33,533 nucleotides of DNA from Actinomycetota bacterium. GTDB taxonomy: Bacteria > Actinomycetota > Thermoleophilia > Solirubrobacterales > 70-9. The translations under genes were made by a program, and so were the position numbers. Below, piece by piece: positions 1-33,533 of the stretch. The notes under the pieces were generated by a model. That model had not been told where the DNA came from. It was given only the letters and a program-made list of their open reading frames with translations, and did no database searches. Position 1 is the stretch's first letter; each line of letters starts with the position of its first letter. The DNA lies in the NCBI GenBank assembly GCA_018268655.1, contig JAFDWC010000015.1, positions 1-33,533 on the forward strand, given 5' to 3'.

Positions 1-443
1 GGTTCCACTTCTCCGCCGGCAAGGTTGGCGCGGCCGATCGTTTCCGTCGTGTCATTCGTCCAGTAGACGTGGCCGGCGTCTACGGCGACCGCGAAGACTC
101 CTGCGGCGCCTTTGATCCATTCAGTTTCCACTTCGCCGCCATCGAGATTGGCGCGGGCGATCATTTCAGCTGGGCGATTGGCCCAGTAGATGTGGCCGGC
201 GTCGACCGCTACGCCCGTCGCCCTTTCGGTGCCCGGAACCAATTCCTGCGTTTCTTCGACCCCGCTCGTAGTGGTGCGATGTATCGAAGTATTGGCGTAC
301 CCAGCCCAGTAGAGGTGGGCGTTGGCCCCGGCGGCGCCGAAGGCCGCGAGGGCGACGAGAGAGAGTGAGAGGGCGAGGGCGAGCCGGCGAAAGGAGGCGG
401 CGCCACGGGCGAGCAGGCGACGGGGCGCGGGACCAGTGTTCAT
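1..443 (-). CDS. Exported YWTD-like beta-propeller protein, 5' part only (runs off window start)
   Basis: The first 147 codons of a secreted protein are present; the rest lies outside the window. The N-terminus has an Arg-rich n-region, a hydrophobic stretch (LALALSLSLVALAAFGAAGANA) and a likely signal-peptidase site near residue 40. It is followed by repeats of the form GVAVDAGHIYWANR...IARANLDGGEVE, which resemble YWTD/NHL beta-propeller blades. The start ATG at 441-443 follows AAGGAG at a good distance. It is a close paralogue of the complete gene at 1586-3064: signal peptide, blades, ribosome site and promoter all match. Such propellers are usually extracellular binding or structural modules, and no catalytic residues are visible. 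The ligand is unknown. Glu codons are nearly all GAA, unlike most neighbouring genes. Confidence 0.85.
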   Translation of the reverse strand, partial: MNTGPAPRRLLARGAASFRRLALALSLSLVALAAFGAAGANAHLYWAGYANTSIHRTTTSGVEETQELVPGTERATGVAVDAGHIYWANRPAEMIARANLDGGEVETEWIKGAAGVFAVAVDAGHVYWTNDTTETIGRANLAGGEVE

Positions 444-500
444 CGCTTCTCCTTGGGCGAGCGGGCGGGACGGTGGTCGGCGTCGACTGCCGAGGACCGG

Positions 501-530
501 ACCCTAACCTTTGACCGGTCCGCCTGGCAA
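501..530 (-). promoter_or_regulatory. Promoter of the first propeller gene
   Basis: On the minus strand TTGCCA (-35, 525-530) is followed after 18 nt by TAGGGT (-10, 501-506), about 57 nt before the ATG at 443. The same two boxes occur at the same place before the paralogue at 3064, with a 17-nt spacer. That conservation within otherwise diverged upstream DNA supports the call. Confidence 0.6.
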
Positions 531-688
531 GCGCCTTACCGGCTTCGACTTGTCCCGGATCCGCCGGCGTCGACGGGGCTCCGGCGCGAGAAGCGTTCCC
601 GGATCGCTTGTGGCGCGTTCACCACCGTGTGATGATGCGGCCAGCGATCCGGCGAGGCCGAGCTGGTGCGGTTAGGAGGTCATGAACG

Positions 689-1051
689 ATGTTCGGGCGG
701 ATGAAGGACCCGGTCGCCGGCGAGGCGCTGGTCGTCTCGGTGAAGGCGGTCAGGCCGAAGTCGAACCCGGTGCCGTTCGAGGGCAAGCTGGTGGTGTCGG
801 CGGACGGGGTGCCGAAGACCACGGTCGAGCACAGGGAGCGCTACTGGCGGAAGGGTCAGGAGAGCATGATCGTGATCTGGCCGAGCGTCGGCCAGACCGT
901 GCCCGTGACCGTCGATCGGGCCGATCCGAGCCGGCTGCGCCTGGACTGGGACCAGATCCGCGACGCGGCCAAGGCAGCGGTTGCGAAAACGGAAGAAGAC
1001 GAGGAACGCCGGCTACTCGACGAGGCCTACGGTCGCGATCAGAGCGGCTGA
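689..1051 (+). CDS. Small hypothetical protein, soluble
   Basis: A 120-residue protein with no signal peptide or membrane segment. The N-terminal part looks beta-rich (EALVVSVKAV, FEGKLVVSADGVPKT, QTVPVTVDRADPSRLRLDW) and the C-terminus is a charged helix (AAKAAVAKTEEDEERRLLDEA). The start at 689 is chosen because GGAGG at 676-680 lies about 8 nt before it; an in-phase-looking ATG at 682 is too close and belongs to another frame. Third-position G/C is high. I do not recognise the family. It sits alone between divergent and convergent exported-protein genes, so the context gives no role. Confidence 0.7.
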   Translation: MFGRMKDPVAGEALVVSVKAVRPKSNPVPFEGKLVVSADGVPKTTVEHRERYWRKGQESMIVIWPSVGQTVPVTVDRADPSRLRLDWDQIRDAAKAAVAKTEEDEERRLLDEAYGRDQSG

Positions 1052-1061
1052 GCACCCATGG

Positions 1062-1526
1062 TCAGGACTTCGGGCTCGCCGTGAACGAGATGGTCCCGCC
1101 GGTGCAGCCGGGCAGTCCGGACGATTCTCCGGCGACGATCTTTCCCTTGATGCGTCGAGGTCCGGTGAAGGAGCCCCTCAGTTCCACGCCGCCGTTGGCC
1201 GGGTAGACGACGCCGGCGAAATGCCCTGATTCATCGATGCTCAGGCTCGCGTTCGGTTCGTGGAGGACGAGCTTGCCGCAGACGGCATCCCTGTAGTTCA
1301 GCCGCACGTTGGTGACCACGCGGCCTTCCCGCACCCCGAAGTAGATCGGCATGCCCTGGGAGGTCTTCCCCTTCCAGCCGCCGATGGCCGGTTCCACGCC
1401 TTCCGCGCCGGCTTGAGGCACGACGCCGATCAGAGCGATCACGCAGAAAAGGAGGCTCCCGAACGCCACCCGAATCCGGCCCCTCGTCGGTCCGGGCCGT
1501 CGGCTGTCGTGTGTCCTTGCGTTCAT
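1062..1526 (-). CDS. Small exported hypothetical protein
   Basis: A 154-residue protein with an Arg-rich N-terminus and one hydrophobic segment (VAFGSLLFCVIALIGVVPQAGA), which reads as a Sec signal peptide cut near residue 41. The mature part is mostly predicted beta strand (GGWKGKTSQGMPIYFGVREG, VELRGSFTGPRRIKGKIVAGE) and has two cysteines, at about 83 and 140, that could form a disulfide. The pattern resembles small lipocalin-like or C2-type secreted domains seen in actinobacteria, but I cannot name the family. AAAGGA precedes the ATG. It lies 59 nt downstream of the propeller gene on the same strand and may be cotranscribed with it. Confidence 0.75.
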   Translation of the reverse strand: MNARTHDSRRPGPTRGRIRVAFGSLLFCVIALIGVVPQAGAEGVEPAIGGWKGKTSQGMPIYFGVREGRVVTNVRLNYRDAVCGKLVLHEPNASLSIDESGHFAGVVYPANGGVELRGSFTGPRRIKGKIVAGESSGLPGCTGGTISFTASPKS

Positions 1527-1585
1527 CTGGTCTGTCCTTTCTGCGAATGAGTCATGCGACCACCCCTGGTGTTCTCACCTGCACG

Positions 1586-3064
1586 TCAGCTCCCCTTGCC
1601 CGCCACGACGACGAAGGAGCGCTTGGCGGCGGTCGGGTCGACGACTCCGGTCGGCCCCACCGCCTTGACCCGGAGCACGTGGTGGCCGGGCTTGACCGTG
1701 AGGGTCACCTTCGCCTTGCAGGGATGGAACTTCTGCTTGTCCAGGCGACAGAGGAAGGTCACCCCCTTTTGGTTTGAGCCGAAGGCGAAGCGCGGCCTGC
1801 GATTGGAGGAGCGGCCCGCGGGGCCGCTCTTCACCGAGGTCTTGGGCGCTGGGAGCGGCTGGGGCGGGGGTGGCGTCCCACCGCTCCCACCGAGCGAGAC
1901 GACGGGGTCGGTTTCGGTTTCGGTCCGCGCGGTCAGGGTCGCCGAGAACGTGCCGACGGCCTGAGGGGCGAAGCGAACCCCTACCGAGCAGGAGCCGCCG
2001 GGGGGCACCGGGGCGCCGCAGCTGCCGGCTTCGAGCAGGAACTGGGCCGGATCGGCGCCGCCCAGCGCGAACCCGTTGACGATCAGGTTCTGGTTGCCGT
2101 GGTTGGTGAAGGTGACCGACTGCGGCGCGCCGAGGCTCCCGCTCACCACCGATCCGAAGCTGAGCGAAGCTGTGCTTGGATCGGCCGTCTGGTAGCCGAC
2201 GGCCACTCCCCAGATGTCAGGGGGGGCTTTGCGAAATTCCGGTTCGATTTCGCCGCCGGTGAGCGTCGCGCGGCCGATCGAATCCGTTCCGTGGTTTGCC
2301 CAGTAGACGTGGCCGGCATCGATCGCCAATCCCCGCGGGTATTTGGCGCCTGTGATCCATCCCTGTTCCACTTCGCCACCGGCAAGGTTGGCCCGGCCGA
2401 TCGAGCTCGTGGTGTAGTTGGCCCAGTAGACGTGGCCGGCATTGACGGCGATGCCTTCGGGGAGTTTCGCTCCGGTGATCCATTCCTGCTTCACGTCGCC
2501 GCCGGCGAGGTCGGCGCGGCCAATTGAGTTCGCGCCGAAGCTCGTCCAGTAGACGTGGCCGGCGTCGACAGCGACGCCGGTCGGGTTGTTGGCGCCGGGG
2601 ATCCATTCGGGTTCCACTTCGCCGCCTTTGAGGTTGGCGCGGCCGATCGAGCTCGCGTCGAAGTTCGCCCAGTAGACGTGACCGACGTCGACGGCAACGC
2701 CCTCCGGGTTCCCCCCAAGGATTCCCCGAACTTCGATCCATTTCGGTTCCACTTCTTTGCCGGCGAGGTTGGCCCGACCGATCGAGCTCGTTCCGAAGTT
2801 CGCCCAATAGATGTGGCTGGCATCGAGCGCGACGCCGTGGGGGAATTCGATGCCTTCGACCCATTCCCGCGTTTCTTCGACGCCGCTCGTCGTGGTGCGG
2901 TTGACCGAAGTGCCCTGGGTCCCGGTCCAGTACAGGTAGGCGTTGGCGCCGGTTGCGCCGAACGCGGCGAAGGCGAGCAGGGAGAGCGAGAGGGCGAGGG
3001 CGAGCCGGCGCAAGGAGGCGGCGCCACGGGTCAGCGGGCGACGGGGCGCGGGACGAGCGTTCAT
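1586..3064 (-). CDS. Exported YWTD-like beta-propeller with ASH-type and Ig-like domains
   Basis: A 492-residue exported protein. Residues 1-38 are a signal peptide ending near GANA. Residues about 39-270 hold five clear blades of 41 residues, plus a partial sixth, built on G[VI]A[VI]DAGHVYWANF..SSIGRANLAGGEVE. Next comes a domain with the pattern of ASH/choice-of-anchor-D folds (SLSFGSVVSGSLGAPQSVTF...FAPQAVGTFSATL). The C-terminal Ig-like domain has two cysteines (TFLCRLDKQKFHPCKAKV). The frame stays open to 3355, but the start at 3064 is chosen because AAGGAG lies just upstream, the signal peptide starts there, and the paralogue at 443 starts at the same place. Role inferred: cell-surface binding or structural protein; the ligand is unknown. 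Glu is almost always GAA. Confidence 0.9.
   Translation of the reverse strand: MNARPAPRRPLTRGAASLRRLALALSLSLLAFAAFGATGANAYLYWTGTQGTSVNRTTTSGVEETREWVEGIEFPHGVALDASHIYWANFGTSSIGRANLAGKEVEPKWIEVRGILGGNPEGVAVDVGHVYWANFDASSIGRANLKGGEVEPEWIPGANNPTGVAVDAGHVYWTSFGANSIGRADLAGGDVKQEWITGAKLPEGIAVNAGHVYWANYTTSSIGRANLAGGEVEQGWITGAKYPRGLAIDAGHVYWANHGTDSIGRATLTGGEIEPEFRKAPPDIWGVAVGYQTADPSTASLSFGSVVSGSLGAPQSVTFTNHGNQNLIVNGFALGGADPAQFLLEAGSCGAPVPPGGSCSVGVRFAPQAVGTFSATLTARTETETDPVVSLGGSGGTPPPPQPLPAPKTSVKSGPAGRSSNRRPRFAFGSNQKGVTFLCRLDKQKFHPCKAKVTLTVKPGHHVLRVKAVGPTGVVDPTAAKRSFVVVAGKGS
2301..2820 (-). repeat. In-gene tandem repeat, 123-bp period (propeller blades)
   Basis: The motif cagtagacgtggccggc (antisense of HVYW) recurs at 2301, 2424, 2547 and 2670, exactly 123 bp (41 codons) apart. 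A diverged copy at 2805 is 135 bp from its neighbour because of four extra codons. Each copy encodes one propeller blade. Nucleotide-level similarity between blades suggests recent expansion or ongoing conversion. Confidence 0.9.
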
Positions 3065-3119
3065 CTTTCTCCTTGGGCGAGCGGGGCGAGACGGCGGTCT
3101 GCTCAACCGCCGGAAACCG

Positions 3120-3148
3120 ACCCTAACCTCGAGCTGTCCCGCTGGCAA
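3120..3148 (-). promoter_or_regulatory. Promoter of the second propeller gene
   Basis: On the minus strand TTGCCA (3143-3148) is followed after 17 nt by TAGGGT (3120-3125), about 56 nt before the ATG at 3064. It matches the promoter of the paralogue at 501-530. Confidence 0.6.
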
Positions 3149-3174
3149 CCTGCTTGCCTGGAGCGGGCGCGCTC

Positions 3175-3324
3175 TCAGCAGTTGACGTCCTGTACTTCGT
3201 TTTCGTGACCGGGGAAGTCGAACGCCTGTCGCCAGAACCAGGGCACCTGGAGGCCGAGGCCGCCTTCGGCGAGGGGCTTGAAGATGGGTTCGAGAAGGGA
3301 GGCCGGTGGGGAGGTCAGCTTCAT
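3175..3324 (-). pseudogene. C-terminal fragment of an unidentified gene
   Basis: The minus strand reads about 49 coding-like codons ending in a TGA at 3175-3177. The peptide contains LLEPIFKPLAEGGLGLQVPW and ends FPGHENEVQDVNC. Third positions are almost all G or C, aromatic and Pro/Gly content is protein-like, and the opposite strand reads poorly here. Upstream of 3324 the signal stops and the DNA belongs to the plus-strand gene remnant. I read it as the surviving 3' end of a larger gene cut off by a rearrangement. I do not recognise the family. A genuine 49-residue gene starting at the ATG at 3324 is possible but has no ribosome site. Confidence 0.45.
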
Positions 3325-3327
3325 CTC

Positions 3328-3804
3328 GTGAACGCACAGAACGCAGTGAACGCACAGAACGCGGTCAACTCGCAGTCTGCGGTGAACGCGACCAACTTCA
3401 GCCGCTACTTCACCAGCGGCCTGAAGAAGGCGAGCGCCGGAGAGACCGTCACGCTTGCCAGCGTCGGGCCGTTCACCTTCCTCGGCGAATGCGTCGACAA
3501 TGGCGGCGGTCCATACCAGGCCCTCGCCTACGTCACGACCTCCGCACAGGGATCGTTCATGTACTCCAACCAGGAGAAGGGATCGGCTTACTACGAAGGC
3601 ACGTTTGGGCCAGGCAGTAAGGCCAAGCTCGGCTACGCACCGCTCAACTCGGGTCCGGAGTGGATCACGCTTTTCGAACAGGAAGCCCCGTGGACGGTCG
3701 CCAGCCCCGACGGCTCGCTGCTCCTGCGGGGTAACTCGAGCGAAGGCGTGCATGTTTTCGGTGCCGATTGCGCCTTCGCCCTCAGCTGGACCGACGAAGG
3801 GTGA
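3328..3804 (+). pseudogene. 5'-truncated exported repeat protein
   Basis: About 158 codons read NAQNAVNAQNAVNSQSAVNATNFSRYF and then a globular region with two cysteines (FLGECVDNGG ... VFGADCAFALSWTDEG). The Asn-Ala-Val repeat followed by a globular tail is the layout of the exported family represented intact at 15523-16185. There it follows a KHVRGKLTYANVMST-type signal region, which is missing here. Upstream DNA belongs to a minus-strand fragment. A GTG at 3328 with GGGGAGG about 15 nt upstream could allow translation, but the product would have no export signal. I therefore call it a remnant; a functional cytoplasmic product cannot be excluded. Confidence 0.5.
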
Positions 3805-3898
3805 GGCGAGAGCCGTGGGCGACCCTCCGGCTCGTCGGCGCCGCATCTCCGAGAGCGCTGGCGCGGCCGCACTTCATCGCCGCCTTCGCTGGGTCGGA

Positions 3899-3916
3899 CT
3901 GAATCGTCCGATTCAG
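3899..3916. promoter_or_regulatory. Short palindrome upstream of the coiled-coil gene
   Basis: CTGAATC-GTCC-GATTCAG is a perfect 7-bp inverted repeat with a 4-nt centre, in a locally AT-richer stretch about 90 nt before the gene at 4004. It could be an operator or a small hairpin. Confidence 0.3.
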
Positions 3917-4003
3917 ATTCGGAGGAAAACCGGACGGCGAGCGAAATTGGGGAAAGCCAACCCTGCGCCGCCACGGCGCCCGTCAAAGGAGTGTCTCGTT
4001 CCG

Positions 4004-4840
4004 ATGAACCCGCCTGAAAAGGTGCGGCGGCTGATTCCAGTGATCGCCGTTGCCCTGCTCTCCGTCGCATTGCTCGCACCGGCCGCCAAGGCAGCCGACG
4101 TCCCGCCGCTGATCACGACCGCTCAGTACAAGGCGCTGGTCGGCTTCGTCGAAAAGCTCGACAAGCTCTCGAACACCCCGGCGACCGCCGCCCAGAAGGC
4201 CGCCTACGAGGGCCAGCTGGAGAACAAGCACGACGCCGCCGTGGACAAATCGACGGCGCTCTTCAACCGGGCCAAGAGGGCGGCGCAGCTCGAATCGGAA
4301 CGCGCGATCAGAACCGGCGTGCGGACGATCAGGCAGACCGAGGCCGGCGAACTCGCCGCCCTGCGCCGTGACTATGAGGCGCGCATGGACACCGCCGCCA
4401 CCAACTACGGGAAGACGATCGGCCGGATCGAAGATGTGTTCGACGCTCGGAACGCGGCGCTGGCCCGGCAGGTCAGCGGCCTGCGCAAGCAGAAGGCGAG
4501 TGCCGAAGGCGCGGTCCGCAAAGCCGCGATCCAGGAAGCGATCGACCGGCGGGCCAAGCGCGCCAGCGAAAATCGCAAGCTCCAGCAGGAAGAAGTCGCG
4601 GACCTGAAGGCCGGCTATCGTCGCGAAAAAGCCGCGATCCGAGGCGGCAAGCAGTCCGCCACCCGGAGCCTGCAGCAGAACGATGCCGAAGCGATCACGA
4701 CCCTGCGCAATCGGGGCAAGCGGATCTACAACAGCACCGTTCGCACCCGGCAGAACCAGCGCGTCAACCAGCTCTACGATCTCGAATCGAAGCTCAACGC
4801 GGGCCGCGCGGCGATCGCGCAGATGCCAGCCAGCAGCTGA
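4004..4840 (+). CDS. Exported coiled-coil protein
   Basis: A 278-residue protein. Residues 1-31 form a signal peptide (RRLIPVIAVALLSVALLAPAAKA, cut near residue 31). The mature protein is almost entirely charged, Ala-rich helix with Arg/Lys/Glu/Gln heptad character (for example AAQLESERAIRTGVRTIRQT and SENRKLQQEEVADLKAG). It has no cysteines in the mature part. Start: ATG at 4004 after AAAGGAG about 12 nt upstream; the frame is open further upstream but that part is not protein-like. Role inferred: a long rod-like or oligomeric envelope protein. No enzyme motif is visible and I do not recognise a named family. It is followed immediately by a strong stem-loop. Confidence 0.85.
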   Translation: MNPPEKVRRLIPVIAVALLSVALLAPAAKAADVPPLITTAQYKALVGFVEKLDKLSNTPATAAQKAAYEGQLENKHDAAVDKSTALFNRAKRAAQLESERAIRTGVRTIRQTEAGELAALRRDYEARMDTAATNYGKTIGRIEDVFDARNAALARQVSGLRKQKASAEGAVRKAAIQEAIDRRAKRASENRKLQQEEVADLKAGYRREKAAIRGGKQSATRSLQQNDAEAITTLRNRGKRIYNSTVRTRQNQRVNQLYDLESKLNAGRAAIAQMPASS

Positions 4841-4847
4841 GAGCGCC

Positions 4848-4883
4848 GCCGCTCGCCGGGCAGCTGGTTTCCCGGCGAGCGGC
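4848..4883 (+). terminator. Stem-loop after the coiled-coil gene
   Basis: GCCGCTCGCCGGG (4848-4860) pairs perfectly with CCCGGCGAGCGGC (4871-4883) around a 10-nt loop, 8 nt after the stop codon. There is no clear U-tract. It lies between convergent genes and may serve both strands. Confidence 0.65.
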
Positions 4884-4919
4884 TCTCCGCTTCCTCGATG
4901 GGACTGATGGGGGCGTCGG

Positions 4920-5276
4920 CTACGGCGCGTAGCGACGGTGGAGCATCAGCGAGTTGCCCTCGGTGTCCTCGAAGAAGGCCATGTTGCAGACGCCGGTGTC
5001 CTGCTCGCCGCTGAACTCCACGCCGCGCTGCTCGAGCTCTCGCTTGGCCGCCGCCACGTCCGGCACCCGGAGCGCGATCGGTGCGATGTGCGGCGCGAAA
5101 TCGTTGCCCATCACGGTCGGATCGACCAGATAGAGGGACACGTTGCCGGTCTCGATCTCGGGCCAGCCAGCCTCCCAGTCGGGACTGTGCAGACCGAGAA
5201 CGTCGCGATAGAAGACCTTCGCCCTGGCCATGTCCTCGACTGGTACGGAAACGAAGTCGGTGCGTTGAAGTTCCAT
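4920..5276 (-). CDS. VOC (glyoxalase/bleomycin-resistance fold) protein
   Basis: A 118-residue single-module VOC protein: it opens with TDFVSVPVEDMARAKVFYRD, the usual beta-alpha start (strand, then F-Y-x-x-x-L-G-L), and ends with FFEDTEGNSLMLHRRY, the usual D-x-x-G-N-x-[LI] segment carrying a metal-ligand-type Glu/His region. The family includes glyoxalases, dioxygenases and antibiotic-binding proteins, usually metal dependent and dimeric. The substrate cannot be told from sequence. AAGGAG lies 9 nt before the ATG at 5276. It is divergent from the ArsR-like regulator at 5631, which might control it; that is inference from position. Confidence 0.85.
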   Translation of the reverse strand: MELQRTDFVSVPVEDMARAKVFYRDVLGLHSPDWEAGWPEIETGNVSLYLVDPTVMGNDFAPHIAPIALRVPDVAAAKRELEQRGVEFSGEQDTGVCNMAFFEDTEGNSLMLHRRYAP

Positions 5277-5630
5277 GCTTGGCTTCTCCTTGTTGTGTGC
5301 TGCCGCTTCCGCTGGTGGCGTGGCGCTCGTCTCCCAAGATGCGCGTCACACTTCAGTCGCTCGCCGCCGGTCTCGGCCTCGACCCCGGCCGGGTGCTGTC
5401 GAGGCCTTTGGTCACATCAGCCTGCCTTGCTCGTGAAGACGGCCGGCATGACGTGCGCGGTTGCGACGAGGGTCACGATTTTCACCCCCTTCTAGGTCGC
5501 GTTTATCCCTCCTCGTCTTTTACTCGAAGCGCTTCCTGTAATGGAAGCGAGACTAAGCATTTTCCGTTTGGAAGCTGAGATAGTTCTCACTAAATTGGAG
5601 TTCCCGAGCAAAAGGAAAGGACTAGAGCAA
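5277..5630. other. 354-bp divergent intergenic region
   Basis: No convincing gene is seen; readings open on the plus strand here are low-complexity Arg/Ser-rich shadows. The part nearest the ArsR-like gene (about 5500-5630) is clearly AT-richer than the window average and holds the palindromes listed separately, as expected for a regulatory region. Confidence 0.6.
5526..5573. promoter_or_regulatory. Palindromic operator candidates before the ArsR-like gene
   Basis: CGCTTCC-TGTAAT-GGAAGCG (5530-5549) is a perfect 7-bp inverted repeat. It overlaps GAAGCGCTTC (5526-5535), and a second site with the same core, TTCC-GTTT-GGAA, lies at 5562-5573. Repeated TTCC...GGAA dyads in an AT-rich region about 60-100 nt before a winged-helix regulator suggest autoregulation. 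Confidence 0.45.
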
Positions 5631-6236
5631 ATGGCGCAAGGAAAGCCCCCGGTCCGAAGGGGGATCGCGAAGCTCGCTCACGCTCTCAGCCACCCCGAGC
5701 GGGTGCGAATTCTCATGGAGATGAATTCGCCGATCCGGCGGTTGTCGCCGACCGAATACTCGTACGAGTCCGGCCTGCCACTCGGGAACGCCGCGTACCA
5801 CTTCCGGGCCTTGGAGAAGGCTGGCTGCATCAAGATCGTCGACGAACAGCAGCGGCGCGGAGCCACCGAGCACTACTTCGAGCCGGTCCAGCGAGCGCTC
5901 ACTTGGACCCGGGAATACGAAGACTTGCCCGACATCGTCAAGCAGCACCTCGACGCGGTCGGATTACGGGGCTACGTCGATGCGGTGGGCGACGCGATCG
6001 ACGCCGGCCGATACTGCAAGCGCGCCGCATCGCACATCGCGTACGACCGTTTCTGGACCGACCAGGCCGGTTTCGCCAAAGCGTCGCAGGTGTTGGACCG
6101 CGCCCTTGGGGAACTATTGGAGATCACGGCCGAAGCGCGCGAGCGTCTGACACAGGACCTTGACGCCACGAAGTTCCTCGCCGCCTACCACCTGTCGCTG
6201 TTCGAGACGGATCTAAAGCCCTCGGTTGGGACGTGA
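5631..6236 (+). CDS. ArsR-like winged-helix transcriptional regulator
   Basis: A 201-residue protein with an N-terminal winged-helix domain (residues about 12-90). HALSHPERVRILMEM is the typical ArsR/HTH_20 helix, and AAYHFRALEKAGCIKIVDEQ is the recognition helix plus wing. The longer C-terminal part (helix-rich, about 95-201) is of the type found in HTH_20-class regulators of Thermoleophilia and may bind an effector or mediate dimerisation. There is no Cys metal site of the arsenic/cadmium type, so metal sensing is unlikely. The start at 5631 is chosen from AAAGGA 10 nt upstream and because the domain begins there; the frame is open upstream. Targets are probably its own promoter and perhaps the divergent VOC gene. 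Confidence 0.8.
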   Translation: MAQGKPPVRRGIAKLAHALSHPERVRILMEMNSPIRRLSPTEYSYESGLPLGNAAYHFRALEKAGCIKIVDEQQRRGATEHYFEPVQRALTWTREYEDLPDIVKQHLDAVGLRGYVDAVGDAIDAGRYCKRAASHIAYDRFWTDQAGFAKASQVLDRALGELLEITAEARERLTQDLDATKFLAAYHLSLFETDLKPSVGT

Positions 6237-6272
6237 CCGACGGTGCGGCTGGGACCTGACCGACGGTGATCC
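6227..6272. repeat. 23-bp imperfect tandem duplication over a stop codon
   Basis: TGGGACGTGACCGACGGTG... (6227-6249) is followed directly by TGGGACCTGACCGACGGTG... (6250-6272); the first 19 positions differ at one base. The first copy contains the stop codon of the ArsR-like gene. Confidence 0.75.
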
Positions 6273-6373
6273 GGAAGATCTCATCTTACGCCGGCCGGTT
6301 CGAGGCAGGGTGCGTTCGGCGCCCTCGAGGATCGCCGCTCAAAAACCGATCTCCGTGCCCTACCCGCCCCGGT

Positions 6374-6385
6374 TAGGCTGGCGCC
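6374..6385 (+). promoter_or_regulatory. Leaderless -10 box for the cyclase gene
   Basis: TAGGCT (6374-6379) lies exactly 6 nt before the ATG at 6386. There is no Shine-Dalgarno sequence and no convincing -35 box. The geometry fits transcription starting at the start codon. Confidence 0.5.
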
Positions 6386-7717
6386 ATGGCCGACCTGCCG
6401 CAGACGCGGTACGCGGGCAGCGGTGAGATCAGCATCGCTTACCAGGTGTTCGGCGAAGGCGCGCTGGACCTCGTCGTTGCCCTGCCCTGGGTCTCGAACC
6501 TCGACCTGCAGTGGGAAAGTCCGCTGCTCGCCCATTTCTTCCGCCGGCTTGGAGCGTTCGCTCGGGTGATCGTCTTCGACCGCCGCGGCGTCGGGCTCTC
6601 CGACCCGGTCGACGGGGTCGCGACGCTCGAGGAGAGGATGGATGACATCCGCGCGGTGATGGACGCCGCGGGGGCCGAGCGGGCCGCTCTGCTCGGCATG
6701 TCGGAGGGGGCGACGGCCTGCCTCCTGTTCGCCGCGACCTACCCGGAGCGGACCTCGGCGCTGCTGCTCTGGGGGGCGATGGCGCGCTCGACCGAGGACG
6801 AGGACTACCCGTGGGCGGCCTCGAAGGAGGCGCTGATCGAAGCCGGGGTGGAGCTGATCGGTCCGATGTGGGGTCAGGGGGCGACGATCGACATCTTCTC
6901 GCCGAGCCTTGCCGGGGACGAGCGGGCGCGCCAGTACACCGCCCGGATCGAGCGCGGCGCCGGCAGTCCGCTGCGCGTCTGGCAGATCTTGAACATGTTC
7001 CTCGAAACCGACGTCCGCGACGCGCTGCCGCTGATCCAGGCGCCGACCTTGGTGATGCATCGCCGCCACGATCACGCGGTCAACGTCCGCGCCTCGCGCT
7101 GGCTCGCCGCCCAGATCTCCGGCAGCCGCTACGTCGAGTTCGAGGGAGTCGACCACTTCGCCTGGGTCGGCGATGCCGAGGCGCCGCTGGAGACGATCGA
7201 GGAGTTCCTCACCGGCGTCCGTCCCGCGGCCCGGCCCGAGCGGGTGCTGGCGACGGTCGTCTTCACCGACATCGTCGGCTCGACCGAGCGGGCCACCGAA
7301 GTCGGCGACCGGCGCTGGCGCGAGCTGCTCGATCGCCAGCAGGCGCTGGTCCGCGAGCGGATCGCGCTGCAGGAGGGCCGCGAGATCAAGACCACCGGCG
7401 ACGGCTTCCTGGTCACCTTCGACGGCCCAAGCCGCGCGGTCCGCTTCGCCCGCTCGGTCGTGCTCGACGCGCCGGCTATCGGGCTCGAGATCCGCGCCGG
7501 CGCCCACGCCGGCGAGGTCGAGCTGATCGGCGATGACATCGGCGGGATCGCCGTCCATGTCGCCTCGCGGGTCTGCGGCCTTGCCGGCGGCGGCCAGGTC
7601 CTCGCCTCGCGGACCGTGAACGACCTCACCGTCGGCTCCGGCCTCGGCTTCGAGCCGTGGGGCAGGCGCGAGCTGAAGGGCGTCGACGGCGAGTGGGAGA
7701 TTTACGAGGTCCGCTAG
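6386..7717 (+). CDS. Alpha/beta-hydrolase fused to a class III adenylate/guanylate cyclase
   Basis: A 443-residue two-domain protein. Residues about 1-280 are an alpha/beta hydrolase with a full apparent triad: Ser106 in GMSEG, Asp229 in HRRHDH and His257 in GVDHF. Residues about 285-443 are a class III nucleotide cyclase: VVFTDIVGST carries metal Asp295, TTGDGFLVTF carries Asp339, and Lys335 lies just before it. In the transition-state motif Arg395 is kept but the usual Asn is His391 (AVHVASRV), a variant seen in some actinobacterial cyclases. Class III cyclases work as dimers and make cAMP (or cGMP) from ATP (or GTP). The hydrolase part could sense or process a small ester or lactone and gate the cyclase. 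It is cytoplasmic, with no membrane segment. Confidence 0.9.
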   Translation: MADLPQTRYAGSGEISIAYQVFGEGALDLVVALPWVSNLDLQWESPLLAHFFRRLGAFARVIVFDRRGVGLSDPVDGVATLEERMDDIRAVMDAAGAERAALLGMSEGATACLLFAATYPERTSALLLWGAMARSTEDEDYPWAASKEALIEAGVELIGPMWGQGATIDIFSPSLAGDERARQYTARIERGAGSPLRVWQILNMFLETDVRDALPLIQAPTLVMHRRHDHAVNVRASRWLAAQISGSRYVEFEGVDHFAWVGDAEAPLETIEEFLTGVRPAARPERVLATVVFTDIVGSTERATEVGDRRWRELLDRQQALVRERIALQEGREIKTTGDGFLVTFDGPSRAVRFARSVVLDAPAIGLEIRAGAHAGEVELIGDDIGGIAVHVASRVCGLAGGGQVLASRTVNDLTVGSGLGFEPWGRRELKGVDGEWEIYEVR

Positions 7718-7770
7718 CCCGAGTTGCAAATCCGGGCAGGACCAGATGATCTTTTCGCGAGCCGTCCGGC

Positions 7771-9450
7771 TCAGCCGCGCATCGCCGGGCCGGGGATCCT
7801 GAAGCCAGGGCCCGGGATCCACTTGTGCTGGTATTCGTCGTAGAAGTCGATTTCACCCGACCAGATTTCCGCCAGCGGGTCCTCCGATCTGACGTCGAGC
7901 TCGCGCTCGACCCGTCGCAGGGCCGCGTCGACCAGGTTCTTCGCCTTCTCGCGGTTCGCGGCGAAGAGCTGCTCGATCACCCGCCGCGGGTCGCCGCTCG
8001 GCGTCGCCAGCACTTCCTTCATCGCGCCGCCGTGGCCGCTGTGCGGGGTGCCGTTGCCGAGCCCCTCGTGCTCGCGGACCGCTTTGACGAATCCGGCGAC
8101 GTCTTGGCCGGCAGCGAGGTTGTGTTCGTAGAAGGCGCTGCCGGGCAGGATCGAGGGATTGATCAGGGCGGCGCGCTTGACCCGGATCTGAGGGGAGACG
8201 ACGTAGAAGTCGCCGTCGAAGGGACCCTTGGGATCGTCGACCTGCCTCAGCTCGTAGCCGTTGTCGAGCCAGCTGCTGCTTCCCTTTTCGAGCAGCGGGC
8301 AGAGGATTTCGGAGCTGGCGGATTCGCGGCCGCAGTCGGAGACGTTGAGCCCACCGAAGAGCGAGAAGGCGAAGTCGCCGCCGCCGAGCGCGGTGGCGCT
8401 GGGCGGCTCCTTCGGCGTCCTCGGGTCGCCCTTCGCTTCGCGCTGGGAGAACGGGGTTCGCCAGGTCTTGCCGCCGCGTGGCCGGACCCGGACCGTCGTG
8501 CTCGCGGTGTCGCGATCGCCGTTCTTCGCCACCACGGTCAGCGTCGCCTTCACCCCGCAGAGGGCGACGATGCTGGTCGTCCGGCCTTCCTTGTGGGCGG
8601 CATCGCCGGAGACGCCGGGCGGGCAGTCGGCGGCGATCGGCTTGAAGCTCCACTTGTACTTCTCGATCTTCGCCCTCGGCGTCGAGCCGGAGCCGTCGAG
8701 CTTCACCTTCCCGGCCCGGGTCACCGAGTAGGGGCCGCCTGGGTCGGCCTGCAGTTCGCCGCCGTTCGCCTTCACCGTCATCATCACGTCGTAGCTGACC
8801 GTGATCGAGGCCGGCCGGCCGAGGCTGTCGGCTTCGAGCCTGGTTTCGCCGGCGACGGTGAGCGTCACCGGCTTGCCGCTGAGAAGCTGATCGGTCGGGA
8901 CGGTGCTCGAGGGTTCGATCACCGCGGCGGGGATCGGCCCGCCGCAGAGGCCGGTGGTGACGTCGCCGACTTCGGGGGGACCTATCGCGGTCGAGATCTT
9001 CACCGTTTCGGGGTCCGGGGTCGCCGCCAGCAGCATCGCGATCGAGCCGCCGTTGACGGCGGTCGACCCATAGTCGTAATGACAGGGTTGGCAGGAGTTG
9101 TCGATGTAGTTGCTCGAAAACTGTCCGGAGGTCGGCGAGCTTTCGGTGCCGGAGTTGCGGGTGCTGATCGAGCCTTCGCCTCCCGGCCGTGGGACGAACA
9201 TGTTCGCTTCGTCTTTCGGCACCGCGCTCGTGGTCGACTCGGTGAAGGTGCGGTGGCCGGACACGCAGCCCTCGCTCGCGGTCACGCTGTAGGTCTCCGA
9301 GGCCGAGAGCACTTCGAAGGTGCGCGCGTTCGACGGCGGCCCCCCGAGCGGGGGCAGGCCTGGAATTTCGGGCAGAGCTGCCGACGCCGTCGGTGCCGCG
9401 ACGACCGCCAGGCAGGTCAGAGCGGTGAGCCCGAGCACCCAGCTCTTCAT
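7771..9450 (-). CDS. Large exported protein with a PKD-like domain
   Basis: A 559-residue exported protein with a signal peptide over residues 1-25 (WVLGLTALTCLAVVAAPTASA). Residues about 40-230 are beta-rich with a CQPCHYD cysteine pair. Residues about 233-325 look like a PKD/Ig-like domain (GGPYSVTRAGKVKLDGSGST then KYKWSF). The C-terminal part (about 330-559) has a His/Gly segment (NGTPHSGHGGAMKEVL) and ends in an acidic and aromatic tail. No enzyme family is recognisable; a surface or secreted structural protein is the likely role. The ATG at 9450 lies 6 nt after TAGGCT and has no ribosome-binding site, suggesting leaderless translation. It converges with the cyclase gene. Confidence 0.8.
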   Translation of the reverse strand: MKSWVLGLTALTCLAVVAAPTASAALPEIPGLPPLGGPPSNARTFEVLSASETYSVTASEGCVSGHRTFTESTTSAVPKDEANMFVPRPGGEGSISTRNSGTESSPTSGQFSSNYIDNSCQPCHYDYGSTAVNGGSIAMLLAATPDPETVKISTAIGPPEVGDVTTGLCGGPIPAAVIEPSSTVPTDQLLSGKPVTLTVAGETRLEADSLGRPASITVSYDVMMTVKANGGELQADPGGPYSVTRAGKVKLDGSGSTPRAKIEKYKWSFKPIAADCPPGVSGDAAHKEGRTTSIVALCGVKATLTVVAKNGDRDTASTTVRVRPRGGKTWRTPFSQREAKGDPRTPKEPPSATALGGGDFAFSLFGGLNVSDCGRESASSEILCPLLEKGSSSWLDNGYELRQVDDPKGPFDGDFYVVSPQIRVKRAALINPSILPGSAFYEHNLAAGQDVAGFVKAVREHEGLGNGTPHSGHGGAMKEVLATPSGDPRRVIEQLFAANREKAKNLVDAALRRVERELDVRSEDPLAEIWSGEIDFYDEYQHKWIPGPGFRIPGPAMRG

Positions 9451-9462
9451 CGGCTCAGCCTA
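9451..9462 (-). promoter_or_regulatory. Leaderless -10 box for the PKD-like gene
   Basis: On the minus strand TAGGCT (9457-9462) is 6 nt before the ATG at 9450. A CCCTTT-GA-AAAGGG dyad (9475-9488) lies over the expected -35 region; TTTCAA is a possible -35 at a 16-nt spacing. Confidence 0.5.
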
Positions 9463-9518
9463 ATCTCGCTGGGACCCTTTGAAAAGGGATCTCCAACGGG
9501 TGTTGACCGAACCGGCCG

Positions 9519-9998
9519 TTGCGGCCGACGACAAGGCCGTTCGCATCACGCTCATCGAGCAGATCGAGAACGAGCCCGGCCCGTCATGATTCGTCGATCG
9601 CCACCGAGGTTCGCCCCGACATCGAGACCGCCGTCGACTGTGAGCAGCTCGTCCGTGCCTTCTACAGCAAGGCGATGGAGGACGACGAGATCGGCTGGAT
9701 CTTCACCGACGTCGCCCAGCTCGACCTCGAGGAGCACATCCCGGTGATCGCCTCGTTCTGGGAGACGATCCTGCTCGGCGCCCAGACCTACGGAGGCGGC
9801 GCCTTCGGCGTCCACGTCGAACTCCACCGCAAGGCGGGTGGCCTGCGCCGCGAGCACTTCGAGCGCTGGCTGGTGCTCTGGTGCCAGACCGTGGACGAGC
9901 TCTTCGACGGCCCGCTTGCCGCCGCCGCCAAGGTGCACGCGCTGCGCGTCGCCAACGCCTTCCACGGGCGCCTGCAGTCGTTTCCGGTAGCGGGCTAG
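9519..9998 (+). CDS. Group III truncated hemoglobin (5' end uncertain)
   Basis: From residue about 31 on the protein follows the group III truncated globin pattern. RPDIETAVDCEQLVRAFYSK carries the B10 Tyr (residue 49), HIPVIASFWETILLG forms helix E, and HFERWLVLW carries the proximal haem His (residue 113). The family binds haem and handles O2, NO or peroxide. The only in-frame start is TTG at 9519; it gives about 28 Arg/Ser-rich residues not typical of the family, and no ATG, GTG or TTG lies nearer the globin fold. The frame at 9500-9586 reads 29 coding-like residues (MLTEPAVAADDKAVRITLIE...) that stop just before the globin begins. A frameshift joining them, or a short overlapping upstream gene, is possible. 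It converges with the CBS gene after 7 nt. Confidence 0.75.
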   Translation: MRPTTRPFASRSSSRSRTSPARHDSSIATEVRPDIETAVDCEQLVRAFYSKAMEDDEIGWIFTDVAQLDLEEHIPVIASFWETILLGAQTYGGGAFGVHVELHRKAGGLRREHFERWLVLWCQTVDELFDGPLAAAAKVHALRVANAFHGRLQSFPVAG

Positions 9999-10005
9999 AC
10001 GGAGC

Positions 10006-10425
10006 TCAGCTCTGGCAGAAACCGGTGCGATCGCCGGTCATGCAGAGCAGGCCGCTCAGGGTCCGGCCGTCCGGGTCGATCACGACCAGCCGGCTCTCGC
10101 CGCGCTCGTCGAGCAGGCGCCAGGCGTCGGCCAGCGGGGTTGCCGGCGAGGTCGTCGGCACGTCACGATCGGCGAGCTCGCGGGCGGGTGTCTCGTCGGC
10201 GGCGTCGGCGGTGACCGCGTCGCGGTGAACGACGCCGGCGAACTCCAGCCCGTCGACCAGCAGCGCGGTCCGCACGTGGGGATTGGCGAACATCGCGCGC
10301 AGATCGGCGACGGTGCCGTCGGCCGGCATCGTCTTCGGGTTGGCGACCATCGCGTCGCCGACGCTGAGCCCGTCTGCTGCGGGGCGCTCGAGCTTGGGAT
10401 TCGTGCAGTCCGGCGAGTCCATCAT
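10006..10425 (-). CDS. CBS-pair protein
   Basis: A 139-residue protein made of two CBS modules (residues about 22-75 and 83-135): VGDAMVANPKTMPADGTVADLRAMF..HVRTALLVDG..FAGVVHRDAV, then VPTTSPATPLADAWRLLDERGESRLVVIDPDGRTLSGLLC. CBS pairs (Bateman modules) bind adenosine nucleotides such as AMP, ATP or SAM and usually regulate a partner; here no output domain is attached. Start at 10425 or the next ATG at 10422. It begins 19 nt after the stop of the beta-helix gene on the same strand, so it may be cotranscribed with it, though the two products act in different compartments. Confidence 0.85.
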   Translation of the reverse strand: MMDSPDCTNPKLERPAADGLSVGDAMVANPKTMPADGTVADLRAMFANPHVRTALLVDGLEFAGVVHRDAVTADAADETPARELADRDVPTTSPATPLADAWRLLDERGESRLVVIDPDGRTLSGLLCMTGDRTGFCQS

Positions 10426-10444
10426 CCGGATGATCGCATTTGGT

Positions 10445-12049
10445 CTAGACGGGCCGGACCTGGATGGTCAGCTTGCGGGTCACCTTGCTGCCGTCGGCCG
10501 CGACGAAGGTCGCGGTGACGAGGATCTTGGCCCGTGCGCCGGGGTTGGCTTCGAGGTATTGACGGACGCGCCTCTGTAGTTCGGAGCTGACCCTGAGCTT
10601 GATCGCGCCCTGCTTGCCGGCCTGCCAGTGGGTCGCCGTCTTCGGGCCGGGAAGGGTGCCGAAGGTGTTGGCGCCGATCTTCACCTTTCCGGCGACGCTC
10701 ACGTTGCAGGCGGCCGGCCCGCAGCCGGTCGAGAGCTTGATCGTCGAGCGGTCCAGCAGCGGCTGGCCCTTGTCCGGCCCGCCCTTGCTCTGTTTGAAGC
10801 GGAGGATGGGGGCGAGCTTCTTGGGCGATGCCGGCGCTGGCGGGGCTGGCGGCGGCGCCGGAGCTTCCACGGTCGAATCCGTGGTCGTGGTGGTGCCGCC
10901 GTCGCTGGTCGCGACGACCGAGTAGTGCACGGTGGAATTCGCCGGCAATCCGGTGAGGTCGACGTGGACGGCGGAGGCAGTGGTCGCCGCCGGGAGGATG
11001 ACGGTGGGCGTCGAACTGCCGAGGGTCGCGGTCGGCCCGTACTCGACGTGGTAATAGGTCTGCCCGGAGTTGGGGTTGATCGTCGCGTTGACGGTCGCGC
11101 TCGTGGGTGAGTTCCGAGTCGCCGACGGGGTGCTCACGGAGGGCGGCTCTGGCACGAACTCATAGGCGCCGAGATCGGTCTTGGCGCCTATCTTGCGCAG
11201 GTTCCCGTTGAGGTCGAGTTCGCCGGGGATGGCGGTGGTGGTGGCGCCGAAGTCGATCGACGGCGAGCCGGTGGCCTCGCGGTAGTCCCCGGAGGCGCGG
11301 AAGATCGGTTCCTGCGTCAGCGGATCTTCCGCTTCGAACGACGTGCCATAGACATGCGCTGCGTAGGACCTGAGCAATTTCGTCGTGCCCGAGTTCAGCG
11401 AGGCGTCTTCGCCTGCGAGAGAGTTCCGCATCGCGATCGAGTCTTCGATGGTGATCACCCCGGAGGCGCCCGAGTAGAACCCCTTCCTCCCGATCATGGT
11501 GACGTTGCGCGCTTTCATCAGCCCATTGCTGGCTCTCGCCTGCGTCGACAGGCCACTGAAGAAGTTCGTTTCCGGATTCGCGCAAAGCGAATTGGTGATG
11601 GTCGCCCCGGTCGATTCGATTTCGCAACCGTCCACCTGCGAGCTGATCGCCATCACCCGGTTCGCCGAGGCCCCCTCGCCGAGGCTGAGCGCCGCGGTGA
11701 ATTCGGATGAGAGGATCTCGACGTCGCTGATCCGCGTGGCCGGGCCGGTCAGCACGAAGGAGCCGTCGACCACGGGCCGGCCGATCCCGATCACCGCGCC
11801 CTCAATGGTCAGGCTCTTGCCGCCGTCGCCGTAGGCAGCCGACGGTTCGTAGGTCCCGACCCCGATCACGACCGTGTCGCCGGCTTTGGCTGTGCTCAGC
11901 GCGTTTGAGAGTTCGCACGGCGATTCGACGCTGCATTTCGCGCCGGGGGCAGGGCTCGGGGTCGCATAGAGGGTGTTGGCCGACGCGGCGGCGGGGACCA
12001 GCGCGAGCGCCAGCACCACGAGCAGCGCCAAGCCGAGACTTCTACCCAT
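10445..12049 (-). CDS. Exported beta-helix protein with Fn3-like domain
   Basis: A 534-residue exported protein. The signal peptide ([20 protein letters not shown]) ends near residue 25. Residues about 26-300 look like a right-handed parallel beta-helix of the pectate-lyase/polymorphic-outer-membrane type: short Asx/Gly-turn strands such as [14 protein letters not shown], with an opening [29 protein letters not shown] that is typical of such proteins. Residues about 305-395 are an Fn3-like domain ([21 protein letters not shown]). A Pro/Ala linker precedes a final beta domain (about 410-534). No catalytic set can be assigned. The ATG at 12049 is preferred over the TTG at 12052 because TAAGAT lies exactly 6 nt before it. 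Confidence 0.85.
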
Positions 12050-12061
12050 CAAGCAATCTTA
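12050..12061 (-). promoter_or_regulatory. Leaderless -10 box for the beta-helix gene
   Basis: On the minus strand TAAGAT (12056-12061) is followed by TGCTTG and then the ATG at 12049, a 6-nt gap with no ribosome-binding site. Confidence 0.5.
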
Positions 12062-12133
12062 TCCGCCGAGGGCAACCTTCGGGTCAAACCACGGCGGACG
12101 GACCGCCGGCGGAGCGAGCCCGTCCGTCAAACT

Positions 12134-13249
12134 GTGCCGGTGCTGTCGCTGGGCGAGAGCCGGAGCAGATCGTGGTCGCGGGACTGGGCGACCGAGGCGG
12201 TGGCGCGGCTCGAGGCGGACAGCAACCGCTCGGGGGAGACCCACCTGCGGAGCTTCCCGCTGCCGGTTGAGTGGGGGATCGACCTCTACCTGAAGGACGA
12301 GTCGGTCCACCCGACGGGCTCGCTCAAGCACCGCCTCGCGCGCTCGCTCTTCCTCTATGGGATCTGCAACGGCTGGATCGACGAGGGGACCACGATCGTC
12401 GAGGCGTCCAGCGGCTCGACCGCGGTCTCGGAGGCGTTCTTCGCGCGCTTCCTCGGCCTGCCCTTCGTCGCCGTCCTGCCCGCGGACACCAGCCCCGAGA
12501 AGATCCAGCTGATCGAGCGGCAGGGGGGCGCCTGTCACCTGAGCGAGGACCCGAGCCAGATCGTCGCCGAGGCGGAACGGCTGGCCAGCGGGCCCGAGGC
12601 CCATTTCATGGACCAGTTCAGCTACGCCGAGCGGGCGATGGACTGGCACGGCAATCACAGCATCGCGGCATCGATCTTCGGTCAGATGGAACTGGAGCGC
12701 CATCCCGACCCGGAGTGGATCGTGGTCGGCGCCGGCACCGGGGGGACCAGCGCGACGATCGGCCGCTACAGCCGGCTGACCAAGCGCGCCACCCGGCTCT
12801 GTGTCGTCGATCCCGAGGACTCGATCTTCTACGCGAGCTGGGCCGGTGAGCCCTCGGCGTTCAGCGGCCGCCCGTCGCGGATCGAGGGCATCGGCCGCCA
12901 GCGGGTCGAGCCGTCGTTTCTCCCCGGCGTCGTCGACCGCATGATCCAGGTCCCGGATGCAGCCTCGGTCGCGGCGATGCGCCTGGTCAACGACTGCACC
13001 GGCTATCTCGTCGGCGGCTCGACCGGCACCAATGCCTGGGGAGCGCTGCGGCTGGTCGGCGAGATGCTCGAGGAAGGGCGTGAAGGCAGCGTCGTCACCT
13101 TGATCTGCGACGGTGGCGAGCGCTACCAGGGCACCTACTACAACGACCTCTGGGTCGAGGCCGAGGGCCTCGACCTCACCCCCTACTCAGAGGCCCTCCG
13201 GGCCTTCCTCGAGCGGGGCGTGTTCGAGGAAGCCGGGCCGTTCGCCTGA
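12134..13249 (+). CDS. cds1: PLP-dependent cysteine desulfhydrase/cysteine-synthase family (Cds1-like)
   Basis: A 371-residue fold-type II PLP enzyme. [20 protein letters not shown] carries the PLP lysine (Lys65), [13 protein letters not shown] is the substrate-carboxylate loop (about 90-102), and [15 protein letters not shown] is the phosphate-binding Gly loop. The [20 protein letters not shown] stretch and the length match the Cds1 group (actinobacterial L-cysteine desulfhydrase) better than housekeeping CysK/CysM. Cds1 degrades cysteine to sulfide, pyruvate and ammonia in the cytoplasm. The start is GTG at 12134 or, more likely if leaderless, GTG at 12140, which lies 6 nt after CAAACT. It is divergent from the beta-helix gene and convergent with the DUF1059 gene. 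The exact reaction is inferred from family resemblance. Confidence 0.85.
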
Positions 13250-13253
13250 GAAC

Positions 13254-13439
13254 CTAGGCGGCCGGGTCGACCTCGGTGATCACGCCCTGGATCTGATCGA
13301 CGACCTCGGGCGGGACCTCGTCCATCCCGTGGACGTCGCGGGCGTGATCGTGGATCTCCTCGAACAGCTCCGCTTCGTCGTCGTTGCGGGCGACCCACTC
13401 GCAGCCCAGCACGACGTCGCCACATTTGAATTGCTTCAT
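13254..13439 (-). CDS. DUF1059 small protein
   Basis: A 61-residue protein, MKQFKCGDVVLGCEWVARND then EIHDHARDVHGMDEVPPEVV. The C-G-D-x-V-x-G-C motif near the N-terminus and the H-x-H/H-G pair in the middle are typical of DUF1059 and could bind a metal. The function of the family is not established. AGGGGAAG lies just before the ATG at 13439. It ends 4 nt from the end of the convergent cysteine desulfhydrase gene. Confidence 0.8.
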   Translation of the reverse strand: MKQFKCGDVVLGCEWVARNDDEAELFEEIHDHARDVHGMDEVPPEVVDQIQGVITEVDPAA

Positions 13440-13512
13440 CGCTTCCCCTTCGGTCCCAGCACCTGACGTCGGCCGATTGTAGCCACCCGGCCGCCGAGCC
13501 CCGAGCCCCCAA

Positions 13513-13524
13513 TACGATTGTCGC
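13513..13524 (+). promoter_or_regulatory. Leaderless -10 box for the amidotransferase gene
   Basis: TACGAT (13513-13518) lies 6 nt before the GTG at 13525. No ribosome-binding site is present. The family requires Cys as the second codon, which fixes this start independently. Confidence 0.55.
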
Positions 13525-14445
13525 GTGTGCCGGATCCTCGCCTACCTGGGTGACCCCCTGCCCGTCCACCGGCTGCTCTACGAGACCGACAACGGCCTCG
13601 TCCACCAGTCCCACAGCCCGCGGATGATGAACAAGTTCCTCAACCTGGCGGGCTTCGGGATGAAGGCGTGGGACCCGGCTTCGCTGCATCCGCAGGAGCC
13701 GTTCAGCTACCAGGCGACGACCCTGCCGTCCTACGACCGCAACCTCCGCTCGATCTCCTCGAAGCTCGGCTCGACCTGCCTCGTCGCCCACGTCCGCGGC
13801 GTCACCTATTCGAGCGAGTCGGCGGTCGCCGAGACCAACCTGCACCCGTTCCAGTTCGCCGGTGCCGGTGTCGCGCTCGCCCACAACGGCCATCTGCGGC
13901 AGTTCGGGCGGATGCGGTACGCCCTGATCGATCACGTCAGGCCGGAGCTGGCGCAGCGAATCGAGGGCACGACCGACTCGGAGTGGATCTACGCGCTCGT
14001 CCTCTCGCAGCTCGACGACCCCTTCGGTCGACCGCCGGCCGCCGAGCTGGCCGAGGCCACCCTCGCCGCCCTCCGGGTCCTGCGTCAGCTCCGCGCCGAG
14101 CACGGCATCGACACCTCCTCGCCGGTCAACCTCTGTCTCAGCACCGGCGAGGCGCTGGTCGCGACCCGCGTCTCCTTCGACTATGGCTGGTATCCGCCGG
14201 ATGACGAAATGCTCGAGACCGACCTGCCGTTCGTCAGCCTCTGGTACGCGATCGGCGGCGAGTACGTGAGCCGGGACGGGGACTGGCAGATGACCGCGGC
14301 GGACCCGGTGCGCTCGCTGCTGATCGCCTCCGAGCCGCTGACCGAGGACCTGTCCGGCTGGTTGGAGGTGCCGGAGTACTCGATGCTGACCGCCGAGCTG
14401 ACGCCGGCGGGGCTCGCGTTCGGGACCCGCGACCTCGATGTCTGA
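13525..14445 (+). CDS. Stand-alone class II glutamine amidotransferase (EgtC/YafJ-like)
   Basis: A 306-residue Ntn-type amidotransferase. Cys2 (MCRILAYLG) would be the N-terminal nucleophile after Met removal. VAHVRGVT carries Arg91, HPFQF and ALAHNGHLRQF carry the conserved His107 and Asn121-Gly122, and TTDSEW (149-154) matches the conserved Asp-Ser-Glu segment. No synthetase or acceptor domain is attached, as in the EgtC/YafJ/DUG3 group, which hydrolyse gamma-glutamyl amide bonds. No egtB or egtD is near, so ergothioneine synthesis is not supported and the substrate is unknown. The stop overlaps the next gene by 8 nt, suggesting coupled translation. The start is fixed by Cys2 and by TACGAT 6 nt upstream. 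Confidence 0.88.
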   Translation: MCRILAYLGDPLPVHRLLYETDNGLVHQSHSPRMMNKFLNLAGFGMKAWDPASLHPQEPFSYQATTLPSYDRNLRSISSKLGSTCLVAHVRGVTYSSESAVAETNLHPFQFAGAGVALAHNGHLRQFGRMRYALIDHVRPELAQRIEGTTDSEWIYALVLSQLDDPFGRPPAAELAEATLAALRVLRQLRAEHGIDTSSPVNLCLSTGEALVATRVSFDYGWYPPDDEMLETDLPFVSLWYAIGGEYVSRDGDWQMTAADPVRSLLIASEPLTEDLSGWLEVPEYSMLTAELTPAGLAFGTRDLDV

Positions 14446-15412
14446 CGCCGCGACGGTCGACTTCCTCGCCGCGCTGCCGCTGTTCGAGGGGTTCGATCGC
14501 GCGGGGCTCGAGCGGTTGGCCGGGGTCGTGCGCCGGCGCCGGGTCAGGGCCGATCAGGTCCTCTGGCGCCAGGGAGAGGGGGCGCGCGAAATGTTCTTCG
14601 TCCTCGACGGGGCCGTCGCCGAGATCCTCGGCCTGCCGGGAGGGCGGACCAGGGAGGTCGGTCGCGCCTCCGCCGGGGAGACCCTGGGGGAGGTCGAGCT
14701 GCTCGACGGTGTCGGGCATCCGACCGAGGCCCGCGCCGCCAGCGACGCCACCCTCCTCAGCCTCGGCCGGCTCGGCTTCACCGATCTCCTCGCCGGGCAG
14801 GAAGCGTCCGTCTTCGCCTTCCGGCGCCACCTGGCCGAGCTGTTCACGACCCGCCTCCGAGCCGAGCTCGGCCTCGTCTCCGAGGCGCTCGGGGGAGAGA
14901 TCGCGGGCCCCACCGGCGACGACGCCGTTCACACCTTTTCCGAGCTGGAGGAGCGCCCCGCCCCGGACAGCGCCTACGTGCGGCGGATGGCGTCCTTCCA
15001 CGGGGTCGACCCGCTCGCGCTGTGGGGCTTCCTCACCTCGGGGCGCTACGTCTACTGCCCGCAGGGGCGCGTCCTCCTCGCCGAGGGCGCGCCCCCGCCC
15101 GCCTACTACCTGACCATCAACGGCGCCGTCGAGAAGGTCCTGGTCCGCGGCCACCGGCGCGTCCGGGTCGGGCTGGCCGGCCCCGGCAGGGCGTTCGGCG
15201 GCGAGGCTCTGATCGACGGCCTGCCCTCGCCGCTGACCGCGGTGGCGAGGGAGCGCTCGCTGCTCCTGGTCATCCCCGCCGAGATCTTCGAGCGCCTCTT
15301 CCACGGTGAGGACGCCGTCTCGCGGGTCTTCCTCGAAGTGGTCCTCAGGGACCTCGCAAGCGTCGTGCGCGAGGCCCTGCGTCCATACGCACGGGTGCTG
15401 CTCGCGACCTGA
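14438..15412 (+). CDS. Tandem cyclic-nucleotide-binding-like domain protein without output domain
   Basis: A 324-residue protein with two cNBD folds. The first (about 8-125) opens FLAALPLFEGFDRAGLERLA and has the beta-roll signature RRRRVRADQVLWRQGEGARE..FFVLDGAV. The second (about 195-315) reads YVYCPQGRVLLAEGAPPPAYYLTINGAVEKVL. Each phosphate-binding cassette is present in outline (GETLGEVELLDGVGHPTEARAA; GGEALIDGLPSPLTAVA), but the Arg that usually binds the cyclic phosphate is not evident in either. They may bind another ligand or none. There is no helix-turn-helix, kinase, channel or other output domain. The ATG lies inside the last codons of the amidotransferase gene, so the two are very probably one operon and possibly partners. 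Confidence 0.85.
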   Translation: MSDAATVDFLAALPLFEGFDRAGLERLAGVVRRRRVRADQVLWRQGEGAREMFFVLDGAVAEILGLPGGRTREVGRASAGETLGEVELLDGVGHPTEARAASDATLLSLGRLGFTDLLAGQEASVFAFRRHLAELFTTRLRAELGLVSEALGGEIAGPTGDDAVHTFSELEERPAPDSAYVRRMASFHGVDPLALWGFLTSGRYVYCPQGRVLLAEGAPPPAYYLTINGAVEKVLVRGHRRVRVGLAGPGRAFGGEALIDGLPSPLTAVARERSLLLVIPAEIFERLFHGEDAVSRVFLEVVLRDLASVVREALRPYARVLLAT

Positions 15413-15522
15413 TCGCGGCTGTTCCAACGTCGCTCTCGGGGGCCGACGGAATGAGATCCTTGACCGGGATTTGCCCCGGTGGGAGTCTGATCTCGATTTG
15501 GACCCGATCTGGGGAGGGACCC

Positions 15523-16185
15523 ATGAAGCACGTCCGAGGCAAGCTCACGTATGCAAACGTGATGTCGACCATCTCCGTCTTCCTGTTGCTCGGAGGCGCG
15601 AGCGCCTACGCGGCCACGCAGCTGGCGAAGAACAGCGTCGGTAGCGCACAGCTGAAGAAGAACGCGGTCACCGCGGCGAAACTCAAGAACGGCGCGGTGA
15701 CCGGAGCCAAGGTCGCGGACGGCTCGCTGTCCGGCGCCGACCTCGCCGCGGGATCGGTCACCGGGGCCCAGCTGGCGGCCAATTCGGTCGTTTCGAGCAA
15801 GGTCGCCGACAAATCTCTGACCGGAGGAGACATCGCCGACAACACCCTGACCGGCGCCAGCATCAACGAGTCGACTCTGGGCAAGGTTCCGGAAACGGAA
15901 AGGCTCGATGGCAGGACCAGGACCCAGTTCCTCTCGAGCAGCATCTACAAGAACGAGTCCGCGGTGGAAGCGGGCGTCGACAAAGGCGAAGGCACCTTCG
16001 CGATCAGCGAGGGGTGCAACCCGGGAGATGTGCTGCTCGCCGGCGGGCCGGCCAACATCCGTGCGAGCTCGGCGATGCTGGAGAGCTTCTCGACGCCGGG
16101 CGACATCAACTCGTGGACGGTGCGGATCCAGAAGAACGGCTTTGAAGACAACTGGAGCGTCGTTGTCCTCTGCGTCAAGCAGTAG
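15523..16185 (+). CDS. Exported repeat protein of the KHVRGKLTYANVMST type
   Basis: A 220-residue exported protein. MKHVRGKLTYANVMSTISVF begins a signal peptide ending near GGASAYA (about residue 28). Residues about 29-120 form a loose 5-/10-residue repeat (SAQLKKNAVTAAKLKNGAVTG, GSLSGADLAAGSVTG), resembling pentapeptide-like or collagen-like low-complexity spacers. A globular domain of about 90 residues follows with two cysteines (ISEGCNPGDVLLAGGP...VVVLCVKQ) that could pair. The type is abundant in Thermoleophilia and its function is unknown. GGGGAGGG lies just before the ATG at 15523, which decides the start; the frame is open upstream. A truncated relative lies at 3328-3804. A small GC stem (16184-16198) overlaps the stop codon. 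Confidence 0.85.
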   Translation: MKHVRGKLTYANVMSTISVFLLLGGASAYAATQLAKNSVGSAQLKKNAVTAAKLKNGAVTGAKVADGSLSGADLAAGSVTGAQLAANSVVSSKVADKSLTGGDIADNTLTGASINESTLGKVPETERLDGRTRTQFLSSSIYKNESAVEAGVDKGEGTFAISEGCNPGDVLLAGGPANIRASSAMLESFSTPGDINSWTVRIQKNGFEDNWSVVVLCVKQ

Positions 16186-16265
16186 GGGGCAGGCCCCTGC
16201 CGTCGGCGGTTAGGACATGACTCGATGAGTCGCGGCGGGCCCGCCCGGCTCGAGGCCGAGCCGGA

Positions 16266-17093
16266 TCAGACCGGGGCTGCCGGCTGGGCGACGACGCAGA
16301 CCTCGCAGCTTTCGAGCTGGTTGCCTTCGCCTTCGTCCAGCCCGGCGCCGATAGCCTCGAACATCGAAGCGAGGCGGGCGGTGAGCTCCGGGTCGGTGGC
16401 GGGGACGGGCCGGAGCCCGGAGCGGACGAGCTGTTCGGCCGCGAGGTAGCCCGCGACCAGCGGGTCCACCACCGGCACGTCGACCATGGCCGAGAGCTCG
16501 CTGGCGATCGACGACATGCAGGTGCAGCCGAGCATGATCACCTCGGCGCCGTCCTCCTCGATCGCGGCGTTGGCCGCCGCGAGGATCCGGTTCAGCATCT
16601 GCTTCCGCGGATCCGCCGCACCCTCGAACATCGCGACGTGGATGTCGTCCTCCTCGCCCGTTGCGGCAACGTTGCGGATCGCGCAGCAGCGGTCGGCCAC
16701 TCCCACCGCCGCGAGCACGCTCTCGTCGAGCTGCCGGGCCCATTCGGGCCAGACCTGGACGATCGCGAAGCGCTCGCCCAGCGACGTCGCCACCTTCATC
16801 GCCGCTTCTCCGCAGCCGACGACGGGGATCCCGACCAGCGAGCGGATCTCCTCGAGCCCGTAGTCGCTGGTGGTGTTCATGAAGGCGCCATCGAAGCCGT
16901 CGCGCTCGGCGCGGACCGCCGCGGCCGCGAGCGTGGCGCCGAGCAGCGTGCAGGCCGCCGCGCCCCGCGGTTCGACGTATACCCCGGTTTCGATGGGCTC
17001 CACCTCGACGTCCGCCGGCAGAACCGCCTGCGGAACCTGCATGCCCGGATAGCGGTCGTTTCCCGAGCCGGTCAGGAGGTTGGCGATGCGCAT
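16266..17093 (-). CDS. Asp/Glu/hydantoin racemase superfamily protein lacking the first catalytic Cys
   Basis: A 275-residue cytoplasmic protein with the two-lobed racemase/AMDase fold: VVGCGEAAMKVATSLGERFAIV and the second-lobe motif GAEVIMLGCTCM with Cys190. The first-lobe motif, normally containing a catalytic Cys (as in hydantoin racemase ...ACFSDPGL...), here reads FMNTTSDYGL with Thr74 in its place. Arylmalonate decarboxylase also has only the second Cys, so a decarboxylase or isomerase activity is possible instead of two-base racemisation. The ATG at 17093 is chosen over 17108 because TATGTT lies 6 nt before it. It lies 39 nt downstream of the reductase gene on the same strand and may be cotranscribed. 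Confidence 0.8.
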   Translation of the reverse strand: MRIANLLTGSGNDRYPGMQVPQAVLPADVEVEPIETGVYVEPRGAAACTLLGATLAAAAVRAERDGFDGAFMNTTSDYGLEEIRSLVGIPVVGCGEAAMKVATSLGERFAIVQVWPEWARQLDESVLAAVGVADRCCAIRNVAATGEEDDIHVAMFEGAADPRKQMLNRILAAANAAIEEDGAEVIMLGCTCMSSIASELSAMVDVPVVDPLVAGYLAAEQLVRSGLRPVPATDPELTARLASMFEAIGAGLDEGEGNQLESCEVCVVAQPAAPV

Positions 17094-17105
17094 TCGCGGA
17101 ACATA
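17094..17105 (-). promoter_or_regulatory. Possible leaderless -10 box for the racemase-like gene
   Basis: On the minus strand TATGTT (17100-17105) is 6 nt before the ATG at 17093. This favours the shorter start over the ATG at 17108. Confidence 0.4.
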
Positions 17106-17132
17106 CATCGCCCTACCGGCGCGGAATAGGTA

Positions 17133-17693
17133 TCAGTCGCTGCTGGTGCCGTCGCGTCGGTAGCGCTCGTAGATCACCGGGCCGAACGTCCTGGTCTCGA
17201 TCAGGTCCAGCGGGATGTCCTCGACGACCGGCGGCAGCAACGGGGTGCCACCACCGACCACGACCGGGTAGCGGAAGATGCGGAACTCGTCGACGAGGCC
17301 GATCTCGACGGCCCCGGCGGCCAGGCCGGCGCCGCCGATCTCGACGTCCCCGTCGGCCGTCTCGAGCGTCGCGGCGACCTCCTCGGCCAGCGACCGCTCG
17401 GCGAGCCGGGCGTTGCCCTGGACGCTCTCGAGCGTGCGGCTGAAGACGACCTTCGGGAGCGCGCACCAGGCGTCGGCAAACGCGGTCGTGTCCTCGTTGT
17501 CGCGCAGCGACGGGTCCGTCTCCCAGACGAGCATCGTCTCGTAGAGCCTGCGGCCGAGCAGGCAGCCACTGAGCTCGCGGACCCGGGCGAGGTGGAACCG
17601 GAACAGCTCATCGTCGGGGGCCGTCCAGGCGAACCGGCCGTCGCGATCGGCGATGAAGCCGTCCACCGAGACACCCATCGACACGATCAACAC
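17133..17693 (-). CDS. RibD C-terminal/dihydrofolate-reductase-like protein
   Basis: A 186-residue protein of the stand-alone RibD_C/YyaP type. It starts VLIVSMGVSVDGFIADRDG (the family's S-x-S-x-D-G-F-I), has LLGRRLYETM (NADPH-site Gly-Arg-x-T/L-Y), DVEIGGAGLA (dinucleotide-phosphate loop) and a C-terminal VDEFRIFRYPVVVGGGTPLL. The family binds NADPH and reduces small heterocycles; no riboflavin or folate genes are nearby, so the substrate is unknown. The start GTG at 17693 is chosen because GGAAGGAG lies 7 nt upstream and the fold begins there; the frame is open much further upstream. It is divergent from the DoxX-like gene. Confidence 0.88.
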   Translation of the reverse strand: MLIVSMGVSVDGFIADRDGRFAWTAPDDELFRFHLARVRELSGCLLGRRLYETMLVWETDPSLRDNEDTTAFADAWCALPKVVFSRTLESVQGNARLAERSLAEEVAATLETADGDVEIGGAGLAAGAVEIGLVDEFRIFRYPVVVGGGTPLLPPVVEDIPLDLIETRTFGPVIYERYRRDGTSSD

Positions 17694-17780
17694 CGTTTCG
17701 CTCCTTCCTTCCGCAGGCCACGCTGCCACAGATGGTGACCGATCGCGAGACGAACCCGGTATCTCGCAGGTAAGAAACAC

Positions 17781-17804
17781 CACTGTGGCGACGCAAAAAC
17801 AGTG
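17781..17804. promoter_or_regulatory. Inverted repeat in the divergent reductase/DoxX region
   Basis: CACTGT (17781-17786) and ACAGTG (17799-17804) form a 6-bp dyad with a 12-nt spacer in a locally A-rich stretch between the divergent genes. It could be an operator. Confidence 0.25.
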
Positions 17805-17840
17805 ACCGAAAAAAGCTAGCAGCCGACTGGAGGTTTTTGA

Positions 17841-18302
17841 ATGTCCACCGTTGCCACCGCCGTTCCCGGCAGTGTTGCCGCGCCAAGCCGAACCTTCGGC
17901 GAGCGGCTGAAGGCCGATCCCGCCTACCAGGCGTACACGATCATGCGAATCGCCTTCACCGTCGCGCCGATCCTCTTCGGCCTCGACAAGTTCTTCAACG
18001 TGCTCGTCGACTGGGAGAGCTACCTCGCTCCCTGGATCAACGACATCGTCCCGGGCAGCGCCTCGACGGCGATGCAGCTGGTCGGCATCGTCGAGATCGC
18101 CGCCGGTCTCTTCGTCGCTCTGAAGCCGCGCTACGGCGCTTACGTCGTCGCCGCCTGGCTCGCCGGGATCATCATCGATCTGCTGACCTACTCGGGCTAC
18201 TACGACGTCGCCCTGCGTGACTTCGGGCTGCTGCTCGGCGCCCTCACCCTGGCCCGGCTCGCCAGCATCTACGATCCGCCGGGGACGCAGCTGCGGCTTT
18301 GA
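17841..18302 (+). CDS. DoxX-like membrane protein
   Basis: A 153-residue integral membrane protein with four predicted transmembrane helices (about 35-55, 75-95, 100-120 and 128-145). AYTIMRIAFTVAPILFGLDKFFNVLVDW is a DoxX/SURF4-like first segment, with VGIVEIAAGLFVALKPRYGAYVVAAWLAGI following. DoxX proteins are linked to thiol and oxidative-stress redox complexes in actinobacteria and to quinol oxidation in archaea. GGAGG lies 7 nt before the ATG. The FAD-dependent oxidoreductase starts 18 nt after its stop, so it may be a membrane partner of that enzyme; this is an inference. Confidence 0.82.
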   Translation: MSTVATAVPGSVAAPSRTFGERLKADPAYQAYTIMRIAFTVAPILFGLDKFFNVLVDWESYLAPWINDIVPGSASTAMQLVGIVEIAAGLFVALKPRYGAYVVAAWLAGIIIDLLTYSGYYDVALRDFGLLLGALTLARLASIYDPPGTQLRL

Positions 18303-18320
18303 AGCGACGGTGAGAGGCAG

Positions 18321-19583
18321 ATGGCCGACGAGTTGCCCGGCGAGGAGATCTCGCTCTGGGTCAAGACCACGGGACGGACCAGCTACCCGAGCCTCGGCGA
18401 GGACACGAAGCACTACGACGTGGTCGTGGTCGGGGGTGGAATCACGGGAATCGTGGCCGCCTACCGCCTCGCGCAGAGCGGCAGGGAGGTAGCGCTGATC
18501 GAGCGTGAGCGCATCGTCGAGTGGACGACCGGCGGTACCACCGCGAAGCTGTCCTCACAGCATTACCTGATCTATTCCCACCTGATCGATCGGCACGGCG
18601 AAGCGCTCGCTCGGGCCTTCGCCGATGCCAATCAGGACGGCATCGACGCGATCGAGAGATTGGCCGCCGACCTCCCGATCGAGTGTGAGTTCTCACGCCG
18701 CAGCTCATACGTCTTCAGCCGAGACTCGGCAAGTGTTGAAGCCTTCGAACGCGAGGTCGAAGCCGCGCGGCGTCTCGGCCTCCCAGCCCAGTTCGAGACC
18801 TCGACCGAGCTGCCGTTCGAGGTCAGGGCGGTGGTGCGGTTCGACGACCAGGCCCAGTTCCACCCGCGCAAGTTCCTCTTGAAGTTGGCGGAGGAGTTCG
18901 TTCGCGGCGGCGGCGTGATCTTCGAGCACACCAACGCCACCACGATCGTCCCGGGTGAGCCGAACACGGTCTTCACCGATCGGGGCTCCCTGACGGGAGA
19001 CGTCGTCGTCCAGGCCAGCGGCGAGCCCTTCTGGCGAAACGAGATCCTCGACGGCCGGATGTGGATGAAGATGTCCTACGCCCTGGCGGTCGAGCTGGAG
19101 GACCGGGCCGAATATCCGGACGGCATGTACATCACGACCGACGAACCGATGCGCTCGATCCGTTCGGCCGCGTGCGACGGCGGGCCGGTGCTGATCTTCG
19201 GTGGCGAGAGTCACGAGTATGAGGAGGGCAGCTTTGACCCAGACCCCCACTACAGAGCGCTGATCGAGGACGTGCGGGCACGGTTCGAAGTCAGGAGCGT
19301 CCACTGCCGCTGGCTGGCTGGTGACTTCATGCCGTACGACCGGATCCCGTTCATCGGCCCGGACCCGGAGCATCCGTCGATCTATCTCGCCACCGGCTAC
19401 CGCGCCTGGGGTCTCGCCTGGGCGATGTCGGCGGCCGAGGGCATCCGCGGCTACGTCGACGGTGCGCCGGCCGACTGGATCGAGCACTTCAGCCTGGAGC
19501 GGCTCGAGGCGCCCCTGCGAGACGAGGACAGGGTGCGCGGAATACCCAACTCCGGGGTCGAAATGCGAGCCCAGGGCGATTAG
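18321..19583 (+). CDS. FAD-dependent oxidoreductase (DAO family) lacking the usual Rieske tail
   Basis: A 420-residue flavoprotein. The FAD-binding Rossmann motif VVVGGGITGIVAAYRLAQSG sits at about 35-54 with Glu about 60 at the ribose position. TTGGTTAKLSSQHYLIYSHL and a C-terminal IGPDPEHPSIYLATGYRAWG complete the DAO fold. The TTAK(L/V)SSQH segment and overall pattern match flavoproteins that usually carry a C-terminal Rieske [2Fe-2S] domain (YhfW-like). Here the protein ends at 420, with no C-x-H...C-x-x-H motif, so electrons would pass elsewhere. It follows the DoxX-like gene by 18 nt and precedes the cupin by 43 nt. The substrate is unknown. GAGAGG lies just before the ATG. Confidence 0.87.
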   Translation: MADELPGEEISLWVKTTGRTSYPSLGEDTKHYDVVVVGGGITGIVAAYRLAQSGREVALIERERIVEWTTGGTTAKLSSQHYLIYSHLIDRHGEALARAFADANQDGIDAIERLAADLPIECEFSRRSSYVFSRDSASVEAFEREVEAARRLGLPAQFETSTELPFEVRAVVRFDDQAQFHPRKFLLKLAEEFVRGGGVIFEHTNATTIVPGEPNTVFTDRGSLTGDVVVQASGEPFWRNEILDGRMWMKMSYALAVELEDRAEYPDGMYITTDEPMRSIRSAACDGGPVLIFGGESHEYEEGSFDPDPHYRALIEDVRARFEVRSVHCRWLAGDFMPYDRIPFIGPDPEHPSIYLATGYRAWGLAWAMSAAEGIRGYVDGAPADWIEHFSLERLEAPLRDEDRVRGIPNSGVEMRAQGD

Positions 19584-19626
19584 GATCGGCTCGGGCGGGG
19601 GCATTCGTCCGGAAAGGAAATTCGAG

Positions 19627-19986
19627 ATGGCAGCAGAGGTTAAGAATTTCTCGGCTCCCGATGAGGTTCGCCCGTTTCAAGGCCACGGCGAGGCGAAAGC
19701 GGTCGCTCTGAGTGGTCACACCGTGCTCGAAGGGACCTTCGAGCCGGGCTGGAGGTGGTCCGAGGATGTGAAGCCGATTGCCGGCACCGACAGCTGTCAG
19801 GCCGCGCACTTCGGATACGTCCTCTCGGGTTCGATGACGATTCACATGGACGACGGCCAGGACCTCGACATCACCGCGGGTGACGTTTTCTCGATCCCAC
19901 CGGGGCACGACGCCGAGGTCAGCGGCGCCGACCCCTGCGTGATGGTCGACTTCGGCGAGATCGGCGCCTACGCCAAATCGGCCTGA
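19627..19986 (+). CDS. Small cupin protein
   Basis: A 119-residue single-domain cupin. WRWSEDVKPIAGTDSCQAAHFGYVLSG and the second motif GDVFSIPPGHDAEVSG carry the two conserved blocks. The first metal-binding block has only one His (AAHFGYVL); the second keeps His (PPGHDAEV). Metal binding is therefore possible but not the full canonical set. Start: ATG at 19627, after GGAAAGGAAA about 8 nt upstream. It follows the FAD oxidoreductase and is closed by two stem-loops, so the DoxX-oxidoreductase-cupin set probably ends here. A TAGGAT at 19581, overlapping the preceding stop codon, could give it an extra promoter. Confidence 0.85.
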   Translation: MAAEVKNFSAPDEVRPFQGHGEAKAVALSGHTVLEGTFEPGWRWSEDVKPIAGTDSCQAAHFGYVLSGSMTIHMDDGQDLDITAGDVFSIPPGHDAEVSGADPCVMVDFGEIGAYAKSA

Positions 19987-19991
19987 GCCAC

Positions 19992-20046
19992 GCCCGCTAG
20001 GCGGGTCAGACCAGACGCCCCCGGCTGCACTCGGATGCCGGGGGCG
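19992..20046 (+). terminator. Two stem-loops after the cupin gene
   Basis: CCCGC-TAG-GCGGG (19993-20005) begins 6 nt after the stop codon. A stronger stem follows: CGCCCCCGGC (20016-20025) pairs perfectly with GCCGGGGGCG (20037-20046) around an 11-nt loop. No U-tract is seen. They separate the redox cluster from the next promoter. Confidence 0.65.
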
Positions 20047-20079
20047 CTGGAGTGTCCGCTCGACGTAAACTTGGGGCGG

Positions 20080-20700
20080 ATGGAGGCCACCGTCGCGACC
20101 ACGCAGAGTGCCGAGCCGGTGGGTCCGCCGGCCGGCGCGATCCAGATCCCGGACTTCGAAATCGTCCCCCGCCGCGGCCTGATCCTGGTCGCGATCGTGA
20201 TTGCCGGCCTCGTCGTCGCGATCGCCGTCAACGAACTCTGGCCGCTGGCCTTCTTCCACGTGGCCTTCGGCGCCGCCTGGACGATCATCGACCTCTTCCT
20301 CGGCCTCGTCATCGGGCCGATCCTCGGTCGGCTCGCGGTTCCGGCGCGGATCGAAATGACCACCCGGCTGATGCCGAAGATGGTTCTGATCATGCCGACC
20401 GTGGTCACCGCCACCCTCGCCGCCGGCTGGCAGCTCGGGCACTTCCTCGGCACCGTCGACAGCACCTACTACCACCACGGCTGGATGGTCGCCAGCTACA
20501 TCGTGGTCGGCTGCATGGCGGTGATCGCGCTCGGCCTGCTCGAGCCGGCCAACATCGCCGTCCTCTTCGAGCTGAAGAAGCCGCGCCCGAACCCGGCGGT
20601 GATCGAACGGCTGATGAAGCGCTTCATCTACAGCGCCGGCATCCTCGGCGTCCTCCAGATCGCGACGCTGGTGATCATGACCAAGATCGCGAGCGGCTGA
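20080..20700 (+). CDS. Four-helix membrane protein
   Basis: A 206-residue integral membrane protein with predicted helices at about 32-52, 55-85, 107-127, 140-165 and 185-203. LAFFHVAFGAAWTIIDLFLG and YYHHGWMVASYIVVGCM hold His residues inside or near helices, an arrangement that can bind haem, but that is only suggestive. The pattern recalls DUF2269-like integral membrane proteins; I cannot assign a function. The ATG at 20080 is preceded by TAAACT 8 nt upstream and has no ribosome-binding site. It is directly coupled to the next gene (stop and start share the A of TGATG). Confidence 0.75.
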   Translation: MEATVATTQSAEPVGPPAGAIQIPDFEIVPRRGLILVAIVIAGLVVAIAVNELWPLAFFHVAFGAAWTIIDLFLGLVIGPILGRLAVPARIEMTTRLMPKMVLIMPTVVTATLAAGWQLGHFLGTVDSTYYHHGWMVASYIVVGCMAVIALGLLEPANIAVLFELKKPRPNPAVIERLMKRFIYSAGILGVLQIATLVIMTKIASG

Positions 20701-21122
20701 TGGAGGAGCGCCGGCTGCCGCCGGTGACCCAGCTCGGGATGACCTCGCTGGCGCTGATCGTCGCCGGCGGGATCTACCTCGCCTCGAACCTGCCCGAAGA
20801 AGTCTCGCTGGCTCCGGCGATCGCCCTCCTCGCACTTTCGGCGCTGCTGCTCGCCGTCAACCTGCTGCTGCTGGCACGGGTCGAGGGCTTCGCCTGGGCG
20901 CGGTTCTTCCAGGTGGCGGGCTGGGCGTTGCTGGCCTACGCGCTGATCGCCGGGCTGATCGAGTACGCGTTCCTCCGCAACGGCCTCGCCGGTGGTCCGC
21001 TGGTCGTCGTCACCCTCTCGCTCGTCGTCTACTCGCTCCACGTGCCGATGCTGATCGGCTTCACGGTCGCCCGCTACGCGGACGTGGGCGGCGATGCGGA
21101 AGTGCCGGCCGGCTCCCGATAG
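20700..21122 (+). CDS. Small membrane protein, coupled to the preceding one
   Basis: A 140-residue protein with four predicted transmembrane helices: LGMTSLALIVAGGIYLASNL, APAIALLALSALLLAVNLLL, FFQVAGWALLAYALIAGLIE and PLVVVTLSLVVYSLHVPMLI. It has almost no soluble part. The start is the ATG at 20700, overlapping the previous stop by one base; the frame is open further upstream but only as a shadow. No family is recognised. It is likely cotranslated with the preceding membrane protein and may form a complex with it. Its last 49 nt overlap the 3' end of the convergent aldo/keto reductase gene. Confidence 0.75.
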   Translation: MEERRLPPVTQLGMTSLALIVAGGIYLASNLPEEVSLAPAIALLALSALLLAVNLLLLARVEGFAWARFFQVAGWALLAYALIAGLIEYAFLRNGLAGGPLVVVTLSLVVYSLHVPMLIGFTVARYADVGGDAEVPAGSR

Positions 21123-22165
21123 TTGTCGAGCAGGACCCGGTCCGCGGGTGAGAGCCGGTTGGCGATCGACGCCGCCTGGTGCCAGTAGGGGTAGAGCAGC
21201 GGCGGTCGGCTGAGCCGCTCGAGTTGTTCCACCTCCTCGGGCGCAAGCTCCAGCGCCGCCGCCGCGAGGTTGTCGGCGAGCTGGTCGTCGTTGCGGGCGC
21301 CGATGATCAGCGAGGTGACGCCGGGACGGGTCAGGAGCCAGGCGAGGGCCACCTGCGCCGGCGAGGTCGCGTGGGCCTGGGCGACCTCGACCAGGGCGTC
21401 GACCACGTCGTACAGGCGCTCCTCGTCGCGGATCGGGAGCTGGTCGGCGGTCTTGCTTTCGGTTCGGACCCCGGTCGGTGCCGGTTGGCCGCGGCGGTAC
21501 TTGCCGGTCAGGCGGCCGGCGGCGAGCGGGCTCCAGACGAGGACGCCGAGGCCGCCGTCGACGGCGGCCGGGAGCAGCTCGTACTCGGCGTCGCGGCACT
21601 CGAGCGAGTAGTAGATCTGTGAGCTGACGTAGGGCTGGCGGTTGAGCCGCTCGGCGACGCCGAGCGATTTCGCCAGGTGCCAGCCGGAGAAGTTGGAGCA
21701 GCCGAGGTAGCGCACCTTGCCGGCGGCGACGAGCGAGTCGAGCGCCTCGACCGTCTCCTCCAGAGGCGTCGCGCCGTCCCACTCGTGGACCTGGAGAAGG
21801 TCGATGTGGTCGACCTGAAGTCGTCGCAGGCTGGCCTCGCAGGCGGCGATCAGGTGGTGTCGTGAAAGCCCCTCGTCGTTGCGCCCGGGACCGGTCGGGA
21901 ATCGCACCTTCGTCGCCACCAGGAGGCGATCGCGACGGCCCCGCAGCGCCTCGCCGAGGACCTCCTCCGAGCCGCCGCCGGAGTAGGCGTTCGCCGTGTC
22001 GACGAGGTTGACACCGGCCTCGATCGCGCGGTCGAGCTGGCGGCCCGCCTCCGCCACCCCGAGGCTGCCGACGTCGGCGAAGCGGCCGCTGCCGCCGAAG
22101 CCCATCGTGCCGAGGGTCAGCTCGGAGACGCGGAGCCCCGAGCGGCCGAGCTGGCGGTAGCGCAT
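21074..22165 (-). CDS. Aldo/keto reductase
   Basis: A 363-residue NADPH-dependent aldo/keto reductase. The full catalytic tetrad is visible: Asp56 and Tyr61 in LVDTANAYSGG, Lys86 in VATKVRF and His127 in LLQVHEWD. LIIGARNDDQLADNL is the C-terminal cofactor-phosphate motif. The pattern fits the large AKR group of oxidative-stress or general detoxification reductases (YajO/Tas-like); the substrate is unknown. The ATG at 22165 is chosen over the GTG at 22174 because TAGAGT lies 7 nt before it and family members begin MRYRQLG. It overlaps the convergent membrane-protein gene by 49 nt. Confidence 0.92.
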   Translation of the reverse strand: MRYRQLGRSGLRVSELTLGTMGFGGSGRFADVGSLGVAEAGRQLDRAIEAGVNLVDTANAYSGGGSEEVLGEALRGRRDRLLVATKVRFPTGPGRNDEGLSRHHLIAACEASLRRLQVDHIDLLQVHEWDGATPLEETVEALDSLVAAGKVRYLGCSNFSGWHLAKSLGVAERLNRQPYVSSQIYYSLECRDAEYELLPAAVDGGLGVLVWSPLAAGRLTGKYRRGQPAPTGVRTESKTADQLPIRDEERLYDVVDALVEVAQAHATSPAQVALAWLLTRPGVTSLIIGARNDDQLADNLAAAALELAPEEVEQLERLSRPPLLYPYWHQAASIANRLSPADRVLLDNYREPAGTSASPPTSA

Positions 22166-22178
22166 GGCCGGCACTCTA
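22166..22178 (-). promoter_or_regulatory. Leaderless -10 box for the aldo/keto reductase gene
   Basis: On the minus strand TAGAGT (22173-22178) is 7 nt before the ATG at 22165, with no ribosome-binding site. Confidence 0.45.
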
Positions 22179-22228
22179 GATGGAATCAGCGATCCGGCCC
22201 CGCCGTGAAATGGTTAGGAGGAGCGAGC

Positions 22229-23089
22229 ATGGAATCCAAGGCGATCGATCCGGCCGGCATCCGCGAGACCCAGCACAGGAACTGGGACTCCGCCGCGGCG
22301 GGGTGGAAGGCGTGGAGCGAGTTCAACGGCCGCGCCGACCACCACATCAGCGAGCGGCTGGTGGAGCTGGCGGGGGTGCGGCCGGGAGGCCGGGTCCTGG
22401 ACGTCGCCGCCGGCTCCGGCGAGCCGGCCCTCACCGCCGCCCGCAGGGCGGGCCCGGAGGGCCGCGTGGTGGCCACCGACATCTCCGCCGAGATGCTCGC
22501 GTTCGGGCGCGAGCGCGCGGCGGCGGCCGGCCTCGGCAACGTCGAGTTCGTCGAGTCGGACGCCTCCAGCCTCGATTTCCCGCAGGGGAGCTTCGACGCC
22601 GCCGTCTCGCGCTGGGGAATCATCTTCGAGCCCGACGCGGAGGCGGCGGCGGGGCGCATCCGGGGCTTCCTCGAGCCGGGCGGGCGGATGGCGATCGCCT
22701 CCTGGGGTGAGCCCGACCAGGTCCCCTTCCTCTCGATTCCGATGAGGACGACGATGGAGCGCCTCGGCGTGTCCCCGCCCCCGGCCGGAACGCCGGGGCC
22801 GCTGTCGCGGCCCACTCCCGCCGCGCTCGCTGGGCTGCTCGAGGGCGGCGGCTTCGCGGACGTCACCGTGGAGCAAGGCGAGGTCACCTTCGAGTTCGAC
22901 TCTCCCGAGCACTTCACCACCTACGTCAGGGCGATCGCCGCCCCGATCCGGGCGATGATCGAGCAGCACGCGGGCGCCGACGAGGAGGAGGCCTGGAACG
23001 CGATCACCCGGGCCGCGGCGGACGCCGGGGGTGGCTCGGGCCCGCTGAGCTTCACGAACGTGGTGCTGCTCGCTTCGGGAACCGGGTAG
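22229..23089 (+). CDS. Class I SAM-dependent methyltransferase (UbiE-like)
   Basis: A 286-residue cytoplasmic methyltransferase. Motif I is RVLDVAAGSGEPALTAARR (about 56-74), the acidic end of strand 2 is VVATDISAEML, and motif III-like VEFVESDASSLDFPQGSFDAAVSRWGI follows, as in UbiE/COQ5-type enzymes. The C-terminal part (about 185-286) is helical and variable, as expected for the substrate-binding region. The substrate is unknown; no quinone genes are nearby. The start is ATG at 22229 after AGGAGGA about 7 nt upstream; an upstream in-frame ATG at 22205 precedes that ribosome site and is rejected. Confidence 0.9.
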   Translation: MESKAIDPAGIRETQHRNWDSAAAGWKAWSEFNGRADHHISERLVELAGVRPGGRVLDVAAGSGEPALTAARRAGPEGRVVATDISAEMLAFGRERAAAAGLGNVEFVESDASSLDFPQGSFDAAVSRWGIIFEPDAEAAAGRIRGFLEPGGRMAIASWGEPDQVPFLSIPMRTTMERLGVSPPPAGTPGPLSRPTPAALAGLLEGGGFADVTVEQGEVTFEFDSPEHFTTYVRAIAAPIRAMIEQHAGADEEEAWNAITRAAADAGGGSGPLSFTNVVLLASGTG

Positions 23090-23216
23090 GGCGGCACGTC
23101 GGGGTCGGTCACCCGGGCGGCCCACGCTCTGGAACATCTGTCCAAGGGCTCCCCATACGCCGTCGTCAAACCCGATAGGTCCGGGTGGGCTCGGAATCGA
23201 CGAGGGGAGAGGTGGG

Positions 23217-25811
23217 TTGAAGCGTCTGCTGGGAGTGGTCGCCGGACTCTGCGCCGTGATCGCCGGCCTGGTCCTGCCAGCAGCGGCCGCGGCGGACGTG
23301 CAGACCTTCGAATACACCGGCGCTCCCCAGGATTGGGTCGTCCCCTACGGCGTCACCTCGGCCTACTTCGAAGTGTGGGGAGCGGAGGGCCGCGGCTTCG
23401 ACTGCGAAGTCGGTTGCCGCTTCCAGGCCGGTGACGGCGGCTGGGCGGCCGCAAGCATCGCGGTCACCCCAAGGTCGACGGTGCGGGTGATGGTCGGCGG
23501 CGAAGGCCGCAATAACAGCGGCGGATTCAACGGCGGCGGCGAAGGCCGCAACGGCGGCGGCGGCGCTTCCGACATCCGGATCGGCGGCACCGAACTGGCG
23601 AACCGCGTCCTCGTCGCCGGCGGTGGCGGCGGGACCGGAGGATGCGCCGACTCGAGCTCGCCGTTCGGCGGCGCCGGCAGCGGCGGCCCCAACGGCTTCG
23701 CGGGCGAAAGCACCTGCGGCGCCAACGGTGGCGGCGGGGGAACGCAGACCGCAGGTGGGACCGTCTTCAACGGCTACAACGGATCGCTGGGGCAGGGCGG
23801 CGGCTTCCCCGGCTCGAACGTCGGCGGCGGAGGCGGCGGCTACTACGGCGGCGCCTCCGGCAGCACCAGCGAAAACGGCGGCGCCGGCGGCGGCGGCTCG
23901 GGCTTCGGCCCGGCCGGGTACGCCTGGAGCTCCGGCGCGCGCGACGGCAACGGCCTCGCCCGCGTCACCTACGAAGTCACCGAAAAGGTGCGCCTCCTCG
24001 CCTCCGCCGCCGGCCCCGGGGTCGGCTACGTCAGCTCGAGCCCGGCGGGGATCAACTGCGGTACCACCGGCAGCCCCTACCCCGAAGAATGCATCGCCGA
24101 ATTCGGCAAGGAACAGCCGGTCACGGTGACCGCCAATCCGGCCCCGGGCAGCGTCTTCACCGAATGGCTGGTCGCCTGCAAAGGCAGCAAGGTCCCGACC
24201 TGCACGACGACGATGAGCGCCCAGCGCATCGTCTCGGCGGCCTTTGCCAACGGCCCCCGCGCGCTCTCGGTCCAAAAGACCGGCGACGGAACCGGCGAAG
24301 TCACCTCGGCGCCGGCTGGGATCGAATGTGGCGCCACCTGCAGCGCCGAATTCCCCTACGAAACCGTGGTCACCCTGACCGCGACCCCGACCGCCGACAC
24401 CGACTTCACGGGGTGGAGCGGGGGAGGCTGCTCCGGGGCGGCGACCACCTGCACGGTGACGATGAACCAGGCACGGCAGGTCCAGGCCCAGTTCACCCTG
24501 CGCAAGTTCAAGCTGCAGGTTGCCAAGTTCGAAAACGGCTCGGGCACCCTGACCACGACCCCTGCCGGCATCGCCTGCGGCCCGGCCTGCCCGTCGGCCG
24601 AAGCCGAATTCCCCGAAGGAGCGACGGTGACGGTGACCCCGACCCCGGCGCCGGGGTCGAGCTTCAGCGACTGGGGCGGCGCCTGCCAGTCGGTCCCGGT
24701 GAGCGAACCCTGCACGGTGACGATGAGCCAGGCGCGGTCGGTGGTCGCCGAGTTCGTCCTGCAGAAGCGAGCGCTGACGCTGACCAAGCCGGGGAACGGC
24801 GCCGGTGCCGTGACCTCCGCGCCGGCGGGGATCGACTGCGGCGGCGAATGCGCCGGCGACTACGACTACGGGACGACGGTGACCCTGACGGCGGCGCCCG
24901 GAGCGAACTCCCTGTTCACCGGTTGGAGCGGCGGCGGCTGCTCGGGCACCGCGACCACCTGCACCGTCACCATGGATCAGGTCCGCGACGTCGAAGCGAC
25001 CTTCGCCCTGGAAACTCGGGCCCTCTCGGTGACGAGGGCAGGCAGCGGCGGGGGAGAGGTCAGCTCGATCCCGGCCGGGATCCTGTGCGGCCCGACCTGC
25101 GCGGCGGAGATCGATTTCGGGACCGCGGTCGAACTCACCGCGAGCCCCGCGATCGGATCGGAATTCAGCGGCTGGTCCGGCGCCTGCTCGGGCAAATCGA
25201 GCTGCCTGGTGACGATGGACCAGGCGCGAAGCGTCGAGGCGACGTTCGCGCTGCAGACGCACGCCCTGTCGGTGACCAGATCCGGCAACGGGGCGGGCAC
25301 CGTGCTTTCGAGCCCGGCGGGGATCGCCTGCGGCGCGAGCTGCTCGGCGGCCTTCGACTTCGGCACCTCGGTCACCCTCACCGCTGCTCCCGCGCCGGGG
25401 TCCCGCTTCGCCGGCTGGACCGGCGCCTGCTCGGGCCTCGCGACTGCCTGCACCGTGACTTTGGACCAGGCGCGCGCGGTCACCGCGGCGTTCGCCGACG
25501 ACCCTCCGGCGATCACCAGGCTCGCGCTGGCGCCCAGGGACCTCAAACCCGGGCTCGGCGGTCGGATCGAGGTGAGCCTGAGCGAGGACGCGAGCGTCAG
25601 CTTCCGTGTCCGGCGTCTCGCTGGAGGCTCGAAAGCGAGCGTCATCCAGCGGCGGCTGCCGGCGGGCACGAGCTCGATCGCCCTGCCGCGGAGCCTGCGC
25701 GGCGGGCTCGACCCCGGGCGCTACGAGCTGACCGCGGTCGCGACCGACTCCGCCGGCCAGAGCTCGCCGCCCGCTCGAGCCGGGTTCCGGGTCGCCCGCC
25801 CGGCGCGCTGA
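23217..25811 (+). CDS. Large surface protein: Gly-rich domain plus six InlB-like repeats
   Basis: An 864-residue exported protein. Signal peptide over residues 1-26 (LLGVVAGLCAVIAGLVLPAAAAA). Residues about 28-255 form a Gly-rich domain (VPYGVTSAYFEVWGAEGRG, then long Gly runs) resembling the glycine-rich domains of ALK-like and bacterial surface proteins. Residues about 258-761 are six repeats of about 84 residues, built on [AG]GxVxSxPAGIxCGxxC...F..GT.VTLTA.P..GS.F.GWSGxCSG....CTVTM.QARxVxAxF. These look like divergent InlB B-type (SGNH-less, beta-grasp) repeats, each with cysteines that could pair. The C-terminal 100 residues are a beta domain. The start is TTG at 23217 after GAGGGGAGAGG. 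Glu codons are about 29 GAA to 2 GAG in the first 560 codons. Role inferred: adhesion or cell-surface structure. Confidence 0.88.
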   Translation: MKRLLGVVAGLCAVIAGLVLPAAAAADVQTFEYTGAPQDWVVPYGVTSAYFEVWGAEGRGFDCEVGCRFQAGDGGWAAASIAVTPRSTVRVMVGGEGRNNSGGFNGGGEGRNGGGGASDIRIGGTELANRVLVAGGGGGTGGCADSSSPFGGAGSGGPNGFAGESTCGANGGGGGTQTAGGTVFNGYNGSLGQGGGFPGSNVGGGGGGYYGGASGSTSENGGAGGGGSGFGPAGYAWSSGARDGNGLARVTYEVTEKVRLLASAAGPGVGYVSSSPAGINCGTTGSPYPEECIAEFGKEQPVTVTANPAPGSVFTEWLVACKGSKVPTCTTTMSAQRIVSAAFANGPRALSVQKTGDGTGEVTSAPAGIECGATCSAEFPYETVVTLTATPTADTDFTGWSGGGCSGAATTCTVTMNQARQVQAQFTLRKFKLQVAKFENGSGTLTTTPAGIACGPACPSAEAEFPEGATVTVTPTPAPGSSFSDWGGACQSVPVSEPCTVTMSQARSVVAEFVLQKRALTLTKPGNGAGAVTSAPAGIDCGGECAGDYDYGTTVTLTAAPGANSLFTGWSGGGCSGTATTCTVTMDQVRDVEATFALETRALSVTRAGSGGGEVSSIPAGILCGPTCAAEIDFGTAVELTASPAIGSEFSGWSGACSGKSSCLVTMDQARSVEATFALQTHALSVTRSGNGAGTVLSSPAGIACGASCSAAFDFGTSVTLTAAPAPGSRFAGWTGACSGLATACTVTLDQARAVTAAFADDPPAITRLALAPRDLKPGLGGRIEVSLSEDASVSFRVRRLAGGSKASVIQRRLPAGTSSIALPRSLRGGLDPGRYELTAVATDSAGQSSPPARAGFRVARPAR
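23988..25500 (+). repeat. Six in-gene repeats of about 250 bp
   Basis: Units encode the InlB-like repeats of the surface protein. They share PAGI.CG and CTVTM.QAR motifs and differ in length by a few codons. Similarity between units 2, 4, 5 and 6 is highest. Confidence 0.8.
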
Positions 25812-25828
25812 TCAGCGCCGTCGCAACC

Positions 25829-26228
25829 TCAGCCGGCGGACTCCAGATCCTCGAGGTCGGCGAGGTCGCGGTCCGCCCGGCGGTTCGCTTCATCGCCTTC
25901 AGGTCATCGATGGAGCAAACCGAGACGCTGACGCCGAGAAGGGTCGCGCTTGTCGCGCGGGATTGCAGATCCTCGTAGTCAGGGACCCCGTTGAGGCCCC
26001 GCACCACGTCGAGGCGGCCGAGGTCCGTCTCGATCGCGACCTGCTCGCCACTCGCCAACGCCGCGGCGATCGAGACCGGGTTGCCGAGCGCAGCAACTTG
26101 TGGCTGAGGGCAATTCCCTCCGCCAGGTTGACGCTGAGCGGCCGCTGGGAGTCTTCAAGCAGGGCGCGGACTCGAACGGCGCCTGCCTTTGCCGCCGCCG
26201 GCGAGACGGGCTTCTCCGGTTGGGCCAT
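25829..26228 (-). pseudogene. Decayed two-gene remnant: small leader gene joined to a nucleotidyltransferase-like 3' end
   Basis: Three coding-like stretches in different frames follow one another on the minus strand. From 26228 the first reads MAQPEKPVSPAAAKAGAVRV ... LSVNLAEGIALSHKLLR. It changes near 26095 to LGNPVSIAAALASGEQVAIE then TDLGRLDVVRGLNGVPDYED ... CSIDDLKAMKRTAG, which resembles the C-terminal half of stand-alone nucleotidyltransferase-like proteins. Near 25875 the sensible frame shifts again to RADRDLADLEDLESAG and a stop at 25829. The catalytic N-terminal half (the G-S and D-x-D motifs) is absent. This fits an internal deletion joining a small upstream gene to the end of the next, plus one frameshift. 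The family assignment is an inference from motif order. Confidence 0.5.
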
Positions 26229-26286
26229 CGAAGAGATGCAAGCGGCGACCAGGCCCGGGGCCGACAGCTGATCCCGGGCTAACCCC

Positions 26287-26327
26287 GTGTGCAGTTGTCC
26301 CCGCATAGCGGGGACAACTGCACACGA
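26287..26327. repeat. Perfect 19-bp inverted repeat with 3-nt loop
   Basis: CGTGTGCAGTTGTCCCCGC (26287-26305) and its exact reverse complement (26309-26327) flank the loop ATA. The hairpin begins 14 nt after the end of katG on that gene's strand and lies beside a decayed gene. It has no U-tract. It could be a bidirectional terminator or a copy of a dispersed palindromic (REP-like) element. Confidence 0.9.
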
Positions 26328-26341
26328 GTCCTACGGCTGCC

Positions 26342-29039
<2,698 letters not shown>

Positions 29040-29046
29040 CGGCGGG

Positions 29047-29074
29047 AGTATCCCCTATTTCTGGAATCAATCAA
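29047..29074 (-). promoter_or_regulatory. furA-katG promoter and probable FurA box
   Basis: On the minus strand TTGATT (29069-29074), a 16-nt spacer and GATACT (29047-29052) form a good promoter, 7 nt before the GTG of furA. The stretch CTTGATTGATTCCAGAAATAG overlaps it and resembles, from memory, the AT-rich FurA-binding sequence upstream of mycobacterial furA. FurA binding there would block its own promoter. Confidence 0.6.
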
Positions 29075-29099
29075 GTTTAAATTTCGCGCCTGCTGCGGA

Positions 29100-29111
29100 T
29101 AGGATCGGCCC
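29100..29111 (+). promoter_or_regulatory. Leaderless -10 box for the SQR-like gene
   Basis: TAGGAT (29100-29105) is 6 nt before the GTG at 29112. It lies only 26 nt from the divergent furA promoter, so both could respond to FurA. Confidence 0.55.
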
Positions 29112-30245
29112 GTGGCTCGACGGGTCCTCATCCTCGGCGCAGGCTTCGGCGGGCTGGAGATCGCGACGCTGCTCTCGCGCGCGGCCGCGGAGGAGATCGA
29201 GGTGACCCTGATCGACAAGGGCGAGGGGTTTGTCTTCGGCTTCTCCAAGCTCGACGTCCTCTTCGGCCGCGCCGGCGTCGCCGATGTGCGGATTCCCTAC
29301 GCCCAGATCGACAAGCCCGGGGTGCGGGTGGTGCGGGAGACGATCACCGCGATCGACCCCGAGGCGCGGCGGGTGACCACCGACTCCGGCAGCTACGAGA
29401 GCGAGGCGATGGTGATCGCGCTCGGCGCTGACTACGACTTCGACGCCACCCCCGGCCTGGCCGCGGGCGGCCACGAGTTCTACTCGGTCCCGGGCGCCGA
29501 GCGGGCGGCCGCGGCGGTGGCGGCCTTCGACCGCGGCGATGCCGTGATCGGGGTCTGCGGGGCGCCCTTCAAGTGCCCGCCGGCGCCGAGCGAGTGCGCG
29601 CTCCTGCTCGACGACGAGCTGCGCGAGCGCGGCGTCCGCGACGCCTGCACGATCTCCTTCGTGATCCCGTTCGGCTCGCCGGTGCCGCCCTCGCCGGAGA
29701 CCTCGGCGGCGCTCGAAGGCGAGTTCGCCGAGCGCGGGATCGGCCTGATCACCGGCCGCCGCGTCGCCGCGCTCGACTCCGACCGCAGCGTCGCCGTCCT
29801 CGACGACGGCCGCGAGCTCGGCTTCGACCTCTTCCTCGGCGTCCCCAAGCACCGCGCCCCCGACGTCGTGATCGCCAGCGGCGCCACCGAGGACGGCTTC
29901 GTCCCGGTCGACCCGGCGACGCTGCGGACCCGCTTCGCCGGCGTCTACGCGGTCGGCGACGTCGCCACCGCCGGGGTGCCGAAGGCGGGCGTCTTCGCCG
30001 AGGGCGCCGGCCGCATCGTCGCCCAGGCGCTGCTCGCCGAACTGCTCGGCGCCGAGCCGCCCGGCCGCCACCTCGGCCAGGGCACCTGCTACATCGAGTT
30101 CGGCTCCGGCCGCGTCGCCAGCGTCGACATCGACTTCCTCTCCGGGCCCGAGCGCACCGGCACCTTCAACGCCCCCTCGCCGGCCCAGGCCGCCGAGAAG
30201 GAGGAGTTCGGCGCGAGTCGCCGCCAGCTCTGGTTCGGCGCCTGA
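29112..30245 (+). CDS. FAD/NAD(P)-dependent oxidoreductase, SQR/FCSD-like
   Basis: A 377-residue flavoprotein of the sulfide:quinone reductase/flavocytochrome-c flavoprotein group. RRVLILGAGFGGLEIA (GxGxxG, 9-14) binds FAD; RFAGVYAVGDVATAGVPKAG is the second FAD motif; GVPKHRAPDVV is typical of the group. FKCPPAPSEC holds two cysteines (about 156 and 163) that could form the redox-active disulfide of SQR, though a third Cys is absent in the usual place. It probably oxidises sulfide, persulfide or a similar donor and passes electrons to quinone. The C-terminus lacks an obvious membrane anchor. The start is GTG at 29112, leaderless. Together with Cds1 (a sulfide producer) it suggests sulfide handling, but the two are 16 kb apart. 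Confidence 0.85.
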   Translation: MARRVLILGAGFGGLEIATLLSRAAAEEIEVTLIDKGEGFVFGFSKLDVLFGRAGVADVRIPYAQIDKPGVRVVRETITAIDPEARRVTTDSGSYESEAMVIALGADYDFDATPGLAAGGHEFYSVPGAERAAAAVAAFDRGDAVIGVCGAPFKCPPAPSECALLLDDELRERGVRDACTISFVIPFGSPVPPSPETSAALEGEFAERGIGLITGRRVAALDSDRSVAVLDDGRELGFDLFLGVPKHRAPDVVIASGATEDGFVPVDPATLRTRFAGVYAVGDVATAGVPKAGVFAEGAGRIVAQALLAELLGAEPPGRHLGQGTCYIEFGSGRVASVDIDFLSGPERTGTFNAPSPAQAAEKEEFGASRRQLWFGA

Positions 30246-30324
30246 GCGCCGGCGGGCGGCCCGGCTTCTGTGCGAATCACGAGGCGGTCGCCGGAAACCG
30301 CCGGGCGCGTCCCCGCCCCCTGTG

Positions 30325-30336
30325 TACGTTTGCCCG
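30325..30336 (+). promoter_or_regulatory. Leaderless -10 box for the SDR gene
   Basis: TACGTT (30325-30330) is 6 nt before GTG 30337. It decides against the earlier GTG at 30322. Confidence 0.45.
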
Positions 30337-31125
30337 GTGTCGAGCGTGGATGAGGCCGGCGGCGCCGGCCGGCTGCGGGGACAGGTCGCGGTGGTGACCG
30401 GCGGCGGCCGTGGGATCGGGCGAGCGATCGCGCTCGGGCTCGCCGCCGAGGGCGCGACCGTGGCCGTCCTCGCCCGTACCGCGGCCGAGCTCGAGGCCGT
30501 CGTCGCGGCGGCGGTCGAGCGGGGCGGCGACGGTCTCGCCGTGGTCGTCGACTGCCTGGACGGCCCGGCGCTGAAGGCCGCGGTCGAGGGGGTGGGCGAG
30601 CGGTTCGGCCGCCTCGATGTCCTCGTCAACAACGTCGGCGGGCTGCTCGGGAGGCCCGAGCAGCTGACCCCGCTCGACCACGACGACGAGCTCTTCGAGA
30701 GCACCCTCTTCCTCAACCTCACCAGCGCCTACTACGCGACCCGCGCCGCCCTGCCGCGGATGGTCGCGGGCGGCCACGGACGCATCATCAACGTCGGCTC
30801 CGGCTACGCCACCCACGGCGGCGGCACGATCGCCTACAGCGCCGGCAAGCACGGCCTCGTCGGGCTCACCCGCGCGCTCGCCTGGCAGCTGCCGGCGGCG
30901 GTCACGGTCAACTGCCTCTGCCCCGGCTGGACCGACACCGCGCTGCTCGACTGGGGCGGCGCCGGCGGCGCCGATGCCGCGCGGGCGAAAGCCGCGGTCC
31001 AGAGCGCCCAGGGCAGGGTCCTCGATCCCGAGGAGCTGGTGCCGATGGCGGTCCTCCTCGCGAGCCCCGAGGGCAGCGGGATCACCGGTCAGGTGATCAG
31101 CGTCGACGGCGGCTACAAGGTCTGA
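30337..31125 (+). CDS. Short-chain dehydrogenase/reductase
   Basis: A 262-residue classical SDR. TGGGRGIG (about 21-28) is the cofactor loop, LVNNVGG follows the NAG-type motif, and the catalytic Ser (IINVGSGYA) and Tyr-x-x-x-Lys (AYSAGKHG) are all present. VTVNCLCPGWTDT and ITGQVISVDGGYKV are the usual C-terminal signatures of 3-oxoacyl-ACP-reductase-like SDRs. The substrate is unknown. The GTG at 30337 is chosen because TACGTT lies 6 nt upstream; an in-frame GTG at 30322 would add five residues. It converges with the RTX-repeat gene, 13 nt apart. Confidence 0.92.
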   Translation: MSSVDEAGGAGRLRGQVAVVTGGGRGIGRAIALGLAAEGATVAVLARTAAELEAVVAAAVERGGDGLAVVVDCLDGPALKAAVEGVGERFGRLDVLVNNVGGLLGRPEQLTPLDHDDELFESTLFLNLTSAYYATRAALPRMVAGGHGRIINVGSGYATHGGGTIAYSAGKHGLVGLTRALAWQLPAAVTVNCLCPGWTDTALLDWGGAGGADAARAKAAVQSAQGRVLDPEELVPMAVLLASPEGSGITGQVISVDGGYKV

Positions 31126-31138
31126 GCGCGGGCGAGCG

Positions 31139-32812
31139 TCAGGGCACCGAGGCGACCTGCTCGCAGCGTTTGGCGCTGTCGGTACCGCCGCCGCCGATGC
31201 AGGTGTCGTTGCCGCCCATCCCGTCGAGCTTGTCGTTGCCGCCGCGGCCGAGGAGGACGTTGGGGCCGTTGTCGCCGGTGAGGATGTCGGGGCCGGGGGA
31301 GCCCTCGATCTTCTCGACGCTGGAGTCGATGTGGCCGGGGGTGCAGTTGGCAACGTTGGGGTCGCGGACGGCGCCGCCGATCGTCGCCTCGACGAAGATG
31401 CCGCTGTTGTGGACGCGGGCGAAGGAGGCGCTGTCGTTCTGGCCCGGGCCGCCGTCGAAGGTGTCGCCGTCGCACGGCTGGCCGCCGATCAGGAGGTCGT
31501 TGCCGGGGCCGCCGCGCATCGTCGCCGCGCCCGAGTCCTTGCGCGGATGGAAGATGTTGACCCCGTAGAGGACGTCGTCGCCACCGCCGCCTTCGAGCGT
31601 GTCCGGTTCGTGGTCGTCGCCGCCGTAGATGACGTCGTTGCCGCGGCCGCCGACCAGGGTGTCGCTGCCCGGGCCGCCGTCGATGATCGAGCCGACGCTG
31701 GCGGGGACGCTGTCGGCGACCCGGAAGCTGTCGTTGCCGGTACCGAGCGAGGCGAGGATCGAGGAGATGGCGCCGCCGCAGGAGACCGAGTTGGCGAGCG
31801 GGTCGGCGCTGCAGGTGGTCGAGCTCGGGTCGCCGAGCAGGACCGGGGTGCCGCCGGGCTGGCCGCTGACCGTGTAGAGGCCGCCGGCGCGGGAGACGGT
31901 GACGTCATCGGGGCCGTTGCTGCCGGTGACGACCAGGCTGGAGACGCCGTCGATGCTCTGGTAGAGCTCGACCGAGGTCCCGTTCGCGCTCTGACTCGGG
32001 CCACAGGAGGTTTCCGTCGCGAAGCCGCCGCCGCACTGGTCCGAGCCGGGGCCGCCGAACGCTTCGTCGCCGGGGCCGACGGCGCGCAGCTGATCGTTGC
32101 CGGGACCGCCGTCGAGCCGGTTCGCGGTGTCGGGGGCGCCGATCAGGGTGTCGTTGCCGGAGCCGCCGATCGCGTCCTCGATCCCGGTCAGGTGCTCGGA
32201 CTCGGCGCCGCTGACGGTCTGGGAGCCGAGGTCGATCGTGACCGCGCCGCCGGTGCCTGCGTAGGAGGCGATGTCGTGTACGCCGGGACCGCCGTCGATC
32301 GAGTCGTTGCCGGGGCCGCCGTTGAGGACGTCGAAGTTGCCGGAGCCGCCGCGCAGGGTGTCGTCACCGGGCCCGCCGTCGACCCGGTCGCCGTCGCCGG
32401 GCCCGCCTTCGAGCGTGTCGTTGCCGCTTTCGCCGGCGAGCAGGTCGGAGCCGCCGCCGCCGTCGAGGTAGTCGGACCCGCGTTCGCCGAAGATCGAGTC
32501 GTCTCCGCCTTCGCCGTAGATGGTGTCGTTGCCGCGACCGCCGTAGACGGTGTCGTTGCCACCGCCGGCGCAGATCAGGTCGTTGCCGCCTTCGCCGTAG
32601 ATCGTGTTGTCGCCGGAGCCGGCGACGATCACGTCAGGGGCCTTGGTGCCGACGATCTTGGCGGCGTTGGAGACGATCGTCGCCTTCTTGCCGTGGCAGC
32701 TGGGAGTCGCCTCGGCCGCCGGCGCCAGGGCCAGGGCCCAGCTGAGGAGCGCCGCGAGCGCGGTCAGCGAGGCGGCCGCACCGCGCCGTCGCCTGGTCGA
32801 GATCGTCGCCAT
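31139..32812 (-). CDS. Exported RTX-type calcium-binding repeat protein
   Basis: A 557-residue protein. The N-terminus is an Arg-rich signal peptide (RRRRGAAASLTALAALLSWA) cut near residue 36. Repeats of GGxGxDxUx form two blocks: a long one (about 58-180, YGEGGNDLICAGGGNDTVYGG and onward) and shorter ones near 370-440 and the C-terminus (GRGGNDKLDGMGGNDTCIGG). Between them are beta-rich segments with cysteines. RTX nonapeptides bind Ca2+ and fold into beta-rolls outside the cell. The Sec-type signal shows it is not a type I secretion substrate of the Gram-negative kind. The start is uncertain: ATG at 32812 fits the signal peptide, while GTG at 32878 would add 22 residues. No enzyme domain is seen. 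Confidence 0.88.
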   Translation of the reverse strand: MATISTRRRRGAAASLTALAALLSWALALAPAAEATPSCHGKKATIVSNAAKIVGTKAPDVIVAGSGDNTIYGEGGNDLICAGGGNDTVYGGRGNDTIYGEGGDDSIFGERGSDYLDGGGGSDLLAGESGNDTLEGGPGDGDRVDGGPGDDTLRGGSGNFDVLNGGPGNDSIDGGPGVHDIASYAGTGGAVTIDLGSQTVSGAESEHLTGIEDAIGGSGNDTLIGAPDTANRLDGGPGNDQLRAVGPGDEAFGGPGSDQCGGGFATETSCGPSQSANGTSVELYQSIDGVSSLVVTGSNGPDDVTVSRAGGLYTVSGQPGGTPVLLGDPSSTTCSADPLANSVSCGGAISSILASLGTGNDSFRVADSVPASVGSIIDGGPGSDTLVGGRGNDVIYGGDDHEPDTLEGGGGDDVLYGVNIFHPRKDSGAATMRGGPGNDLLIGGQPCDGDTFDGGPGQNDSASFARVHNSGIFVEATIGGAVRDPNVANCTPGHIDSSVEKIEGSPGPDILTGDNGPNVLLGRGGNDKLDGMGGNDTCIGGGGTDSAKRCEQVASVP

Positions 32813-32925
32813 CCAGGAGGTGATCGGGCGCTCGCCGCCTCGGCTTGAGCCCTGGGCGGGAGAACGGCGGGCTTCCACCCGAGATCCCTGTGACGAAGTG
32901 GTTTCGCGAGCTTTAGCCCGCGGCT

Positions 32926-32931
32926 TAGAAT
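32926..32931 (+). promoter_or_regulatory. Possible -10 box upstream of the small exported protein gene
   Basis: TAGAAT (32926-32931) lies 67 nt before the ATG at 32999. A two-codon reading frame (ATG TCG TAA at 32940) follows it 8 nt downstream. No clear -35 box is seen. Confidence 0.3.
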
Positions 32932-32998
32932 TTGGACGGATGTCGTAACGATCCGCTCTAATTCGGCGCGTTTCGCCTGGGATCGTTGGGGCCGAGGG

Positions 32999-33421
32999 AT
33001 GTCAGCAACAGGCAACAGCAGCTACGGGACCATCAGGCGGAGCGTTCTGGCGATCGCTCTGGCGCTGCTGCTGCTCGCGCTCGGCTCCGGCCAGGCGGTG
33101 GCCGGCACCTCCGTTCCGGGAGGAGCCCGCACCAACCTCTCGATCGACGGCGGAACGGCCCGCCTGGTCGGCCCCGAGGCGCTGATCACGGTCGCCTGCG
33201 AAGGCCCCCGCGACGGCTTCTGCAGCGGCACCCTGAGCTTCCACCGGGCCGGTCAGACCCGCGAAGAGCCGTTCTCGGTCGGCGCCGGCTCACGTGAGAG
33301 CCTGGCGGTCTTCGTCGGGCGTGGTTTCGCCGTATCCGGCGGGTCCGCGGTGGCGGTGGCGCGGACGGCGCAGGCTGGTGGGGGGCTTGCCCAGAGTCGC
33401 GCCGTTGTTCGGTTCCGGTAG
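32999..33421 (+). CDS. Small exported hypothetical protein
   Basis: A 140-residue protein. Residues 1-35 form a signal peptide (RRSVLAIALALLLLALGSGQAVAG). The mature part is predicted beta (NLSIDGGTARLVGPEALITVACEGPRDGFCSGTLSF) and holds two cysteines (about 63 and 70) that could pair. It resembles the small beta domains at the C-termini of the larger exported proteins in this window (for example 10445-12049 and 25500-25811), here as a stand-alone unit; that link is an inference. GAGGG lies directly before the ATG. It is divergent from the RTX gene and followed by a long hairpin. Confidence 0.75.
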   Translation: MSATGNSSYGTIRRSVLAIALALLLLALGSGQAVAGTSVPGGARTNLSIDGGTARLVGPEALITVACEGPRDGFCSGTLSFHRAGQTREEPFSVGAGSRESLAVFVGRGFAVSGGSAVAVARTAQAGGGLAQSRAVVRFR

Positions 33422-33473
33422 GGATTTCGTCGGACGGGCCGCGGTGGGGCGGATTCGAGGGCGGCGCTCGGGG

Positions 33474-33533
33474 GTCCCTCCCCGGACGGAAACGACAGCC
33501 TTCGGCTGGTTTCCTGAGTGTCCGGGGAGGGAC
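33474..33533. terminator. Long compound hairpin at the window end
   Basis: A perfect outer 14-bp stem (GTCCCTCCCCGGAC, 33474-33487, with 33520-33533) encloses GGAAAC/GTTTCC (33488-33493 with 33509-33514) and an inner CAGCC-TTC-GGCTG. The only unpaired bases are GA at 33494 and TGAGT at 33515. It starts about 50 nt after the stop of the small exported protein gene. It may be a terminator, a dispersed palindrome or part of an RNA that continues past the window. Confidence 0.7.

What the first reader, a model, noticed from the sequence alone, without database searches (positions are those of the whole stretch)
13525..15412. Coupled amidotransferase and tandem cNBD-like protein: a possible ligand-gated amidotransferase
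A stand-alone class II (Cys2) glutamine amidotransferase overlaps by 8 nt a protein made of two cyclic-nucleotide-binding folds and nothing else. EgtC/YafJ-type enzymes are known for gamma-glutamyl amide hydrolysis, but none of the usual partner genes is near. The cNBD protein has no DNA-binding, kinase or channel output, so the natural output is the neighbouring enzyme. Both phosphate-binding cassettes lack the evident Arg, suggesting a ligand other than cAMP or a purely protein-protein role.
Basis: partly seen in the sequence, partly recalled or inferred. Interest (0 to 1): 0.62.

Follow-up and report, generated by a model that had tools for sequence, protein, structure and literature searches.

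The report
Amidohydrolase with separate cNMP-type regulator
Two overlapping genes, an EgtC-like enzyme and a protein made only of two cyclic-nucleotide-binding folds, stay together in distant bacteria, which suggests a two-part switchable enzyme for gamma-glutamyl (thiol) compounds, although binding and activity remain untested.

Summary
An intact class II (Ntn) amidotransferase (13525-14445) overlaps by 8 nt a protein of two cNMP-binding folds and nothing else (14438-15412).

The pair is conserved: 12 loci in 11 genomes of the class, every one intact enough to read, always with overlapping genes. It also occurs, in reversed order, on a Legionella adelaidensis plasmid, where a GCS2/YbdK gamma-glutamyl ligase overlaps the cNBD gene. 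Other amidotransferases checked lack such a partner.

The enzyme is EgtC-like but not EgtC: it scores far below the family cut-off, ergothioneine genes lie elsewhere, and two pair-bearing genomes show no EgtD.

A metabolic neighbour exists: a Cds1-type cysteine desulfhydrase lies just upstream here and in three relatives. The missing phosphate-binding Arg is not a family trait: domain 1 keeps it in one clade and carries His in the window's clade; domain 2 is degenerate throughout. Class III cyclases sit near the pair more often than chance (4 seen, 0.3 expected).

Best reading: a gamma-glutamyl amidohydrolase with a trans-acting tandem-cNBD regulatory subunit, ancestrally cyclic-nucleotide-sensing, with altered ligand use in the window's clade. 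Complex, substrate and ligand are unproven.

The parts
12134..13249 (+). Cds1-type PLP-dependent L-cysteine desulfhydrase, conserved upstream neighbour
   Evidence: NF052478 554 bits (cut-off 600), PALP 5.5e-53; orthologue adjacent in G241 (615 bits, over the cut-off), G300, G375
13254..13439 (-). DUF1059 small protein, divergent from the amidotransferase
   Evidence: PF06348 2.5e-21; conserved in place in G241, G300, G768, G375
13513..13518 (+). TACGAT, candidate -10 element six bases before the start codon (leaderless-type promoter)
   Evidence: TANNNT 5-6 nt before the start in all six clade A loci; the sigma-70 scan found nothing; inference only
13525..14445 (+). Class II (Ntn) glutamine amidotransferase / gamma-glutamyl amidohydrolase, EgtC/YafJ-like, Cys2 nucleophile
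14438..15412 (+). Stand-alone tandem cNBD protein, proposed regulatory subunit
14537..14794 (+). cNBD 1 (residues 34-119)
   Evidence: Pfam PF00027
14687..14728 (+). Phosphate-binding cassette 1, GEVELLDGVGHPTE: Glu85 kept, Arg position is His94
15053..15301 (+). cNBD 2
   Evidence: PF00027
15194..15232 (+). Phosphate-binding cassette 2, FGGEALIDGLPSP: degenerate (no Glu at the consensus position, Arg to Ser)

Best explanation
The two genes encode a two-subunit enzyme. The amidotransferase is an Ntn gamma-glutamyl amidohydrolase with an intact catalytic set (shown by sequence and fold; substrate inferred). The tandem-cNBD protein is its trans-acting regulatory subunit (inferred), comparable in layout to a PKA regulatory subunit: domain 1 is the sensor and domain 2, whose pocket is degenerate in all members, is the structural or docking domain. 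Ancestrally domain 1 bound a cyclic nucleotide (canonical cassette Arg in clade B). In the window's clade the phosphate-binding Arg became His, so the ligand is probably a different one (for example a nucleoside) or none. Substrates are most likely gamma-glutamyl thiol or amino-acid amides: the cysteine released would feed the adjacent Cds1 desulfhydrase, giving sulfide, pyruvate and ammonia.
For: Pair adjacency in 12 loci in 11 class genomes, overlapping genes throughout (8 nt in clade A, shorter overlaps in clade B), and in Legionella with reversed order, where the cNBD partner is a full-length homologue (121 bits, E 1.5e-36; 98.7% hhalign probability). Twelve other amidotransferases outside the subfamily have no adjacent tandem-cNBD gene. 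In G210 one deletion removed most of the amidotransferase and cNBD 1 together. Distances of the two proteins correlate, r 0.93. Ntn residues Cys2, Arg91, Asn121-Gly122, Asp151 are invariant and the fold matches EgtC. Cds1 is adjacent in four clade A loci but was found in only 1 of 199 class genomes sampled, this one. Legionella has GCS2/YbdK overlapping the cNBD gene. Four class III cyclases lie within 10 kb of the pair against 0.32 expected, P 3e-4; three lie downstream on the same strand.
Against: No physical interaction was tested and no complex could be folded. The substrate is unknown; glutamine itself or another gamma-glutamyl amide fits equally. Cds1 is absent from clade B, G056 and Legionella, so the cysteine link may be a clade-specific association. 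Myxococcota and Acidimicrobiia-like relatives of the enzyme have no cNBD partner nearby, so the enzyme can exist without it. Cassette residues alone do not settle ligand binding. The cyclase statistic used a distance chosen after seeing the data, and small numbers.
Confidence: 0.5

Rival explanations
1. The cNBD protein is a constitutive scaffold or stability subunit: both pockets are dead in this clade and the folds serve only protein-protein contact.
For: Arg lost in both domains here; domain 1 is much less conserved than domain 2 in clade A (51% against 70% identity, 15 of 15 comparisons), while in clade B they are closer (41% against 45%), as expected if sensing was relaxed; the Legionella protein also lacks both Arg residues.
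Against: The cassette Glu and the His are conserved in all six clade A members rather than drifting; domain 1 keeps a confidently predicted cNBD fold.
Confidence: 0.27
2. The genes share an operon and a pathway or stress response but the proteins do not touch; the cNBD protein acts on another target elsewhere in the cell.
For: A conserved operon shows shared function, not contact; clade B neighbours include other cNBD proteins (MFS-cNBD in G282) and cyclases.
Against: Strict adjacency with overlapping genes, two gene orders in two phyla, variable other neighbours, and joint loss in G210.
Confidence: 0.18
3. The enzyme is a lineage-specific EgtC in ergothioneine biosynthesis, with an incidental cNBD neighbour.
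For: Best NCBIfam match is TIGR03442 and the best folds are EgtC; the window genome has an EgtD fragment on another contig.
Against: 123-129 bits against a cut-off of 218.65; no EgtD found in G241 (95% complete) or G300; no EgtD gene beside any pair.
Confidence: 0.04

Closest known systems
EgtC, ergothioneine-biosynthetic Ntn amidohydrolase (PDB 4zfj/4zfk/4zfl), and SPO2029 (PDB 3mdn)
   Same: Ntn fold, N-terminal Cys nucleophile (MCR in EgtC), C-terminal SEP...W motif
   Different: About 20% identical by structure alignment, about 75 residues longer than EgtC, below the EgtC cut-off, no ergothioneine neighbours, tandem-cNBD partner instead
PKA regulatory subunit (tandem cNBD, acts in trans on a catalytic subunit)
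   Same: Two tandem cNBDs in a stand-alone protein; top Foldseek hits
   Different: No kinase; no docking/dimerisation or inhibitor segment seen; domain 2 cassette degenerate; 13-17% identity
Kinetoplastid PKA regulatory subunit (nucleoside-binding; PMC10959531)
   Same: Cassette Arg replaced; in the window Glu87 also occupies the Ala202 position where those proteins carry Glu
   Different: Arg is replaced by His, not Thr or Asn; the Glu is seen only in the window protein, orthologues have Ala or Pro; ligand untested
Bacterial enzymes with a cNBD in the same chain (Bd1971 EAL phosphodiesterase, PMC6717892; mycobacterial acetyltransferase, PDB 4ava)
   Same: cNBD allostery on an enzyme
   Different: There the cNBD is fused; here it is a separate tandem-cNBD protein
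Family 2B encapsulins (cNBD in the shell, cysteine desulfurase cargo; PMC8346489)
   Same: NCBIfam ranks this family first for the cNBD protein; a cNBD coupled to cysteine sulfur chemistry
   Different: No capsid domain here; the match covers only the cNBD part, 45 of 400 bits required

Membership tests
Class II (Ntn) glutamine amidotransferases | Cys2 nucleophile after Met1, conserved Arg, Asn-Gly oxyanion pair and Asp; Ntn fold | tested here: met
   C2, R91, N121, G122, D151 invariant in 10 sequences; GATase_4 47 bits over cut-off 23; fold match to EgtC, GFAT and PurF domains
EgtC (TIGR03442 equivalog) | Score over the family cut-off of 218.65 bits | tested here: not met
   129 bits; none of 13 genomes over the cut-off
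EgtC (TIGR03442 equivalog) | Ergothioneine genes with it | tested here: not met
   EgtD on another contig here; none found in G241 and G300; EgtB was not searched separately
EgtC (TIGR03442 equivalog) | Hydrolyses gamma-glutamyl-hercynylcysteine sulfoxide | not testable with these tools
   needs an enzyme assay
cNMP-binding domain superfamily (PF00027) | cNBD fold | tested here: met
   two stretches, 100 bits; model pLDDT 90.5
Canonical cyclic-nucleotide receptors | Cassette Glu and Arg | tested here: not met
   domain 1 Glu85 but His94; domain 2 neither; clade B domain 1 has both
Crp/Fnr transcription factors | C-terminal helix-turn-helix | tested here: not met
   no HTH family in Pfam; model ends in one long helix 293-323 after cNBD 2
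PKA-type regulatory subunit | Acts in trans by binding and controlling a separate catalytic protein | not testable with these tools
   only genetic linkage is available
L-cysteine desulfhydrase Cds1 (upstream gene) | NF052478 over 600 bits | tested here: inconclusive
   window 554, G375 593, G241 615 bits: orthologues straddle the cut-off
Family 2B encapsulin | HK97-fold shell domain | tested here: not met
   only cNBD positions matched, 45 bits against a cut-off of 400

The most novel reading that the evidence does not exclude
A bacterial counterpart of the PKA regulatory/catalytic split: a stand-alone tandem-cNBD subunit that gates a gamma-glutamyl amidohydrolase in trans, cyclic-nucleotide-responsive in one clade and switched to a non-cyclic ligand in the window's clade, linking second-messenger signalling to cysteine or low-molecular-weight thiol turnover.
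Probability: 0.25. Interest if true: 0.75.

Novelty: new variant of a known kind. Interest (0 to 1): 0.52.

Why it matters
The bacterial cNBD enzymes I know of carry the sensor in the same chain. A conserved, separate tandem-cNBD partner of a metabolic hydrolase would be a new layout of cyclic-nucleotide control. The natural split between Arg-bearing and His-bearing cassettes would also make the evolution of cNBD ligand specificity directly testable. It gives an assignable role to a rare, unassigned EgtC-like subfamily.

Tried and rejected
EgtC assignment rejected. Crp/Fnr regulator rejected (no HTH). Family 2B encapsulin resemblance judged to be shared cNBD only. Nucleoside-receptor signature considered: Glu87 matches the kinetoplastid pattern, but only in the window protein, so not adopted. 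A general absence of the cassette Arg was rejected after adding clade B. A sigma-70 and terminator scan found nothing. The Actinoplanes region ACSP50_3919-3924 (amidotransferase, arginine deiminase, cNBD; PMC7567727) is only loosely alike, with the two genes not adjacent. The G768 locus L089 gave a cNBD hit, but it is a peroxiredoxin-cNBD fusion about 3 kb from an amidotransferase outside the subfamily. The window's cNBD protein has no plasmid match by tblastn; the Legionella partner was found only through the amidotransferase. Co-folding the pair was not possible: the folding tool takes one unaltered chain.

Full report
WHAT IS THERE. The window (contig C66 of G000, a 3.37 Mb, 79% complete genome) holds an amidotransferase gene at 13525-14445 and a cNBD gene at 14438-15412, both on the + strand and overlapping by ATGTCTGA. 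The first is a class II, N-terminal-nucleophile enzyme: MCR start, and invariant Cys2, Arg91, Asn121-Gly122 and Asp151 in ten relatives. Residue roles follow established knowledge of GlmS/PurF-type glutaminase domains. Its model (pLDDT 82) matches EgtC and SPO2029 best. The second protein has two cNMP-binding folds and nothing else; PKA regulatory subunits are its closest folds.

CONSERVATION. The enzyme subfamily is rare: 9 of 399 genomes of the class at E <= 1e-25 and 10 of 232 of the order at E <= 1e-40 with the profile. Every locus that could be read has the cNBD gene directly downstream: G000, G241, G300, G768 (two copies), G056, G375, G237, G282, G771, G783 and G808. The second G768 copy has a run of N inside its cNBD gene, so only its two ends are readable. 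G402 ends at the contig edge. In G210 the first codons of the enzyme run into the cNBD gene at about residue 122, so one deletion took both, and the reading frame of the remainder is interrupted. The coding overlap is 8 nt in six loci (clade A) and shorter in the others. Named records of the same loci are Thermoleophilia, Actinobacteria and Solirubrobacterales MAGs. Because the loci are related by descent, their number is not a number of independent events.

A SECOND PHYLUM. tblastn against plasmids found a 45% identical, full-length enzyme on Legionella adelaidensis plasmid NZ_LR134422.1. There the gene just upstream, 3 nt away, is a 338-aa protein with two cNBDs. The profile of the window's family matches it over nearly its whole length (121 bits; 98.7%). 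Upstream, overlapping the cNBD gene, lies a YbdK-type GCS2 ligase (200 bits). The order is reversed relative to the window, so the association does not depend on one operon arrangement. Outside the subfamily, 12 amidotransferase loci (YafJ-like and others) have no adjacent tandem-cNBD gene; nor has the Myxococcota relative L010, which groups with the subfamily.

NEIGHBOURS. A PLP enzyme at 12134-13249 is a Cds1-type cysteine desulfhydrase (554 bits, cut-off 600; the G241 orthologue passes at 615). It sits directly upstream in G241, G300 and G375 as well, with a DUF1059 gene between on the other strand. In a sample of 199 class genomes only G000 has it, so its presence beside the pair is unlikely to be chance. 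It is absent from the clade B loci, G056 and Legionella. In G056 and G210 the next gene is a fusion of two cNBDs with a SufS-like aminotransferase (903 aa in G056); catalytic-half relatives occur in five other class genomes. Class III cyclases lie downstream on the same strand in G056, G237 and G282, and 5.8 kb upstream in the window: 4 within 10 kb against 0.32 expected, Poisson P 3e-4. The distance was chosen after seeing the data.

THE BINDING POCKETS. At the cassette Arg position of domain 1 the six clade A proteins have His and the six clade B proteins have Arg, mostly within canonical sequences such as GELALLSGGTRTATVRA. Domain 2 lacks Glu and Arg at the cassette positions in the members that can be read there, yet keeps LAGPG and RER motifs. 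In clade A domain 1 is less conserved than domain 2 (51% and 70%); in clade B they are closer (41% and 45%). I infer a cNMP-sensing ancestor, with relaxed or altered sensing in the window's clade. In kinetoplastid PKA, loss of this Arg plus a Glu at the Ala202 position goes with nucleoside binding (PMC10959531). The window protein shows both changes (His94, Glu87), but the Glu is not shared by orthologues, so this is a lead only. The Legionella protein has Ser at the Arg position of domain 1.

NOT EgtC. The best named family is EgtC, but at 123-129 bits against a cut-off of 218.65. EgtD lies on another contig in G000 and was not found in G241 or G300. GCS2 ligases are present in all 13 genomes examined, so gamma-glutamyl compounds could be available, though this family includes enzymes with other products.

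MECHANISM. Shown: an intact hydrolase fold and catalytic set, tandem cNBDs, and strict linkage in two phyla. Inferred: physical complex, control of the hydrolase by the cNBD protein, gamma-glutamyl thiol substrates, ligand change in clade A. A conserved TANNNT 5-6 nt before the enzyme's start codon in six loci suggests a leaderless transcript separate from Cds1; this too is inference.

VERDICT. A real, conserved gene pair, not described in the open literature I could search (searches returned nothing on it; subscription journals are not covered). It is a new variant of a known kind, cNBD-controlled enzymes, with the sensor in a separate chain. The main claim, ligand-gated activity, is plausible and directly testable but unproven.

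Noticed in passing
L027:5610-8321 (-) in G056; L032:10070-11713 in G210: Two cNBDs fused to a SufS-like class V aminotransferase (903 aa in G056); domain 2 has a canonical cassette (GEVALVDGGPRSATCAA). The relatives matched in five other class genomes align only over the catalytic half.
   Followed up: partly
window 6386-7717 (+): Alpha/beta hydrolase fused to a class III adenylate/guanylate cyclase domain.
   Followed up: partly
window 29112-30245 (+); L027:18451-19593 (+): Flavoprotein related to type III sulfide:quinone reductases (183 bits, cut-off 525) in the window; a similar-looking protein lies about 8 kb from the pair in G056. Possibly linked to sulfide from Cds1.
   Followed up: no
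window 26342-28534 (-); L034:2-547 (-); L039:1861-4059 (-): Catalase-peroxidase KatG in the window (with a Fur-family gene beside it) and, by look of the sequence, near two other amidotransferase loci; may be chance.
   Followed up: no
L089:7470-8532 (+) in G768: Peroxiredoxin-like protein with a C-terminal cNBD bearing a canonical cassette, about 3 kb from a YafJ-like amidotransferase and a GCS2 gene.
   Followed up: partly
L030:3258-9414 (-) in G282: Downstream of the pair on the same strand: an MFS-cNBD fusion, a hybrid histidine kinase, and a response regulator with a cyclase domain.
   Followed up: partly
L034:4923-5924 (+) in G300: Arginine deiminase-like gene directly after the pair; in Actinoplanes ACSP50_3919-3924 an amidotransferase, a deiminase and a cNBD protein also lie close together (PMC7567727).
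   Followed up: no
window 13513-13527 (+): TACGAT six bases before the GTG start of the amidotransferase, conserved as TANNNT in six loci: candidate leaderless promoter.
   Followed up: partly
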